Part shown: piece by piece, positions 1 through 64,000 of the stretch
Layout: each line of letters starts with the position of its first letter
How positions within the stretch are numbered: position 1 is the first letter of the stretch
Assembly: GCF_000718085.1 (NCBI RefSeq)
Contig: NZ_JOEC01000001.1
Location: 248,001 to 312,000, forward strand
From: Mycetocola saprophilus
Lineage (GTDB): Bacteria; Actinomycetota; Actinomycetes; Actinomycetales; Microbacteriaceae
Direction of reading: 5' to 3'
Length of the DNA stretch: 64,000 bases
Made by a program: the position numbers and the translations under genes
Notes under the pieces: generated by a model
Databases searched by the model: none
Told to the model about the DNA's origin: nothing
Seen by the model: the letters and a program-made list of their open reading frames with translations, nothing else

Positions 1-134
1 CCGACGGCCGCAACTTCATTCAGCTGGCCTGGTGGATCGCCGTGTTCCCGGGCCTCGCCATCACCGTGACCGCCCTGGTCACCACCGTACTGGGACGCTA
101 CATTCAGCGCCGGACCGACGGAGTAACCCGATGA
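1..134 (+). CDS. Peptide-type ABC transporter permease, C-terminal end (partial)
   Basis: Only the last 43 codons are in the window (third frame, TGA at 132-134). They encode a hydrophobic segment (WWIAVFPGLAITVTALVTTV) followed by a short basic tail, as at the C-terminus of DppC/OppC-type inner-membrane permeases. The stop overlaps the ATG of the following fused ATPase gene by ATGA, so the two are translationally coupled and form one transporter. The 5' part, with the binding-protein-dependent transport signature, lies before the window, so the assignment rests on position and hydrophobicity. Confidence 0.7.
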   Translation, partial: DGRNFIQLAWWIAVFPGLAITVTALVTTVLGRYIQRRTDGVTR

Positions 135-1819
135 CCCAGATCCTGACCCCGACCGACATCCCGGCCGAGACCCCCGTGGCCTCCCCGCTGCTGCGGGTCG
201 AGAACCTCAACATCTCCTTCGCGGTGGGCCGCGGACGCGTGGACGTGGTCCACGATGTCTCGCTGAGCCTCGACCGCGGACGCAGCCTCGCGTTGGTGGG
301 CGAATCCGGCTCGGGCAAGACCGTGACCGCGCGCAGCCTGCTGGGCCTCAGCGGCGACGGTGCCCGGGTGCTCGCCGACCGACGCGAGATCCTCGGCCGC
401 GACGTGCGCAAGCTGAATGATAAGCAGTGGCGCGGAATCCGCGGCAAGCACGTGGGCTTTGTGCTGCAGGATGCGCTGGTGTCCCTCGATCCGCTTCGCA
501 CGGTCGGGGGCGAAATCGAGGAGCTGCTGAAGCTGCACCGTTTCGGCGACAAGGCCGAGCGGCACGCCCGGGTGATCGAGGCGCTGACCCGCGCCGGGGT
601 TCCCGAGCCCGAACTGCGCGCCCGGCAGCGTTCGGGGGAGCTCTCCGGCGGCCTGCGCCAGCGCGCGCTGATCGCCCAGGCTACCGCGCTGAATCCCGAG
701 CTGATCATCGCCGACGAACCCACCACCGCGCTGGATGCGACCGTGCAGGCACAGATCCTGGACCTGCTCGCCTCGCTCAAGGCCGACGGTGCCGGGGTCC
801 TGCTGATCTCCCACGACCTCGCCGTGGTCTCGGCCGTGGCCGATGAGGTGGCGGTCATGAAGGAGGGGCGGATTGTCGAATCCGGACCCGTGGAACAGGT
901 GTTCGGAGATCCGCAGCACGCGTACACCAAGGCGCTGCTGGCCGCGGTCCCGCGAGCCCATGCCAAGGGCACCCGGCTCTCCGCCGCCGCCCCGGTCACC
1001 GCGATCGCGCGGACCGAACGGGCCGCGAAACTCGACCCGAGTGCCCCGGCCATCGAGGCCGTGGGCCTGCGCAAGGACTACACCGGGCCCGACGGGATCA
1101 CCCGCACCGTGGTGAACAACGTGTCCTTCACCCTGGAAACCGGCACCACGCTGGGCATCGTGGGGGAGTCGGGATCGGGCAAGTCCACCACCGCGCGGAT
1201 CGCGCTGGGCCTGACCGAACCCACGGCCGGGACTGTTTCGATCGGCGGCCATGCCTGGACCGGGCTGAGCGAGCGCGAACGGGCACCGTTCCGCCGCGAG
1301 ATCCAGGTGGTGCATCAGGATCCGCTGAGCTCGTTCGATCCGCGCTTCACCGTGCAGAAGATCCTGCGCGATGCGCTGCGGGCCGCCGGAACCGACCGGG
1401 CCGGTCATCCGGCGCGCATCGCCGAGCTGGCCGAGCAGGTGGGCCTGGCCGCGGCCGTGCTCGACCGGCATCCGCTTACGCTCTCCGGCGGGCAGCGCCA
1501 GCGCGTCGCGATTGCTCGCGCGCTCGCCCTGGAACCGCGTATCCTGGTGCTCGATGAGCCGGTCTCGGCGCTCGACGTCTCGATCCAGGCGCAGGTCCTC
1601 GACCTGCTCGCCGACCTGCAGACTGCCTTCGGGCTGAGCTACCTGTTCATCAGTCACGATCTGGGTGTGATCCACCACGTGAGTGATCGGGTTCTGGTTC
1701 TGAGTGACGGCGAAGTGGTCGAAACCGGCAGCGCCCACGAGGTCTTCACCAACCCCCGGCAGACCTACACGCAGACCCTGCTCGCCTCCGTCCCGAGCTT
1801 GCCCCCGCACACCCGCTAG
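131..1819 (+). CDS. Fused dipeptide/oligopeptide ABC transporter ATPase (DppD-DppF type)
   Basis: This 562-aa protein has two complete ABC ATPase domains in tandem, equivalent to DppD and DppF joined. Walker A motifs are GESGSGKT near residue 58 and GESGSGKST near residue 345. Signature motifs are LSGGLRQRAL near 171 and LSGGQRQRVA near 450, each followed by a Walker B ending in DEP (ADEPTTALD, LDEPVSALD) and an H-loop SHDL. It powers uptake of peptides or peptide-like solutes with the upstream permease. The ATG at 131 overlaps the permease stop and precedes a normal N-terminus (MTQILTP), so the longer upstream open frame is discarded. A second fused ATPase of the same design lies at 45795-47537. 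Confidence 0.93.
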   Translation: MTQILTPTDIPAETPVASPLLRVENLNISFAVGRGRVDVVHDVSLSLDRGRSLALVGESGSGKTVTARSLLGLSGDGARVLADRREILGRDVRKLNDKQWRGIRGKHVGFVLQDALVSLDPLRTVGGEIEELLKLHRFGDKAERHARVIEALTRAGVPEPELRARQRSGELSGGLRQRALIAQATALNPELIIADEPTTALDATVQAQILDLLASLKADGAGVLLISHDLAVVSAVADEVAVMKEGRIVESGPVEQVFGDPQHAYTKALLAAVPRAHAKGTRLSAAAPVTAIARTERAAKLDPSAPAIEAVGLRKDYTGPDGITRTVVNNVSFTLETGTTLGIVGESGSGKSTTARIALGLTEPTAGTVSIGGHAWTGLSERERAPFRREIQVVHQDPLSSFDPRFTVQKILRDALRAAGTDRAGHPARIAELAEQVGLAAAVLDRHPLTLSGGQRQRVAIARALALEPRILVLDEPVSALDVSIQAQVLDLLADLQTAFGLSYLFISHDLGVIHHVSDRVLVLSDGEVVETGSAHEVFTNPRQTYTQTLLASVPSLPPHTR

Positions 1820-1848
1820 ATCCCCGATCCCCGCAAGGAAGCTTTTCT

Positions 1849-3225
1849 ATGTCCAAGCAGCTGCACTTCAACGCCTTCGAGATGAACACCGTGAGCCACA
1901 TCAATCACGGTCTCTGGGTGCACCCCGACAACCGCCGTCACGAGTACACCGACATCGAGTACTGGGTTGAGACCGCCCAGCTGCTGGAGCGCGGCCTGTT
2001 TGATGCAATGTTCATCGCCGACGTGGTGGGCACCTACAACGTGTATCGCGGAAGCCGGGATGCGGCGGTTGAGCGCGGCATCCAGATCCCCAATAACGAC
2101 CCCTACCTGATCGTCCCGGCCATGGCCGCGGCCACCAGGGATCTGGGCTTCGCGGTGACCTTCGCGACCACCTATGAGTCGCCCTTCGCCAACGCCCGCC
2201 GCCTCTCGACCCTCGACCACCTGACCAAGGGTCGCCTGGCCTGGAACGTGGTCACCGGGTATCTGCCCGATGCGGCCAAGAACTTCGGGCTGAGCGAGCA
2301 GGTCACCCACGATGTGCGCTACGAGGTGGCCGAGGAATTCCTCGACGTGTCCTACAAGCTGTGGGAGGGTTCCTGGGACCGGGACGCGGTGATCCGCGAC
2401 CGCGAGCGGGCGATCTACACCAACCCGCGCGGGGTGCACGAGATCGGCCACGTGGGCAAGTACTTCACCGTGGATGGTCCGCACCTGTCCGAGCCGAGCC
2501 CGCAGGGCACCCCGGTGATCTACCAGGCCGGATCCTCCGGCGCCGGCAAGCTGTTTGCCGCCAATAACGCCGAGGGCGTGTTTGTGTCCTCACGCACGCT
2601 CGCCGAGGTGGCCAAGAACGTGGCCGACCTGCGCGAGCTGACCGAGCAGGTGGGCCGCGGACGCGACGCGATCAAGGCGCTCGCCTCGATCAACATCGTG
2701 CTGGGCGAGACCGAGGCCGAGGCCAAGCGCAAAACCGAGGAGGTGCTGGCCCTGCGCGACGTGCACGGGTACCTGGTGCACCTGGGTGGCGGCACCGGGA
2801 TCGACTTCTCGGCCGTGGCCAACAACGAAAAGCTCGAATATAAGGGACGCGGACACATCGAGTCCGCCGAGGCCGAGCACACCCGCGACGCGAAGGCCAA
2901 CGGTGCCACCTCGATCATCGATAAGCTCAACGATCCCCGCGGCGACGAGTTCTTCGTCTCGGGCACCGTGGAACAGGTCGCCGACCGGATCGAGGAGATC
3001 GCCGAGGTCACCGGCGTGGACGGATTCAACCTGGTGCAGTACCTCTCCCCGGGAACCTTCACCGACGTGGTTGAGCTGCTGGTGCCCGAGCTGCAAAAGC
3101 GCGGCCGCTACCGCACCGAGTACACCGAGCACACTCTGCGCGAGCGCCTCTTCCCGGGCCAGGGCAGCCAGCTTCCGGACACCCACCCCGCCGCCGCCTA
3201 TCGCGGTGCCTTCGGGGATAAGTAG
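1849..3225 (+). CDS. LLM-class FMN-dependent monooxygenase (NtaA/SnaA/DszA/YxeK family)
   Basis: A 458-aa luciferase-like (TIM-barrel) monooxygenase of the NtaA/SnaA/DszA/DmoA group, which uses FMNH2 from a separate reductase to oxidise organosulfur or aminopolycarboxylate substrates. The family-typical N-terminus (HFNAFEMNT) and the stretch TKGRLAWNVVTGY are visible, and the length matches the family. The start is supported by AAGGAAG about 8 nt before ATG 1849. It is 29 nt after the ABC ATPase gene and 43 nt before an SfnB/DszC-like gene. This suggests one operon that imports a compound and oxidises it. Substrate cannot be read from sequence. Confidence 0.9.
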   Translation: MSKQLHFNAFEMNTVSHINHGLWVHPDNRRHEYTDIEYWVETAQLLERGLFDAMFIADVVGTYNVYRGSRDAAVERGIQIPNNDPYLIVPAMAAATRDLGFAVTFATTYESPFANARRLSTLDHLTKGRLAWNVVTGYLPDAAKNFGLSEQVTHDVRYEVAEEFLDVSYKLWEGSWDRDAVIRDRERAIYTNPRGVHEIGHVGKYFTVDGPHLSEPSPQGTPVIYQAGSSGAGKLFAANNAEGVFVSSRTLAEVAKNVADLRELTEQVGRGRDAIKALASINIVLGETEAEAKRKTEEVLALRDVHGYLVHLGGGTGIDFSAVANNEKLEYKGRGHIESAEAEHTRDAKANGATSIIDKLNDPRGDEFFVSGTVEQVADRIEEIAEVTGVDGFNLVQYLSPGTFTDVVELLVPELQKRGRYRTEYTEHTLRERLFPGQGSQLPDTHPAAAYRGAFGDK

Positions 3226-3268
3226 TCGTCACCGCGGTTCCCCTTCCCTCAATCCCTCGGAGATTCCC

Positions 3269-4660
3269 ATGAGCACGCCCACCTCGTCCCACACTGCCCG
3301 CGAGACCGACACCGCCTTGGGCGGGGCATCCGCGCGCCTGGCCGCCGCCGCGCACCGGCGCGATCTGCACGCGCGTTTCGCGCCGGTATTCGCTCGGATC
3401 GCCGCCGAGTCGGCGACCCGGGAGGCCGAGCGCACCCTGCCCTTCGATCAGGTTGACTGGCTGCGGGATGCGGGGTTTCTGGCGGTGCAGGTGCCGGTCG
3501 AGTTTGGCGGGCTGGGGGCCTCCAGCGTGGAGTTCTTCGAGCTGTTGGTGTTGCTCGCCGAGGCCGATTCCAACCTGCCCCAGCTCCTGCGTGCTCACTT
3601 CACCACGGTGGAGTCCTGGCTCGTGCGCGAACCCGGCGAGCGCCGCGCGTTCTGGTTGCGGCAGATCGCCGGCGGCGCGGTGTTTGGTAACGCGACCCAT
3701 GAACGTTCCGCCGCCACGGTGGGCACCTATCAGACCACCCTGAGCCGCGAGAACGGCCGGGCACGGCTGGACGGCACCAAGCACTACAGCACCGGGTCGA
3801 TCTATGCCGACTGGATCCTGGTAACCGCGACCGATGCCGAAACCGGCGAACAGGTATCGGTCACGGTGGCCGCCGACGCCGCGGGTGTGGATCGCCGCGA
3901 CGACTGGGACGGGTTCGGGCAGCGCCTCACCGGGAGCGGGACCACGGTGTTCACAAATGTGACCATCGATCCCGAGCACATCGACGTGGCCCACGCAGCC
4001 ACCCCCAGCCACATCACCGGGTTCCTGGAACTCGTGTTGCTGGCGAGCATCGCCGGTATCGGGCGGGCCGCCCTGCGCGATGCGCGGGACTTTGTCGCCT
4101 CCCGTACCCGCGTTTACAGCCAGGGGGTGGGGACCAGCGCCCGCGAGGATCCGCTGGTACAGCAGGTGATCGGGCAGATCTCCGGGCTGGTGTTCGCCGC
4201 CGAGTCCGCAGTGCTTGCCGCCGCGGCCGAGGTGGGGGAGGCCTCGGACCTGGCCCTGTTCGAGGCGGCGAGCGCCGCGGATTCGGCGCGGGAGCTGCCA
4301 GTGGATTCCGGGGAGAATCACCACGGAGAGATTTCCGGAGAACCAAGCGGGACGCCCACTGCTGCGCACACCGCGGAGTCCACCCGGGCAATCCGTGCCG
4401 CCGAGACCGCGGCGATCCGCGCCCAGCTCCAGGTTCCCGACCTGGTGCTGCGGGCGACCACCGCGCTGTTTGAGGTGGGCGGTGCCTCGGCCACCGCACG
4501 CGAGCGCAACCTCGACCGGCACTGGCGCAACGCCCGCGTGCTCTCCTCCCATAACCCGGTGATCTATCAGGCCCGCGCCCTGGGTGACGACTTGCTGAAC
4601 GGCGACGGCCTGCTGTTCACCTGGGCCACCGGTGAGGGCACCCCCGCCGCCACCGCCTAA
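3269..4660 (+). CDS. Acyl-CoA dehydrogenase-fold flavoprotein, SfnB/DszC-like
   Basis: A 463-aa protein of the acyl-CoA dehydrogenase superfamily. The helical N-terminal domain begins near residue 30, the region GTKHYSTGSIYADWILV near 170-187 is the flavin-facing middle domain, and the C-terminal helix bundle ends in NARVLSSHNPVIYQAR, typical of SfnB/DszC-type monooxygenases and sulfur-acquisition oxidoreductases. ATG 3269 follows a GGAG; longer frames upstream overlap the previous gene and are discarded. An acidic, Gly/Ser-rich insert at about residues 334-370 interrupts the C-terminal bundle and looks like a lineage-specific loop. Its place after an NtaA-like monooxygenase suggests a two-flavoprotein organosulfur pathway. 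Confidence 0.82.
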   Translation: MSTPTSSHTARETDTALGGASARLAAAAHRRDLHARFAPVFARIAAESATREAERTLPFDQVDWLRDAGFLAVQVPVEFGGLGASSVEFFELLVLLAEADSNLPQLLRAHFTTVESWLVREPGERRAFWLRQIAGGAVFGNATHERSAATVGTYQTTLSRENGRARLDGTKHYSTGSIYADWILVTATDAETGEQVSVTVAADAAGVDRRDDWDGFGQRLTGSGTTVFTNVTIDPEHIDVAHAATPSHITGFLELVLLASIAGIGRAALRDARDFVASRTRVYSQGVGTSAREDPLVQQVIGQISGLVFAAESAVLAAAAEVGEASDLALFEAASAADSARELPVDSGENHHGEISGEPSGTPTAAHTAESTRAIRAAETAAIRAQLQVPDLVLRATTALFEVGGASATARERNLDRHWRNARVLSSHNPVIYQARALGDDLLNGDGLLFTWATGEGTPAATA

Positions 4661-4749
4661 CCGGCGGGATCGATTCGGTGGGGGTCACGAATGCGACAGG
4701 CCCCCGAAATGTGGCCGCCCGCGCGCGACTCCCGGGTTAGCCTTGCGCT

Positions 4750-6093
4750 ATGAGCATGCCCCACACCGATCCGGCCGGCCGAAACTTTGCGGCCCTGGCC
4801 TGGCAGCCCACGTCCCGCGACAAGGCCAGGTTTCGTGACTACCTGAAGCGCACCTATAACATTCGCTACTTCGCCAAGGCGTCGGACAACGTGGCGGTTT
4901 TTGGGATCGCCGCCGGGCTGGGGGCGCTGCTTCTTTTGCCGCTGGCCGGGGTGCTCATGTCATCGGTGGGCGGCGGATCGGCGGGCGGTAGCTGGGCAGC
5001 CTTCTTCGTCCAGCTGGTGATCTCGGCGGGTATCGTCTGGGGCGTCTGGGCGCTGTTTCGGGGGATGCGGAATCGCGGAGACAATAACCCTATTCGCATG
5101 TTCAGCTTCGCCCGGGACAACGGGTTTGGCTACACTCCGGCGACCAACAACATCAACTATCCGGGCATGATCTTTAACACCGGATACGACCGCGTGGCCT
5201 TCGACCGGGTGCACGCACTACCGGGCCAGCGCTACTTCGATATCGGAAACTTCCGGTTCAAGTTTGGAAACCAGTACGTCAATCCGTGGCTCGATCGGAC
5301 CGGGAGTCCCGCCGGACGCCGCGAGCTGTGGAGCACCTGGGGGTACATGGTGTTCCAGTTGGATCGCCGTCTTCCGCATATCGTGCTTGATGCCCATGCT
5401 AACAATAAGCTGGGCTTCTCCAACCTGCCGTACACCCCGGATGCGAGTCAGCGGCTCTCCCTCGAGGGGGATTTCAATCGCTACTTCACGCTGTATGGCC
5501 CGGTGGGTTATGAGCGGGACGTCATGCAGATCCTCACGCCGGACGTGATGGCCCTGCTGATCGACAACGCGGCACCGTTCGATGTGGAGATTATCGACGA
5601 CCTGATGTTTATCTATTCGGCGACCCCCTTCGTGGAGGGGGACCGGAGCCCGTTTGTGCGGATGTGGCGGGTGATGGACACCGTCGGCACGCAGACCGCG
5701 CGCCAGGCCGCCCGCTATCAGGACCCGCGCATGCCGGGCGCGCAGGCCGGACCGGTGCCCGGACCCGTGCCCGGCTACCTGCCGCCCGCCGCCCCGCAGA
5801 TGCCCACGCCGCCGCCGGCACCCGGCTTCAGCCCGCCGCCGGGATATCCGCACACCGCGCCGGGATATCCCCAGCCTTCCCAGGGGTATCCCCAGCCCGC
5901 GCCGGGGTACCCGCAGCCCGTTGCCGGATACGGCCAGACCATCCAGGGGTACGGTCAGTCGGGATCCGGGAACAACCAGGTTTCCCCCGGCGGGCAGCGC
6001 CTGCGCGGACGCACCAGCATCATCGCCATCGTCCTGGGTGTGATCGTGATCGTGCCGGGCATTATCCGGCTGTTCACCTGGCTCGCCGGCTAG
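4750..6093 (+). CDS. Membrane protein of unknown function with Pro/Gly/Tyr-rich tail repeats
   Basis: A 447-aa protein I cannot assign to a characterised family; the middle region faintly resembles DUF3137-type proteins. Two hydrophobic segments lie at about residues 45-70 and 78-102. A soluble region of about 210 residues follows (GMIFNTGYDRVAFDRVHA, then LSLEGDFNRYFTLYGP). Next is a tail of about 90 residues with repeats of the type GYPQP/GYGQ, and finally a C-terminal transmembrane segment (about 423-444). TAGCCT at 4738-4743 sits 6 nt before the ATG, so the message may be leaderless. It may act at the envelope; no function is claimed. Confidence 0.75.
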   Translation: MSMPHTDPAGRNFAALAWQPTSRDKARFRDYLKRTYNIRYFAKASDNVAVFGIAAGLGALLLLPLAGVLMSSVGGGSAGGSWAAFFVQLVISAGIVWGVWALFRGMRNRGDNNPIRMFSFARDNGFGYTPATNNINYPGMIFNTGYDRVAFDRVHALPGQRYFDIGNFRFKFGNQYVNPWLDRTGSPAGRRELWSTWGYMVFQLDRRLPHIVLDAHANNKLGFSNLPYTPDASQRLSLEGDFNRYFTLYGPVGYERDVMQILTPDVMALLIDNAAPFDVEIIDDLMFIYSATPFVEGDRSPFVRMWRVMDTVGTQTARQAARYQDPRMPGAQAGPVPGPVPGYLPPAAPQMPTPPPAPGFSPPPGYPHTAPGYPQPSQGYPQPAPGYPQPVAGYGQTIQGYGQSGSGNNQVSPGGQRLRGRTSIIAIVLGVIVIVPGIIRLFTWLAG

Positions 6094-6164
6094 CTTTCGG
6101 TCCCCAATCGAACGTACGGGATTGTCCCGGCTAGCATCCAGGCGCCGGGGTTACCCTAGTGTTC

Positions 6165-7763
6165 ATGCCCGAGATCTCCGCCCCCGGTTTCGCCTCTCGC
6201 GCGACCCCCGGGGACACCGGATCGGGCCCCCTCGACCTCCTCCCGGATCCGCGCCAACTGGCCCGATTCGACCGTGAAGTTGCCCTGCGCGCGGCCGCGA
6301 TCGCCGCGCTCGCCGCCGTGGTGCTGGCGGGGGTAATGATCGGCCTTGACCTCTTCCTGGCCGAACCCACTGCCCCGTTCCCGGACGATGCCCAAAACAC
6401 CATCATCCTGATCCCCGCCACCGTGCTGGGGGCGATCATCAGCGTGTGGGGCGCGCGGAGCGTGGAGCGTCGCCGCGGCGGGTTTACCCCGCTGGTGCCG
6501 CTGACCACCCTGGCCCTGGGCCTGGCCGTATCCACCCCGTACCTGATCCTTCCGGTGATATCCACGGTGAGCGCGGGACAACCCAGCCGTCGGGCGATCT
6601 TCTCACTGGGGATGGCCGTGGTGATCTGGCTGCTCGTGGGTCTGGCCTATCGCCGCGCCACCCGGCTCCCCGATACGCCGACTCGGCGCATCGCCGGGCG
6701 CACGATCCTGGTGCTGGTCGCGCTGCTGGTGGCGATCCTGCTGTGTACCACGCTGGGCGCCCCGATGTCGTTCTTCGCGTTCCTGCTGCTGACCCCCGGC
6801 TACGCGATTGCCCCGTTCCTGTTTGTGGGACTCTTCGCCTGGGCGGGCATCCTCGCCGGGCGCGATCGACGCGGCGCGGTTCCCGGCCTGGCGATGCGGA
6901 CCCTGGCCTCGGGCACGCTGATCCTGCTCGCCCTGGCGTGCGGGGCGGCCGCCTGGGTCGGGTTCCAACGGGTCGCGACGCGTGAGCTGGTGGGCCTGGA
7001 CCTGATCGATGCCACCCCCGCCACGGTGCCGCTGATGGACCTGAGCCCGGTGCGCATGCTGGCACTGATCGTGCTGATGGCCGCCCTGCTGGCGTTGCTG
7101 GCCCGACGGACGGCCGGGACCGCGGCCTTCCTGGTGGTCTCGGCCCTGCTGGCGCTGATCATCGTGCCGCTCAGCTTCCATACCGAGGAACCCTCGGCTC
7201 GGCAGAGCGCGCCGGCCATGTTCACAACCGGGAGCGTGCCGGGGGTCTACGACGACCAGGCCACTCCGGCCCCGACGGTGGAACCCAAAAACATCACGGG
7301 TTCGCGCTCCAGCGTGCTCACCGAGGCGCAGTCCAAGCCCGGGACCGAACGGCGCTATGAGGAAGCACAGGTGCCCGACGGCACGGTGATCGCCGGAATC
7401 GATCCTGAGGATCTGCAGACCCGCTTTGCCGATCTGGTGCAGTCCAGCGCCCGGGCGGTGGATCCCACCGCGGATCCCAAACCCGACATCGACACCGTAT
7501 CCTGCGCCGACGGCAAGGGCGTCAGTTACGTCTGGAACTCCGACACCCTGAGCGCCGGCGCGGATAATCCGCGGGCAAACGCGCTGGCCCTGGTCAAGGT
7601 GGGCCAGGTGTGGAACGCCGCCGGTCACAACCTGCACGCGTTTGAGGTGGACCACCTCGACGCGGTGCGCTCGAGCGTGGGAATCGGCCAGAGCCTCAGC
7701 GCCCAGCGCCTCGCCGACCACGTGGTCCTGGGGATGACCAGCATCTGCGTGTCCACCCGATAG
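6165..7763 (+). CDS. Polytopic membrane protein with C-terminal extracellular domain, unknown function
   Basis: A 532-aa protein with a short soluble N-terminus, about nine to ten hydrophobic segments between residues 45 and 340, and a C-terminal soluble region of about 190 residues with no recognised domain. ATG 6165 is preferred over GTG 6159 because TACCCT at 6152-6157 lies 7 nt before it, the leaderless spacing used by neighbours. It follows another unknown membrane protein on the same strand and precedes dapA, which has its own promoter-like hexamer. No catalytic motif was seen. Confidence 0.75.
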   Translation: MPEISAPGFASRATPGDTGSGPLDLLPDPRQLARFDREVALRAAAIAALAAVVLAGVMIGLDLFLAEPTAPFPDDAQNTIILIPATVLGAIISVWGARSVERRRGGFTPLVPLTTLALGLAVSTPYLILPVISTVSAGQPSRRAIFSLGMAVVIWLLVGLAYRRATRLPDTPTRRIAGRTILVLVALLVAILLCTTLGAPMSFFAFLLLTPGYAIAPFLFVGLFAWAGILAGRDRRGAVPGLAMRTLASGTLILLALACGAAAWVGFQRVATRELVGLDLIDATPATVPLMDLSPVRMLALIVLMAALLALLARRTAGTAAFLVVSALLALIIVPLSFHTEEPSARQSAPAMFTTGSVPGVYDDQATPAPTVEPKNITGSRSSVLTEAQSKPGTERRYEEAQVPDGTVIAGIDPEDLQTRFADLVQSSARAVDPTADPKPDIDTVSCADGKGVSYVWNSDTLSAGADNPRANALALVKVGQVWNAAGHNLHAFEVDHLDAVRSSVGIGQSLSAQRLADHVVLGMTSICVSTR

Positions 7764-7832
7764 CTGAGTAATTCGTGCGGACGTGTGTCGCCAATGGTGC
7801 GCACGGCACCCAGTTGCCGGTACTCTGGAGGG

Positions 7833-8810
7833 GTGTCTAACGTTGAAAACCCCTTCGGTCAGGTCCTCGTCGCGCTCGTCACTCCGTTCACCGCAGACGG
7901 TGAGGTGGACTGGCCCGGTGTCGAAAAGCACATCGACGATGTGATCACCGCGGGTGCCGACGGCATCGTGGTCACCGGCACCACGGGGGAGACCTCGACC
8001 CTGACCGACGCCGAGAAGCTGCGCCTGGTGGAGGTTGCCCGCTCGGTCTCGAACGGCCGCGCCAAGATCATCACCGGTGGTGGCTCCAACGAGACCGCCC
8101 ACGCGATCGAGCTGTACAAGGCCAGCGAGAAGGCCGGCGCCGACGGCGTCATGATCGTGACCCCGTACTACAACAAGCCCACCCAGGCCGGTGTGCTCAC
8201 CCACTTCCGGATGATCGCCGACGCCACCGACCTCCCGGTCATCCTGTACGACATTCCCGGCCGTACCGGCATCCAGATCACCTACGACACCATTCTGCGG
8301 GCGGCCAAGCACCCCAACATCCTCGCCGTCAAGGATGCTAAGGGCGACTTCTCCGAGGTCAGCCGCGTGCTCAACCAGACCGACCTGCTCTACTTCTCCG
8401 GCGACGACGCCAACGCGCTCCCGCACCTCTCGATCGGCGCCTCGGGCCTGATCGGCGTGACCGCCAACATCGCCGCCACCCCCTACCGTCAGATCGTCGA
8501 TGCCGTCAACGCCGGCGACCTGGCCACCGCAACCGCCGCACACAAGAGCCTCGAACCGCTCGTGCGCGCCGTGATGACCCACGTGCCCGGCACCGTTGCG
8601 GCCAAGTACATCCTGCAGGGACTCGGACGCATCGACAGCGCCCGCGTCCGCCTGCCCCTGGTGGGCCCCGAAGACTTCGAGGCAGCCAAGATTGAAGACG
8701 ACCTCGCTCTGGTGGGCACCATTCCCGGTGTCGACCTGAGCAACTTCCGCCCCGACCGTAATGCTGCGGCCGGTGGCGCACTCCCGAAGGTGCACGGCAC
8801 GACGCGCTAG
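7833..8810 (+). CDS. dapA: 4-hydroxy-tetrahydrodipicolinate synthase
   Basis: DapA (325 aa) condenses pyruvate with aspartate semialdehyde in the lysine/diaminopimelate pathway, cytoplasmic. Visible motifs are the GTTGE loop (TGTTGETSTLTDAEK), the YDIPGRTG motif, and the Schiff-base lysine in ILAVKDAKGD. GTG 7833 is chosen because TACTCT at 7821-7826 lies 6 nt before it (leaderless) and because the residues before it (MSPMVRTAPSCRYSGG) are not DapA-like. dapA followed by ribonuclease J (74 nt downstream) is a common actinobacterial arrangement. dapF of the same pathway lies at 30414. Confidence 0.97.
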   Translation: MSNVENPFGQVLVALVTPFTADGEVDWPGVEKHIDDVITAGADGIVVTGTTGETSTLTDAEKLRLVEVARSVSNGRAKIITGGGSNETAHAIELYKASEKAGADGVMIVTPYYNKPTQAGVLTHFRMIADATDLPVILYDIPGRTGIQITYDTILRAAKHPNILAVKDAKGDFSEVSRVLNQTDLLYFSGDDANALPHLSIGASGLIGVTANIAATPYRQIVDAVNAGDLATATAAHKSLEPLVRAVMTHVPGTVAAKYILQGLGRIDSARVRLPLVGPEDFEAAKIEDDLALVGTIPGVDLSNFRPDRNAAAGGALPKVHGTTR

Positions 8811-8883
8811 TTCGCCAAGCTGCACTGCATCGCAATACACAACATGGCCGCGGAATAACACCGCTGCCCGATAAGGAGGGCGT

Positions 8884-10563
8884 ATGCCCGTAACCGCCTA
8901 CACCCCGCCGAAGCTCAAGAAGGGGACCCTGCGGGTCACCCCCATCGGCGGACTCGGTGAGGTCGGTCGCAACATGACCACCTTCGAAATCGATGGCAAG
9001 CTGCTGATCGTCGACTGTGGCGTGCTCTTCCCCGAGGAGCACCAGCCCGGCGTCGACGTCATCCTGCCCGATTTTGGCCCGATCAAGGACCGTCTTCAGG
9101 ACGTGGTGGGCGTTGTGCTCACTCACGGCCACGAGGACCACATCGGTGCCGTCCCCTACCTGCTGCGTCTGCGTCAGGACATCCCGCTGATCGGCTCCGG
9201 CCTGACCCTCGCCCTGGTTGAGGCGAAGCTCAAGGAACACCGGATCAAGCCCTACACCCTGACCGTCAAGGAGGGCGAGACCGAGAAGCTGGGTCCGTTC
9301 GGCCTGGAATTCGTCGCGGTGAACCACTCGATCCCCGACGCCCTCGCGGTGTTCATCCGCACCGTGGCCGGTAACGTCCTGGTGACCGGTGACTTCAAGA
9401 TGGACCAGCTGCCGCTGGATGGCCGGATCACCGACCTGCGTGCCTTCGCGCGTCTGGGCGAGGAGGGTGTGGACCTGTTCCTGCCCGACTCCACCAACGC
9501 CGAGGTTCCCGGCTTCACCTCGCCCGAGCGCGAGATCGGCCCGGTCCTCGCCTCGGTCATGGCCAAGACCCCCGGCAAGGTAGTGGTGGCATCGTTCTCG
9601 AGCCATGTGCACCGCGTGCAGCAGGTCCTGGATGCCGCCCACCAGAACGGCCGTCGCGTCGCGCTGCTGGGTCGCTCGATGGTGCGCAACATGACCATCG
9701 CCGCCGAGCTCGGGTACCTCAAGGTGCCGGATGGCGTGCTGATCGACTTCAAGAAGACCGCCGGCGTGCCCGACAACAAGATCGTCTTCATGTCCACCGG
9801 TTCGCAGGGCGAGCCGATGGCCGTGCTCAGCCGCATGGTCAACCGCGATCACCAGGTCGAGCCGCGCGAGGGCGACACCGTGATCCTGGCCTCGAGCCTG
9901 ATCCCGGGTAACGAGAACGCCGTCTACCGCATCATCGATGGGCTGACCAAGCTCGGCGCCAACGTCGTCCACAAGGGCAACGCCCGCGTGCACGTCTCGG
10001 GCCACGCCTCGGCCGGTGAGCTGCTGTACTGCTACAACATCCTGAAGCCCAAGAACGTGCTGCCCGTTCACGGTGAGCACCGTCACCTGTTTGCCAACGG
10101 CAAGCTGGCTAACCAGACCGGTGTACCCGAGAAGAACACCATCCTCGGTGAGGATGGCACGGTTGTGGACCTGCGCGACGGTGTCGCCCGGGTGGTCGGA
10201 CAGCTCGATCTCAAGTTTGTTTACGTGGATGGTAAGACCGTCGGCGAGATCACCGAGGACGACCTGCACGACCGCCGCGTACTCGGCGAGGAGGGCTTCA
10301 TCTCCATCGTGGTGGCCGTGGACCTGAAGAACGGAAAGATCCTTTCCGGACCGCAGATCTCCGCTCGCGGATTCGCCGAGGACCCCCGAGTCTTCGACAA
10401 GGTGCGTCCCAAGCTGGTTCAGGCCCTCAACGACGCCCTCTCCAACGGCACCCGCGACACGCACGCCCTGAGCCAGATCGTGCGCCGCACGACCGGGCGC
10501 TGGGTCGCCACCTCGCTGCGTCGCCGGCCGATGATTGTGCCGCTGGTGGTCGACGCCGGCTAG
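8884..10563 (+). CDS. rnj: Ribonuclease J
   Basis: A 559-aa beta-CASP metallo-beta-lactamase ribonuclease with 5'-3' exo- and endonuclease activity, used in RNA maturation and decay. The metal-binding motif THGHEDHIGA, the aspartate in VTGDFKMD, and the SGHAS motif near residue 375 are present, and the length is normal. An AAGGAGGG ribosome site lies 4-11 nt before ATG 8884. Together with dapA it forms the usual dapA-rnj pair, and a long hairpin follows at 10585-10628. Confidence 0.97.
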   Translation: MPVTAYTPPKLKKGTLRVTPIGGLGEVGRNMTTFEIDGKLLIVDCGVLFPEEHQPGVDVILPDFGPIKDRLQDVVGVVLTHGHEDHIGAVPYLLRLRQDIPLIGSGLTLALVEAKLKEHRIKPYTLTVKEGETEKLGPFGLEFVAVNHSIPDALAVFIRTVAGNVLVTGDFKMDQLPLDGRITDLRAFARLGEEGVDLFLPDSTNAEVPGFTSPEREIGPVLASVMAKTPGKVVVASFSSHVHRVQQVLDAAHQNGRRVALLGRSMVRNMTIAAELGYLKVPDGVLIDFKKTAGVPDNKIVFMSTGSQGEPMAVLSRMVNRDHQVEPREGDTVILASSLIPGNENAVYRIIDGLTKLGANVVHKGNARVHVSGHASAGELLYCYNILKPKNVLPVHGEHRHLFANGKLANQTGVPEKNTILGEDGTVVDLRDGVARVVGQLDLKFVYVDGKTVGEITEDDLHDRRVLGEEGFISIVVAVDLKNGKILSGPQISARGFAEDPRVFDKVRPKLVQALNDALSNGTRDTHALSQIVRRTTGRWVATSLRRRPMIVPLVVDAG

Positions 10564-10584
10564 GCAACATCGCAACAGTTATCT

Positions 10585-10628
10585 CGTCACGGGCGGGTGT
10601 TCTCCACGGAGAGCACCCGCCCGTGACG
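10585..10628 (+). terminator. Hairpin terminator after rnj
   Basis: A 20-bp stem with one G-U pair (arms 10585-10604 and 10609-10628) and a CACG loop. It has no long T-tract afterwards. Probably ends the dapA-rnj transcript. Confidence 0.8.
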
Positions 10629-10752
10629 TGATTTGGGGGGTCGTGATCCTCCGCGCGGCGCAGGGCACCTCATGCCGCACACTGCTAGTTTCAAGAGGAA
10701 ACACCAGGTATGCCAGGGGGAAATCCGGCAGTGTCATATGCGCCTGGCCATC

Positions 10753-10781
10753 GCCCCGCTCACATCCGGGGCCTATTTTTT
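10753..10781 (+). promoter_or_regulatory. GC stem plus T-run directly before the exporter gene (possible attenuator)
   Basis: GCCCCG (10753-10758) pairs with CGGGGC (10767-10772) around an 8-nt loop, followed by CTATTTTTT. The ribosome site TGAGGAG of the adaptor gene begins right at the end of the T-run. This is the form of an intrinsic terminator placed before a coding sequence. A short frame starting at ATG 10738 (MRLAIAPLTSG) reads through it and could be a leader peptide. Terminator-like structure is seen; attenuation is inferred. Confidence 0.45.
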
Positions 10782-10792
10782 GAGGAGTACCC

Positions 10793-11845
10793 GTGGGGGT
10801 CTGGCGTCGTTGGATTTTTCCGAGCCTAAGAATTGTAGTGTTTGCGGCGATTGCTATCGCCCTGGTGAAGATCGCATTTTTCCCCGATCAAGATACCCGG
10901 CGTGAGGCGATCGCTCCGACCGGCAACATTGATGACCGGGTTGTCAGTGTGAGCACCGGTAATATCGCCAACCAGATCGAGCTGTCGGCCACCGTCGTGG
11001 CCGACCCCGCGGTTCCCGCCCGCGGAACCCTGGCCGGAGAGATTTCCGAGCTGCACGTCAAGGAGGGGGCCAAGGTGGCCGCCGGGGCGGTCATCGCCAC
11101 GGTGCGAAAGGAGATCGAGCAGGAGCCGATCGTCCGCACCGACGCCGAGGGTAACACCACCACCACGACGCCCGCACCCAAGTACCGCACCGCCCAGGTC
11201 ACCGCACCGGCCGCCGGTATCGTGAGCTCGCTGCCGATGGTGGTGGGTCAGTCAGTGGCCATCGGCGACCCGGTCGCCCAGGTGGCACCCGACTCGTTCT
11301 CGGTGACCGCGACCATCGATCCCGCGCAGCGATTCCGGCTGACCGAGGAGCCCACCGAGGCGCGGGTCTCGGTGACCGGTGGTCCCGATGAGTTCACCTG
11401 CACCGCTCTGCGCATCATCACCCCGCTGGAGGGTCAGTCCAGCACCCCCGAGAACCCGGGTTCCGGCGCGGCCCCCAGCGGCCCGACCGTGCGCTGCGCG
11501 GTCCCCGGAGACGTGCGCGTGTTCGCGGGCCTGGGCGGCAAGCTGATGCTGCCCGGCGGGTCGGCCGAGAACGCCCTGCTGCTGCCGGTTACCGCGGTCA
11601 AGGGCAGCTCTCAGGGCGGAACCGTCTGGGTGGTAACCGCCGACGGAACCCAGGAAAAGCGCGAGGTCAAGCTGGGCCTCAACGACGGCCGACAGGTGCA
11701 GATCACCGAGGGCCTCGCCGAGGGCGACAGCGTGCTGGAGTTCATCCCGGTGGAGGATCCCACCAACCCCGGCGGCGGTGCCGGCGAGGACTGCTTTGAG
11801 CAGCCCGACGGCAGCATCGCCTGCTCGACCTCCCAGGAGGGATAG
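10793..11845 (+). CDS. Efflux adaptor, HlyD/MacA/YknX type
   Basis: A 350-aa membrane-fusion adaptor. One N-terminal transmembrane segment (about residues 7-25) is followed by a biotinyl-lipoyl-like region (GTLAGEISELHVKEGAKVAAG) and a C-terminal beta-barrel region ending near EGLAEGDSVLEF. The GTG start at 10793 has TGAGGAG 5 nt upstream. It is the first gene of a three-gene exporter unit with an ATPase (stop/start overlap TAGTG) and an FtsX-fold permease, as in YknXYZ of Bacillus or MacAB. In a monoderm it would work across one membrane and the wall. Substrate unknown, perhaps peptides or antibiotics. Confidence 0.88.
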   Translation: MGVWRRWIFPSLRIVVFAAIAIALVKIAFFPDQDTRREAIAPTGNIDDRVVSVSTGNIANQIELSATVVADPAVPARGTLAGEISELHVKEGAKVAAGAVIATVRKEIEQEPIVRTDAEGNTTTTTPAPKYRTAQVTAPAAGIVSSLPMVVGQSVAIGDPVAQVAPDSFSVTATIDPAQRFRLTEEPTEARVSVTGGPDEFTCTALRIITPLEGQSSTPENPGSGAAPSGPTVRCAVPGDVRVFAGLGGKLMLPGGSAENALLLPVTAVKGSSQGGTVWVVTADGTQEKREVKLGLNDGRQVQITEGLAEGDSVLEFIPVEDPTNPGGGAGEDCFEQPDGSIACSTSQEG

Positions 11846-12654
11846 TGAGCCTCCTGCACCTGGAGCGGGTCACCCGAGCGGTGCGCCTGCCCGATGACAC
11901 CATCCTGCCCATCCTGCACGACGTGAGCCTGAGCGTGAGCTCGGGGGAGCGGGTATCGATCGTGGGGCGTTCGGGATCGGGCAAGTCCACCCTGCTCAAC
12001 ATCCTGGGCCTGCTGGACAACCCCACCACCGGTACCCTGCACTTTGACGGGCAGGATGTATCCCGCCTCTCTCAGCGTCGCCGTGACCGGCTGCGGGGCA
12101 ACAACGTGGGTTTCGTGTTTCAGCAGTTCAACCTGCTGGAGGGACGAACGGCCCTGGAAAACGTGCTGATGCCGCTGATGTACTCGCACGGGCGTGAGTT
12201 TTGGCGTCGCACCCGCATCGCCACCGAGATGCTCGAGCGGGTGGGACTGGGGCACCGCCTCGCGTCCTTGCCCGGCAGCCTGTCCGGTGGTGAGCAGCAG
12301 CGCGTGGCGATCGCCCGCGCCCTGGTCCGCCGTCCGCGACTGATCCTTGCCGATGAGCCCACCGGCGCCCTGGACCTGGAAACCGGGAACAGCGTGATGG
12401 CGCTGATGGATGAGATCGTGCACGAGGACGGTGCCGCGCTGGTCACGATCACCCATGACTCGGCGATCGCCGCCCGAAGTGACCGCCATTTCCGGCTGGA
12501 CCATGGGGTCCTGACCTCCGAGACCCTGGTTCCCGTCGCGGCCGCATCGGCACTGCCCGCGGCTCCGGCGGGCACCGCGGCTCCTCTGAACCCGGCGACT
12601 CCGGCGGGCACCGCGGCCCCGCTGAACCCCACGACGCCGGAGGCCACCGCATGA
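11845..12654 (+). CDS. Exporter ABC ATPase, MacB/YknY/LolD type
   Basis: A 269-aa ABC ATPase of the MacB/LolD subfamily: Walker A GRSGSGKST near residue 40, Q-loop VFQQFNLLEGRTALENV, signature LSGGEQQRVAIARAL, Walker B LILADEPTGALD and H-loop THDS. The GTG start shares a base with the TAG stop of the adaptor gene. The C-terminus carries an Ala/Pro-rich tail with a near-exact repeat (PAGTAAPLNP, twice), unusual for the family and encoded by a short tandem DNA repeat at about 12565-12630. Confidence 0.94.
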   Translation: MSLLHLERVTRAVRLPDDTILPILHDVSLSVSSGERVSIVGRSGSGKSTLLNILGLLDNPTTGTLHFDGQDVSRLSQRRRDRLRGNNVGFVFQQFNLLEGRTALENVLMPLMYSHGREFWRRTRIATEMLERVGLGHRLASLPGSLSGGEQQRVAIARALVRRPRLILADEPTGALDLETGNSVMALMDEIVHEDGAALVTITHDSAIAARSDRHFRLDHGVLTSETLVPVAAASALPAAPAGTAAPLNPATPAGTAAPLNPTTPEATA

Positions 12655-13892
12655 ACGGCTTCTTCGCCGGCATCGTCGGTGCCTTTTCCGATGCCGCCCA
12701 GGAGGTGCGGGTCCATCGTGGGCGCGTGCTGCTCTCCCTCGTCGGGGTGGCCGCGGCGGTCACCGCGCTCACTGTATCGATGGCGTTTGCCGACATCGCC
12801 GAGCGCACGGTGGTCGAGCAGATGGAAACCTATACCGGACGCCCCACCACCCTGGATCTCACCGCATCGCCCACGGACGAGCCCCGTATCGACCACGTCG
12901 AGCGGTTGGAGAGCGCCTGGTTTGACGTGATGAAGCGCTCGGACATCACCCACGCCACCCGTGATAGCAACGCCTCCGCGCGGATGCGATTCAGCGACGG
13001 CGCCCAGGATGTGCAGCTGCAGCTTGTGGACCAGCCGTACGCGGTGATGCGCCACCTGCGCATGCTGGAGGGGACCTGGTTCGCCCCCGGAGACAGCGAG
13101 CGATTGGCACCGGCCCTGGTGGTGAGCCGCAATATGTACGAGATGCTGGGGTCCCCAGACCTGCGCACCCACCCCACGATCGTCAGCCCCGGCCTCGGCA
13201 ACGCGCGCCTGGTGATCATCGGCGTCTATGACGGGCCGATCTATGAGGGGATGCCGCCCGAGGCGAAGATCCTCACGGCCTCATTCCGTCAGGTGGCACC
13301 CGAGAAGGATGTGCTGACGGCGGCCAGCGGCACCCGCTACCAGATGTGGGTTCCGCAGGACATCGGGGACGAACTGGGCAAGCGCATCAAACAGTCCATC
13401 GCCGGAGCGCTGGGGGACGGGTTCCTCGTCGAGGTCTATAACAACAACCAGGGCGGGATGGATCCCAGCCAGGATCCCACGGTCATCTTCCGCCTGCTCT
13501 CGCTCGGGATCGGCGCGATCATTCTCACCCTCGGTGCCCTGGGTCTGGTCAACATCGCGATCGTCTCGGTGCGCCAGCGGGTGCGCGAGATCGGTGTGCG
13601 CCGTTCCTTCGGGGCGAGCACCGGTCGGGTGTTCTTCTCGGTCATGATGGAGAGTGTGGTCGCCACGGTGGTTGCCGGATTTGTCGGGGTGATGATCGCG
13701 ATCCTGATCATGCGCATCCCCGCCGTTTACGGGATCTTCACCGGCGGAGCGGTGGGTACCGGTGCCCCGGCCTTCCCGGTGGGGGCCGCGGTGACCGGCA
13801 TGGTCGCGGCGACGATTGTGGGGGCGCTGGCCGGCCTCATCCCGGCGATTATCGCGACCCGGGTCAAGGTCATCGACGCCCTGCGGTACTAG
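12651..13892 (+). CDS. Exporter permease, MacB/FtsX fold
   Basis: A 413-aa permease with one N-terminal transmembrane segment (about residues 22-45), a large extracytoplasmic domain (about 50-280) and three C-terminal transmembrane segments starting with LLSLGIGAIILTLGALGLVNIAIV and the motif QRVREIGVRRSFGAS, the hallmark of the MacB/FtsX family. The ATG overlaps the ATPase stop by ATGA. It completes the three-gene exporter. Confidence 0.92.
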   Translation: MNGFFAGIVGAFSDAAQEVRVHRGRVLLSLVGVAAAVTALTVSMAFADIAERTVVEQMETYTGRPTTLDLTASPTDEPRIDHVERLESAWFDVMKRSDITHATRDSNASARMRFSDGAQDVQLQLVDQPYAVMRHLRMLEGTWFAPGDSERLAPALVVSRNMYEMLGSPDLRTHPTIVSPGLGNARLVIIGVYDGPIYEGMPPEAKILTASFRQVAPEKDVLTAASGTRYQMWVPQDIGDELGKRIKQSIAGALGDGFLVEVYNNNQGGMDPSQDPTVIFRLLSLGIGAIILTLGALGLVNIAIVSVRQRVREIGVRRSFGASTGRVFFSVMMESVVATVVAGFVGVMIAILIMRIPAVYGIFTGGAVGTGAPAFPVGAAVTGMVAATIVGALAGLIPAIIATRVKVIDALRY

Positions 13893-13918
13893 CGTTCGTA
13901 CCGAGCATCGCGATCGCA

Positions 13919-13969
13919 GAAATCCGCGGGATCACCAGGCAAGAAACGCCGCGTGATTCCGCGGATTTC
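13919..13969 (+). terminator. Hairpin terminator after the exporter operon
   Basis: A 17-bp stem (arms 13919-13935 and 13953-13969, one G-U pair) with a 17-nt loop, located 27 nt after the permease stop. No T-tract follows. Confidence 0.65.
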
Positions 13970-14016
13970 CGCGTCAATCCCGGAAAAAATCGGTGGGGCG
14001 CAGTACCGTAGAGAAC

Positions 14017-16998
14017 ATGGCTACCCGTTCCACACCCACCGGACCGCGCAAGAAGTCGACCACCACGTCGGCCACCGCGCGGAGCGGTGGTGCGCGCACC
14101 ACCGCCGGCGCCTCGGCCAAATCTGGCAAGGGTGCCGCGGCAAAACCCGCGACCGCGACCACCAAGGTCGCGTCCTCGCGCGCGTCCAAGACCGCGCAAA
14201 CCCCGACCGTGGCATTCCCCACCGAGTCCTCACGCAACCCGATTGCGGTGGCCTGGATGGCGCTCGCCCACGTGGTCGGCGGTGCCTTCCGCGCCTTCGG
14301 CAGCGAAAAGCTGGAGCCCGAGGAGCGCCGCGACGGCGTGCCGTTCCTGTTCTTCTTGCTCGCGGTGATCGGTGCCGCGGTGGTCTGGTTCGGCGTGAAC
14401 AACCCGGTGGCCCAGAACCTCAACGCCTGGAGCTTTGGCGGACTGGTGGGCCAGGTGGCCTTCGCGATGCCGGTGATCCTGATCCTGCTGGCGCTGTGGC
14501 TGTTCCGCAATCCCAGCTCGGTGCACGATAACGGACGTATCGGGATCGGCCTGTCCATCGCGCTGATCTCCGTGACCGGGCTCTGCCACACCTTCTCCTC
14601 TCTGCCCGATCCCAGCCAGGGCCTGCCCGCCCTGGCGGCGGCCGGTGGCCTGATCGGCTGGATGATCGGTGGTCCGCTGACCTTCCTGCTCACCCCGATC
14701 GGCTCGGGTATCGTGCTCTCGCTGGTCCTGGCGCTCAGCCTGCTGATCATCACCAAGACCCCGCCGAACCGCATCGGTGCGCGCCTCAAGGAACTCTACG
14801 GCTGGCTGTTTGGTGCCGATGTGCACACCGAGCCGCGCGCGAAGGCCGACGCCGCGACGGCTTCGGCCGCAGCTGCCGGCGACTCGGACATCGAGGACGA
14901 TCCGATCGCCGATCCCAACATGCTGCCCTGGTGGCGTCGCAACTCCTCCAAGCGCGAGGAGGCCCCCGAGACCACGGCCCCGTCCGATTCCGACGCCCTC
15001 ACCGAGCTACTGGGTGGCACCACCCGCGGTGGCTTTGACAGCGCGCTGGAGCCCGAGGTTGTGGCTCCGGTCCCCGACAACACCGCCGGCCAGACCGAGG
15101 CCATCGCCCACCTGGCCGCCGCCGAGGCCGCCCTGGACGGCTACGCCGCCGCCGGGGCCTCGAGCGGGCTGCGGGAGGACGACGCCACCGACCAGACCGA
15201 AATCCTGCCGGACCTCACCTCGGTGGCGCTGCGCGACGGTTCGGACACCGGAGAGCTCGCCCGTGGCGGCATCCCCGATGTCCAGAGCGGTCCCTATCAG
15301 CTGCCCTCGGCTCAGTCCCTCTCGGCGGGAACCCCGCCCAAGGCGCGCTCGGCCGCCAACGACGCGATCGTCGCGGCGATCACCGAGGTGTTCGCCCAGT
15401 TCAAGGTGGATGCCAAGGTCACCGGCTTTAGCCGTGGCCCGACGGTGACCCAGTACGAGATCGAGGTGGGTCCCGGCGTCAAGGTTGAGCGGATCACCGC
15501 GCTGCAAAACAACATCGCCTATGCGGTGGCCTCCAACGAGGTGCGCATCCTCGCCCCGATTCCCGGTAAGTCGGCGATCGGTGTGGAGATCCCCAACACC
15601 GACCGCGAGATCGTCTCCCTCGGCGACGTGCTGCGCTCCCCGGTGAACGTCAAGGCCACCCACCCGATGACCATCGGCGTGGGCAAGGATGTCGGCGGTG
15701 GGTTTGTCGTGGCGAACCTCGCCAAGATGCCCCACCTGCTGGTGGCCGGATCCACCGGTTCGGGTAAGTCCTCGTTTGTGAACTCGATGATCACCAGCCT
15801 CCTGATGCGCGCGACGCCGCAGGAGGTCCGGATGGTCCTGATCGACCCCAAGCGCGTGGAGCTTGCGCCCTATGCGGGCATCCCGCACCTGATCACCCCG
15901 ATCATCACCAATGCCAAGAAGGCCGCCGAGGCGCTGCAGTGGGTCGTCAAGGAAATGGACATGCGCTACGACGATCTGGCAAGCTTCGGCTTCCGCCACA
16001 TCGACGACTTCAACCGTGCGGTCCTGGGCGGCGAGATCGTGCTGCCCGCCGGTTCCGAGCGTGTGCTCAAGCCCTACCCGTATCTTCTGGTGGTCGTGGA
16101 CGAGCTCGCCGACCTGATGATGGTGGCCCCGCGCGACGTGGAGGACTCGATCGTGCGGATCACCCAGCTGGCACGCGCATCGGGTATCCACCTGGTGCTG
16201 GCCACCCAGCGTCCCTCGGTGGACGTGGTGACCGGTCTGATCAAGGCCAACGTGCCCTCGCGCCTCGCGTTCGCCGTAACCTCGGTGACCGACTCCCGCG
16301 TGATCCTCGACCAGCCCGGTGCCGATAAGCTCATCGGCCAGGGTGACGCCCTGTTCATGCCGATGGGTGCCTCCAAGGCGCTGCGGGTCCAGGGTGCCTG
16401 GGTCAACGAGGACGAGATCGAAAAGGTTGTGCACCACGTCACCGCCCAGGCGCGTCCCGACTACCGCAAGGATGTCGAGGCCGTGATCGAGAAGAAGGAG
16501 GTCGACGCGGACATCGGCGATGACCTCGAGCTGCTGTGCGAGGCCGTCACCCTCGTGGTCGGCACCCAGTTCGGCTCAACCTCGATGCTGCAGCGCAAGC
16601 TCCGCGTGGGCTTCGCCAAGGCCGGGCGTCTGATGGACCTGATGGAGTCCCGCGACATCGTGGGGCCCTCCGAGGGATCCAAGGCCCGCGATGTCCTGGT
16701 GACCGCCGAGCAGCTGCCCGGGACCCTGGCGCTGCTGCGCGGGGAGACTCCGCCGCCCGCCGCCACTGCTGCGCCGGCGGCTCCCACCGCGCCGTCTGCT
16801 CCGGCCAGCGCGGCCCCGGCCGGCCTGCCGCTGCCGGGCCCGGTGGATGACGACGCCCCCAGCCACACCGCCGCGGCACCCGCCGTGGATGACCGCTACG
16901 CGGATGACCCGGTCGAGAAGCAGTTCGAGGGGTATCCGGTGGTCAACGCCGATGACGAAGACGGCGAAGACGCCTGGGGACTGACGGGACGAGACTGA
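14017..16998 (+). CDS. ftsK: DNA translocase FtsK/SpoIIIE
   Basis: A 993-aa septal DNA pump that clears and aligns chromosome ends at division. It has a basic Thr/Ser/Ala-rich N-terminus, about four to five membrane segments between residues 65 and 260, an acidic linker, and the motor domain with Walker [10 protein letters not shown] near residue 578 and Walker [12 protein letters not shown]. The C-terminal gamma winged-helix domain ([20 protein letters not shown]) recognises KOPS-like DNA. ATG 14017 is preferred because TACCGT at 14004-14009 precedes it by 7 nt. An Ala/Pro tail follows the gamma domain, which is unusual but seen in actinobacteria. pgsA starts 1 nt after its stop. Confidence 0.97.
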
Positions 16999-16999
16999 C

Positions 17000-17584
17000 A
17001 TGACCACACCCACACCGGCCACCGTGCCCTCCAACTGGAATCTACCCAACGCGATCACCGTGTTCCGCATCCTGCTGGCCCCGCTCTTTATCTGGTGGGT
17101 GCTGGCGGATGACGGTGCCGATGGGCCGCTGCGCTGGTGGGCTGCGGGACTGTTTATCTTTGCCATCGCGACCGACGGCATCGACGGGGCCATTGCCCGG
17201 CGCACCGGTCAGGTGACCGATCTGGGCAAGCTGCTGGATCCGATTGCCGATAAGGTCCTCACCGGTGGCGCGCTGGTGGCGCTCTCGATCATCGGCGAGC
17301 TGCCGGTGTGGGTGACCGTGATCGTGCTGGTGCGCGAGATCGGGATCACCGTGCACCGGATGATCGTGGTCAGCGACCACGTGGTTGCCGCCGCCTGGAT
17401 GGGCAAGCTCAAGACCGTGGCCCAGGCGGTCGCCATCTCGCTGGCCCTGCTGCCCTTCCCGATGCTGCTGGGCGACTGGGTCAACGTGGTGAACATCATC
17501 ACGATGACCATTGCCGTGGTCCTCACCATCGCCAGCGGCATCGACTACGTCATCACCGAGATTCGCGGACGCGCCCGCCGATGA
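17000..17584 (+). CDS. pgsA: CDP-diacylglycerol-glycerol-3-phosphate 3-phosphatidyltransferase
   Basis: A 194-aa integral membrane enzyme making phosphatidylglycerophosphate for PG and cardiolipin synthesis. The CDP-alcohol phosphotransferase motif is complete: DGIDGAIAR, then GKLLDPIADK. Several hydrophobic helices follow. It starts 1 nt after ftsK and its TGA overlaps the ATG of cinA, so ftsK-pgsA-cinA form an operon as in many actinobacteria. Confidence 0.95.
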   Translation: MTTPTPATVPSNWNLPNAITVFRILLAPLFIWWVLADDGADGPLRWWAAGLFIFAIATDGIDGAIARRTGQVTDLGKLLDPIADKVLTGGALVALSIIGELPVWVTVIVLVREIGITVHRMIVVSDHVVAAAWMGKLKTVAQAVAISLALLPFPMLLGDWVNVVNIITMTIAVVLTIASGIDYVITEIRGRARR

Positions 17585-18153
17585 CCGGGCACCCCGCGTC
17601 TCCGGCGGAGCCGACCGATGCCCGGGCGGCGGAGTATGGGGACGCTCGGTCTCGGGATGCCGAGCTGGCCGACGTCGTGGCCTGTGGATTTAGCATCGCC
17701 GTGGCCGAGTCGCTGACCGGCGGGCTGGTACTCGCCTCGATCGTCTCCGTTCCCGGAGCCTCGGCGGTGTTGCGCGGGGGAGTGGTCGCCTATGACACCG
17801 AGCTCAAGCACCGTGTGCTCGGGGTGGATGCGGCGCTGCTGGCCGAATTCGGGCCGGTGGATCCCCGGGTGGCCGAGCAGATGGCCCGCGGGGCCCGGCG
17901 AATCGGAACCACCGCGGCGGGCGAGGCGCAGATCGGTGTCTCGACCACGGGGGTCGCCGGACCCACTCCGGATCCGCAGACCGGTACCCCGGTGGGAACC
18001 GTCTTTATCGGGATCAGTAGCGTCCGTGGTGATCGCTCGATCGCGGTGCACGCCCACGGTGATCGCGCGCAGATTCGCGAGTGGAGCGTGCGTGCGGCGA
18101 TCCGCGCGGTGCTCGAAGAAGCCCGGATTCTCGGGGAACACGCCCATTCCTGA
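17581..18153 (+). CDS. cinA: CinA C-terminal-domain protein (nicotinamide-nucleotide amidase)
   Basis: A 190-aa stand-alone CinA C-terminal domain, which deamidates NMN in pyridine nucleotide salvage. Motifs AESLTGG near residue 44, a GGVVAYDT segment, and STTGVAGP are visible. The ATG at 17581 overlaps the pgsA stop. The first 35 residues are a low-complexity extension; the fold starts at AELADVVACGFSIAV. Confidence 0.92.
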   Translation: MTGHPASPAEPTDARAAEYGDARSRDAELADVVACGFSIAVAESLTGGLVLASIVSVPGASAVLRGGVVAYDTELKHRVLGVDAALLAEFGPVDPRVAEQMARGARRIGTTAAGEAQIGVSTTGVAGPTPDPQTGTPVGTVFIGISSVRGDRSIAVHAHGDRAQIREWSVRAAIRAVLEEARILGEHAHS

Positions 18154-18189
18154 AGATTCGCCGATAACCTGGAATAGACCCCCGGGGGG

Positions 18190-18324
18190 CTGGGTTATAT
18201 TCGGTGTCAACAAATGTGCGGCAAGATCTCACCGATTCCGGGGTTTCCCAGGGAACGGTGTAGTAATCTAAATCATCCCTCGGGTTAATCGATCCGGGGT
18301 CGCACGGCAGAAAGGGAGGCCCCA
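18190..18324 (+). promoter_or_regulatory. Leader and possible promoters of the clgR-like gene
   Basis: Between cinA and the next gene there are two -10-like hexamers, TATATT (18196-18201) and TAATCT (18264-18269), and a ribosome site AAAGGGAGG before ATG 18325. This suggests a dedicated promoter and a leader of about 50 nt, unlike the leaderless neighbours. Confidence 0.4.
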
Positions 18325-18633
18325 ATGGTACTCGTACGTCAGGAAATCGGCGACGTTCTTCGTGACTTCCGCCTGCAGAAGGGACGCACTCTGCGTCAGG
18401 TTGCGGGCAAGGCCAGCGTGGCTCTCGGCTACCTCAGCGAGGTTGAACGTGGTCAGAAGGAGGCTTCCAGCGAGATTCTCGCCTCGGTAGCCGACGCGCT
18501 CGACACCCCCATCTCAGTCATCATGCGCGAGGTTGGTGATCGCCTGGCGATCATCGAGGGCCTCGCGCCGATCCCGGACACCATTCCGGAGAGCTTCACG
18601 GCCGACATCGAAGCCGAACTCGCGATTCGCTAG
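18325..18633 (+). CDS. clgR: XRE-family regulator, ClgR-like
   Basis: A 102-aa protein with an N-terminal helix-turn-helix (RTLRQVAGKASVALGYLSEV, about residues 21-40), followed by the typical ClgR segment ERGQKEASSEILASVADALD. ClgR activates clp protease and stress genes in actinobacteria and is often downstream of pgsA-cinA and upstream of recA, exactly as here. The ribosome site AAAGGGAGG is strong. Confidence 0.88.
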   Translation: MVLVRQEIGDVLRDFRLQKGRTLRQVAGKASVALGYLSEVERGQKEASSEILASVADALDTPISVIMREVGDRLAIIEGLAPIPDTIPESFTADIEAELAIR

Positions 18634-18645
18634 TCCCGCCGGCAC

Positions 18646-18675
18646 AACACCCCGCACGAATTCGTGCGGGGTGTT
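18646..18675 (+). terminator. Perfect hairpin after the clgR-like gene
   Basis: A perfect 15-bp inverted repeat (18646-18660 with 18661-18675; in practice a 13-bp stem with a 4-nt loop) followed by TGCGTTG. It lies 12 nt after the stop codon. Confidence 0.85.
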
Positions 18676-18765
18676 TGCGTTGTCGGGCATCGTCTCCTCG
18701 GTCTGTGCCGTGGGTGCGCCGAGGTGTGTGGGGGCAGGGTCGGGGGAGTTGGGTAGGCTGAACGG

Positions 18766-18990
18766 GTGAAGAATAGCGAACTGCGCCATGCGATTGCCGC
18801 CGAGTTTGGTGCCGGATACGGCGGCGTGCTGATGCGCGACCTGGCGCTGCGAGCCCTCGATGGGCGTACCGGGGATGAGGCACTGGCGGCCGGGGTTCCC
18901 GCGCGCGATGTGTGGCTGGCGCTGTGCCGCGAGAACGAGGTGCCGCGCGAGCGCTGGGATGGCGTGCGCCTGCCCGCTCCGCGGGACTAG
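18766..18990 (+). CDS. DUF3046 protein
   Basis: A 74-aa acidic/neutral protein of the DUF3046 family, function unknown, conserved immediately upstream of recA in actinobacteria. It matches the family in length and in the core LALRALDGRTGDEALAAGV and the C-terminal ENEVPRERW. GTG 18766 is preceded by TAGGCT (18754-18759) at 6 nt, so the transcript is probably leaderless. Confidence 0.88.
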   Translation: MKNSELRHAIAAEFGAGYGGVLMRDLALRALDGRTGDEALAAGVPARDVWLALCRENEVPRERWDGVRLPAPRD

Positions 18991-19033
18991 GTAAACGATC
19001 CGAAAACTCATTCGACACGCCGCGGGCAATATC

Positions 19034-19049
19034 TCGAACATTCGTTCGG
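19034..19049 (+). promoter_or_regulatory. LexA (SOS) box of recA
   Basis: TCGAACATTCGTTCGG contains the exact actinobacterial core GAAC-N4-GTTC (19036-19047). It covers the position of the -35 element for the TATGCT at 19057-19062, so bound LexA would block the promoter. lexA itself is at 34568-35272. Confidence 0.9.
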
Positions 19050-19089
19050 ATCGGCGTATGCTCCTACACAGGACGAAATCTTCGGATTG

Positions 19090-19098
19090 TTATCCACA
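19090..19098 (+). promoter_or_regulatory. DnaA-box-like site in the recA leader
   Basis: TTATCCACA is an exact match to the consensus DnaA box, 28 nt downstream of the recA -10. A single 9-mer is expected about once in two windows of this size by chance, so function is uncertain. Confidence 0.3.
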
Positions 19099-19313
19099 AT
19101 AGGACCGCAACTCGACCCGGTGTCGGAGGGTGATCCTAGAGTCGAAGCAACCGGAGCAGATCGCTCCAGCCTTGTTCACCGAGGGCGTGCCGGTGGTGCT
19201 GAAGTCAGCACCACGCGGGCACACGGCATCCAGATGTCGCCTCGGGACAGTATGTAGGCGCATCACCCACGAACGTAGCGCGCAGCCGCTACCGAGACGA
19301 AAGAGAGACGGCC

Positions 19314-20441
19314 ATGGCTTCACCCACGGATCGCGAAAAAGCACTCGAAACCGCCCTTGCCCAGATTGACCGCCAGTTCGGTAAGGGCTCGGTTATGCGC
19401 CTCGGCAGCGATGAGCGCGCCCCCGTAGAAATCATCCCCACCGGCTCGATTGCTCTGGACGTCGCGCTCGGCGTGGGAGGTCTGCCCCGCGGCCGCATCA
19501 TCGAGATCTACGGCCCGGAGTCCTCGGGTAAGACCACGCTGACCCTGCACGCTATCGCCAACGCTCAGCGCCAGGGCGGCATCGCCGCCTTCATCGACGC
19601 CGAGCACGCCCTCGACCCCGAGTACGCCAAGAAGCTGGGTGTCGACATCGACGCGCTGCTGGTTTCTCAGCCCGACACCGGTGAGCAGGCGCTGGAAATC
19701 GCCGACATGCTGATCCGCTCGGGCTCGATCGACCTGGTTGTCATCGACTCCGTAGCCGCCCTGGTGCCCCGCGCCGAGATCGAGGGTGAGATGGGAGACT
19801 CGCACGTGGGTCTGCAGGCCCGACTGATGTCGCAGGCGCTGCGAAAGATCACCGGTGGCCTCAACCAGACCAAGACCACCGCGATCTTCATCAACCAGCT
19901 GCGTGAGAAGATCGGTGTCTTCTTCGGAAGCCCGGAAACCACCTCCGGTGGTAAGGCACTGAAGTTCTACGCCTCGGTTCGCCTCGACATCCGCCGCATC
20001 GAGACCCTCAAGGACGGTTCGGACGCCGTGGGTAACCGTACCCGCGTCAAGGTGGTCAAGAACAAGATGGCTCCGCCCTTCAAGCAGGCCGAGTTCGACA
20101 TCCTCTACGGTGTGGGTATTTCCCGCGAGGGCAGCCTGATCGACTTCGGTGTCGAGCACGGTCTGGTCAAGAAGTCCGGTTCCTGGTACACCTACGATGG
20201 AGACCAGCTGGGTCAGGGTAAGGAAAATGCCCGTAACTTCCTGATCAACAACCCCGATATCGCCGCCGACATCGAGAACAAGCTGCTGGCAAAGCTCGGC
20301 ATCGGCGCGGCCGGTGCTCAGGCCAAGGCCGATGCTGCCGCCGCCGAGGCCGCGGCCGAGGCCAAGGCGACCGCCGCCAAGAACGCGCCCGCCGCCCCGG
20401 CGAGCGAGGCACCGGCGGTAGCGCTCAAGCGCGGCGCCTAG
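19314..20441 (+). CDS. recA: Recombinase RecA
   Basis: RecA (375 aa) forms filaments on single-stranded DNA, catalyses strand exchange and triggers LexA self-cleavage. Walker [10 protein letters not shown] near residue 64, the [12 protein letters not shown](S)PETT segment of loop L2, and the start [20 protein letters not shown] are all typical. No intein is present. The C-terminus carries an Ala-rich tail of about 45 residues. Expression is under the LexA box at 19034. recX follows after 4 nt. Confidence 0.99.
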
Positions 20442-20445
20442 TCCC

Positions 20446-21891
20446 ATGGTCCGCTTCATCGATGAGGGGCCTTCCTCGGAAGGCCCCGAAACCGAGAATG
20501 GTGGGCCCTCACGTTTCGGCGGGGCCGCCGGCGTATCCTCCCTCGGGCCTTGGCCCTCCTCGCGTTCGCGCGGGGAGGCCTCGGTCGAGGAGCGAGAGGC
20601 CGCGGCTCCGTCGGCGTTTGCCCCCACTTTCGCGCCCGCCTGGGGTGTGATCCCGGCATCGGCCGAACCGACCCAGGACTCCGCCGCGGCATCGGATTCG
20701 CGAGAGTCTCCAGGCTCCTCGGTGCCCGCGGAGCATTCGGATTCGGAGTATTCGACCACTGAATGTTCGGATTTTGAGCGTTCGCATTTGGCACCTTTGG
20801 ATTCGGCACCTTTGGATTCGGTGTCCTCAAAATCGGTGCCGTCGGACTCGGCACCTTCGCATTCGGGGCCTTCGGATTCGACGTCTGCTGAGCCCGCGGC
20901 GTCGGCCGCGGCTCACCCGACCTTCGCCCCGGCCTGGGGCGCGCCGAACCGCGTCGCCCCACTGTCTGAAGCAGCGGTGACTGACGAGGCAGTGACTGAA
21001 ACGGCGGTGACTGATGATGCGGAGACCGAGGAGTCGCTGGCCCCGGTGATTTCGCTGGGCAGGCGGCGGTCGACACCGATACGCTCGGGCGCTCGCGAAG
21101 CAGATTCGGCCGTGGCCGAAGACGCGACCTCTTCATCTGTCACCGCGGCATCGGTAACGGCGGACACGGATGAGACAGGGAAGCCTGCGGTACGCGCAAT
21201 CGTCTCCGATCTCGCGACCCGGGCGCGCAAGACCATCGCCGCCGATCCGGCAGATCCGGCCGCATCGGTCGTAGCGCCCGCGCATACGGCGGCCTTCGAG
21301 GAGTATCCCGACACCGAGATTCCCAGCTTCGCCGCCCGGTTCGGGCTGGACGAGGAGGAAGACTTTGAGGACGACGGCGAGTCCGAGGAGGAGATTGTTC
21401 CGCCCACCTTCGATGAGGCGGTAGAACTCCTTGTGCGTCGGCTTGCCCGATCTGCGCTGAGCCGTGCCGAGGTGATTTTCGAGGTCGAGCGGCTGGGCCT
21501 GGAAAACGACGGTGCCGAAGCCGTGGCCGAACGTCTGGACGAACTTGGCTATCTGGATGATGCGGTGCTGGCCGAACAGCTCAAGCACTCCCTCTACGAT
21601 CGAAAGGGTAAGTCCCGCCAGGTGGTGGCCCGGGAAATGGCGCAGCGGAAGATCCCAAACGAGGTCATTCAGGACGCGCTGGCCGAGGTTGCCGATGACG
21701 ACGAGCTTTCCGCCGCCACCGCGCTGGCCAAGAAGCGGGTCGGGCAGATGAGCTCGATCGATGATGCCGCCGCCGAACGTCGCCTCACCGGCTTTCTCGC
21801 CCGTCGGGGATACCCCGGATCAATCGTGCGCGAAGCCGTGCGGGCGGCACTGGCAACCCGTGGGTCCCGCGGACGCGTGACCTTCCGGTAG
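20446..21891 (+). CDS. recX: RecX regulator with a very long low-complexity N-terminal extension
   Basis: RecX inhibits RecA filament growth. The conserved RecX region is only the last 160 or so residues (from PPTFDEAVELLVRRLARSAL to the C-terminus, with RLDELGYLDDAVLAEQL). Ahead of it lies an extension of about 320 residues, rich in Ser, Ala, Pro, Asp and Glu, with pentapeptide-like repeats (APLDS, VPSDS, APSHS, GPSDS) encoded by a degenerate 15-bp repeat at about 20785-20885, and two copies of the phrase FAPAWG. The usual length is 150-270 aa, so 481 aa is exceptional. ATG 20446 is 4 nt after recA; an internal start cannot be excluded. Confidence 0.88.
   Translation: MVRFIDEGPSSEGPETENGGPSRFGGAAGVSSLGPWPSSRSRGEASVEEREAAAPSAFAPTFAPAWGVIPASAEPTQDSAAASDSRESPGSSVPAEHSDSEYSTTECSDFERSHLAPLDSAPLDSVSSKSVPSDSAPSHSGPSDSTSAEPAASAAAHPTFAPAWGAPNRVAPLSEAAVTDEAVTETAVTDDAETEESLAPVISLGRRRSTPIRSGAREADSAVAEDATSSSVTAASVTADTDETGKPAVRAIVSDLATRARKTIAADPADPAASVVAPAHTAAFEEYPDTEIPSFAARFGLDEEEDFEDDGESEEEIVPPTFDEAVELLVRRLARSALSRAEVIFEVERLGLENDGAEAVAERLDELGYLDDAVLAEQLKHSLYDRKGKSRQVVAREMAQRKIPNEVIQDALAEVADDDELSAATALAKKRVGQMSSIDDAAAERRLTGFLARRGYPGSIVREAVRAALATRGSRGRVTFR
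20466..20487 (+). promoter_or_regulatory. Perfect hairpin at the recA/recX junction
   Basis: GGGGCCTTCC (20466-20475) pairs with GGAAGGCCCC (20478-20487), lying 24 nt after the recA stop and inside the first codons of recX. Such a stem may cut transcription of recX relative to recA or block ribosomes, as described for recA-recX junctions elsewhere. Confidence 0.6.
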
Positions 21892-21905
21892 GGAGGCTTT
21901 CGGGG

Positions 21906-21930
21906 GAAGGTTGGGTGTTGACCAGCCTTC
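21906..21930 (+). terminator. Hairpin after recX
   Basis: GAAGGTTGG (21906-21914) pairs with CCAGCCTTC (21922-21930), loop GTGTTGA. It is followed by a further set of short inverted repeats around 21936-21995 (CAGGCCCG with CGGGCCTG; CTCCC with GGGAG) and two copies of CTTCCTCYACAGGCC, so the 185-nt recX-miaB gap is highly structured. Confidence 0.5.
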
Positions 21931-22017
21931 CTCTACAGGCCCGCATTCTTCCACGGGCCTGCCTTCTCCCAGCGGGAGTTCTTCCTGTAGCTGTGTGCCT
22001 TCCTCCACAGGCCAGAG

Positions 22018-22026
22018 TTATCCACC
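22018..22026 (+). promoter_or_regulatory. DnaA-box-like site upstream of miaB
   Basis: TTATCCACC, one base from the consensus DnaA box, lies about 40 nt before the miaB -10 hexamer. Only a weak single site. Confidence 0.2.
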
Positions 22027-22076
22027 GGGTGGGTCGTGCGACCACACGGGCCGCCCGGGTTTCGTAGAATGGACAC

Positions 22077-23708
22077 ATGAGCACTTCCGTGAGTTCCTCG
22101 CCCGTCAGCACCCCCACCATCATCACGCCCTCCGAGGCGGCGGTTGGTACCGGTGGTCGTCGGCGTACCTATGAGGTACGTACCTACGGATGCCAGATGA
22201 ACGTGCACGATTCCGAGCGCCTGAGCGGGTCGCTGGAGGCCGCCGGATACGTTCTCGCCGCTGGTGAAGAACCCGATGTGGTGGTCATCAACACCTGCGC
22301 GGTTCGGGAAAATGCCGACAATAAGCTCTATGGCAACCTGGGTCATCTGGCGTCGGTCAAGAAGCGTCACGAGGGCATGCAGATTGCCGTGGGTGGCTGC
22401 CTCGCGCAGAAGGACAAAAACGTCATCCTGGAAAAGGCACCCTGGGTCGATGTGGTGTTTGGAACCCACAACATGGGCGCGCTGCCGAACCTGTTGGAGC
22501 GTGCGCGTCACAACGACGAGGCGCAGCTGGAGATTCTCGAATCGCTGGAAACCTTCCCCTCGACCCTGCCGACCAAGCGCGACTCCAGCTATAGCGGCTG
22601 GGTCTCGATCTCGGTGGGATGCAACAATACCTGCACGTTCTGCATCGTGCCCGCGCTGCGTGGCAAGGAAAAGGATCGTCGCCCGGGCGAAATTCTTGCC
22701 GAAATCCAGGCGCTGGTTGACGATGGGGCCATCGAGGTCACCCTGCTGGGGCAGAACGTCAACAGCTACGGCGTTGAGTTTGGTGACCGCTTCGCCTTCA
22801 GCAAACTGCTGCGCGCCGCGGGCCAGATCGAGGGGCTTGAGCGCATTCGCTTCACCAGCCCGCATCCGGCCGCCTTCACCCAGGATGTCATCGATGCGAT
22901 GGCCGAAACTCCCAGCGTGATGCCGCAGCTGCACATGCCGCTGCAGTCCGGCTCGGACACCGTCCTCAAGGCCATGCGTCGGTCCTACCGCAGCAAGAAG
23001 TTCCTGGGAATCCTCGACCAGGTACGCGAGAAGATTCCGCACGCTGCCATTTCCACCGACATCATCGTGGGTTTCCCCGGTGAGACCGAGGAGGATTTCC
23101 AGGAGACCCTGCGTGTGGTGGAAGCCTCCCGCTTTGCCACCGCGTTCACCTTCCAGTACTCGGTGCGCCCGGGCACCCCCGCCGGGGAAATGGAGAACCA
23201 GATCCCCAAGGCCATCGTGCAGGACCGCTACGAGCGTCTGGCCGCGCTTCAGGACCGGATCTCGCTCGAGGAAAACCAGGCTGTGGTGGGCCGCGAGGTG
23301 CGTATCCTGGTCGCGACCGGTGAGGGCAAGAAGGATGCCGCAACCCGACGGATGTCCGGCCGCGCCGAAGATTCCCGTCTGGTGCACTTCTCGGTACCCG
23401 AGGGCTCCGAAATTCCGCGTCCGGGCGATGTGGTGACCGCGGTGGTCACCGAGGCCGCGCCATTCCACCTGATCGCCGACGCCCCCGAGGGCACCCTGCT
23501 GAACATTCGTCGCACCCGCGCGGGTGATGCGTGGGATCGCGATCAGGCCGAGTCCTGCGGGGTTCCCAGCGATCCCGGGGCCGGATCGACGGGGTCCGCC
23601 GGTGGGCCGGTAAACCTCGGGTTCCCGAGCCTGCGTGTGGGGCCGCCGGTCGCGGCCTCGACCAGCAGCACCGTGCCGATCTACAACACCAACGACGACC
23701 TGCGATAG
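22077..23708 (+). CDS. miaB: tRNA-2-methylthio-N6-dimethylallyladenosine synthase
   Basis: MiaB (543 aa) is a radical-SAM methylthiotransferase acting on A37 of tRNAs after MiaA. The N-terminal UPF0004 cluster cysteines are in [23 protein letters not shown] and GGCLAQ; the SAM-radical cluster is [11 protein letters not shown]; a TRAM domain follows. The C-terminus runs about 45 residues past TRAM into a Gly/Ser-rich tail. TAGAAT (22065-22070) is 6 nt before ATG 22077, indicating a leaderless transcript. miaA follows after 2 nt. Confidence 0.97.
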
Positions 23709-23710
23709 GC

Positions 23711-24832
23711 GTGAGTATCTCCGAAAGTTCACGGTATCCGTCGGCCTCGGAATCAGGGGCGAGCACGAGCACGAGCCCGAGCATGAATCCAGTTTCGAGC
23801 CCGAGCACGAATCCGGCTTCGGATCTGAGCGAGGTTACGAGTACCAGCGCGAGCGAGCGTGAGTCGGGGCCGATCTCGTCCGGACCGCTGCTCCAGGACC
23901 TCGGGAATCCGCGACTGATAGCCGTGGTCGGGGCCACCGGCACCGGGAAGAGTGACCTGTCTCTCGAGCTGGCGCGGAGGCTTGCCGGCTACGGGCAGCG
24001 GGCCGAGATTATCAACGTGGATGCGATGCAGTTCTATCGCGGCATGGATATCGGTACGGCCAAGCTCAGTGTCGCCGAGCGCTCGGAGTTTCCGCACCAC
24101 CTGTTCGACATTCTGGATCCGCATGAGGATGCGGCCGTCGCGCACTATCAGCCCGAGGCTCGCGGCATCATCCGTGACGTCCTTGACCGGGGTGCCTGGC
24201 CGATCCTGGTGGGCGGATCCGGCCTGTACGTGTCCAGCGTGCTGTTCGACTTTGAATTCCCCGGCCAGGATCCAGAGATTCGCGCCCGATTAGAGGCCGA
24301 GCTGAGCGCCCAGGGGCCCGGCATGCTGTTTCGCCGGCTGCGCGATCTCAGCCCCGAGGCGGCCGAGAGGATCGGTCCGCACAACGGACGCCGCATCGTG
24401 CGAGCACTCGAGGTGGCCGAAATCACCGGGGAACCCATCGCCGGAACCCTGCCGGACGAGCCCGTGTGGTGGACCCCCACCCTGCTCATTTCGCTCACCG
24501 CGCCGCGTGAGGACCTCGTCGCCCGCCTGGATGCGCGGGTGACCCGGATGTGGGAGGCCGGGCTGGTTGCCGAGGCCGGCGGTCTGCTCGAGGCGGGCAT
24601 CGATGCCGGGGTCACCGCGAGACGGGCGATCGGGTACGGCCAGGCCGCCGCGCAGATCCGCGGGGAGATGACCGAGACCGAGGCGATTGAGGACACGCGC
24701 CGGCTCACCCGCCGCTATGCGCGTCGTCAGGTGAGCTGGTTCAAGCGCTATCGGGGTGCCCACGTGTTCGACACGGTTGCCGAGACGCTGCCCGAGATCG
24801 CCGAACACATCCTGCCCTCCGCCTTGTCCTGA
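23711..24832 (+). CDS. miaA: tRNA dimethylallyltransferase with a Ser-rich N-terminal extension
   Basis: MiaA adds the dimethylallyl group to A37 of tRNA, the substrate of MiaB. The catalytic core begins at about residue 66: P-loop [11 protein letters not shown], then [17 protein letters not shown], the GGSGLY motif and the C-terminal [14 protein letters not shown]. The first 65 residues are Ser/Thr/Pro/Asn-rich and encoded by a GAGCAC/GAGCCC-type hexanucleotide repeat (about 23758-23815); they are absent from typical MiaA (about 300 aa). GTG 23711 is 2 nt after miaB. A later start is possible but no good ribosome site was seen near the core. Confidence 0.93.
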
Positions 24833-24885
24833 CGTCTCACCCCTGACGCGGGGACCGGCAGCCGTCCCTGCCTAAAACGCGCGGA

Positions 24886-24929
24886 AACGGCACACGCCGC
24901 AACGGTTTCCCGATGCGGCGTGTGCCGTT
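24886..24929. terminator. Bidirectional terminator between miaA and tctA
   Basis: A perfect 16-bp stem (24886-24901 and 24914-24929) with a 12-nt loop sits between two convergent genes, 53 nt from one stop and 11 nt from the other. Confidence 0.85.
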
Positions 24930-24940
24930 ATCGACGGCGA

Positions 24941-26473
24941 CTACGAGCGGGTCGCGCCCACCGCCTCACGCTTCTTCGCTCCGCGCCGGCGCAGCGCCTG
25001 GAACAGGGTGAAGCCGATCGCGATGGCCATTAGCGAGTACAGGGTGATCGTGATCGGGGAACCCACCAGGATGCCCAGGTCGCCCTCGGAGACCGCAAGC
25101 GAGCGCCGCAGCTCGGTCTCGGCCAGCGGACCGAGGATCGCGGCGATCAGCACCGGGGCCAGCGGGATCGAGAAGCGGCGCATCAGGAATCCGAGCAGTC
25201 CGATGCCCAGCACCAGCCACAGGTCCATCTCGGCCGAGGCGATTGCATACACACCGAGCATCGCAAACAGGGTGATCCCCGCATAGAGGTAGTGCTTGGG
25301 CACCAGCAGCAGCTTGGCCCAGACGGCGGCGAAGGGCAGGTTGATGATCAGCAGGATGATCAGCCCCACAAACAGACTCGCCAGCAGCGGCCACACCAGG
25401 TCGGCGCTGCGCTCAAACAGCAGCGGTCCGGGCTGCATGCCGTACTGCTGGAAGGCCGCGATCATCATCGCCGCGGTGGCGGAGGTGGGCAGTCCCAGCG
25501 CGAGCAGCGCCCCCATCGCGGTTCCGGCGGTCGCGTTGCCCGCGGCCTCGGGGGCCGCCACACCCTGAATCGCGCCGCGCCCACCAAAGTCGGGATCCTT
25601 GCGGCGCTGCGCGAGCTTCTTCTCGGTGCCGTAGGCGAGGAAGGTCGGAACCTCCGAACCACCCACCGGGATCACACCGAACGGCACACCGAAGCTGGTG
25701 CCACGCAGGAACGCGGGGAAGGCCTTGCGGAATTCCGACCAGTTGAGGAACGGCGATCCGCCGGCCGAAACCCGGGTGACCGCGCCGTCGCGGTGAATTC
25801 GAGACGCCACGTGCAGCACCTCGCCGAGCGCCAGCAGGCCCACGGTGATCACGATGATCGAGATGCCGTCAAACAGTTGCGGGAGTCCCAGGGTGAATCG
25901 GGCAGCGCCACTGGGACCGTCGATTCCGACCATGGCCAGGGCCAGGCCGATCGCGAGGGCGAGCAGTCCGCGCAGCACCGATTCGGCCACAACCGAGGAG
26001 ATCGCCACGAAGGCGAAGGCGGCGAGCGCGAAGTATTCGGCCGGGCCGAACAGGGTTGCCAGCTTCACCAGGTAGGGCGCGAAGAACACCACCAGCGTGG
26101 TCGCGATCATCCCGCCCAGGAACGCGCCCATTGCCGAGGTTCCCAGGGCCTTGGCGGCACGGCCGTCCTTGGCCATCCGGTGGCCCTCAAACGTGGTGGC
26201 GATGGCCGAGGAGTTGCCGGGGGTGTTGAGCAGGATGCCGGCGGTGGAGTCCCCGAACAGCCCACCAAAGTAGATGCTGGCAAACATGATGAAGGCACCG
26301 GTGGGATCCAGGCTGAAGGTCACCGGGAGCAGCAGGGCCACCGCCATTGCCGAGCCGAGGCCCGGGAGCACACCCACGGCGGTACCGAGGACCGCGCCGA
26401 TGAGGAGCCAGAGCAGGTTGATCGGGGTCAGCGCGACGCTGAATCCCTCAAGCAGGTGGGTTAGCTGATCCAT
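24941..26473 (-). CDS. tctA: Tripartite tricarboxylate transporter large permease TctA
   Basis: A 510-aa polytopic protein of the TctA family, the 12-helix transport subunit of TctABC secondary carriers that take up citrate or related carboxylates with a binding protein. Family segments visible are GVLPGLGSAMAVALLLPVTF near the N-terminus and GMQPGPLLFE near residue 350. It is the last gene of tctC-tctB-tctA; TTTGGAGG precedes its ATG. Confidence 0.95.
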   Translation of the reverse strand: MDQLTHLLEGFSVALTPINLLWLLIGAVLGTAVGVLPGLGSAMAVALLLPVTFSLDPTGAFIMFASIYFGGLFGDSTAGILLNTPGNSSAIATTFEGHRMAKDGRAAKALGTSAMGAFLGGMIATTLVVFFAPYLVKLATLFGPAEYFALAAFAFVAISSVVAESVLRGLLALAIGLALAMVGIDGPSGAARFTLGLPQLFDGISIIVITVGLLALGEVLHVASRIHRDGAVTRVSAGGSPFLNWSEFRKAFPAFLRGTSFGVPFGVIPVGGSEVPTFLAYGTEKKLAQRRKDPDFGGRGAIQGVAAPEAAGNATAGTAMGALLALGLPTSATAAMMIAAFQQYGMQPGPLLFERSADLVWPLLASLFVGLIILLIINLPFAAVWAKLLLVPKHYLYAGITLFAMLGVYAIASAEMDLWLVLGIGLLGFLMRRFSIPLAPVLIAAILGPLAETELRRSLAVSEGDLGILVGSPITITLYSLMAIAIGFTLFQALRRRGAKKREAVGATRS

Positions 26474-26519
26474 GTCCGGACCTCCAAATACATCGCGTCA
26501 ACAAGCGGGGAAAGGGTGC

Positions 26520-27152
26520 TTAGCCGAGCCATGAGAACACCCCCGAGAGGATGCCCGAGGGCAGGGTGAGGCCCAGGCCCGCGGAGAACGCGAGTTGAAT
26601 GGCCGAGGACATTAGGATCGCGATGGCGATATCAAACACCGGTCGCTTGCTGCCCAGGGCCCGGGCGATGACCCAGAACAGCACGGCCCCGGCGAGAATC
26701 CACCCCAGCGGAACCAGCAGCAGCACAAACCCGACCAGACCGGCCAGCACAAATCCGAAGGTTTTCCAGTCGGTTCCCGTGCGCGGCACGTCGTCCCCGG
26801 TGGCCGAGGCGACCACCCGGATTTCCGAGGTGGTGTCGATATCACCGAGCTCGCCCAGCAGGTCGGGGTCCATGCCCAGATCATCGCTTCCCCCGGCACC
26901 CACCTCGGCCTCGGGATTGCGAATGACCTGGATGGCCAGCAGCACCCCGAGGATGCCCAGCCCGGCGCTCACGATGGTGGGGAAGAACTGCGGGCCCGGC
27001 ACGCCGGATCCCGGTGGAACCTCCATGGTTGCGGTGCCGATGCCGAGGAATATCCCGAGGCCCAGCACCAGGGCGGCGACCACGAGCTCGCCGCGCCCGT
27101 GCCACCAGGAGGCATCGGCCGGACGGGTCGGGGTGACGGATGTGGCGGTCAT
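26520..27152 (-). CDS. tctB: Tripartite tricarboxylate transporter small permease TctB
   Basis: A 210-aa membrane protein with four predicted helices in the TctB pattern (ELVVAALVLGLGIFLGIG; FFPTIVSAGLGILGVLLAIQ; FVLAGLVGFVLLLVPLGWIL; ILMSSAIQLAFSAGLG). Between helices 2 and 3 is a polar loop of about 65 residues rich in Asp and Glu. The ATG overlaps the tctC stop by ATGA, and tctA follows after 46 nt. Confidence 0.9.
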   Translation of the reverse strand: MTATSVTPTRPADASWWHGRGELVVAALVLGLGIFLGIGTATMEVPPGSGVPGPQFFPTIVSAGLGILGVLLAIQVIRNPEAEVGAGGSDDLGMDPDLLGELGDIDTTSEIRVVASATGDDVPRTGTDWKTFGFVLAGLVGFVLLLVPLGWILAGAVLFWVIARALGSKRPVFDIAIAILMSSAIQLAFSAGLGLTLPSGILSGVFSWLG

Positions 27153-28129
27153 AGTCCCAGCTCCCTAATCAGATCGGACACCCGAACGGTTTCCTCCTCC
27201 AGGAAGGCGTCAAACTCGGCCCCCACCTGGAAGGAATCGGTCCAGTTGTTGCGGCGCAGAGTGTCCTGCCACTCGTCGGTGGCGTGCAGTTCGGTGATGA
27301 TCGCGACCATCTCGTCCCGGGCCTCATCGGAGATGCCCGGCGGTGCCACGTAGCCGCGCCAGTTGGACATTTCCACGTCGATCCCGGATTCGATGAACGT
27401 CGGCACGGGCACCCCGTCCAGACGCTCGGGGGAGGAGATCGCCAGGGCACGCAGGGTGCCGGCTTCGATCTGGTCGCGGAACTCGTTGTAGCCGGAGATC
27501 CCCGCGGCCGCGGTGTTGGAGAGCATCGAGGCGAGCACCTCGCCGCCGCCCGAGTAGGCGACGTAGTTGACGTCCCCCGGGTTGATCCCCACGGTGCGCC
27601 CGAGCAGGCCGCTCAGCAGGTGATCGATGCTGCCGAGCGAACCCCCGGCGATCGAGTGCGCGCCGGGAGCCTGCTTCCAGGCCGCGGCGAACTCCTCCAT
27701 CGTGGTGTACGGGGAGGCCGCGGGGACCACGAGCACGCTGTAGTCATCAGCGAGGCGCGCAATCGGGGTGGTGTCGGCCAGTGATTCGGGCGTCTTGGAG
27801 AGCGCGCTGGCACCGATCATCACCGCTCCGGTGACCATCAGGATGTCGTCGCGTCCATCCATCTGAACCAGCTTGCTCAGCCCGATCGTTCCGCCCGCCC
27901 CGGGCACGTTGATGACCTGGGCGTTGTTGACGATGCCGGCCATCCGCAGGCCCTGCTGACCCTCGCGGCCGAAGCCGTCCCAGCCTCCACCGGGGGAGGC
28001 CGGGGCCATAATGGTGAGTTTGCTGCGTGCCGAGGCGGTGGACCCCGAGGCGCTGGCATCCATCGCCGCCGCCGTGAACACACCGATCGTGAGGACTCCC
28101 ACCACGACCGAAAGAATCGTTTTCTTCAT
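27149..28129 (-). CDS. tctC: Tripartite tricarboxylate transporter substrate-binding protein TctC
   Basis: A 326-aa extracytoplasmic binding protein of the TctC/Bug family. It has an N-terminal signal segment (MKKTILSVVVGVLTIGVFTAAA) without a lipobox cysteine, followed by LTIMAPASPGGGWDGFGREG, the family's ligand-loop region. The start at 28129 is preferred because GGAAGG precedes it by 7 nt and a signal peptide begins there; the longer frame has no signal. It delivers the carboxylate to TctA/TctB. Confidence 0.93.
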   Translation of the reverse strand: MKKTILSVVVGVLTIGVFTAAAMDASASGSTASARSKLTIMAPASPGGGWDGFGREGQQGLRMAGIVNNAQVINVPGAGGTIGLSKLVQMDGRDDILMVTGAVMIGASALSKTPESLADTTPIARLADDYSVLVVPAASPYTTMEEFAAAWKQAPGAHSIAGGSLGSIDHLLSGLLGRTVGINPGDVNYVAYSGGGEVLASMLSNTAAAGISGYNEFRDQIEAGTLRALAISSPERLDGVPVPTFIESGIDVEMSNWRGYVAPPGISDEARDEMVAIITELHATDEWQDTLRRNNWTDSFQVGAEFDAFLEEETVRVSDLIRELGL

Positions 28130-28309
28130 GTTTGTTCCTTCCGCTTCCGCCACAACGCTGTGACGCAAGTTTGGTGTTCCCACGCTAGGCACCCGGGAGG
28201 GCCCGGTCTATTTGTGTGTTTTGTGGTCTTAAATGACCGCGCCGTGTGCCGGAGCGGATGCCCGTGCGCTGGTAGCCTGGCGGTGGCCCACGGGCCGTGA
28301 GGGAGGACG
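28130..28309. promoter_or_regulatory. Divergent promoter region, tctCBA versus sensor kinase
   Basis: A 180-nt gap between divergent operons with an AT-rich patch at 28207-28236. It contains the near-palindrome GGTCTTAAATGACC (28225-28238) and another GGTCTA 20 bp upstream (28205-28210), two helical turns away. A plausible operator for the adjacent CitB/DcuR-like regulator; this is inference. Confidence 0.45.
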
Positions 28310-29701
28310 ATGGTGTCTGGGCACAGGACGGATGGGCGCGCCGAGCGCTCCCCGAGTGCGCCGCGCCGCCTCACGCTGCTGCTGGTTCAGGTGGGGATCG
28401 TGTTTGTGTGCCTGGGGATCACGGTGATCGTGGCGCTGATGGTGCAGGAGCGTCAGATTCGCGCGGCCACCGAGGAGCGGGTGATCCAGGTCGCCGAGTC
28501 CCTGTCCAGCCTGCCCGCCGTCCGCGCGGGAATCCTGGCCCCCTGGCCCACCGGGGAGCTTCAGCCCGTCGCCGATCTGGTGGCCGAGGCCGCGGGGATG
28601 GACTACGTGGTGATCACGGATACCGCGGGCATCCGGCTCACCCATCCCAACGCCGCCCTGGTGGGGGAGCGGGTCTCCACCGATCACCGTCGGGTCCTGG
28701 CCGGGGAACACTTTGTCGGGGTCGAGGCGGGCACCCTGGGACCCACCCTGCGCGCCAAGATGCCGGTCTACGACACCTCGGGGACGGTGATCGGCACCGC
28801 CTCGGTGGGCATCCTGGAGAGCGCAATCGCCGAGGATATGCGTGACGGGGTCGCCGGCCTGCTGCCCTGGGCGCTGGGATCCCTCGCGGTGGGGATCGGG
28901 GCGGCCGCCCTGGTCACGATGCTGCTGGGACGGCGCCTGGACCGCCTCGCCCGCGACGCCCGCGACCTGGTGGTTCAGCGCCGAGTGGGCGCGGCCCTGG
29001 GGGAGCAGTCGCATGAATTCACCAACCGCCTGCACGTGCTCTACGGCCTGCTCGAGGATCGGGAAAACGACGAGGCGCTCGACTATATTCGTACCCTGGT
29101 TCCCGTGGACGCCGAGGTGGTTTCCGGCGCGGATTCGGTGGGGGGAGGTGAGGCGGCGTCCACCGGACCGCGCACCGCTCCCACCCCGGTGTCCCGCAGC
29201 GGCCTGCGCACCCTGATCGAGCGGCAGCGGGCAATCCTGGTAGCCCAGGGCGGCCACCTCGAATTCGAGGATGCCGAGCCGGGCAGCCTGGACACCGAGG
29301 AGTTTGAGGTGATCGCCAACCTACTCTCGAATGCGGTGGATGCGGCCGGACCGGGTGGCCGGGTCGAGCTTCGCCTGACCCGGGGGCCCGAGGGCCTGTC
29401 CATCCGGGTGTGCGACAGCGGGAGCGGGATTGCCCGCGCCGACCACGAGCGCATCTTCGAGCGTGGCTTTAGCACCAAATCGCCGGGGGAACGGGACCTG
29501 CCCCGCGGCTTCGGTCTCGCGCTGGTGGCCCGCATCATCGAGACCCGCGCCGGCTGGATCACCGTGGGAACCCCCACCGACGGATCGGCGGGTACCCGGA
29601 TGGACGCCCTCGTGCCGCCGCTGCGTCCCGCCCACGGCGCCGTCAGTGCGCAGCACCCGCCCGCACCCGTCCACCCCGACCCGGAGGAGACCGCGCGATG
29701 A
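28310..29701 (+). CDS. Sensor histidine kinase, CitA/DcuS/DpiB family
   Basis: A 463-aa membrane kinase. TM1 (about residues 22-46) and TM2 (about 182-207) flank an extracytoplasmic PAS-like sensor domain for a carboxylate. The H-box is SHEFTNRLHVLYGLLE with His235, and the ATPase domain shows NLLSNAVDAAG, DSGSGI and GFGLAL. Unlike CitA and DcuS it has only about 28 residues between TM2 and the H-box, so the usual cytoplasmic PAS domain is missing. An Ala/Gly/Pro-rich loop follows the H-box helix. GGGAGG precedes ATG 28310. It is coupled to the response regulator gene and divergent from tctCBA, its likely target. Confidence 0.9.
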   Translation: MVSGHRTDGRAERSPSAPRRLTLLLVQVGIVFVCLGITVIVALMVQERQIRAATEERVIQVAESLSSLPAVRAGILAPWPTGELQPVADLVAEAAGMDYVVITDTAGIRLTHPNAALVGERVSTDHRRVLAGEHFVGVEAGTLGPTLRAKMPVYDTSGTVIGTASVGILESAIAEDMRDGVAGLLPWALGSLAVGIGAAALVTMLLGRRLDRLARDARDLVVQRRVGAALGEQSHEFTNRLHVLYGLLEDRENDEALDYIRTLVPVDAEVVSGADSVGGGEAASTGPRTAPTPVSRSGLRTLIERQRAILVAQGGHLEFEDAEPGSLDTEEFEVIANLLSNAVDAAGPGGRVELRLTRGPEGLSIRVCDSGSGIARADHERIFERGFSTKSPGERDLPRGFGLALVARIIETRAGWITVGTPTDGSAGTRMDALVPPLRPAHGAVSAQHPPAPVHPDPEETAR

Positions 29702-30372
29702 TCCGCACCCTGATCGTGGACGATGACTCGGCCGTCTGCCGCATGCACATCCGCGCGCTGGAGCGTCTTCCGGGCTTTGTGGTTGCCGACACCGCGGCCA
29801 CCGGGGCCGCCGCACTGGACCGGCTCCTGGACGGCGATATCGATCTGGTGCTGCTGGATATCCACCTGCCCGATTTCAGCGGGGTCGAGGTGTTGCACCG
29901 CCTGCGTCAGCTCAGCGACGACGCGGTGGACGTGATCGTGGTGAGCTCGGCCAACGACGGCATCACGGTGTCTCAGGCGGCCTCGGCTCGGATCGCCGAC
30001 TACCTGGTTAAGCCCTTCTCCCGCGCCCTGTTTGAGCAGAAGCTCGGCGCGTATCGCGACGGGCGCGCGGCGACCCGTCCGCGGGTCGACCCGGCACCGC
30101 TCGGACAGGAGGACGTGAACGCGCTGATCGAGGCCGGCCGGGGTGGCGATCGCCGTCTGCCCAAGGGGCTCTCCGAATCCACCGCGCGGCTGGTGGAGAA
30201 CGCCGTGTCCACCGAGCAGGCCTCCTCGGCGATCGAGGTTGCCGCCGCCTGCGGACTCTCCCGGATTACCGCCCGGCGCTATCTCGACCACCTGGTGCGC
30301 ACGGGGGTGCTGCGCAGCGAACACCGCTACGGCCAGCGTGGACGCCCGGAGATCCTTTACCGCCGCCGCTGA
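29698..30372 (+). CDS. Response regulator, CitB/DcuR/DpiA family
   Basis: A 224-aa regulator with an N-terminal receiver (LIVDDD at residues 5-10, phosphoacceptor Asp54 in LLDIHLPDFSG, Lys in YLVKPFS) and a C-terminal helix-turn-helix (EVAAACGLSRITARRYLDHL) of the CitB/DcuR type. Its ATG overlaps the kinase stop by ATGA. It probably activates tctCBA when the kinase senses a tri- or dicarboxylate. Confidence 0.92.
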   Translation: MIRTLIVDDDSAVCRMHIRALERLPGFVVADTAATGAAALDRLLDGDIDLVLLDIHLPDFSGVEVLHRLRQLSDDAVDVIVVSSANDGITVSQAASARIADYLVKPFSRALFEQKLGAYRDGRAATRPRVDPAPLGQEDVNALIEAGRGGDRRLPKGLSESTARLVENAVSTEQASSAIEVAAACGLSRITARRYLDHLVRTGVLRSEHRYGQRGRPEILYRRR

Positions 30373-30413
30373 GCGGGTTTTCCGATGCGGGCCGCGACGC
30401 CTAAACTGGGGCA

Positions 30414-31310
30414 ATGGCGAACACACTCGATTTCCACAAGGGCCACGGCACCGGCAACGACTTTGTCCTGATCACCGATCCCGATGCCCGGCACGAGCTG
30501 ACTCCGGCCACCATCGCCGCCCTGTGTGATCGTCGCTTCGGGATCGGTGCCGACGGCCTGATCCGCGCCGCCCGCTCCGCCTCGCTCGAATACGGGGCCG
30601 AGAGCCTGGCCGAAGACTCCGGCGCCGAGTGGTTCATGGACTATTACAACGCCGATGGTTCGGTGGCCGAAATGTGTGGCAACGGAATCCGCGTGTTTGT
30701 GCGCTACCTGATCGACACCGGCCTGATCACCCTTGAGCGCGGCGAAACCATCGCGATCGGGACCCGCGCGGGTGTCCGCGACGTCCAGGTGACCGCCGGC
30801 GGATTCGCCGTGGACCTGGGACGCTGGCGCCTGGAGGAGGACGGCCCGCTGGTGCACACCCGCGGCGTCGAGGTGGCCCGTCCGGGTGTGGGCATCAACG
30901 TGGGGAATCCGCACGTGGTGGTTGCGCTCGCCGATGACTCCGAGCTCGACCAGGCCGACCTCACCGTCGCCCCGACCCTGGATCCGGCCCCCGAGGCCGG
31001 TGCCAATGTGGAACTCGTGGTTCCCGCCGCCCAGCTGGTGCGTGACGGCGTGGGCCAGATCCGCATGCGCGTGCACGAGCGCGGCTCGGGCGAGACGCTC
31101 TCCTGCGGCACCGGGATCGCCGCCGCAGCCCTGGCCACCCGCTTCTGGGCCGGCCCCGCCGCCCCTAACCAGTGGCGAGTTACCGTGCCCGGCGGCGTCT
31201 GCGCCGTGCGCATGTTCCCCACCGAGGACGGCGAGCACGTGTCCCTCTCGGGTCCCGCGGAACTGGTCTACACCGGCACCGTGGACCTGGACGCGCTGCA
31301 CCGGGTCTAG
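30414..31310 (+). CDS. dapF: Diaminopimelate epimerase
   Basis: A 298-aa enzyme converting LL- to meso-diaminopimelate for lysine and peptidoglycan. The two catalytic cysteines are in [16 protein letters not shown] and [12 protein letters not shown]. The N-terminus has the family's [15 protein letters not shown] (30402-30407) is 6 nt before ATG 30414, suggesting a leaderless message. In relatives it usually follows miaA directly; here the tct module intervenes. Confidence 0.97.
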
Positions 31311-31322
31311 GCACCATACTCA

Positions 31323-31359
31323 AAAGGCCCCGGTGGATGTGAATTCCACCGGGGCCTTT
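31323..31359. terminator. Bidirectional terminator between dapF and the RsmC-like gene
   Basis: A perfect 15-bp stem (31323-31337 and 31345-31359) with a 7-nt loop. The ends are A-rich and T-rich (AAAA...CTTTCT), so it can work on both strands between two convergent genes. Confidence 0.9.
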
Positions 31360-31373
31360 CTCGTGTGTGATCG

Positions 31374-32015
31374 CTATACGAAGTCGGGCAAATCTTCATC
31401 ATCGGCGGCGGAGTGATCCACCAGGATCACCCGGAAACCCTTGGCCGTGGTGTGACGGCTCACGGTGAACTCGCTCCCCAGGGTCTCGGCGATCCAGCGC
31501 TGCAGCGAGTCGCCACCCAGGTTCTTCTGCACCACGAGCCAGGCCTCGCCCTGCTCGACCAGGCGGGGCAGCCAGTGCTCCAGCATGCCGTGCAAGACGT
31601 CCTTGCCCACGCGGATCGGCGGGTTGGACCAGATGGCCTCAAACCGGATGTCCGCGGGTACCTCATCGGGGTGCACGGCACGGATATTGGTGATACCCAG
31701 ATCGGCGGCGTTATTACGCACCAGGTCGAGTGCACGATCGTTCACGTCCACGGCCCAAACGGTGGCCTCGGGGCTCAGCAGCGCGAGCTCGAGGGAGATC
31801 GGGCCCCAGCCGGCACCGAGGTCGAGCAGGTTGCCGTGGGTCGGCGGCTCGGGCACCTCCTCGAGCAGAATGCGGGTGCCCTCGTCGAGGTGGGCGGGGG
31901 AGAAGACCTTATTCGCGGTGGTCAGCGTGCGCTCGACGCCGGCAATGCGCGCGGTGATGGTTCGATAGACCGCATCACCCGCGGGTGTTGCATCAAAATA
32001 GTGTTCACTCGACAT
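31374..32015 (-). CDS. Class I SAM methyltransferase, RsmC/RlmG-like
   Basis: A 213-aa methyltransferase with SAM motif I LLDLGAGWGPISLELA and the catalytic NPPIR motif (SNPPIRVGKDVL), which is characteristic of guanine-N2 methyltransferases of RsmC type. It corresponds to the single-domain form of the family. The start at 32015 has TACGGT 6 nt upstream on its own strand (complement of 32022-32027), divergent from the hflX promoter. The rRNA target is inferred from the family. Confidence 0.88.
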   Translation of the reverse strand: MSSEHYFDATPAGDAVYRTITARIAGVERTLTTANKVFSPAHLDEGTRILLEEVPEPPTHGNLLDLGAGWGPISLELALLSPEATVWAVDVNDRALDLVRNNAADLGITNIRAVHPDEVPADIRFEAIWSNPPIRVGKDVLHGMLEHWLPRLVEQGEAWLVVQKNLGGDSLQRWIAETLGSEFTVSRHTTAKGFRVILVDHSAADDEDLPDFV

Positions 32016-32056
32016 ATTTAGACCGTATCCGATGGATACGAACTAGGGTTAACTCG

Positions 32057-33787
32057 ATGACAAAAGACACCCCGAACACCATCACCCCCGCAGACGACCG
32101 CGATGCCGCGGTGCAGAGCGCCACGGGCACCGCCCAGGCCGCCGAGCGGGGTACCCACAATTCGACACAGACCGGCGATTCCGCCACTCATTCCCCCGCC
32201 GCGTCCGGGTACGACGCGTCCCATTCCACCGGTGCCTCTTCCACGGGCACCTCCTCCACCGATTCCACCGGTGCTGACGATCACGGTGCGGACGATCACG
32301 GTGCGGACTCCGAGGACGCCGTCGAGCGTGTCCTGCGTGGTGCCGCCTCCCGTGCCGGCGCGGTCAACGTGTTTGCCACCGGCCGTGCCGCCGCCCTGCA
32401 GGACCACGACACCGAGGGATCGGCGGGCGATGGCGATCAGGCCGACCGCGCCGACCGCGCAGCCCTGCGCCGCGTCGCCGGGCTCTCCACCGAGCTTGAG
32501 GACGTCACCGAGGTTGAGTATCGCCAGCTTCGCCTGGAAAACGTCGTCCTGATCGGCGTGTATCCGCAGGGCAAGCAGGACGACGCCGAAAACTCGCTGC
32601 GGGAGCTGGCCGCGCTCGCCGAAACCGCGGGTGCCGCGGTTCTCGACGGTCTGCTGCAGCGCCGCGCCAATCCCGACGCCAGCACCTATCTCGGGAGCGG
32701 AAAGGCCGCCGAGCTTGCGGGGATCGTCAAGGCACTCGGTGCCGACACGGTCATTGCCGACACCGAACTCTCGCCCAGCCAGCGCCGCGCGCTCGAAGAT
32801 GTGGTGAAGGTTAAGGTGATCGACCGCACGGCCGTGATCCTCGACATCTTCAGCCAGCACGCCAAGAGCCGCGAGGGTAAGGCCCAGGTGGAGCTGGCCC
32901 AGCTCGAATACCTGCTGCCCCGTCTGCGTGGTTGGGGTGACTCGATGTCCCGCCAGGCCGGTGGTCAGGTGGGTGGAGCCGGTATGGGTTCGCGTGGTCC
33001 CGGTGAGACCAAGCTCGAACTGGACCGCCGACACATCCACATTCGGATGTCGAAGCTGCGCCGTCAGATCAAGGGCTTCCTGCCCGCCCGAGAGGCCAAG
33101 CGCGCCAACCGTCAGCGCTTCGAGGTACCCTCGGTCGCGATTGCCGGGTACACCAACGCCGGCAAGTCCAGTCTGCTGAACCGGATCACCCGGGCCGGCG
33201 TGCTGGTCGAGAACGCGCTGTTTGCGACCCTGGACGCGACCGTCCGCAAGAGCAAAACCGAGGATGGTCGGGTCTACACACTCACCGATACCGTCGGTTT
33301 TGTCCGTAACCTTCCGCACCAACTGGTCGAGGCATTCCGCTCGACCCTGGAGGAGGTGGGCGACTCCGATGTGATCGTGCACGTGGTGGACGGATCCCAT
33401 CCCGACCCCTCGGCCCAGCTCAAGACCGTGCGTGATGTGATCACCGATGTCGGTGCCCGGGACATCCCGGAAATCGTGGTGTTCAATAAGTCTGACCTGG
33501 TGTCCGAGGAGGACCGCCTGGTGCTGCTGGGACTCGAACCGCACGCGATCTTCGCTTCGGCGCGCACCGGCGAGGGCATCGAGGAAATCCTGGCGAAGAT
33601 CGCCGAGCTGCTGCCCAGCCCGTCGGTTGAGCTCAATTTGCTGGTGCCCTACGACCGCGGCGACGTGATTTCGTTGCTGCACCGTCGTGGCCGCGTGGTC
33701 ACCCTCGACTATGAGGAGGACGGCACTCGCGTTCACGCGTTTGCCTCACCCGAGGTGGCCGCGGGACTCGACGAGTTCGCGCGGTAG
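32057..33787 (+). CDS. hflX: Ribosome-splitting GTPase HflX
   Basis: A 576-aa GTPase that rescues stalled or heat-damaged ribosomes. The N-terminal HflX domain includes DNA-encoded YLGSGKAAEL and the glycine-rich GGQVGGAGMGSRGPGETKLE. The G domain shows G1 GYTNAGKSSL, G3 DTVGF and G4 FNKSD. The first 95 or so residues are a Ser/Thr/Asp/His-rich extension with the repeat DDHGA. TAGGGT (32044-32049) lies 7 nt before ATG 32057, so the message is likely leaderless. Confidence 0.95.
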   Translation: MTKDTPNTITPADDRDAAVQSATGTAQAAERGTHNSTQTGDSATHSPAASGYDASHSTGASSTGTSSTDSTGADDHGADDHGADSEDAVERVLRGAASRAGAVNVFATGRAAALQDHDTEGSAGDGDQADRADRAALRRVAGLSTELEDVTEVEYRQLRLENVVLIGVYPQGKQDDAENSLRELAALAETAGAAVLDGLLQRRANPDASTYLGSGKAAELAGIVKALGADTVIADTELSPSQRRALEDVVKVKVIDRTAVILDIFSQHAKSREGKAQVELAQLEYLLPRLRGWGDSMSRQAGGQVGGAGMGSRGPGETKLELDRRHIHIRMSKLRRQIKGFLPAREAKRANRQRFEVPSVAIAGYTNAGKSSLLNRITRAGVLVENALFATLDATVRKSKTEDGRVYTLTDTVGFVRNLPHQLVEAFRSTLEEVGDSDVIVHVVDGSHPDPSAQLKTVRDVITDVGARDIPEIVVFNKSDLVSEEDRLVLLGLEPHAIFASARTGEGIEEILAKIAELLPSPSVELNLLVPYDRGDVISLLHRRGRVVTLDYEEDGTRVHAFASPEVAAGLDEFAR

Positions 33788-33855
33788 TGCCGATCCCCGA
33801 GTGACCGATGTCCTGCGCCGAGCGTCACGCGACCAGCGCAGGCACGATCAAAAGA

Positions 33856-33889
33856 CGAAGGGGCGAGTCCTGATGGACTCGCCCCTTCG
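33856..33889. terminator. Bidirectional terminator between hflX and ogt
   Basis: A 15-bp stem (33856-33870 and 33875-33889) with the loop TGAT between two convergent genes. Confidence 0.85.
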
Positions 33890-33923
33890 GCGTTGCTGAA
33901 CGACACACCCTCGGTGTTGTCGG

Positions 33924-34463
33924 CTAGAACAGCCGGGCCGCGCTGGCCGACTCGTCCTCCTCGAGTTCCAGGAGGAAGGCCTTGCGGGCGGTGCCGCCCG
34001 CGTAACCGGTCAGCGATCCGTCGGCCCCGACCACGCGATGACACGGCACGATGATGCTCAGCGGATTGCGACCCACCGCTCCGCCCACGGCCTGCGCACC
34101 GCCGGGCTGGCCGAGCTCGGCGGCGATATCGCCGTAGCGGATGGTTTGTCCACGCGGAATCCGCCGAATCTCGGCCCAGACGCGCTGGGCAAAATCCTCA
34201 CCCTCGGGGGCGAGCGGGAGATCGAAGGTCTCGCGATCACCGGCAAAGTACTCCGCCAGTTGATCGCGGGTGCGCGCGAGCACCGAACTGTCCGCGATGT
34301 CCACCCGGTCGCCGAGAGCACCATCGGAGGGCCGGCGAGCGTGCTGGGCGAAGTACACGGCGATCAGCGTCTCGCCGCGAGCGACCAGGGTCAGCTCATC
34401 CACCGGCGAGGGAATGACCGCGTGAATCAGGCGGGACACGTTCGAATCCTCGGTGGTGTGCAC
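33924..34463 (-). CDS. ogt: Methylated-DNA-[protein]-cysteine S-methyltransferase
   Basis: A 179-aa suicide repair protein that removes alkyl groups from O6-alkylguanine. The active-site motif IVPCHRVVGADGSLTGYAGG and the DNA-binding region FAQRVWAEIRRIPRGQT are complete. It begins with GTG at 34463. It is close to lexA on the same strand (104 nt apart), making a small DNA-repair neighbourhood. Confidence 0.94.
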   Translation of the reverse strand: MHTTEDSNVSRLIHAVIPSPVDELTLVARGETLIAVYFAQHARRPSDGALGDRVDIADSSVLARTRDQLAEYFAGDRETFDLPLAPEGEDFAQRVWAEIRRIPRGQTIRYGDIAAELGQPGGAQAVGGAVGRNPLSIIVPCHRVVGADGSLTGYAGGTARKAFLLELEEDESASAARLF

Positions 34464-34567
34464 GCTCTACCTCGTTTCGGGCTGCGGGATCCGGGATGCG
34501 GGCTGCTCGACTCGGGATGTCGGACCGGGGCCCGGGAAATCGAATCGATCGAGCCCGCGGCGGGGAA

Positions 34568-35272
34568 CTAGACCGCGCGCAGGACCGCGACGATCTTGCC
34601 GAGCACCTCGGCGTGATCACCCAGGATCGGCTCGAAGTTCGAGTTGCGGGGGAGTAGCCAGGTGTGGCCGTCGCGCTGACGGAACACCTTCACGGTGGCC
34701 TCATTGTCCAGCATCGCGGCCACGATGTCCCCGTTTTCCGCGTCGTGCTGCTGGCGCACCACAACCCAGTCCCCGTCGCAGATGGCCGCGTCGATCATCG
34801 AGTCGCCGGAAACCTTGAGCATAAATAGGTCGCCCTTGCCCACGAGCTGGCGCGGCAGCGGGAAGACCTCCTCCACCTGCTGCTCGGCGGTGATCGGGGA
34901 ACCCGCGGCGATCCGACCCACCAGCGGCACCATGGCGGCGTCGCCCACCGGCGGGGTGACCGATTCGAAACTGGCCGAGGACACGGTGGTGCCGGGCAGA
35001 TCGATCAGGATCTCCAGGGCGCGGGGACGATTGGGGTCGCGGCGCAGGTATCCGCTGAGTTCCAGCTGATTGAGCTGGTGGGTCACGCTGGACAGCGAGG
35101 CGAGGCCCACGGCGTCGCCGATCTCGCGCATGCTCGGCGGGTATCCACGGTCGGCCACCGAACGGGAGATGTATTCGAGAATCGAACGCTGCTTCTCGCT
35201 CAGGCTCTTGCGTCGCCGAGTGCCGGTTTTGGGCGCGTCGGTGGCGTCTACGTTCGGCTTCTTGGTGACCAT
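34568..35272 (-). CDS. lexA: SOS repressor LexA
   Basis: LexA (234 aa) represses SOS genes and self-cleaves with RecA. The N-terminal winged helix (residues about 22-85) contains [19 protein letters not shown]. The cleavage site is Ala123-Gly124 in RIAAGSP, and the catalytic Ser158 (SGDSM) and Lys195 (EATVKVF) are present. ATG 35272 is chosen because MVTKKPN begins a normal LexA N-terminus and GGACGGGAAA precedes it; a longer frame to 35371 has no support. It is divergent from a LysM gene. Confidence 0.97.
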
Positions 35273-35674
35273 GGTTTCCCGTCCTGACGGCCCGTTTGAG
35301 CCAGTGTCGGTGGTTATTGGTTGAGTAATCCCAACACTCGAAACTGTATCCAGCGACGGCTGGGAAAACAAACATTTCTTCGAGTGTGTCGGGAAAAAAT
35401 CTCAAAAAGATTCGAATACCGGCTTGTGAATTCGATTATTCGAAGTTATATTCGAAACAGATGTTCTAACGCCCTTCGAAAACACCGCCTCGGTACAGCA
35501 AACCCCGGTGTTGGATTTCCCTTCTTCAGCACGCTTTGTCTTCAGCACGCTTTCATTTACACCGGCCACGGCTTCCACTCCTCGGACTCTGCTTCGCAGG
35601 ATGGAGCGCCGCACGGGCACCGAAAGCCGGGCATGCCCGGCTGATCGCCACCCACCGGTACAGAGAGGCCCATT
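35273..35674. promoter_or_regulatory. 402-nt divergent control region, lexA versus LysM gene
   Basis: No credible gene is present. The AT-rich part (35330-35480) holds several TTCGAA or TTCGAT hexamers (35411, 35431, 35439, 35451, 35475) and a degenerate LexA box at 35455-35466. A direct repeat CTTCAGCACGCTTT occurs at 35524-35537 and 35540-35553. The LysM gene would have a leader of up to about 200 nt. Confidence 0.6.
35455..35466. promoter_or_regulatory. Degenerate LexA box
   Basis: AAACAGATGTTC differs by one base from the core GAAC-N4-GTTC. Its place between lexA and a LysM-domain gene, where such boxes are expected for lexA autoregulation and the SOS division inhibitor, supports function. 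Confidence 0.5.
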
Positions 35675-36115
35675 ATGAGTACCGCAATCCTGAATCCCCG
35701 CCGTCCCGCTACCGCTCGTCCCTCCTTCGGATTCGAGCCCTCTGCTCTGGCAGCACCCGCCGGTGTTGCCGCCTCTGCTGCCAAGGCTCGCCCCTCGGGC
35801 AAGCTGCGTCTGACCCGGCGCGGCCGCATCGTCATCACGACGCTGGTGGCGCTGCCCCTGGTGATCGCGCTCCTGGTGGTGGGTTTGAGCGCCGGGGGAG
35901 CGGTTGCCTCCTCAACCCCGAGCGACGCTTCCTTCCACTACGTCACCGTGGAAAGCGGCGATACCCTCTGGCAGCTCGCCGTGTCGCTTGACCCCTCGGC
36001 CGACCCGCGGGATGTCATCGCCGAGATCCGAGACCTCAACCAGCTGCAGGGATCCGGCCTGGAAGCTGGTCAGCGCTTGGCGATTCCGCTGCGCTTCGAC
36101 GCTCCCACGCGCTAG
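35675..36115 (+). CDS. LysM-domain membrane protein, probable SOS division inhibitor (YneA/ChiZ/DivS position)
   Basis: A 146-aa protein: Ala/Pro-rich cytoplasmic N-terminus, a basic patch (LRLTRRGR), one transmembrane segment (about residues 52-77) and a LysM peptidoglycan-binding domain (about 88-139, YVTVESGDTLWQLAVSLD). It is divergent from lexA, as are Bacillus YneA, mycobacterial ChiZ (Rv2719c) and the analogous corynebacterial DivS, which delay septation after DNA damage. The shared position and architecture support that role; direct evidence is lacking. AGAGAGG precedes ATG 35675. Confidence 0.82.
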   Translation: MSTAILNPRRPATARPSFGFEPSALAAPAGVAASAAKARPSGKLRLTRRGRIVITTLVALPLVIALLVVGLSAGGAVASSTPSDASFHYVTVESGDTLWQLAVSLDPSADPRDVIAEIRDLNQLQGSGLEAGQRLAIPLRFDAPTR

Positions 36116-36184
36116 GTTCGCACACCCGTGCAGACTGGGTAAATGTGCGCCCTGTTGCCCGGAGTGACTGGGTAAACTTTTCCC

Positions 36185-37267
36185 GTGACCACTCTTGACG
36201 ATCTGCCCCTCCGCGATAATCTGCGCGGCCAAACCCCCTACGGCGCACCGCAGTTGAACGTGCCCGTTGCGCTCAACGTCAACGAGAACACCCATCGCAT
36301 CCCCGAGGCGGTGGCCCACGATATCGTCGCCCGTATCGCCGAGACCGTGATCGGGCTCAATCGGTATCCGGATCGCGAGTTCACCGGTCTGCGCGAACGC
36401 CTGGCCCGTTACCTCGGCCACGGGCTGACCGCCGAGAACATCTGGGCGGCCAACGGCTCCAACGAGGTGCTGCAGCACGTCCTCTCGGCCTTCGCCGGAC
36501 CCGGACGCACCCTACTCGGGTTTGCCCCCACCTACTCGATGTACTCCCTCCTTGCCGCCGGCGGCGACACCACCTGGATTCCCGGTGTGCGGGATGACGA
36601 GTACGAGCTCTCCGCCGAGACCGCCGTGGCCCAGGTGCGCGAGCACCAGCCCAACGTCGTGTTCCTGTGCTCCCCGAACAACCCCACCGGTACCCCGATC
36701 GATCTGGAAACCATCGCGGCGATCTACGATGCCACCGATGGGGTGGTTGTCGTGGATGAGGCCTATGCCGAATTTGCCCCCGACGGCACCGAGAGCGCTC
36801 TGAGCCTCCTGCCCGGACGCCCGCGGCTGCTGATCTCGCGCACCATGAGCAAGGCCTTCGCCTTCGCCGGTGCCCGGGTGGGATACCTGGCCGCCGATCC
36901 CGCGGCCATCGATGCCCTGCGTCTGGTGCGTCTGCCGTACCACCTCTCGGCACTCACCCAGGCGGCCGCCGAGGCGGCCCTCGATCACACGGCGGAAATG
37001 CTGGCGATGGTGGATGATATCCGCGGCCAGCGGGACCGCATCGTGGCCCGCCTCACCGAACTCGGCTACACCCCGCACCGCACCCACTCCAACTTTGTAT
37101 TGTTTGGTGGCGTCGAGGATCCCCAGGCACTGTTCACCGCGCTGCTGGAGCGCGGCATCCTGATTCGCGACGTCGGTATCCCCGGACACCTGCGCGTGAG
37201 CGCCGGAACCGAGTCCGAAACCACCGCCTTCCTCGAGGCCCTGAGCGCGCTAAGCTCAAAGGCATGA
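36185..37267 (+). CDS. hisC: Histidinol-phosphate aminotransferase
   Basis: A 360-aa PLP enzyme of histidine synthesis. Motifs: [11 protein letters not shown] near the N-terminus, [12 protein letters not shown], the [11 protein letters not shown] stretch, and the PLP lysine in [20 protein letters not shown] 36185 has TAAACT (36173-36178) 6 nt before it, so it is likely leaderless. It overlaps hisB by ATGA. The sequence GACTGGGTAAA occurs twice in the 69-nt upstream gap. Confidence 0.96.
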
Positions 37268-37872
37268 CCAGCGCACCTCGGACCGCGAAGATTACGCGGG
37301 CAACCAGTGAATCCTCGATCGAGCTCGAAATCAACCTCGACGGCACCGGCCGCAGCGAGATTGAAACCTCCGTGCCCTTCTACGACCACATGCTCACCGC
37401 CTTCGCCAAGCACTCGCTGACCGATCTGCGGGTCAAGGCCACCGGCGACACCCACATCGACGTTCACCACACGGTGGAGGACATCGGCATTGCCCTGGGC
37501 CTGGCGATTCGCGAAGCCCTCGGTGACAAGGCCGGAATCGCCCGCTACGGCGATGCCCTGTGCCCGCTGGATGAGGCCCTGGCTCAGGCCGTGGTCGACA
37601 TCTCGGGTCGCCCGTTCCTGGTGCACACCGGTGAGCCGGCCGGGTTTGAGTTCCACCTCATCGGTGGACACTTCACCGGATCGATGATCCGTCACGTCTT
37701 CGAGGCCATCACCTTCAACGCCGGACTCACCGTCCACATCGACGTGCGCTCGGGCCGCGATCCGCACCACATCGCCGAGGCCGAGTTCAAGGCGTTCGCC
37801 CGCGCGTTCCGCCAGGCCAAGGCCTTCGATCCGCTGGTTGAGGGCATCCCGTCCACGAAGGGCAAGCTGTGA
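37264..37872 (+). CDS. hisB: Imidazoleglycerol-phosphate dehydratase
   Basis: A 202-aa monofunctional HisB. The metal-binding motifs are [39 protein letters not shown] and [17 protein letters not shown]. It overlaps hisC at its start and hisH at its end, so hisC-hisB-hisH are co-translated. Confidence 0.98.
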
Positions 37873-38552
37873 GCGATACCAACCCGACAAGCGATACCAC
37901 CCCGGCAGCACGCCGCCCCCGCGTGGTGGTCTTTGACTACGGATCGGGCAACGTCCACTCGGCGGTCAAGGCCCTGGAAAAGGCCGGTGCCGACGTCACC
38001 CTGAGCGGAGACTTCACCGAGGCGATGGCTGCCGACGGGCTGTTTGTCCCCGGTGTGGGTGCGTTTGACGCGGTCATGGCCGCACTGGAATCCTCCGGCG
38101 GTGCCCGCATCATCGATAAGCGCATCACCGGTGGCAAGCCGGTGCTCGGCGTGTGCGTGGGACTGCAGGTCATGTTTGACCGGGGGACCGAGCGCGGGGT
38201 GGAAACCGAGGGTCTGGGTCAGTGGCCCGGATCGATCACCGAGCTGCCCGCCGAGGTTGTGCCGCACATGGGCTGGAATACGGTTCGGGTTCCCAAGAAC
38301 TCCCGCCTGTTCCGCGGTCTCGAGGACGAGCGCTTCTACTTTGTTCACTCCTATGCGGCGCAGGAATGGCTGCTGGATGTGATTCCTCCCTTCACGGAAC
38401 CGGCCCTCACCTGGGCCGACCACGGTGTTCCCTTCCTGGCTGCGATCGAAAACGGACCGCTCACGGCCACCCAGTTCCACCCCGAAAAGTCGGGGGAGGC
38501 GGGGATCACCCTGCTGCGGAACTGGCTGGACACCCTACCCCTCCCGGAGTAG
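37869..38552 (+). CDS. hisH: Imidazole glycerol phosphate synthase, glutamine amidotransferase subunit
   Basis: A 227-aa class I amidotransferase. The nucleophile cysteine is in [16 protein letters not shown] and the His/Glu pair in [12 protein letters not shown]. It supplies ammonia to HisF, which is not in this window. GTG 37869 overlaps the hisB stop. Confidence 0.97.
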
Positions 38553-38608
38553 CCGCACCCCGGCGCGCGGTCGCCGAGCGGACATCCACCCGGCGCACCA
38601 ACCACCTC

Positions 38609-38685
38609 CACCCTCGCGGGCCGAACACGACCGACACCGAACGTGTTCATCTCGCACCCTCGCGGGCCGAACACCGCCGACACCG
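38609..38685. repeat. Two-copy direct repeat in the hisH-priA gap
   Basis: A unit of about 30 nt beginning CACCCTCGCGGGCCGAACAC occurs at 38609 and 38655, 46 nt apart. A short inverted pair GAACACG/CGTGTTC lies between the two. The whole 205-nt gap has no other gene. Function unknown. Confidence 0.6.
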
Positions 38686-38757
38686 GCATCGTTCACCCAC
38701 CACCCAGCGAATCCCGTCAATCCCGGCGTGGATTCGCCCCTAGGACACAAGGACAAC

Positions 38758-39504
38758 ATGAGCGAGTTCAACAACACCCCGGCACTCGAACTGCTGCCGG
38801 CCGTGGACGTGGCCGACGGTAAGGCCGTTCGCCTGACCCAGGGCGAAGCCGGATCCGAAACCAACTACGGCGACCCCGTCGATGCGGCCCTGGACTGGGC
38901 CAAGCAGGGGGCCGAGTGGATCCACCTGGTCGACCTGGATGCAGCCTTTGGTCGCGGCAACAACCAGGCCGTCATTCGTCGGGTGATCAAGGCCGTGCAC
39001 GGCGTCAAGATCGAACTCTCCGGTGGTATCCGCGATGACGAGAGCCTGGAAGCGGCCCTGGAAAGCGGCGTCACCCGGATCAACCTGGGCACCGCCGCCC
39101 TGGAAAACCCCGAGTGGGCCGCCAACGTCATCGGTCGCTACGGTGACGCGATCGCCGTGGGCCTCGACGTGCGCGGCACGACCCTCGCCGCCCGCGGCTG
39201 GACCCGCGATGGTGGCGACCTGTGGACCGTGCTGGAGCGCCTCGAAGAGGCCGGCTGCACCCGCTACGTGCTGACCGACGTGACCAAGGACGGCACCCTG
39301 CAGGGCCCGAACATCCAGCTGCTCAAGGACGTCATGGAGCGCACTAACCGTCCGGTGGTCGCCTCCGGTGGCATTTCCAGCCTCGACGACATCGCCGCCC
39401 TGCGCGAGCTGGTGCCCCTGGGCCTGGAGGGCGCGATCGTCGGCAAGGCACTGTACAACGGCAACTTCACCCTGCCCGAGGCCCTGGACGTGGCCTCCAA
39501 CTAG
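38758..39504 (+). CDS. priA: Phosphoribosyl isomerase A (HisA/TrpF bifunctional type)
   Basis: A 248-aa (beta-alpha)8 barrel that isomerises ProFAR in histidine synthesis. The catalytic aspartates are in [15 protein letters not shown] and [15 protein letters not shown]. In actinobacteria lacking trpF this enzyme also serves tryptophan synthesis; here that is by family knowledge only. AAGGA precedes ATG 38758. It is separated from hisH by 205 nt with a repeat. Confidence 0.95.
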
Positions 39505-39510
39505 TTCATC

Positions 39511-39556
39511 TGCATGGGCCCGGTACCTCGCTGAGGGGTGCCGGGCCCGTTGCATG
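39511..39556 (+). terminator. Hairpin after priA
   Basis: GGGCCCGGTACC (39516-39527) pairs with GGTGCCGGGCCC (39537-39548, one G-U), and an outer TGCAT/ATGCA extends the stem. Ends the priA transcript. Confidence 0.8.
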
Positions 39557-39734
39557 TGCGCGCCGAATCGGAAGGCCCGATAGGCTGGATGTGGCCAATT
39601 GCGCGACCACCCGTTTGCGATGTGGCCCGCCCACCCCGGCGGCTCGTCCCCGCCGCTGCGCACCACCCATCCGGCGGCTGATCCGGCCGCACCGCACCGT
39701 CCATCCGATGGTTTCGTTCCCGCGAGGAGACAGC

Positions 39735-40601
39735 ATGACCGAGCCCACCCCGGCCGACCCACACGCACACGGTGCCGGCTGCGATCACGGCACCCCCGGT
39801 GATCCCACCGGGATTCGTGCCCGCATTGCCGCCCTCGCCGGCAACACCGCCGACAGCGCGGACCAGTCCTGGGAGGGACGCACCTTCCAGGCCCACGACA
39901 ACGCCTACGCCGAGGATGATGGCAGCGCGCCCGCCGAGCTCGCCGAGGCCCAGCGCCGGTTCACCGCGGGGGAGGGGAGCGCCGAGGCCGTCGTGGATGC
40001 GTTCCGTACCGCACGACTGCTGATTCCGCTGGTTGCCCATGCCGGGGACGTGGGACTCAACGCCCACGGTCAGGAGGTCGACAAGACCCAGGAGCTCTCG
40101 ATCATCACCGTCGCCGGACCCGACGGTCGCAACGTCCTGCCGGTGTTCTCCTCGGTGGATGCGATGCGGGCGTGGAACCCCAAGGCCCGGCCCGTGCCCG
40201 CCGACGGCATCCGGGTAGCCCTGGCCGCCGCCGAGGAAAACACCGACCTGGTGGTGCTGGATGCCACCACCCCGCTGGAATTTGTGATCCGCCGTCCTGC
40301 GCTCTGGGCCGTGGCCCGCGAGGAATCCTGGATTCCCAGCTTCCAGGATCCCGAGGTGTTCGCGGCATTTGTGTCCTCGATCGGGACCGAACTCTCGGTG
40401 CTGGATGTGGCACTGTCCACCGCCGACCCGCTCTCGCGCCTGCACGGTCCCGAGCTCGTGGTGACCCTGACCCTGGTGCAGGGTCTCGACCGCGAGATGC
40501 TTGACGCCGTGCTGCAGCGCCTCGCTCAGCGCTGGGCGCAGGACGACGTGATCGCTACGCGGGCCGACTCCCTGACCGTTCGTCTCCGATCCTCGGAGTA
40601 G
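39735..40601 (+). CDS. SseB-domain protein
   Basis: A 288-aa protein with an SseB N-terminal-type domain, beginning near residue 80 (RRFTAGEGSAEAVVDAFRTA, then LLIPLVAHAG and LPVFSSVDAMRAWNP). The first 70 residues include a His-rich stretch (ADPHAHGAGCDHG). The family's role is unknown; genes of this type commonly follow priA and precede DUF1844-infC. GAGGAG precedes ATG 39735. A TAGGCT at 39581-39586 may be its promoter, giving a leader of about 140 nt. Confidence 0.85.
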   Translation: MTEPTPADPHAHGAGCDHGTPGDPTGIRARIAALAGNTADSADQSWEGRTFQAHDNAYAEDDGSAPAELAEAQRRFTAGEGSAEAVVDAFRTARLLIPLVAHAGDVGLNAHGQEVDKTQELSIITVAGPDGRNVLPVFSSVDAMRAWNPKARPVPADGIRVALAAAEENTDLVVLDATTPLEFVIRRPALWAVAREESWIPSFQDPEVFAAFVSSIGTELSVLDVALSTADPLSRLHGPELVVTLTLVQGLDREMLDAVLQRLAQRWAQDDVIATRADSLTVRLRSSE

Positions 40602-40612
40602 CAGGCCAGAAT

Positions 40613-40650
40613 AGAACACCCCGCCGTGCACGAGCACGGCGGGGTGTTCT
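40613..40650. terminator. Bidirectional terminator between the SseB gene and the DUF1684 gene
   Basis: A perfect 17-bp stem (40613-40629 and 40634-40650) with loop ACGA, between two convergent stops at 40601 and 40662. Confidence 0.92.
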
Positions 40651-40661
40651 GTTGGACGGTC

Positions 40662-41483
40662 CTAGTGGTGGCGGTAGGGTGCGCCATCGGCATCCACCGG
40701 GAGGCGCTCGCCCGCGAGTACCCGCAGCGGCAGGCGGTTATCCGGCGCGGGCAGCGGGCACACGTAGTGGTCGCTGAAACCGCAGGGCGGGACAAACGCA
40801 CGGTTGAAGTCGATCACCGTGTGGCCCTCGGCATCGGCGGCGGGGACCGTGAGGAAGCGGAACCTATAGGTTTCGTCCTCGGCGTCGCGGTCGGTCCCGG
40901 TCTGATCGGCGAACACCACCGAGTAGGCGTTCCCCGCGGCGGTGGCCACCAGCGCGGCCCAGTGTCCGTTGATGTTGACGTGCAGGCGGCCCGAGAGCGG
41001 CTTGTCCTGCACGAACCCGTCCACCAGTTCGATCGCCAGGGTCTCGTCCGCCGCGGCCTCGAATCGGGCCGGGAATACCCAGGCGGGATCGGGGGTGAAC
41101 GCTGCAATCTCGGTGATCGCCCGGCGGGTTTCGCTGCGCGGGGTGAGGACCCGCAGCGCCAGGTCCTCGCCGCGGCCAAACGCCCGCAGGAGGACGTCGC
41201 CGTACTCGACATCGGTGCCGGGCTCGACCCGCAGCGTGGTGGCCGGGACCTCGACATTGGTGGGGAGCAGCCCCACGATCGCCTCGCCTTCACGCTGCCA
41301 CGTTCCCGGAAGGCCGGGAACCTCCTGAGCCTGCTCGGTGAGCCAGTGGGTGCCCACCAGCGAGGCGATGCCGTACGGCGAGAGGGTGGTGTCGAGGCGC
41401 GCCTCATGCCAGGCCGCCCAGTCGGCGGCGAAGGCGGCGGGATCGGTCGCGGAGTCGGCGGGGGTAGTGCTGGTCTCAGACAT
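40662..41483 (-). CDS. DUF1684 protein
   Basis: A 273-aa cytoplasmic protein of the DUF1684 family (function unknown). The family hallmark is the C-terminal part: TVIDFNRAFVPPCGFSDHYV followed by CPLPAPDNRLPLRVLAGE. ATG 41483 is 8 bases inside the end of the monooxygenase gene, so translation is coupled. It is the last gene of a long minus-strand operon; a role in handling the products of the monooxygenases is only inferred. Confidence 0.88.
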   Translation of the reverse strand: MSETSTTPADSATDPAAFAADWAAWHEARLDTTLSPYGIASLVGTHWLTEQAQEVPGLPGTWQREGEAIVGLLPTNVEVPATTLRVEPGTDVEYGDVLLRAFGRGEDLALRVLTPRSETRRAITEIAAFTPDPAWVFPARFEAAADETLAIELVDGFVQDKPLSGRLHVNINGHWAALVATAAGNAYSVVFADQTGTDRDAEDETYRFRFLTVPAADAEGHTVIDFNRAFVPPCGFSDHYVCPLPAPDNRLPLRVLAGERLPVDADGAPYRHH

Positions 41484-42834
41484 GGGTGGAGATCCTTTCC
41501 TGTGTGGTGGGGAGTGCGGAATCGGCGGCATCCGGGGCGGAGGCCGCCGGATGCGCGGGGGCGAGCGCGGCAGCCGCGTCCGCCGAGGGTGCCGCGGCCG
41601 AGGCATCCGTGGTACCCGCAAGCACCGTGCCCGAACGCTCGTGGGCGAAGCGCTCCTGCTCGGCACGAATCTGCTCGGGGGTCAGCGGACGGATCGCCTG
41701 GGCCAGCGCCGCCTCGCGCTGCGCCGCCCAGCCCGCCTGGATCAGCGGGTAGGCCTCCTCGAGCAGGATCCGCGCCTTCTCCACCGTCTCCTCGAGCGTG
41801 TGCAGGGCCGGATGGATGCCGAGGATCAGCTCGTCGGTCAGCGCGATGGTGGGGTCGGCCAGCAGGTCGGCGGCGAGTTCCTCGGGGGTGCCCCAGATGA
41901 AGTTGTCCGAGAGTAGCTGGTCGGGGATCGAGGCGGTGAGATCCACCCGGCCGATCTTCGCGGCGAACTCGTTCCAGCGCCCCGCGCGCTCGCCGGCCTC
42001 GGCGAGTGCCGCGGCATTGGTGACGCCCGGATAGGCGGTCCGCGAGGTCACCACATAAGGCGTGCGGGTGTCGCCCCAGGTTTCGTGGAATACCCGACGG
42101 TACTCGCGTACCGAGTACGCCTGACGCTGCTGGAATCCGGCGCGCGCCTCGGCGGTGCGCTCGCCGCCGTTGCCGAATCGCTCGAGGATGAAGCCATCCC
42201 CGCGCACCGCCGCGGCCCGGATCGTGTTGATATTGGAGCTGCCGTGGACCACGCGTCCGGTCAGTCCGGCGTTTGCCGGCCAGATGTGGGCGCTGCCCTC
42301 GGGTACCTGCGATCCTTCAAGCGCCCAGTGCAGCGAGTCGATCTTGTGCTCGAAGTTGGCATCGCGATCCTTCTCCCAGGCATTGAACACGTGGAAGGAG
42401 TCCGAGGGGACCCCCTTGCCCACGCCGAGGATCAGGCGACCGCCGGAGAGGTGGTCGATGACCGCCACGTCCTCGGCGACCCGGATCGGGTCGTCCAGCA
42501 CGATCGGTAGCACCGCGGTGCCCAGCCCGATCCTCGAGGTTGCCACCGCCGCGGCCCCCAGGAACGCATACGGGCTCGGCAGCGCCGCCCAGCCCGAGTG
42601 GAAGTGCCGGGTCGCGATCCACGCGCTGTCGTAGCCGAGCTTTTCCAGCTCCTGGAACAGCAGGATGTTTTCGCGGTAGATGGTCGAGGTGTCGGTGTTC
42701 TGGTCCAGGTGGGTGATGAACCCCACCCGCAGGCGCTCGCCGATCACCGTGGATCCCAGCGGCGCGGTGGTCCCGAGCCCCGCAATCTCATTGGGTTCGG
42801 GACGACGGCTGACGGGGAAATCTGCGGTGCTCAT
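41476..42834 (-). CDS. LLM-class flavin-dependent monooxygenase
   Basis: A 452-aa luciferase-like monooxygenase. Typical segments are RVGFITHLDQNTD, YDSAWIATRHFHSGW, IGLGTAVLPIVLDDPIRVAE and HLSGGRLILGVGKG. An Ala/Asp-rich tail of about 60 residues follows the barrel and is not family-typical. GGAGG precedes ATG 42834, which overlaps the stop of a 31-codon micro-ORF. It probably works with the second LLM gene upstream on a shared imported substrate. Confidence 0.9.
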   Translation of the reverse strand: MSTADFPVSRRPEPNEIAGLGTTAPLGSTVIGERLRVGFITHLDQNTDTSTIYRENILLFQELEKLGYDSAWIATRHFHSGWAALPSPYAFLGAAAVATSRIGLGTAVLPIVLDDPIRVAEDVAVIDHLSGGRLILGVGKGVPSDSFHVFNAWEKDRDANFEHKIDSLHWALEGSQVPEGSAHIWPANAGLTGRVVHGSSNINTIRAAAVRGDGFILERFGNGGERTAEARAGFQQRQAYSVREYRRVFHETWGDTRTPYVVTSRTAYPGVTNAAALAEAGERAGRWNEFAAKIGRVDLTASIPDQLLSDNFIWGTPEELAADLLADPTIALTDELILGIHPALHTLEETVEKARILLEEAYPLIQAGWAAQREAALAQAIRPLTPEQIRAEQERFAHERSGTVLAGTTDASAAAPSADAAAALAPAHPAASAPDAADSALPTTQERISTHV

Positions 42835-42926
42835 GCGGTTACCTCCACGGGGTGTTGGGATGTGCGGGCGGACTCGGCGCTTATGCTCCGGCCTCCACGG
42901 CGGACCTGGACGGACTCGGTGCTCAT
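42831..42926 (-). CDS. 31-codon micro-ORF bridging two monooxygenase genes
   Basis: ATG at 42926 overlaps the TGA of the upstream LLM gene (ATGA), and its own TGA overlaps the ATG of the next LLM gene (ATGA). It encodes a basic, Ser/Arg-rich peptide beginning MSTESVQVRRGG. The DNA holds duplicated motifs (CGTGGAGG and CCGAGTCCG each twice), so it may be the product of a duplicated ribosome-site/start segment. No homologue is recognised. A similar micro-ORF is at 48412-48504. It may be real or only a coupling device. Confidence 0.4.
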   Translation of the reverse strand: MSTESVQVRRGGRSISAESARTSQHPVEVTA

Positions 42927-44005
42927 ACCCCGACCTCCACGGCGCTCTGATACGGTGCCAGGTTCTCGCCGCTGGGGCGGAATGGGATGGGCCGTTCGAC
43001 GTAGGGGACCGCGGTGGTCGGGGTGGATCCGCGCAGCCCCGGCAGCTGGGTCGCAAACAGTTCGATGGATTCGAGGATGTGTGCGGGCTTGACGTGAGGT
43101 CCCTGGAACTGGATCGCGGTCTGCTCGGTACCGTCGAACTGGTCGGTCCAGCGCCAGATCGAGTCGGCCACCTCCTCGGCCGTGCCCACCGCGAAGGAGA
43201 GCTTCTCGGCGATATCGTCGAAGTCGGCGCTGTCCGGGCCGCCGCGCCAGTCGACCTTCAGATAGATCGCCGCGTACTCGCGCAGGAACTCGACGGCGCG
43301 CTCGCGGGCGAGCTCCCGGGTGGGCGCCACCAGGCCCGAGCGCAGGTGAATGACCTCGCCCCCGGGCACCTTCTCGCGATACTCGGCGTTGAGGGCCAGG
43401 CGTGCCTCGAGCGGCATCGGGCGCGGGATCATCAGCCGGTAGCCGTGGGCGGAGGCCAGCTCGATCGCGTTGCGTCCGGCGGCGGTCCAGATCACGTCGC
43501 GGGCGGGGCGTCCGGCGGGCGGGGAGATTTCCACGTCGTCAAAGCTGTAGAAATCCCCGTGGAAGTCGACGCGTCCGTGATCGATCGCCTGGCGCAGGAT
43601 CTCGTGCACCTCGCGTGAGCGGGCCGATCCCTCGCCGGGAATCAGACCGTACACCCCCAGCAGATGGTCGGTGCCGGCACCGCTGCCGACACCGAGATCG
43701 AGGCGGCCGCCGGAGAGGGCGTCCAACAGCAGGGCCGATTCGGCGAGCCGGATCGGGTGATAGAACGGCGCGCACACCACCGAGGTACCCAGCCGGATGT
43801 TGGTGGTTATGGCGCTCAGTCGGGCGAGGAACAGCAGCGGGTCGGGAACCTCGCCGCGGGCGTTCTGGTGGTGTTCGGTGACCCAGACGCCGTTGTAGCC
43901 GAGCTTGTCGCCGAGGACGACCTGCTCCTCGATATCGCGATAGAGGGCAGCGGGGTTTTGGCCGTTGGTGACGTCACCGTAGTAGAAGAGGTCGATGCGG
44001 GGCAT
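42923..44005 (-). CDS. LLM-class flavin-dependent monooxygenase
   Basis: A 360-aa luciferase-family protein. Segments seen: RIDLFYYGDVTNG at the N-terminus, VWVTEHHQNARGEVPDPL, IRLGTSVVCAPFYHPIRLAE and LSGGRLDLGVGSGAG. It is downstream of the binding-protein gene and separated from it by a hairpin. AAAGGA lies before its ATG. The substrate is unknown; the ABC context suggests an imported thioether, sulfonate or amine. Confidence 0.9.
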   Translation of the reverse strand: MPRIDLFYYGDVTNGQNPAALYRDIEEQVVLGDKLGYNGVWVTEHHQNARGEVPDPLLFLARLSAITTNIRLGTSVVCAPFYHPIRLAESALLLDALSGGRLDLGVGSGAGTDHLLGVYGLIPGEGSARSREVHEILRQAIDHGRVDFHGDFYSFDDVEISPPAGRPARDVIWTAAGRNAIELASAHGYRLMIPRPMPLEARLALNAEYREKVPGGEVIHLRSGLVAPTRELARERAVEFLREYAAIYLKVDWRGGPDSADFDDIAEKLSFAVGTAEEVADSIWRWTDQFDGTEQTAIQFQGPHVKPAHILESIELFATQLPGLRGSTPTTAVPYVERPIPFRPSGENLAPYQSAVEVGV

Positions 44006-44021
44006 GATTGAGTCCTTTCGG

Positions 44022-44054
44022 CCGGTGGGCAGCCGCGCGGCGAATGCCCACCGG
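44022..44054 (-). terminator. Hairpin between binding-protein gene and LLM gene
   Basis: A perfect 10-bp stem (44022-44031 and 44045-44054) with a 13-nt loop in the 60-nt gap. No T-tract follows. It probably stabilises the upstream message or reduces read-through, so binding protein exceeds enzyme. Confidence 0.6.
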
Positions 44055-44065
44055 AAGGGGATGGG

Positions 44066-45745
44066 TTACTTGGCGAGCCAGACGTCGTAGAACGCGTCGG
44101 TGTAACCCACCGCGTCAAACTTCCAGCCGTGCACCTTGGCGGTGGTACCGACGATCTTCTTCGGCACGTACAGCGGAATCGCGAAGCCCTCATCGAGGAT
44201 GCGCGCCTGGACCTTCTGGGCCTCGGCGATGCGCACCTTGGGATCGGAGTTAGCGCTGATGATCTTGCCCGCCTCGTCGATCTGCGGGTCGGAGACCAGC
44301 CCGTAGTTGATGCCCGAGCCGCCGCCCTCCTTGGGAATGGCGTTGGTCTGGAAGGGCTGAATCGTGGTGCCCACATCGGCGTAGCCGCGCGAGGAGTCGG
44401 CGAGGTTGTGTTCGTTCTTGGCCAGCTGGGCGGAGAATGCGGCGGTGTCGTACGGGGTGCGGATGACCTCGAAGCCCGCCTTCTTCAGCGAGGAGGCGAT
44501 GGCCTCCCCGAGCTGCTGACGCTGGTCGGTCTGCACGTAGAGCGAGTCGACGGCCCAGTTGATGGTGAGGCGCTTGCCCTCCTTGGTGCGGTAGCCGTCC
44601 TTGTCGGTTTCGGTGTAACCCGCCTGATCGAGCAGCTTGGCCGAGGCCTTGGGATCGAAGTTCCAGCTCTTCTCGAGCGACTTATCGTAGGAGCCCAGCG
44701 GCGGGGTGTCGGGCAGCGTGGTGGTCCAGGCCTTCTTATACTCGCCGGCGTAGACGCTCTTGAGGAGGCCGTCCACATCGATCGCGTCCCGGAAGGCGAG
44801 ACGCACGTTCTTATCGTCGAACGGGGCGATGTTGGGGTTCAGCGCCAGGTAGTAGGGGGTTCCGGTGTTGTCCTTTTCCAGGATCTGGGCGCCGGCGGCC
44901 TTGACCTCGGGGATGTTCAGCGGCGGAACCTGATCGATGGCATCGGCCTGCTTGGAGCCGAGTGCACCGATGCGCGCCTGGGGTTCGGGCACAAACTGGA
45001 TGGTGACCTCATCGAGGTAGGCGGGACCGGTGTGTCCCCAGGTGCTGGGTGCCCAGGCATAGTCGGGGTTCTTTTCCAGCACGATCTTGGAGCCCTTGAC
45101 GTAGTCCTTGACCCTGAACGGTCCCGATCCCACCGACAGCTTGGGATTCGCCGACAGCTCGGCGGGGGTGTGCTCGGTGAGGACCTTGCCCGAGTAGATC
45201 GGCCAGTGCGGGGTCGAGAGCGCGTGGATGAAGGAGGCGTTGGGGCGGGAGAGGGTGACCTTCAGGGTGCTGTCATCCAGCACCTCGTTGGACACGATGC
45301 CGCTGGACACGGTGGCCAGGCCGGTCTCGTTGAGCGGCCGGTCGAAGTTCTGCTTGAGTACCCCGGCGTTGAACGGACTGCCGTCCTGGAACTTCACGTC
45401 GGTGCGCAGGGTGAAGGTGTAGGTCAGTCCGTCCTCGCTGACCTCCCACTTGGTGGCCAGGCCCGGCTTATAGGTGCCGTCCTCGGCCTGCACGGTGACC
45501 GTGTCGAAGATCGAGGAGTTGATCGAGTTGAGGTTGAGGCTCGGGACGCGCTGCCCATCCCAGGTGGGTGGTTCGGTATTGGCCAGGTAGCGCAGGGTGC
45601 CGCCGCTGACCGGGCTGGCCGAGGCACCGGCATCGCCGGAGGGCCCGGATCCCGGGGAGGCGGACGCCGAGCAGGCGCTCAGGGCGAGGGCGGTGAGCAG
45701 GGCGGTGGCGCCGAGCAGGGCCGCGTTGCGGGTGCGATTTCGCAT
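44066..45745 (-). CDS. Peptide-type ABC transporter substrate-binding lipoprotein
   Basis: A 559-aa solute-binding protein of the DppA/OppA (family 5) type. A lipoprotein signal with lipobox LSAC (about residue 25) is followed by a Gly/Ser linker, then GGTLRYLANTEPPTWDGQRV and the family phrase YTFTLRTDVKFQDGSPFNAG. ATG 45745 is chosen because the signal peptide begins there. It feeds permeases at 48501 and 47534 and the fused ATPase at 45795. Confidence 0.94.
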   Translation of the reverse strand: MRNRTRNAALLGATALLTALALSACSASASPGSGPSGDAGASASPVSGGTLRYLANTEPPTWDGQRVPSLNLNSINSSIFDTVTVQAEDGTYKPGLATKWEVSEDGLTYTFTLRTDVKFQDGSPFNAGVLKQNFDRPLNETGLATVSSGIVSNEVLDDSTLKVTLSRPNASFIHALSTPHWPIYSGKVLTEHTPAELSANPKLSVGSGPFRVKDYVKGSKIVLEKNPDYAWAPSTWGHTGPAYLDEVTIQFVPEPQARIGALGSKQADAIDQVPPLNIPEVKAAGAQILEKDNTGTPYYLALNPNIAPFDDKNVRLAFRDAIDVDGLLKSVYAGEYKKAWTTTLPDTPPLGSYDKSLEKSWNFDPKASAKLLDQAGYTETDKDGYRTKEGKRLTINWAVDSLYVQTDQRQQLGEAIASSLKKAGFEVIRTPYDTAAFSAQLAKNEHNLADSSRGYADVGTTIQPFQTNAIPKEGGGSGINYGLVSDPQIDEAGKIISANSDPKVRIAEAQKVQARILDEGFAIPLYVPKKIVGTTAKVHGWKFDAVGYTDAFYDVWLAK

Positions 45746-45794
45746 GGAGGGTGCCTTTCGGGGGTGATTGCGGGGAACGGGGTAGTGTCGGCGA

Positions 45795-47537
45795 TCAGAT
45801 CGCGGGCAATGGGGCACTAATGGTGGGGATAGCGGCGATCAGATCGCGGGTATAGGGGTGCCGCGGATGATCGAACACTTCGCCGGTCTCGCCGAATTCG
45901 ACGATCCGGCCGTGCTGCATGACCGCCACATCGTGAGCGACGTGGCGGACCACCCCCAGATCGTGGGAGATAAAGAGGAGCGAGACGTGCAGCTGATCCT
46001 GAAGGTCGCGCAGCAGGTCGAGCACCTGGGCCTGGATCGAGACGTCGAGGGCGGAGACGGGTTCGTCACACACGATGATCTCGGGGTTGGTGGCGAGGGC
46101 CTGGGCGATCGCGATGCGCTGGCGCTGCCCGCCGGAGAGCTCCAGCGGATGCCGGCCCAGGTGGATCGCCGAGAGTCCCACCTGTTCCAGCAGCGCGGTC
46201 GCGGCGTCGTCGCGCGCGCCGCGGGGAACCCCCACGGTGGACAGGGCCTCGCCGAGCAGCGTGCGCACGTTGGAGCGCGGGTCGAAGGAGCCCAGCGGAT
46301 CCTGGGAGATGGTCTGGATACGGTGACGCCGCGCACGACGCTCCCTCTCTCGGAGGCTCGACCACGCCTCGCCATCCAGCAGCACCTCGCCGGAGTCGGC
46401 GGGGGTGAGACCCAGCGCGATCGCCGCGGCGGTGGACTTTCCCGAGCCGGATTCGCCCACGATGCCCAGGGTCTTGCCGCGTTCGAGGGTGAAGGACACA
46501 TCGTGCAGCACGGTGGTGCGGCGTCCGCGCGAGGCCGGGTAGCTCTTCACCAGGTTGCGCGCCTCGAGGATCGGGGCGGTGGGGGCCACGGTCAACCCGG
46601 ACTCGGAGGACCCGGACTCGGTTAGCTCCGATCGGGCGGGCACGGTGCCGAGTCGTGCCGAGTCTCCCACCCGCGCCGCCTCGTCCTGCCCCGCGACCCG
46701 GGGCCGGGTGAACACCGCTGGCGGCAGCGGGGAGAGGCGCTCGCCGCGGGTGTGGGCCGAGGGCACCGCATCCAGCAGCTGCCGGGTGTAGTCGGCCCGC
46801 GGATTGTGCAGGATCTGCGCGGGGGTGCCGCGTTCAATCACCGCCCCGGCGCGCAGCACGATGATCTCATCGGCCAACTCGGACACCACGGCCAGGTCGT
46901 GGCTGACCAGCAGCAGCGCGGTGCCCTCGCGCTTGAGTTCGGCGAGGAGTTCCAGCACCTGCGCCTGGACGGTGACATCCAGGGCGGTAGTGGGCTCATC
47001 GGCGATCAGCACCCGCGGCCCGGCGGCCACGGCACTGGCGATCAGCGCCCGCTGGCGCAGTCCACCGGAGAGCTGGTGGGGATACTGCGCCGCGCGCTCC
47101 TCGGGATCGCGGATACCGACGCGGCGCAGCAGGGCGTGCACGATCTCGGCGGCGGGTTTTTTCGCCAGGCCGGTGTGCAGCCGCAGCGATTCGGCCACCT
47201 CGGATCCGATGGTGTTGAGCGGATCCAGGGACACCAGCGCATCCTGCAACACCAGGCCCACCTCGCGTCCGCGCACCCCGCGCCACTGGGCGGGGGTGAG
47301 CGTGCGCAGGTCGTGGGTGCCCAGGCGCAGCTCGGAGGCCTCGACCCGGGATCCCGGACCCACCAGCCCGAGCAGTGCCCGCGCCGACACGCTCTTGCCG
47401 GATCCGGATTCGCCCACCAGGGCGACGCAGCGTCCGGGGGCCAGGTCAAAGGACAACCCGGTCACCGCGGTGTGCGGGCCAAAATTTATGGTCAGATCAC
47501 GGACCGAGACCAGGGCCTCGGGATTCTCGACGGTCAC
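45795..47537 (-). CDS. Fused peptide ABC transporter ATPase (DppD-DppF type)
   Basis: A 580-aa protein with two ABC ATPase domains: Walker A GESGSGKSVSARALLG and GESGSGKSTAAAIALG; signatures LSGGLRQRAL and LSGGQRQRIA; both Walker B and H-loop motifs present (ADEPTTALD, CDEPVSALD, SHDL). GTG 47537 overlaps the permease stop by GTGA. The linker between the domains contains a Ser/Gly/Thr-rich segment of about 25 residues. Domain order and fusion match the ATPase at 131-1819, but linkers differ. Confidence 0.95.
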   Translation of the reverse strand: MTVENPEALVSVRDLTINFGPHTAVTGLSFDLAPGRCVALVGESGSGKSVSARALLGLVGPGSRVEASELRLGTHDLRTLTPAQWRGVRGREVGLVLQDALVSLDPLNTIGSEVAESLRLHTGLAKKPAAEIVHALLRRVGIRDPEERAAQYPHQLSGGLRQRALIASAVAAGPRVLIADEPTTALDVTVQAQVLELLAELKREGTALLLVSHDLAVVSELADEIIVLRAGAVIERGTPAQILHNPRADYTRQLLDAVPSAHTRGERLSPLPPAVFTRPRVAGQDEAARVGDSARLGTVPARSELTESGSSESGLTVAPTAPILEARNLVKSYPASRGRRTTVLHDVSFTLERGKTLGIVGESGSGKSTAAAIALGLTPADSGEVLLDGEAWSSLRERERRARRHRIQTISQDPLGSFDPRSNVRTLLGEALSTVGVPRGARDDAATALLEQVGLSAIHLGRHPLELSGGQRQRIAIAQALATNPEIIVCDEPVSALDVSIQAQVLDLLRDLQDQLHVSLLFISHDLGVVRHVAHDVAVMQHGRIVEFGETGEVFDHPRHPYTRDLIAAIPTISAPLPAI

Positions 47538-48415
47538 AGGGAGCTCCTCTTGCTGATGAAACGCTGCTGCAGCCAGCGGCCGGTTACGGTCACGCTGATC
47601 ACGGTCAGGGTGATGAAGACCCCCGGCCAGATCGCGATCCACGGGGCGATGCTCAGGTACTGTCGAGCCTCGGAGAGCATGAGGCCCCACTCGGGGGTGG
47701 GCGGCACGGCGCCGAGACCGAGGAAGCTGAGCGCCGCACCAAAGATGATGCAGACACCCACGCCGATGACCGCGTGCACAAGCACCGGGCCCAGGCTGTT
47801 GGGCACCACGTGGCGCAGCACCAGGCGGGCGGGGGAGAGCCCCAGCGCGATGCCCGAGCGGATGAATCCCGAGCCGCGGATCTGCAGCACCTGGGTGCGC
47901 ACGAGCCGGGCGGCTCCGGGGATCCGGCCGAGGCCCACGGCCCAGAGCAGACTCCACTGGCCGGGGCCGAGAATCGTGATGGTCAGCAGCGCCACCAGCA
48001 CCTCGGGGAACGCCAGGAGGACATCGAGGGCGCGGGTGATGACCCGATCCCAGATGCCGCGGGAGTAGCCGGCGAGAACGCCCAGGATGATGCCACCGAT
48101 CAGGCCGATCAGCGAGGCCCCTACACCCAGCGAGAGCGAGTAGATGGTGCCGTGGATGATGCGGGAGAACAGGTCGCGGCCGAGCTGATCGGTGCCCAGG
48201 ATGTGGGCGGCACTCGATCCGGCAAACGCGTCGGCGGGGTTGCCCTCGATCGGATCCTGACCGGTGAAGATGCCCGGCCAGATGGCGGCCACCAACAGGA
48301 GCAGCACCACGAGGGCCGAAAGGGCGACACCCGGATGCAGCGCGTGGGCCGAGCGCACCCGTTCGGAGCGGGGAAGCCGCGGGGGTCCGTCGGGGCGGGC
48401 ACGCAACAGGCTCAT
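47534..48415 (-). CDS. Peptide-type ABC transporter permease (DppC type)
   Basis: A 293-aa membrane protein with a leading transmembrane segment (ALSALVVLLLLVAAIWPGIF), the DppC phrase HILGTDQLGRDLFSRIIHG and five further segments. Its start overlaps the end of a 30-codon micro-ORF and its stop overlaps the ATPase start, so coupling runs through the operon. Confidence 0.94.
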   Translation of the reverse strand: MSLLRARPDGPPRLPRSERVRSAHALHPGVALSALVVLLLLVAAIWPGIFTGQDPIEGNPADAFAGSSAAHILGTDQLGRDLFSRIIHGTIYSLSLGVGASLIGLIGGIILGVLAGYSRGIWDRVITRALDVLLAFPEVLVALLTITILGPGQWSLLWAVGLGRIPGAARLVRTQVLQIRGSGFIRSGIALGLSPARLVLRHVVPNSLGPVLVHAVIGVGVCIIFGAALSFLGLGAVPPTPEWGLMLSEARQYLSIAPWIAIWPGVFITLTVISVTVTGRWLQQRFISKRSSL

Positions 48416-48504
48416 GCGTGGCCTCCTCTCGGGTGGGGGTTCGGCGCGGGGGCGCGGAATCGGTCGGATCGGTGAGGGTTTCGGGGGTCGAGAGGCTCGC
48501 TCAT
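48412..48504 (-). CDS. 30-codon micro-ORF bridging two permease genes
   Basis: ATG 48504 overlaps the TGA of the DppB-type permease, and its TGA overlaps the ATG of the DppC-type permease. It encodes a Pro/Arg/His-rich peptide beginning MSEPLDPRNPHR. The permease ends ...RGGHT and the micro-ORF ends ...RGGHA, since the DNA AGGAGGYCACRCATGAGC occurs at both borders. This again suggests a duplicated ribosome-site/start segment. No homologue recognised. Confidence 0.4.
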   Translation of the reverse strand: MSEPLDPRNPHRSDRFRAPAPNPHPRGGHA

Positions 48505-49739
48505 GTGTGACCTCCTCGCAGGCGCGGGTCCAGGAGTGGATACAGCAGGTCCACGATGGTGTTGATCAGAATGAAGATCAGCGCGGCGAACACCACGAAG
48601 CCGAGCACCACCGGATAGTCCCGATCCTGGATCGCCACCACGGCGACCCGGCCGAGTCCGGGGCGGGCAAACAGCGTCTCGATGATCGCGGTGCCGCTCA
48701 GCAGCGATCCGAAGATCACGCTGGTGAGGGTCAGCGCGGGCAGGCTCGCGTGACGCAGCACGTGGCGCGAGCGCAGCCGGTTTTCGCCGAGTCCGCGGGC
48801 GCGGATCGTGGTGACAAACGGCTCGTGCAGCACGTGTTCCATGCGCTCGCGCAGTACCTGGGTGATCACGCCGATCAGCGGCAGGGCGAGGGTGATGACC
48901 GGCAGGACCAGCGAACCGGGTCCGTCGGTCCCGAAAGCCGGGACCCACTGCAGCGAGAAGGAAAAGACGGTCATCAGGATGATGCCGAGCCAGAACGAGG
49001 GTACCGAAACGGCAACCAGTTCAAACCCCTGGGCAAATGCGCGAGCCCCGCGGCGGCGGCCCGAGGTGGCAAGCGCCAGCAGCACGGACACGATAATCGC
49101 CACCAGGATAGCCCAACCGGTGAGCTCGGCGGTCGGCCCGATCTCGCTGAGGATAACCTCGGTGACCGGGGAGGCGCGCTGATAGCTGATCCCGAAGTCC
49201 CCGCGCAGCACCCCGGCCAGATAGGTGAAGTACTGCACAATAACCGGCTGATCGAGCCCGTAGTGAGCGGCGATCTGCGCGCGGATTTCGGGGGTGGCCT
49301 CCTGCATGCCCGAGAGCATCTTGTCCAGCGGGTTTCCGGGGATCAGTTGGAGTGCCACAAACGAGAGGGTGGCCGCGGCCCAGAGCACCAGGACGATATC
49401 GAGGATGCGGTGACCCACATAGGAGGCGATCCCGCGGATGCGTCCGAGCCGACCGATCTCCTCGGCGTGTGATGCATCGGCGAGCAGCGAGGCGACCGTT
49501 GGGACGGCGTCCTCGCGGGGCTCCGGCTCGGGAGCGGACGCCTCGGCAACACGCCCAGATGTTGCGTCGGGAGCGGACGCCTCGGCAACGGGCCCGGATG
49601 ACGCCTCGGGCTCGGACGCCGCGGCAACGCGCCCGGATGATGAGCCGGAAGCAGATACGGTCGGAGCCGCCACCGGGCCGACCGCCGCCACCGCGCCGAC
49701 CGCCTCCGCGGGCGGCACCGTCTGATCGAGCGTGCTCAC
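48501..49739 (-). CDS. Peptide-type ABC transporter permease (DppB type) with repeat-rich N-terminus
   Basis: A 412-aa permease of the DppB type. The membrane part starts at about residue 95 (YVGHRILDIVLVLWAAATLS) and shows the family phrases HYGLDQPVIVQYFTYLAGVL and RGDFGISYQ. The first 90 residues are a soluble, Ala/Ser/Pro-rich extension containing three copies of a 13-residue repeat. GTG 49739 is 1 nt after the M20 gene stop. The extension is not usual for DppB (about 310-335 aa). Confidence 0.92.
   Translation of the reverse strand: MSTLDQTVPPAEAVGAVAAVGPVAAPTVSASGSSSGRVAAASEPEASSGPVAEASAPDATSGRVAEASAPEPEPREDAVPTVASLLADASHAEEIGRLGRIRGIASYVGHRILDIVLVLWAAATLSFVALQLIPGNPLDKMLSGMQEATPEIRAQIAAHYGLDQPVIVQYFTYLAGVLRGDFGISYQRASPVTEVILSEIGPTAELTGWAILVAIIVSVLLALATSGRRRGARAFAQGFELVAVSVPSFWLGIILMTVFSFSLQWVPAFGTDGPGSLVLPVITLALPLIGVITQVLRERMEHVLHEPFVTTIRARGLGENRLRSRHVLRHASLPALTLTSVIFGSLLSGTAIIETLFARPGLGRVAVVAIQDRDYPVVLGFVVFAALIFILINTIVDLLYPLLDPRLRGGHT
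49530..49646. repeat. 39-bp tandem repeat inside the DppB-type permease gene
   Basis: Three copies, beginning at 49530, 49569 and 49608, each of 39 bp, encode 13-residue units of the type SGRVAEASAPDAT. The period is a multiple of three, so the frame is kept. Copies diverge by several bases each. Confidence 0.75.
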
Positions 49740-49740
49740 G

Positions 49741-51057
49741 CTAGTCCTCCCAGCGCACGCGTCCGCCGCGCGCCACAAACTCGTCGGCCACGGCCTGGCG
49801 CAGGTCGGCATCCACCAGGTAGTCGGCGGCGGCCGAGCCCAGCGCGGTGGCGGCGTCCACGAGCGCGTTGAGCGCATCGGGCAGGATCGAGATGTCGGCA
49901 AATCCGGCGTTGTGCGGCACGATGGTGCCGTCCCCGCCGAGGCCCAGGGCCGGGTGGATCGCCGGAATGTACTGGCTCACGTTGCCCATATCGGTGGAGG
50001 GTCCACCCTGGCGCACAACCTTCGGCTTGAGCGGCACGGTACGCCCCCGGCCCGTGAGGTGGCGCGCCCAGTGCTTGGTCAGCGCGATGTTGTTGGCCAG
50101 CGGCAGGTAGGCGGGTTCGGCATCGAGGTCGATCTCGGCCCGGGTTCCCGTGGCCAGGGCGGCGGCCTCGAGGATGTCCACCACGCGCTGGGTGAGGATC
50201 TTCAGTGTGTCGATCTCGCTCGAACGCACCAGAATGTGCGCCTCGGTCAGCTCGGGCACCACGTTGGCCGCACTCCCGCCGTTGGTGATGACCCCGTGAA
50301 TGCGATCGATCGGCAGGATGTGCTGGCGCAGCTGGGCGATGCCCTGGTAGGCGGTGACCACCGCATCGAGCGCGTTGAGCCCGAGGTAGGGGGTGCCGGC
50401 GGCGTGCGCGGCGCGGCCGTGATAGGCGACCCGAATCCGGCGCACCCCGGTGGTTCCCGAACCATAGATGGGGGAGACCTCGTGGCCGACGCTCGGGTGG
50501 ACCATGCCCGCGGCATCCACCTCGTCAAAGCCGCCGGCGCGGATGATGAGCTCCTTGCCGCCGCCACCCTCCTCTGCCGGGGTGCCGATCAGCGAGACGC
50601 GGCCGCCGGTTTCGGCCACCACGTCGCGCAGCGCCAGGAACGCTCCGATCGCGACGCCGGCGATCACGTTGTGCCCGCAGGCGTGGCCCACACCGGGCAG
50701 CGCGTCGTATTCGGCGATGACCGCGAAGTGCGGTCCGTCGCCCGCCTCGGAACCCGCGTGCGCCACAAACGCGGTGGGTAGTCCGAACACGCCCACCTCG
50801 GTGTCCACCCCCTCCTCGGTCAGCAGCTCGGCGATCTTCTGTACGCTGCGGTGCTCCTCAAACCCCAGCTCCGGGTGGTGGTAGAGGTCCACGGCAAACG
50901 CGTGCAGCCGCGGTCGCAGGCCCTCGATTCGGGCAGCGATCCGGGTGTGGATGTCTGCCGGGGCACCGGCGAAGGCGGACTCTGCCTCCCCAATCGGGGC
51001 GGGGGTGAGCGAGCGCTGTCCGTAGGCGAGGTAGGTGTCGAGCGGATCGGTGGTCAT
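49741..51057 (-). CDS. M20-family amidohydrolase/peptidase
   Basis: A 438-aa zinc amidohydrolase of the M20D (aminoacylase/IAA-amino-acid hydrolase) group. Motifs HPELGFEEHRS, YDALPGVGHACGHNVIAG, GTPAEEGGGGKEL and AYHGRAAHAAGTPY hold the likely metal ligands and catalytic Glu. Such enzymes deacylate N-acyl amino acids or small amides. In Bacillus yxe/ytm-type operons an M20 enzyme cooperates with an LLM monooxygenase and an ABC importer to use S-(2-succino)cysteine-like compounds; the gene set here is reminiscent, but the ABC transporter is a different type. Confidence 0.92.
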   Translation of the reverse strand: MTTDPLDTYLAYGQRSLTPAPIGEAESAFAGAPADIHTRIAARIEGLRPRLHAFAVDLYHHPELGFEEHRSVQKIAELLTEEGVDTEVGVFGLPTAFVAHAGSEAGDGPHFAVIAEYDALPGVGHACGHNVIAGVAIGAFLALRDVVAETGGRVSLIGTPAEEGGGGKELIIRAGGFDEVDAAGMVHPSVGHEVSPIYGSGTTGVRRIRVAYHGRAAHAAGTPYLGLNALDAVVTAYQGIAQLRQHILPIDRIHGVITNGGSAANVVPELTEAHILVRSSEIDTLKILTQRVVDILEAAALATGTRAEIDLDAEPAYLPLANNIALTKHWARHLTGRGRTVPLKPKVVRQGGPSTDMGNVSQYIPAIHPALGLGGDGTIVPHNAGFADISILPDALNALVDAATALGSAAADYLVDADLRQAVADEFVARGGRVRWED

Positions 51058-51198
51058 GAGTGGGGTCCTTTGCGAGGGTGCCCGAGTGCGCGCCCTGCGG
51101 CGGATCGGAGGGGTGCGGAACTCGGACGGAGACGGAGCGGGTGGGATGGGGATGAAGCGGTGGGTCCCGGGAGCCGGTCGAGGCTCGGGCCCCGGCCG

Positions 51199-52206
51199 CT
51201 AGGCGGAGTGCGGGCTGTACCGGGGATTGAACACAAAGCCGTCGAGGGCCTCGGTGACCGCGGCGGAGATCGCCCCAATCTCCTCGGCACTCAGCGTGAT
51301 CTCGGTGGCCGCCAGGTTGTCGCGGAGGTGTGCCGGGTTGCGGCTGCCCACTACGGCGAGGCCGTCGGGCACCGTGTGGAAGATCCAGGCGAGGGCGATG
51401 GACTGCACGCTGGTCTGATGCGCGCGGGCGGTGGGTTCGAGCGCCGCGAATACCCGGGCGTGGGTGTCGGCGGGCAGCCCGCGGCCGATCAGCGGCCAGT
51501 AGGCGATAAACGGGATGTTCCGTTCGGCCAGGCGCTCGATCACCGGGGTATTCTCCCGCGCCGCCACGTTATAGAGGCTCTGCACGGCGGCGAGGGGCTC
51601 AATCGCGAGCGCGGCATCCAGCTGATCCCGCGTGGGTTCGCTCAGCCCGATGTGGCCGATCTTGCCCTGATCGCGCAGCTCGGCCAGGGCACCCAGCTGA
51701 TCGGCGAGCGGGACGTCCGGGTCGATCCGGTGCAGAAAGAGCAGGTCGATGCGCTCGCGCCTGAGCCGGTGCAGCGAGGCGTGGACGGCGTGACGCAGAT
51801 AGTCGGGCCGGCCGAGAATACCCCAGCGATCCTGCGCCGGACGCAGCATCCCCACCTTGGTCGAGACCAGGATGTCGTCCCGGTTGCCGATCACGTCGCC
51901 GATGATGCCCTCGCTCACACCGGGCCCGAGTGCATCCGCGGTGTCCACGTAGCGGATCCCCGCATCCAGGGCCGCACGCAGCAGCGCCCGCGGAACCTCG
52001 GGATCGGTGGGGACACCCCACCCATCACCCGCGGTCAGCCGCGCGGCCCCGAGGCCCACCCGGGGCACCCGGTGTCCGGCCAGCAGGGTCTCTTCGGTGG
52101 AGGGCGTGGCCGTGCCGGATGCCGAAGCCCCGGGCACGGTGGCGGTGAGCACGGTGTCGGTGGGCGCGACGGCGGCGGTCTCGGTGCGGCTGGCGGCGAT
52201 GGTCAC
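51199..52206 (-). CDS. Aldo/keto reductase with an altered catalytic tetrad
   Basis: A 335-aa TIM-barrel protein of the aldo/keto reductase superfamily. The expected motif D-T-A-x-x-Y-G reads DTADALG (residues 88-94), so the proton-donor Tyr is Leu93; Asp88, Lys117 (STKVG) and His159 (LFLHRID) remain. The cofactor-binding C-terminus (LAVVGSRNPAHLRDNLAA) is present. The first 40 residues are an Ala/Thr-rich extension. GTG 52206 is the first codon of the minus-strand operon, but a 141-nt gap separates it from the M20 gene. It may have changed or lost catalytic activity. Confidence 0.88.
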   Translation of the reverse strand: MTIAASRTETAAVAPTDTVLTATVPGASASGTATPSTEETLLAGHRVPRVGLGAARLTAGDGWGVPTDPEVPRALLRAALDAGIRYVDTADALGPGVSEGIIGDVIGNRDDILVSTKVGMLRPAQDRWGILGRPDYLRHAVHASLHRLRRERIDLLFLHRIDPDVPLADQLGALAELRDQGKIGHIGLSEPTRDQLDAALAIEPLAAVQSLYNVAARENTPVIERLAERNIPFIAYWPLIGRGLPADTHARVFAALEPTARAHQTSVQSIALAWIFHTVPDGLAVVGSRNPAHLRDNLAATEITLSAEEIGAISAAVTEALDGFVFNPRYSPHSA

Positions 52207-52247
52207 GGCGAATCCCTCGAATCAAAAACACGGCTGATGGTTCGAGA

Positions 52248-52277
52248 AAACTAGCAATGCGCCCGGGGGAGGACCAA
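52248..52277 (-). promoter_or_regulatory. Probable promoter of the aldo/keto reductase operon
   Basis: Read on the minus strand: -35 TTGGTC (complement of 52272-52277), 18-bp spacer, -10 TAGTTT (complement of 52248-52253). An inverted repeat GACAC-N11-GTGTC (52288-52308) and a direct repeat GTCACG lie just upstream, at a place suitable for an operator. Confidence 0.45.
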
Positions 52278-52361
52278 CGGTCACGGGGACACGGGGTAAC
52301 CCAGTGTCACGTGGCGAAACAGTAGGTGCGCGCATCGCGTGTCTAGGCCATAATTGCGCGC

Positions 52362-52395
52362 AAAAAAGCACCGACACTCCGAGGAGTGCCGGTGC
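52362..52395 (-). terminator. Intrinsic terminator of the DUF1844 gene
   Basis: On the minus strand, GCACCG-type stem (52368-52373 with 52390-52395) and an inner CACTCC/GGAGTG stem, followed by TTTTTT (52362-52367). It lies 18 nt after the DUF1844 stop. Confidence 0.88.
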
Positions 52396-52412
52396 CGTTA
52401 AGGGGTGGGGCG

Positions 52413-52778
52413 TTAGTTCACCGGACCGGTGAACTTCTCGCCCGGGCCCTTACCAATCGGGTCCTCGATGGCCGAGGCCTCGCGGAATGCGAGCTGGAGC
52501 GAACGCAGACCGTCGCGCAGGCTGCGGGCGTGCATGTCGCTCACATCCGGGGCGGCGGCGGTGATCAGGCCCGCCAGGGCGTTGATCAGCTTGCGTGCCT
52601 CATCCAGGTCGGTCTGGGTTTCCGGGTCGTCGGCAAGGCCCACCTTGACCGCCGCCGCGCTGAGCAGGTGTACGCACGCGGTCGTGATTACCTCGACCGC
52701 GGGAACCTCCGCAATATCCCGCGTGGCCTCGGCAACCGCTTCGTTTTCTTCCGGGCTGGGGGACTGGTTTTCCGTCAC
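52413..52778 (-). CDS. DUF1844 protein
   Basis: A 121-aa acidic protein of the DUF1844 family, unknown function, widely found next to infC in actinobacteria. The family core is VEVITTACVHLLSAAAVKVG and DLDEARKLINALAGLI. GTG 52778 has AGAGGAA upstream. It is divergent from infC; a palindrome resembling a LexA box (52810-52825) lies 32 nt upstream of its start. Confidence 0.87.
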   Translation of the reverse strand: MTENQSPSPEENEAVAEATRDIAEVPAVEVITTACVHLLSAAAVKVGLADDPETQTDLDEARKLINALAGLITAAAPDVSDMHARSLRDGLRSLQLAFREASAIEDPIGKGPGEKFTGPVN

Positions 52779-52809
52779 TGTGTTCCTCTGCTAGACTGAT
52801 ACGCGGCTA

Positions 52810-52825
52810 CGGAACATCTGTTCCG
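52810..52825. promoter_or_regulatory. Palindrome with LexA-box core between DUF1844 and infC
   Basis: CGGAACATCTGTTCCG contains GAAC-N4-GTTC (52812-52823) within a longer perfect inverted repeat (ACGGAAC/GTTCCGT). The base before GAAC is G rather than the consensus C. About one core match per 64 kb is expected by chance, so this could be fortuitous or a site for another regulator. Confidence 0.35.
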
Positions 52826-52855
52826 TTACGAAAGAGGATATTCTCCCACCCGCGT

Positions 52856-53041
52856 TTGACCGTAGTACTAGGTTACCGGGTAGTTACACTCCGCCAAGAC
52901 CCTCCTCGGAGGGTCTGGTAGTCAGGGTGTTGGCCGGGTAGTGACCTTTGGTCACACGTATCCGGTGTGTAATTTCTCTCTCGCCTCGGTATGAATCATT
53001 TCGGACTGAGTGGCCTCGAGTATCAATCAGAGGAGTTACGC
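52856..53041 (+). promoter_or_regulatory. infC-rpmI-rplT promoter and structured leader
   Basis: A TTGACC (52856-52861) and TA-rich hexamers further on suggest a promoter near 52856-52890. The leader then has a perfect hairpin (52897-52905 with 52908-52916), a second (GTGACC/GGTCAC, 52941-52955), and AGGAG at 53031-53035. Leaders of this operon are regulatory in other bacteria (L20 or IF3 control). Confidence 0.5.
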
Positions 53042-53621
<580 letters not shown>

Positions 53622-53629
<8 letters not shown>

Positions 53630-53816
53630 GCAGAAGACCCACTCGGGCGCTAAGAAGCGCTTCAAGCTCACGGGCTCCGGCAAGATCAAGAAGCAGCAGT
53701 CGGGTATGCGACACAACCTTGAGGTGAAGTCCAGCCACCGCAAGCGTCGTCTGAACCAGGACCAGCTCGTGTCCAAGGCCGACACCAAGAACATCAAGAA
53801 GCTTCTCGGTAAGTAA
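53622..53816 (+). CDS. rpmI: 50S ribosomal protein L35
   Basis: A 64-aa basic protein starting [20 protein letters not shown], the L35 signature. GGAGGAAAG lies just before ATG 53622, inside the end of infC. Second gene of the infC-rpmI-rplT operon. Confidence 0.98.
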
Positions 53817-53849
53817 GCTCGACGGACATAGAGAGATAGAAGTAGAGAA

Positions 53850-54233
53850 ATGGCAAGAGTAAAGCGGGCCGTCAACGCCCACAAGAAGCGTCGCGTAATC
53901 CTCGAGCGTGCCTCGGGTTACCGCGGACAGCGTTCGCGTCTGTACCGTAAGGCCAAGGAGCAGGTTACCCACTCCTTCGTTTACAACTACAACGACCGTA
54001 AGAAGCGTAAGAACGACTTCCGTCGCCTGTGGATCCAGCGTATCAACGCCGCATCCCGTGCAAACGGCCTCACCTACAACCGTCTGATCCAGGGTCTGGG
54101 TCTGGCCGGTATCGAGGTTGACCGTCGTATCCTCGCCGAGCTGGCAGTCAACGAGCCGGCAACCTTCGCCGCTCTGGTTGAGTCGGCCAAGAAGGCCCTC
54201 CCGGCCGACACCTCGGCTCCCAAGGCTGCGTAA
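53850..54233 (+). CDS. rplT: 50S ribosomal protein L20
   Basis: A 127-aa 23S-binding protein, [15 protein letters not shown] at the N-terminus and the L20 region SYVYNY-like [16 protein letters not shown]. Length is family-typical with a short Ala-rich tail. It ends 20 nt before a strong terminator. Confidence 0.98.
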
Positions 54234-54253
54234 GCTTTAGCTTCATTTACATT

Positions 54254-54290
54254 CGGCCCCATCGCCTCGGCGGTGGGGCCGTTTGTTTTT
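54254..54290 (+). terminator. Intrinsic terminator of infC-rpmI-rplT
   Basis: A 13-bp stem (54254-54266 and 54269-54281, one G-U) followed by TTTGTTTTT. A similar stretch (TTCGGCGGTCGGGCCGTTTG, from about 54314) repeats its right arm and tail about 49 nt downstream but lacks a matching left arm. Confidence 0.92.
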
Positions 54291-54407
54291 CCGGCCGCGG
54301 AACCTTCGTCGGGCTTCGGCGGTCGGGCCGTTTGTTGTTTCCGGGTCTGTTGTCCAGCGGTCGGGGTGGGTTTTCCGCTGCGCCGCCCACGCGGGTAGAA
54401 TGGCCGG

Positions 54408-55208
54408 GTGCTAGATAATCCCCGTGCCCCCCGTATCCGTGCCGTCGCAAGGCTTGGCCGTCGTGCCGTGCGTGAAGAGACCGGCCTCTTCCTGCTCGAG
54501 GGCCCGCAGGCGGTTGTCGAAGCGCTGACCTACCGCCCCGAGGTCATGCTTGAGCTGTACGTGACCCCCACCGCGCTGGAGCGCTACACCGATCTCGGTG
54601 AGGCCGCGGTTGCCGCCGGGATGGACGTCGAGTTTGTGAGCGAAGAGGTCATCAACGCGATGGCCGACACCGTGACCCCGCAGGGCGTCATCGCTGTCGC
54701 CCGCCAGTTCCCGACCTCCGCCAAGGACATCTTCCGCGACGAGCCCAAGCTCATCGCGATCCTCGAGGAGGTCCGCGACCCGGGCAACCTCGGGACCATC
54801 ATCCGTGCCGCCGACGCCGCCGGCGCCGACGGCGTGATCCTCACCGGACGCAGCGTCGACCTCTACAACCCCAAGGTGGTGCGCTCCACCACCGGATCGC
54901 TGTTCCACCTGCCCGTCGCCGTGGGCCTGGAACTCCCCGACGTCCTGCTGCTGGCCCGCGAGGCCGGCGTGTCCGTGATTGCCGCGGACATCAAGGGTGA
55001 CTCGCTCCTCGACGTCCGCAACAGCGGTGTCCTCGCAGAGCCGACCGCCTGGCTGTTTGGCAACGAGGCACGCGGCCTCACCGATGAAAACCTTGCCCGC
55101 GCCGAGCGCGCGGTGAGCGTGCCGATCTTTGGTGCCGCCGAGTCGATGAACCTGGCCACCGCGGCCTCGGTCTGCCTCTACGAGAGTGCCTTCGCGCAGC
55201 GCTCCTAG
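54408..55208 (+). CDS. TrmH/SpoU-family RNA 2'-O-methyltransferase
   Basis: A 266-aa SPOUT methyltransferase. An N-terminal substrate-binding region (GLFLLEGPQAVVEAL) precedes the SpoU domain with motifs RDPGNLGTIIRAADA, LFGNEARGL and SVPIFGAAESMNLATAASV. These proteins methylate rRNA or tRNA ribose; the position between rplT and pheS is typical. TAGAAT (54396-54401) is 6 nt before GTG 54408, so it is likely leaderless. Confidence 0.93.
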   Translation: MLDNPRAPRIRAVARLGRRAVREETGLFLLEGPQAVVEALTYRPEVMLELYVTPTALERYTDLGEAAVAAGMDVEFVSEEVINAMADTVTPQGVIAVARQFPTSAKDIFRDEPKLIAILEEVRDPGNLGTIIRAADAAGADGVILTGRSVDLYNPKVVRSTTGSLFHLPVAVGLELPDVLLLAREAGVSVIAADIKGDSLLDVRNSGVLAEPTAWLFGNEARGLTDENLARAERAVSVPIFGAAESMNLATAASVCLYESAFAQRS

Positions 55209-55221
55209 GCCTCCGCACCCT

Positions 55222-55257
55222 CGCGAGCCACCCCGCAGTTTTGCGGGGTGGCTCGCG
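55222..55257 (+). terminator. Hairpin after the SpoU methyltransferase
   Basis: A perfect 16-bp stem (55222-55237 and 55242-55257) with the loop GTTT, 13 nt after the stop. Confidence 0.87.
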
Positions 55258-55361
55258 GCGTTTGTGGATCCGATCAAAGGCGGACGCATGATATGCGACA
55301 CGCTCTATTCCCAGTGGTGACAGGCTCGGGTACTGCCCGTACTCCGACGTAACGTGAGCGT

Positions 55362-56156
55362 ATGGAGTCGATGTCGATACCGAGGTTTACCCGTGTCTCA
55401 CGCAGTGGGTGTGAGGCGCCGCTGCTTGCGCTCTCCGCGGTCACCACGCACACCGCCGAACGTCGAGTGCTCAACGGCGTCAATCTGACCATTTCGCGTG
55501 GCGAAGCCGTTGCGGTGTTGGGCCTGGATGCGGCCGATGGATCGCAGCTGTGCCGGATCGTCAACGGCAGCGAGCACTGCGATTCCGGGCAGGTTTTGGT
55601 CGATGGCCGACCGATCCCCGGCGGGCGACATGAACGGGAGCTGCTGCGCGCAGACCTGGGTCTTATTTCTCCCCGACACGACCCGAATCCCCGGATGAGT
55701 GTGATCGAGAGTGTCACCCGCGGGCAGATTCGGACTCGGGGGATCTCGCCGATTCGTGCCTTCGAACGAGCGCGGGCACTCCTGGCCCGGGCTGGTGTCT
55801 TGGGCCATGACCGGGAGGATGTCGCTGAACTGTCGGTATCGGGGCGTCGCCGGGTGCAGCTTGCCCGCGCCCTGGCCCTCGAACCGCGCCTCCTGCTGCT
55901 AGACGATGTCACTCGGGGGCTTGATGCATACACGTATCGAGACGTAATCGATCTGGTCGACGGGGCTCGAACCGAGGGGATCGCACTCCTGGTCGTGACC
56001 GATGACCTGCGTTTTGTGCGTGCGACCGCCACGCGGATCGTGGTGCTGTGCGGGGGACTGGTTGTCGAAGACCAGGCCGCGGACGATTTTTTCCTCCATC
56101 CGGTGTCCGTCTCGGCACGAGAAATTGTGGCCGGTTTTGCCGCCCCGGGGGCGTAA
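55362..56156 (+). CDS. Degenerate (pseudo-)ATPase of the polar amino-acid ABC family
   Basis: A 264-aa intact protein that aligns end to end with the functional ATPase encoded 230 nt downstream, but each ATP-handling motif is changed. Walker A is GLDAADGSQ (residues 54-62) with no Lys; the Q-loop Gln is Pro (LISPRHD); the signature is LSVSGRRRV rather than LSGGQ; Walker B ends LLLLDDVTRGLD with Asp for Glu; and the H-loop His is Asp (VVTDDL). ATG 55362 has TAACGT (55350-55355) 6 nt before it. The open frame with no stop or frameshift suggests selection. It may be a regulatory partner, or a decaying duplicate. Confidence 0.85.
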   Translation: MESMSIPRFTRVSRSGCEAPLLALSAVTTHTAERRVLNGVNLTISRGEAVAVLGLDAADGSQLCRIVNGSEHCDSGQVLVDGRPIPGGRHERELLRADLGLISPRHDPNPRMSVIESVTRGQIRTRGISPIRAFERARALLARAGVLGHDREDVAELSVSGRRRVQLARALALEPRLLLLDDVTRGLDAYTYRDVIDLVDGARTEGIALLVVTDDLRFVRATATRIVVLCGGLVVEDQAADDFFLHPVSVSAREIVAGFAAPGA

Positions 56157-56385
56157 CGCAGTTGGCAGAAGCCCGCGAATTCCCGGGAATCTGAGCGTGT
56201 TCGGCGCACAAAACTTTTCGGACAAATGCATGCCAAAAACAGTATATATATCGGATTTCACCTCAAATATGGAAGAAGTCCGAACAAAATAAGCATCTGA
56301 TCAGCCCGTTGTATAACGGTCACAAATAGGTAACAAGCGTGTTTATTCGTGTCGTTTGAGTGGGCACACTGACTAGCGTGAGGGC
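56157..56385 (+). other. AT-rich gap between the degenerate ATPase and the importer operon
   Basis: A 229-nt region distinctly richer in A/T than its surroundings, with ATATATAT near 56243, an imperfect inverted repeat (TCGGATTT... AAGTCCGA, about 56252-56284) and GTTGTATAACGG near 56310. TAGCGT (56374-56379) lies 6 nt before the next ATG. Probably the control region of the glutamate importer. Confidence 0.45.
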
Positions 56386-57174
56386 ATGGAACCAACGTTG
56401 ATACCCCAAACCACCAGCGTTCCGATCGTCGGCCGCGGAGAACCCCTCGTGGTGCTCTCCGATGTCAACAAGCACTATGGCGATCTGCACGTTCTCAAAA
56501 ACATCTCCACGTCGGTTGCACGCGGTGAGGTCGTGGTCGTGATCGGGCCCTCGGGGTCCGGGAAGTCCACGTTCTGCCGGGCGATCAACCGTCTGGAAAC
56601 CATCGACAGTGGCACGATCACGATCGACGGCAAGCAGTTGCCCGAGGAGGGGGCGGGGCTCGCCAAGCTCCGCGCCGATGTGGGCATGGTGTTCCAGTCC
56701 TTCAATCTCTTCGCCCATAAAACCGTGCTGGAAAACGTGACCCTGGGCCCCATCCGGGTGAAAAAGATGTCGACCAAACAGGCGAACGAGCGGGCAATGA
56801 CGCTGCTGGAACGCGTGGGTGTGGCCAATCAGGCCAATAAGCTGCCCGCCCAGCTCTCCGGCGGTCAGCAGCAGCGCGTCGCGATCGCCCGATCGTTGGC
56901 GATGAGTCCGAAGCTGATCCTGATGGACGAGCCCACCTCGGCGCTCGACCCGGAAATGATCAACGAGGTCCTCGATGTCATGGTGGAGCTCGCCAAGGAG
57001 GGCATGACGATGATCGTGGTGACCCACGAGATGGGCTTTGCCCGCAAGGCTGCCGACCGCGTGCTGTTCATGGCGGACGGCGAAATCGTCGAGGACGAAA
57101 CCCCGGAAACCTTCTTCACCAACCCCTCATCCGAGCGTGCGCGCGACTTCCTCGCCAAGATTCTCGACCGGTAA
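56386..57174 (+). CDS. gluA: Glutamate-type ABC transporter ATPase
   Basis: A 262-aa ATPase of the GluA/GlnQ family: Walker A GPSGSGKST near residue 54, Q-loop VFQSFNLF, signature LSGGQQQRVAIARSLA, Walker B LILMDEPTSALD and H-loop THEM all intact. ATG 56386. It is followed 22 nt later by the binding-protein gene, in the gluA-gluB-gluC-gluD order known in corynebacteria. Amino-acid specificity (glutamate rather than glutamine or others) is inferred from order and similarity. Confidence 0.93.
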   Translation: MEPTLIPQTTSVPIVGRGEPLVVLSDVNKHYGDLHVLKNISTSVARGEVVVVIGPSGSGKSTFCRAINRLETIDSGTITIDGKQLPEEGAGLAKLRADVGMVFQSFNLFAHKTVLENVTLGPIRVKKMSTKQANERAMTLLERVGVANQANKLPAQLSGGQQQRVAIARSLAMSPKLILMDEPTSALDPEMINEVLDVMVELAKEGMTMIVVTHEMGFARKAADRVLFMADGEIVEDETPETFFTNPSSERARDFLAKILDR

Positions 57175-57196
57175 CACCACAGCAAAGGAGCCACTC

Positions 57197-58081
57197 ATGA
57201 AGCGTTCGAAAGTATCTCTTGTAGCCCTCGCCGCGGCCTCGGCCCTCCTCTTCACAGCCTGTTCCACCTCCGACGGCGGCAACGCCGGCGGCAGCGGGGG
57301 AGGCTCCGGGGACAACCCCACCGTGGTAGAAAACCCCACCTTCGAGGCGGGAACCACGATGGAGAAGCTCGCTAAGGCCGGCAAAATCACCGTCGGGGTG
57401 AAGTTTGATCAGCCGCTGTTCGGTGAGAAGGGCCTCAACGGGGCCGAGGGTTTCGATGTTGAAATCGCTAAGATCATCGCCGGCCAGCTGGGTATTCCCG
57501 CCGACAAGATCGAATGGAAGGAAGCGGTTTCGATCAACCGCGAGCCGTTTATCCAAAAGGGCGAGGTTGACATGGTGGTCGCCACGTACACGATCAACGA
57601 CAAGCGCAAGGAAGTTATCGACTTTGCCGGTCCGTACTATATTGCCGGACAGTCGCTGCTGGTTAAGGCAGATAACAACGACATCAAGTCCGAAAAGGAC
57701 ATCGTGGGTAAGCCCGTGTGCTCGGTGACCGGATCCACCCCGGCCGAAAACCTCGCCAAGCTCGGCGCCGACCCGGTCCTCACCGACGCCTACAGTAACT
57801 GCCTTGAGCCGCTGCGTTCGGGGAAGGTCGTGGCGGTCTCGACCGACAACGTGATCCTCGCCGGCCTCGCGGCCAAGAACGAAGGCGAGTTCAAGCTTGC
57901 CGGTGACCTCTTCACCAAGGAGCCCTACGGCATTGGCTTGAAGAAGGGCGATACCGCGTTCAAGGACTTCATCAATAAGGCCCTGGAGGAGTCGTATAAG
58001 GACGGCGCCTATAAGAAGGCCTGGGAATCGACCGCGGGCAAGATCCTGCCGTTTGTTGAGGGACCCAAGATCACCGAATAG
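57197..58081 (+). CDS. gluB: Glutamate-type ABC transporter substrate-binding lipoprotein
   Basis: A 294-aa family-3 binding protein. A lipoprotein signal with lipobox FTAC (Cys near residue 22) and Gly/Ser linker is followed by ITVGVKFDQPLFGEKG, GFDVEIAKIIAGQLGI and the NREPFIQKGEVDMVVATYTI ligand region. AAAGGAG lies 6 nt before ATG 57197. A strong hairpin follows the gene. Confidence 0.94.
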   Translation: MKRSKVSLVALAAASALLFTACSTSDGGNAGGSGGGSGDNPTVVENPTFEAGTTMEKLAKAGKITVGVKFDQPLFGEKGLNGAEGFDVEIAKIIAGQLGIPADKIEWKEAVSINREPFIQKGEVDMVVATYTINDKRKEVIDFAGPYYIAGQSLLVKADNNDIKSEKDIVGKPVCSVTGSTPAENLAKLGADPVLTDAYSNCLEPLRSGKVVAVSTDNVILAGLAAKNEGEFKLAGDLFTKEPYGIGLKKGDTAFKDFINKALEESYKDGAYKKAWESTAGKILPFVEGPKITE

Positions 58082-58087
58082 CCCCAC

Positions 58088-58129
58088 AACAGCTGTTCTG
58101 CGGGGCGAACACCCCGCAGAACAGCTGTT
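58088..58129 (+). terminator. 18-bp hairpin between binding protein and permease genes
   Basis: A perfect 18-bp stem (58088-58105 and 58112-58129) with a 6-nt loop lies between gluB and gluC, followed by TCCCCCTC. It would limit read-through or protect the 3' end, giving more binding protein than permease. Confidence 0.8.
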
Positions 58130-58152
58130 TCCCCCTCGAAAGGAGGCGGTGA

Positions 58153-58800
58153 ATGAACGTTATTATTGACAACCTCGATCGATACTTTTCGGGCTTTGTA
58201 CTCACCCTGCAGCTGTTTGTGGTCGCGGGGATCGCGGCGTTGATTATCGGCACGGTCGTTGCGATCATGCGGATCTCGCCGGTGGGAGCGCTGCGCACCT
58301 TCGCGACGGTATACACCGAGGTGGTGCGAAACACCCCGCTGACCCTGATCCTGTTTTTCTTCGCGTTTGTGGCCCCGCAGCTGGGGCTCGGCCTGGACTA
58401 TAAGTTCCTGGCGATGATCGGCCTGAGTCTCTACACCTCCCCGTTTGTGGCCGAGGCGCTGCGCTCGGGGGTCAACGGCGTGCCGATCGGGCAGGCCGAG
58501 GCTGCCCGGAGTATTGGGCTGGGATTTGGCCAGACCGTGACCCAGGTGGTGCTGCCCCAGGCGGTGCGGATGACCATTCCGCCACTGATCAACGTGATGA
58601 TCGCGCTGGTCAAGAACACCTCGGTGGCCGGTGGATTCTTTGTGGCCGAGCTGGTCACCATCGGTAAGGAACTGGCCAACGCCAACGGGAACGCGGTGAT
58701 CCCGGTTCTGCTGGGTGTGGCCACGTTCTACCTGTTGATTACGATTCCGCTGGGCATCCTGGCCGGATACTTGGAGAAGAAGTGGGCGGTGTCGCGATGA
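58153..58800 (+). CDS. gluC: Glutamate-type ABC transporter permease GluC
   Basis: A 215-aa permease with about five transmembrane segments and the family phrases TEVVRNTPLTLILFFFAF and EALRSGVNGVPIGQAEAARS. AAAGGAGG precedes ATG 58153. The TGA overlaps the ATG of the next permease. Confidence 0.93.
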   Translation: MNVIIDNLDRYFSGFVLTLQLFVVAGIAALIIGTVVAIMRISPVGALRTFATVYTEVVRNTPLTLILFFFAFVAPQLGLGLDYKFLAMIGLSLYTSPFVAEALRSGVNGVPIGQAEAARSIGLGFGQTVTQVVLPQAVRMTIPPLINVMIALVKNTSVAGGFFVAELVTIGKELANANGNAVIPVLLGVATFYLLITIPLGILAGYLEKKWAVSR

Positions 58801-59708
58801 GTGGATCCTCTGTTCTGTTTGATGCGCCCGGTCCCAAGGCTCGGCGTCGCTCGCGCATCACCTCGGTGATCGTGACGCTCGTGGTCATCGGCGGGCTCGC
58901 CGCCATCGGGATTGTGCTTGGACAGCCTCGCGAAGCAGCCGGTGGGATTACCCTGCCCGGAGTCTGGGATGCCTCACGCTGGGATGTTGTCACGAACCCT
59001 GCCCTCTGGTCACAAATCGGCGGCGGTGTGCTGAACACGCTCAAGGCGGCGCTCGTCGCGGCAGCGCTTGCGTTGGTTCTGGGTGTCGTTTTCGCGCTGC
59101 TGCGCACGGCGCGCACTCGATGGGTGCGTGTCCCGGCGACCATTGTGCTGGAGTTCCTTCGAGGCATGCCCGTGCTGTTGATGATGCTTTTCATCTTGCT
59201 GGCATTCTCCAGTGGTTCCTATCTGGCCGTGGTTCTCGGGCTGGGTCTCTATAACGGCGCGATCATCGGGGAGGCGCTGCGCGCCGGCATCGCCTCGCTG
59301 CCCAAGGGACAGCGAGAGGCCGGGCTGAGCATCGGGCTGACACCCTTTGCTACCCGGATGCGAATCGAGTTTCCGCAGGCATTTAGGCAGATGCTCCCGA
59401 TCGTCGTGGCCCAACTTGTGGTGCTGCTCAAGGACACCTCGCTGGGATTCATCGTCGGTTACCCGGAGCTGATCCGCACCACGATGAACAACCTCGGAAG
59501 CGCCCTGGGCAATAAGTACCTGTTCACGCTGTTCATCATCACCCTGGTCATCTACCTGGTAATGAACCTGCTGCTCTCGGCCTTTGCACGCTGGCTGGCC
59601 CGGCGCTCGGACCGTGCGCAGCGCGGCGGTGCCGAACCCGAAAAGCCCGGTGGCGGAGACGCCCCGGGCGCGGAGCCCGGTCCCGCGGCCGCCGTACAGG
59701 CGAGGTAG
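58797..59708 (+). CDS. gluD: Glutamate-type ABC transporter permease GluD
   Basis: A 303-aa permease. The phrases VLEFLRGMPVLLMMLFILLA and EALRAGIASLPKGQREAGLS mark the family's permease core. The C-terminus carries a Gly/Ala/Pro-rich cytoplasmic tail of about 40 residues. ATG 58797 overlaps gluC. Confidence 0.93.
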   Translation: MSGSSVLFDAPGPKARRRSRITSVIVTLVVIGGLAAIGIVLGQPREAAGGITLPGVWDASRWDVVTNPALWSQIGGGVLNTLKAALVAAALALVLGVVFALLRTARTRWVRVPATIVLEFLRGMPVLLMMLFILLAFSSGSYLAVVLGLGLYNGAIIGEALRAGIASLPKGQREAGLSIGLTPFATRMRIEFPQAFRQMLPIVVAQLVVLLKDTSLGFIVGYPELIRTTMNNLGSALGNKYLFTLFIITLVIYLVMNLLLSAFARWLARRSDRAQRGGAEPEKPGGGDAPGAEPGPAAAVQAR

Positions 59709-60029
59709 GTACAGAAGTAACTGCACATGACACGGTAAATTAGCGCCGCCAAGGTTGATTTCTTGGCGGCGCTAATGGATCTAGCTAGTAGGTTGTCCCA
59801 ATCATGTAACGACCAGTGAATCGAAGCCTAAACAAATCAACCAGTCTTGTTTGATTCGACTGTCTGCGTTCACATCTCGATCCCAGACTGAGCGAGTAGC
59901 GTCCACGCCAACGTCAACGCTAATCGATCTGACCACGTCAATTCGATTTTCTCCCCAACGTGAATGTGACGATTCAAAGCTCTAAGGCCCCCTCCTTAGG
60001 CTAACTTCACAGATACAAGGAGAAGTCTG
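59709..60029 (+). other. 321-nt intergenic region after gluD
   Basis: Apart from the hairpin at 59741-59776 I see no gene. The GC content falls sharply compared with the flanking operon. AAGGAG before ATG 60030 belongs to the next gene; a clear promoter was not identified. Confidence 0.6.
59741..59776 (+). terminator. Hairpin after gluD
   Basis: A perfect 14-bp stem (59741-59754 and 59763-59776) with an 8-nt loop, 32 nt after the stop; no T-tract. Confidence 0.82.
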
Positions 60030-61139
60030 ATGCATTTTGTCAAAAGACCAGGACTCGTTTTATCACTGAGTTCCGTCATCGTTATGGGGGTCATATTGGC
60101 TTCCGCAACTCCCTCGCTCGCATCTTCGCCGGAAAGCGAGGCCGTGTCCGAGTTGAAAAATATTCCCGCAGAGCTCAAACTTTCGAGCTCCGCACAGGCC
60201 TCGTTAGATTTCGCTTCCAGTGATGGGAACACGACTCTCTCATCTAGAGGTTTTGAAGGTTCTACCACCAGAGTGACAATTTCTACTGGGACGGAAAGTC
60301 AGGGCAGGGTCGTAGTTCTCGAAGGTAAAAAGACCGCAGAACACCAGGTGGAAGGCTATGAGGTTTTGAAACGAGAAGATACCGGCGTCTCGACCTTTGC
60401 TAAAGCAATTGATGGTGGAGCTCAGATTATCTTCTCGGGTAAAAACAAAGCGGCTACTGAGAAATTCACGTTGCAATTCGAGCAGCAAATTACGTCAATT
60501 GATTCGCTTGGGGAAGGCTTCCAAAGTGTGGTTTTCTCGGATGGGACTGCGCTCGTTATTCAACCGGCGTGGGCCTTTGATGCATCGGGCCGGGCACTCG
60601 AGACCAAGTACGAGTATTCGGGACAGAGCCTGCGTCAGCGCGTTGAAGTAAACGCAGACACCAAGTTTCCGGTTTCGGCAGACCCTGCCTGGAGCTATCA
60701 GCATGAGGCTGGAGTTGGAGGAACCACTCCTACTCAAGCTCGTGATGCGCTCAATCAGCCCGGGCGCTTCAACCAAATATTCCCCGTAGATGGTGCCCCT
60801 GCAAGCATCCCCTCTTCGGGACAGCTGCTGCCCCTGACAGTCACTCTTGTGGGGCCGATTACTGCAAACTTCAACTGCACATTTGGCTCTCAGTCTTATA
60901 GCAACGAAGGCAGCGACGAATTTTGGTCATTTGGACTGAACGCGACGCAAGACCATGTGGATGGTGCTGGCTCGACCATTCGCTTTTCTGTATCGAAGTC
61001 GCATGGGGACGGATCTAAGCGGCTACTCGTGTATGCGAAGATAATTCGTTCTGACCCTCTGGGCATCGGACGACAGGCATACAAAGACGGCGCGGTGCAA
61101 AAATGGAATCAGTTTGCCTCGAACCTCAGTGCAATTTAG
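60030..61139 (+). CDS. Secreted protein of unknown function, AT-richer than its surroundings
   Basis: A 369-aa protein with an N-terminal signal peptide (MHFVKRPGLVLSLSSVIVMG, predicted cleavage near residue 32 after ATPSLAS). No catalytic motif recognised. A phrase FPVSADPAWSYQHE, of a kind seen in secreted actinobacterial proteins, is in the centre (about residue 212). The C-terminal third contains a single Cys and WSFGLNATQDHVDG. Codon use is much less GC-biased than neighbours, suggesting recent transfer. AAGGAG lies about 7 nt before ATG 60030. It may be a secreted effector, enzyme or surface factor. Confidence 0.75.
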   Translation: MHFVKRPGLVLSLSSVIVMGVILASATPSLASSPESEAVSELKNIPAELKLSSSAQASLDFASSDGNTTLSSRGFEGSTTRVTISTGTESQGRVVVLEGKKTAEHQVEGYEVLKREDTGVSTFAKAIDGGAQIIFSGKNKAATEKFTLQFEQQITSIDSLGEGFQSVVFSDGTALVIQPAWAFDASGRALETKYEYSGQSLRQRVEVNADTKFPVSADPAWSYQHEAGVGGTTPTQARDALNQPGRFNQIFPVDGAPASIPSSGQLLPLTVTLVGPITANFNCTFGSQSYSNEGSDEFWSFGLNATQDHVDGAGSTIRFSVSKSHGDGSKRLLVYAKIIRSDPLGIGRQAYKDGAVQKWNQFASNLSAI

Positions 61140-61238
61140 CTACTTTCAGTAGCCACTTGCACTGGTGAGAGCCGACCGAAATTATCACTTTGCCGCCTGG
61201 CACGAGATGAAGCCCAGGAATCACATCGTGACGAACGC

Positions 61239-61279
61239 GAACGGCCCGCCCGGATGGATCCCCTCCGCGCGGGCCGTTC
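61239..61279 (+). terminator. Hairpin upstream of pheS
   Basis: GAACGGCCCGC (61239-61249) pairs with GCGGGCCGTTC (61269-61279), 19-nt loop. It lies 100 nt after the secreted-protein gene and 37 nt before the pheS -10, so it probably terminates the former. Confidence 0.6.
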
Positions 61280-61329
61280 CGGAGTTCTGGCCCCCGGCGG
61301 GCGGGAGAACCCGGGTAGAATGTGTTTTT

Positions 61330-62370
61330 GTGTCTGACCCTCAACTGATTACCGAAGAAAGCGTCGCCGCCGCGGTCGATGCGGCGCTCGCCGCCATTGC
61401 CGCCGCCGCCGACTCCACCGCACTCAAGCAGGCGCGTTCGGCCCACATGGCCGAGGGCTCGCCGCTGGCGAACCTCAACGCCGCCCTGCGCTCTGTGCCC
61501 AACGACCAGAAGGCCGCCTTTGGCAAGCTCGTGGGCCAGGCCCGCGGGCGTGTGAACGGTGCCTATGCCGCCGCCGAGGAGCGCATCGTCGCCGCCGAGG
61601 ATGCCGCCCGCCTGGCCGCCGAGACCGTGGATGTCACCGCGCTGCCCAGCCGCTACCGTGCCGGTGCCCGTCACCCGCTGGAGCTGCTGCGCGAGCGCGT
61701 GGAGGACATCTTCACCGGTATGGGGTGGGAGATCGCCGAGGGGCCCGAGGTCGAGAGCGAGTGGTTCAACTTTGACGCGCTGAACTTCGACGCCGATCAC
61801 CCCGCCCGCGCGATGCAGGACACCTTCTTTGTGGAGCCTCCCGAGGCTCACCTGGTCATGCGTACCCACACCTCTCCGGTGCAGGTGCGCACGATGCTCG
61901 ACCGTGAGGTGCCGATCTACGTGCTGGCCCCGGGCCGCGTGTACCGCACCGATGAGCTGGATGCCACCCACACTCCCGTGTTCACCCAGTTCGAAGGCCT
62001 TGCCGTGGACAAGGGTCTGACCATGGCCGACCTGCGTGGCACCCTGGACCACTTCGTGAAGTCGGTCTTCGGCGACGAGGCGAAGATCCGTCTGCGTCCG
62101 AGCTTCTTCCCGTTCACCGAGCCCAGCGCCGAGCTCGACTTCTGGCACCCCACCTTCAAGGGCGGCGCACGCTGGATCGAGTGGGGCGGCTGCGGCATGA
62201 TCCACCCCAACGTGCTGCGTGCGGCCGGAATCGACCCGGAAATCTACTCCGGTTTCGCCTTCGGTATGGGTGTGGAGCGCGGCCTGATGCTGCGCGACGG
62301 TGTACAGGACATGCGTGAAATGGTGGAGGGCGACGTGCGCTTCTCCCAGCAATTCGGAATGGTGGTGTAG
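61330..62370 (+). CDS. pheS: Phenylalanyl-tRNA synthetase alpha subunit
   Basis: A 346-aa class II synthetase subunit that forms an alpha2-beta2 enzyme with PheT. The N-terminal coiled coil is followed by the catalytic domain: motif 2 APGRVYRTDELDATHTP, then FFPFTEPSAELDFWHP, and motif 3 GFAFGMGVERGLML. GTG 61330 is chosen by alignment with the family N-terminus; TAGAAT (61316-61321) lies 8 nt upstream. pheT begins 2 nt after its stop. Confidence 0.97.
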   Translation: MSDPQLITEESVAAAVDAALAAIAAAADSTALKQARSAHMAEGSPLANLNAALRSVPNDQKAAFGKLVGQARGRVNGAYAAAEERIVAAEDAARLAAETVDVTALPSRYRAGARHPLELLRERVEDIFTGMGWEIAEGPEVESEWFNFDALNFDADHPARAMQDTFFVEPPEAHLVMRTHTSPVQVRTMLDREVPIYVLAPGRVYRTDELDATHTPVFTQFEGLAVDKGLTMADLRGTLDHFVKSVFGDEAKIRLRPSFFPFTEPSAELDFWHPTFKGGARWIEWGGCGMIHPNVLRAAGIDPEIYSGFAFGMGVERGLMLRDGVQDMREMVEGDVRFSQQFGMVV

Positions 62371-62372
62371 TC

Positions 62373-64000
62373 GTGCGGGTTCCCCTGAACTGGCTGGCTG
62401 AATACGTAGATCTCGAGCCCGGAGCGACCCCCGAGTCGGTCCAGGAGGCCCTGGTCAAGGTGGGTCTGGAAGAGGAGGACGTGCACACGTTCGACCTCAC
62501 CGGACCGATCGTGGTCGGCGAGGTGCTGGAGTTCACCCCCGAGGAGCAGTCCAACGGTAAAACCATCAACTGGTGCCGCGTGCGCGTGGCCGCCGACGGC
62601 GAAATCGCCGCCGATGGTGGCGACGCGATTCACGGCATCGTCTGTGGTGCGCACAACTTCCGCGTGGGTGACAAGGTAGTTGTCACCCTGCCCGGTGCCG
62701 TGCTGCCCGGAAACTTCGTGATCGCCCCGCGCAAGACCTACGGTCACGTGTCCGAGGGCATGATGGCCTCGGCCCGCGAGCTGGGCCTGGGCGACGAGCA
62801 CGATGGCATCATCGTGCTCTCGACCTACGGCATCGACGCCCCCGTGGGCACCCCGGCCCTGCCGCTGCTGGGCCTGGATGACTCCGCGGTGGAGATCAAC
62901 GTGACCCCGGACCGCGGCTACGCGTTCTCGGTGCGCGGTGTGGCCCGCGAGTATTCGCACGCCACCGGTGCGGCCTTCCGCGACCCGGCGCTCGCGCCCG
63001 CCGCGCTGGAGGCCACCGGCTTCTCGGTCGAGATTAAGGATGACGCCCCCATTCGCGGCGTGGTGGGGGCCGACGCCTTCACGACCCGCGTGGTGCGCGG
63101 CGTGGACGCCACCCGCCCGACCCCGCCGTGGCTGGTTGCGCGCCTCTCCCTCGCGGGGGTGCGCTCGATCTCGCTGCTGGTGGATATCACAAACTATGTG
63201 ATGTTCGAGCTGGGTCAGCCGATCCACGGATACGACCTGGACAAGGTTGCCGGCGGACTGGTGGTGCGTCGCGCCGAGAAGGGGGAGACCCTGGTCACCC
63301 TCGACGGGACCGAGCGTAAGCTGCACCCCGAAGACCTGGTGATCGCCGATGACTCCGGGGCGATCGGCCTGGCCGGTGTCATGGGTGGCGCAACCACCGA
63401 GATCAGCGACACCACCACCGATGTGCTGATCGAGGCCGCGCACTTCTCGCCGGTGTCGATCGCGCGTACCGCTCGTCGTCACAAGCTGCCCTCCGAGGCG
63501 TCCAAGCGCTTCGAGCGCGGGGTCGACCCGCGCCTGGGCCGTGCCGCCGCCGCGCGTGTGGCCGAGCTGCTGGTGGAGCTGGCCGGTGGAACGATCGACT
63601 CGCTCGGTCAGACCATCGCCGCCGATGAGGCCCCCGAGGCGATCCTGCTGCCCGCGGGCTACGTGAGCGGCCTGATCGGTACCGAGTACACCGTGGCCGA
63701 GGAAACCTCGGCCCTGGTAGAGATCGGTGCCGAGGTGACCGCCGTGGAGGGCGGCCTGAGCGTGGTGCGTCCCACCTGGCGTTCGGACATCACCGGCCCC
63801 TGCGACCTCGCCGAGGAAATCGCGCGGATCATCGGCTATGACCGCATCCCCTCGCGCCTGCCCGTCGCCCCGCCCGGACGCGGCCTGACCCGCACCCAGC
63901 GTGCGCGTCGCCGCGTGGCTCAGACCCTGGCCGCGGCCGGATCGACCGAGGTGCAGTCCTACCCGTTCGTGTCCGCCGAGACCAATAACATGTTTGGGTC
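62373..64000 (+). CDS. pheT: Phenylalanyl-tRNA synthetase beta subunit (partial, runs off window)
   Basis: The first 542 codons of PheT are present; the frame is open to the last base. The N-terminus MRVPLNWLAEYVDLEPGATP is followed by a tRNA-binding domain (GVVCGAHNFRVGDKVV-like IVCGAHNFRVGDKVVVTLPG), the B3/B4 editing domain and the B5 domain (RRHKLPSEASKRFERGVDP). GTG 62373 is 2 nt after pheS. About 290 C-terminal residues are missing. Confidence 0.96.
   Translation, partial: MRVPLNWLAEYVDLEPGATPESVQEALVKVGLEEEDVHTFDLTGPIVVGEVLEFTPEEQSNGKTINWCRVRVAADGEIAADGGDAIHGIVCGAHNFRVGDKVVVTLPGAVLPGNFVIAPRKTYGHVSEGMMASARELGLGDEHDGIIVLSTYGIDAPVGTPALPLLGLDDSAVEINVTPDRGYAFSVRGVAREYSHATGAAFRDPALAPAALEATGFSVEIKDDAPIRGVVGADAFTTRVVRGVDATRPTPPWLVARLSLAGVRSISLLVDITNYVMFELGQPIHGYDLDKVAGGLVVRRAEKGETLVTLDGTERKLHPEDLVIADDSGAIGLAGVMGGATTEISDTTTDVLIEAAHFSPVSIARTARRHKLPSEASKRFERGVDPRLGRAAAARVAELLVELAGGTIDSLGQTIAADEAPEAILLPAGYVSGLIGTEYTVAEETSALVEIGAEVTAVEGGLSVVRPTWRSDITGPCDLAEEIARIIGYDRIPSRLPVAPPGRGLTRTQRARRRVAQTLAAAGSTEVQSYPFVSAETNNMFG

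Follow-up and report, generated by a model that had tools for sequence, protein, structure and literature searches.

A GluA paralogue with altered catalytic motifs is maintained beside the glutamate importer genes of Mycetocola saprophilus

Mycetocola saprophilus encodes, next to the genes that we take to be gluABCD, a second, free-standing version of the importer's ATPase which has lost the catalytic and the pairing motifs, yet selection retains the protein. The gene lies in a stretch of 64,000 nucleotides, referred to as the window, and was compared between the window's own genome (G000), a genome that is probably M. lacteus (G001) and two further Mycetocola genomes (G002 and G003). The explanation that we regard as the best one, and which as a whole has about an even chance of being right, is a non-hydrolytic paralogue with a binding role outside the importer, carried on a divergent block. 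If confirmed, this would be an example of a transport motor turning into a non-enzyme. The carriers are a few mushroom- and soil-associated bacteria, and retention of the gene in them suggests a changed job.

An intact reading frame with altered ABC motifs

The gene, its motifs as located by alignment with GluA, and the importer genes are listed below.

55362 to 56156, plus strand: non-catalytic GluA paralogue of 264 amino acids, family type I (open frame, ABC_tran match, same-site orthologue in G001, ω = 0.088)
55521 to 55547, plus strand: former Walker A, GLDAADGSQ (GPSGSGKST in GluA; GLDAAGKS in three of the five family members)
55662 to 55682, plus strand: former Q-loop, LISPRHD, without Gln (VFQSF in GluA aligned to ISPRH)
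55830 to 55859, plus strand: former signature and start of the following helix, LSVSGRRRVQ (LSGGQQQRV in GluA aligned to LSVSGRRRV)
55890 to 55913, plus strand: Walker B, LLLLDDVT, with Asp replacing the catalytic Glu (LILMDEPT in GluA)
55995 to 56012, plus strand: former H-loop, VTDDLR, with Asp replacing His (VTHEM in GluA aligned to VTDDL)
56386 to 57174, plus strand: gluA, intact ATPase of the GluA/GlnQ type and parent-type paralogue (profiles; 100% protein identity in G001)
57197 to 59708, plus strand: remainder of the importer, with gluB at 57197-58081, gluC at 58153-58800 and gluD at about 58800-59708 (comparison with G001)

From its ATG start the frame runs over 264 codons without a stop, and the protein is about 35% identical to GluA in the alignment, with no gap column across the first 257. 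A preliminary description of this DNA had noted an intact frame of this length collinear with GluA as well as changes in five motifs (Walker A Lys, Q-loop Gln, signature, Walker B Glu and H-loop His), and the alignment bears out both points. None of the five features of a catalytic ABC ATPase, i.e. Walker A Lys, catalytic Glu, switch His, Q-loop Gln and LSGGQ, whose roles are general knowledge for this protein class, is present in the window protein (0/5), and all motifs are intact in 28 of 28 GluA-type relatives compared as a control (L050 to L077). Beyond the changes listed at first, the A-loop aromatic residue is missing (HYG in GluA, HTA in the paralogue) and the D-loop is altered (SALDPE to RGLDAY).

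Both profile score and fold place the protein among the ABC nucleotide-binding domains (NBDs) of PF00005: it matches ABC_tran with 65.2 bits (cut-off 25; GluA 129.5), and the predicted structure is a normal NBD (mean pLDDT 88.5), the model of which compares with TTHA1159 at a TM of 0.92. Set against importer NBDs of the GluA/GlnQ/ArtP type (gluA; TTHA1159, PDB 4u00/4u02; ArtP, PDB 2olj), the catalytic motifs are all altered and the score stays far below the GlnQ model NF007027 (128.8 bits with a cut-off of 379), although this cut-off is not decisive because the intact neighbour GluA misses it too (319.1 bits).

As a peculiarity of composition, the window protein has no lysine in its 264 residues and 33 arginines, compared with 14 and 15 in GluA. 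Given the composition of 36 further, hand-picked ORFs of the window, the lack of Lys has a chance of 0.0013. A Lys-free protein as a shield from pupylation was considered and rejected, as a search of G000 turned up no Pup ligase (a match in C. glutamicum was the only one among 14 control genomes), one or two Lys per 284 to 491 amino acids also occur in other ORFs and the type II protein described below has two.

ABC domains with a weakened site are best known as heterodimer halves alongside a working site. In the open-licence literature we found no report of an importer NBD having an inactive paralogue that stands alone; the papers on inactive or degenerate ABC sites concerned, by title or abstract, PatAB, CydDC and the heterodimeric BmrCD. 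The excerpt of PMC4046567 describes two likenesses, since BmrD also has Asp for the catalytic Glu and TM287/288 has a non-canonical switch motif. In contrast to the paralogue, which is a free-standing gene product that has lost the pairing motifs as well, the NBDs of BmrCD and TM287/288 are fused to membrane domains and have an intact partner.

Occurrence, family types and origin

Within the genus, the paralogue is present in two of the four Mycetocola genomes searched, the window's own included (G000 and G001). The G001 orthologue occupies the same site and has no internal indel, while in G002 and G003 gluA directly follows trmH and the importer is present without the paralogue. A six-frame search of the trmH-gluA gap for a relic of the gene gave best scores at shuffle level in G003 and G002 (reached by 82 and 71 of 100 shuffles). 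On a broader scale, a profile built from three members was run against 398 Microbacteriaceae genomes drawn from a larger group, with scoring of six candidates for each genome among the results shown; 226 had a match at E <= 1e-50 and only two of the 398 the paralogue, G000 with 525 bits and G001 with 478 bits, the best other match being gluA of G003 with 215 bits. Protein searches, which scored the roughly 8000 candidates with most shared words, found the group in four records (P0003, P0124, which apart from the chosen start is the protein of G001 itself, P0125 and P0126) and thus, with the window protein, five distinct members. A contig search of genomes, from which records very near the window's genome were possibly left out, yielded eight loci of 23-30% identity and no orthologue, and a plasmid search yielded 1381 records, all below 60% identity, three of the five listed being annotated as amino-acid ABC ATP-binding proteins.

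The members fall into two types, which are about 48-50% identical to each other. Type I consists of the window protein and the M. saprophilus protein P0003 (249/261 identical residues), type II of the proteins of M. lacteus, Mycetocola sp. BIGb0189 and a metagenome (183/250 to 240/262). The type II protein of G001 carries a repetitive acidic Pro/Glu/Ala tail at its C-terminus (L039 6058-6141, minus strand), and the window protein is without it. In all five members Asp stands at the catalytic Glu and at the switch His, and the Q-loop Gln, the GG of LSGGQ, the A-loop aromatic residue and the GluA D-loop are changed throughout, with differing replacements, whereas loss of the Walker A Lys is confined to type I (2/5), the other three members having kept it. 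Conservation of the five motif changes, which the preliminary description had named as a check, therefore applies to Glu and His and stops short of Walker A; intact motifs or a frameshift were found in none of the five. Because both Asp replacements are universal and the Lys persists in three members, ATP hydrolysis was probably lost before the nucleotide-binding Lys. The two natural types, one having the P-loop Lys and one lacking it, would make this order of loss, hydrolysis and then nucleotide binding, directly testable.

The consensus P-loop GLDAAGKS in these three members is also what a nucleotide-binding switch would build on, in which at least type II binds ATP and acts by binding or very slow turnover. 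This would be in line with BmrD, given its Asp for the catalytic Glu, and with the slow turnover reported for degenerate sites in the excerpt of PMC4046567. However, H-loop His, Q-loop Gln, A-loop aromatic residue and the GG of LSGGQ are gone from 5/5 members, P0125 additionally has Glu in place of the Walker B Asp, and type I has lost the P-loop Lys, so the switch cannot be the common function if this Lys is required, so that we consider this explanation quite unlikely.

As to the origin of the family, 107 positions are invariant in the aligned members (three or fewer members for the first 20 positions), and 48 of these differ from three GluA, including the P-loop Ser-to-Asp and the His-to-Asp changes and eleven changes to Arg. 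These shared derived residues and the 100% bootstrap of the paralogue group in a protein tree are evidence for a single origin, and two independent duplications were rejected on these grounds. The start region points to the source of the copy:

55350 to 55355, plus strand: putative -10 element TAACGT, 6 bases 5' of the ATG, with a presumably leaderless start (shared motif)

The paralogues and the gluA genes of the four Mycetocola genomes share DNA from this putative -10 through the ATG to codon 7, and TA(A/G)CGTG...ATGGA is common to the paralogues of G000 and G001 and to gluA of G000-G003. A simple sigma-70 scan gave no promoter-like site, and one terminator-like site, as by chance, fell within the gene. 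At the protein level, the first 20 residues of the window protein resemble two GluA with scores reached by 1 and 14 of 5000 shuffles, those of the G001 protein more weakly (106 and 45 of 5000), and the N-terminal pattern M(E/D)xx(L/S)IP occurs in 7 of 28 GluA compared. Shared DNA, N-terminal resemblance and gapless collinearity support a tandem duplication of gluA with its promoter, which would have taken place beside gluA in the ancestor of part of Mycetocola. Against a tandem origin, the long-branched paralogue group sits with distant outgroups in the protein tree and not with the Mycetocola GluA, a placement that we ascribe to long-branch attraction. The copy would subsequently have lost its hydrolysis residues (Glu and His to Asp, Q-loop Gln and LSGGQ) and kept the NBD fold.

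Purifying selection and conserved surfaces

The paralogues of G000 and G001, the one genome pair on which the selection estimate is based, align over 260 codons with no internal gap and diverge by 0.33, 0.31 and 0.61 at codon positions 1, 2 and 3, i.e. twice as much at third positions as at the others (P=5e-14). Codon maximum likelihood (ML) gives ω = 0.088 (dN 0.43, dS 4.9, saturated) and rejects ω = 1 (2ΔlnL = 99.6), and in likelihoods at fixed ω values above about 0.2 are outside the plausible range. NG86 gives a dN of 0.445, a dS of 1.338 and an ω of 0.33, and the value is uncertain between 0.09 and 0.33 because dS is saturated. The G001 assembly has 9% contamination; its paralogue copy lies on one contig with flanks near-identical to those of the window. 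For the neighbours, codon ML in the same pair gives 0.000 (gluA), 0.003 (trmH), 0.025 (gluC) and 0.063 (gluD). Constraint thus acts on the paralogue, though less tightly than on its neighbours (ω of 0.088-0.33 versus 0.000-0.063), and the ratio is not near 1, a value that would have contradicted the preliminary description.

A functionless gene in slow decay, which stays open by chance in GC-rich DNA, would fit the weaker constraint and the occurrence in 2/398 genomes, but is very improbable in view of the rejection of ω = 1, the doubled divergence at third positions and the five members without stop or frameshift. In a neutral mutation simulation open frames were kept in 10 of 300 cases at 0.3 substitutions per site and in 2, 1, 1 and 0 of 300 at 0.5, 0.8, 1.3 and 2.0, with a mean of 4.7-8.2 stops over the range 0.5-2.0; the G001 copy, with an observed identity of 58%, falls between the settings 0.5 and 0.8. 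Codon ML and simulation both argue against a decaying pseudogene. An antisense gene was also dismissed, as its 320-aa frame (55274-56236) is open in G000 but has three stops in the aligned G001 stretch.

Asp for Glu and Asp for His are common to both types, which is most simply explained if the selection measured here acted for the most part after the loss of hydrolysis. Loss of catalytic residues in the orthologues, presumably followed by purifying selection, would make the paralogue a retained pseudoenzyme, i.e. a functional non-hydrolytic protein. The pseudo-ATPase with intact fold kept by selection that the preliminary description had proposed is in agreement with ω = 0.088, a collinear frame in two genomes and the predicted NBD fold (mean pLDDT 88.5); its further suggestion, a regulatory partner of the glutamate importer, is less well supported by the distribution of conserved residues.

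This distribution was assessed over the 237 positions covered by all members, in hand-chosen regions and with no correction for several tests. Overall 96/237 positions are invariant, compared with 20/31 in the helical subdomain (P=0.003), 9/11 in the helix after the signature (P=0.006) and 14/22 in P-loop, Walker B and H-loop (P=0.019). Residues 70-100 are variable (5/31, P=0.002), and so are coupling groove/Q-loop and D-loop, with 2/17 together (P=0.009; groove alone P=0.11, D-loop alone P=0.04). A regulatory subunit which pairs with GluA or docks on GluCD and, being hydrolysis-dead, slows or gates uptake would account for the position next to gluABCD on the same strand, the descent from gluA and the preserved NBD fold, and degenerate NBDs do function beside intact ones in heterodimers (excerpt of PMC4046567). 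However, GluA is 100%, GluC 98% and GluD 91% identical between G000 and G001, so that an importer partner should retain its docking faces; these are poorly conserved, and binding of a non-importer partner is therefore favoured. Should the type II block stem from a different species, the importer of that donor may have been unlike the present one. Besides, a heterodimer with GluA would probably be without a complete consensus ATP site, as the Walker motifs of GluA would face LSVSG or LSNDQ and its LSGGQ the dead Walkers, and G002 and G003 carry the importer without the paralogue. We therefore regard an importer subunit as unlikely.

In the preferred explanation, a binding role outside the importer, the paralogue most likely no longer acts via the GluCD permease. 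A protein or ligand would be bound by the helical subdomain, the post-signature helix and what was once the nucleotide pocket, now remodelled and more acidic (P-loop GLDAA, Walker B and H-loop TDD), and the paralogue would serve as a sensor or scaffold consisting of one subunit. Type I (M. saprophilus) has in addition lost the P-loop Lys and probably binds no nucleotide, and a nucleotide-free scaffold is possible; type II (M. lacteus) may bind nucleotide without turnover. Binding of a partner other than a permease by one NBD subunit has a precedent in PhnK, with the difference that PhnK has kept its catalytic motifs (excerpt of PMC9947105); the kinship of the paralogue to PhnK and PhnL, non-transporter ABC proteins of C-P lyase, is shown for the fold only.

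A divergent block between G000 and G001

The gene is embedded in DNA that sets the two genomes apart:

55209 to 56270, no strand: hyperdivergent block of about 1 kb, right edge approximate (identity of G000 and G001 in 100-bp bins)

Identity is 48-69% in the bins of 55201-56200 and 76% in 56201-56300, compared with 88-98% in 54201-55200 and 90-98% in 56301-57100. Non-coding identity is 93% between rplT and trmH, 80% between gluB and gluC and 63% between trmH and the paralogue, a value at which it has to be considered that shuffled sequences align at 57%, though with a far lower score. Among the window frames of at least 150 codons compared with G001, the paralogue has a dS of 1.27, whereas the other frames not flagged as shadows reach 0.637 at most, with the exception of the antisense frame to the paralogue (1.21); the dS of the paralogue is comparable in order to that of gluA between G000 and G003 (2.7) or G002 (3.1). 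As fast protein evolution alone would not raise silent and non-coding divergence, the two blocks appear to have separated long before their flanks, and one was probably swapped by recombination. The pattern points to two old alleles at one site, with exchange through recombination, and raises the separate question of what separates them and moves them between species.

A hyperdivergent block amid conserved flanks could also mark a fast-evolving locus under diversifying selection, for instance by a phage, a toxin or a changing partner, with alleles exchanged between species, and the raised silent and non-coding divergence would fit. Only two types are seen, however, and no defence or phage gene is linked, which makes this decidedly unlikely. 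A more far-reaching and rather doubtful reading is an ABC fold turned into a stand-alone non-ATPase sensor, with an acidic ligand or metal pocket formed by the P-loop Ser-to-Asp and His-to-Asp changes beside the Walker B acids, a pocket that both deeply diverged allele types would conserve and that would pass between species with the block. If true, it would be a fast-evolving recognition locus derived from a housekeeping importer subunit.

Several further features were seen in this comparison. A strong GC-rich hairpin 3' of trmH (55223-55256; near 7020-7060 of L039 in G001, minus strand) is kept in both genomes, with differing loop and surroundings; it is absent from the list of the terminator scan because it has no T-run. 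A 369-aa frame after gluD (60030-61139), whose start looks secreted-like by eye, has no match in the compared G001 stretch. The stretch of genes that we take to be infC-rpmI-rplT (window 52801-54000) is 100% identical to G001 in all 12 of its 100-bp bins, even at silent and non-coding sites, unlike trmH and the glu genes with their many silent differences. A second strongly divergent gene, at 20422-21888, has 64% amino-acid identity and 82 gap columns between G000 and G001.
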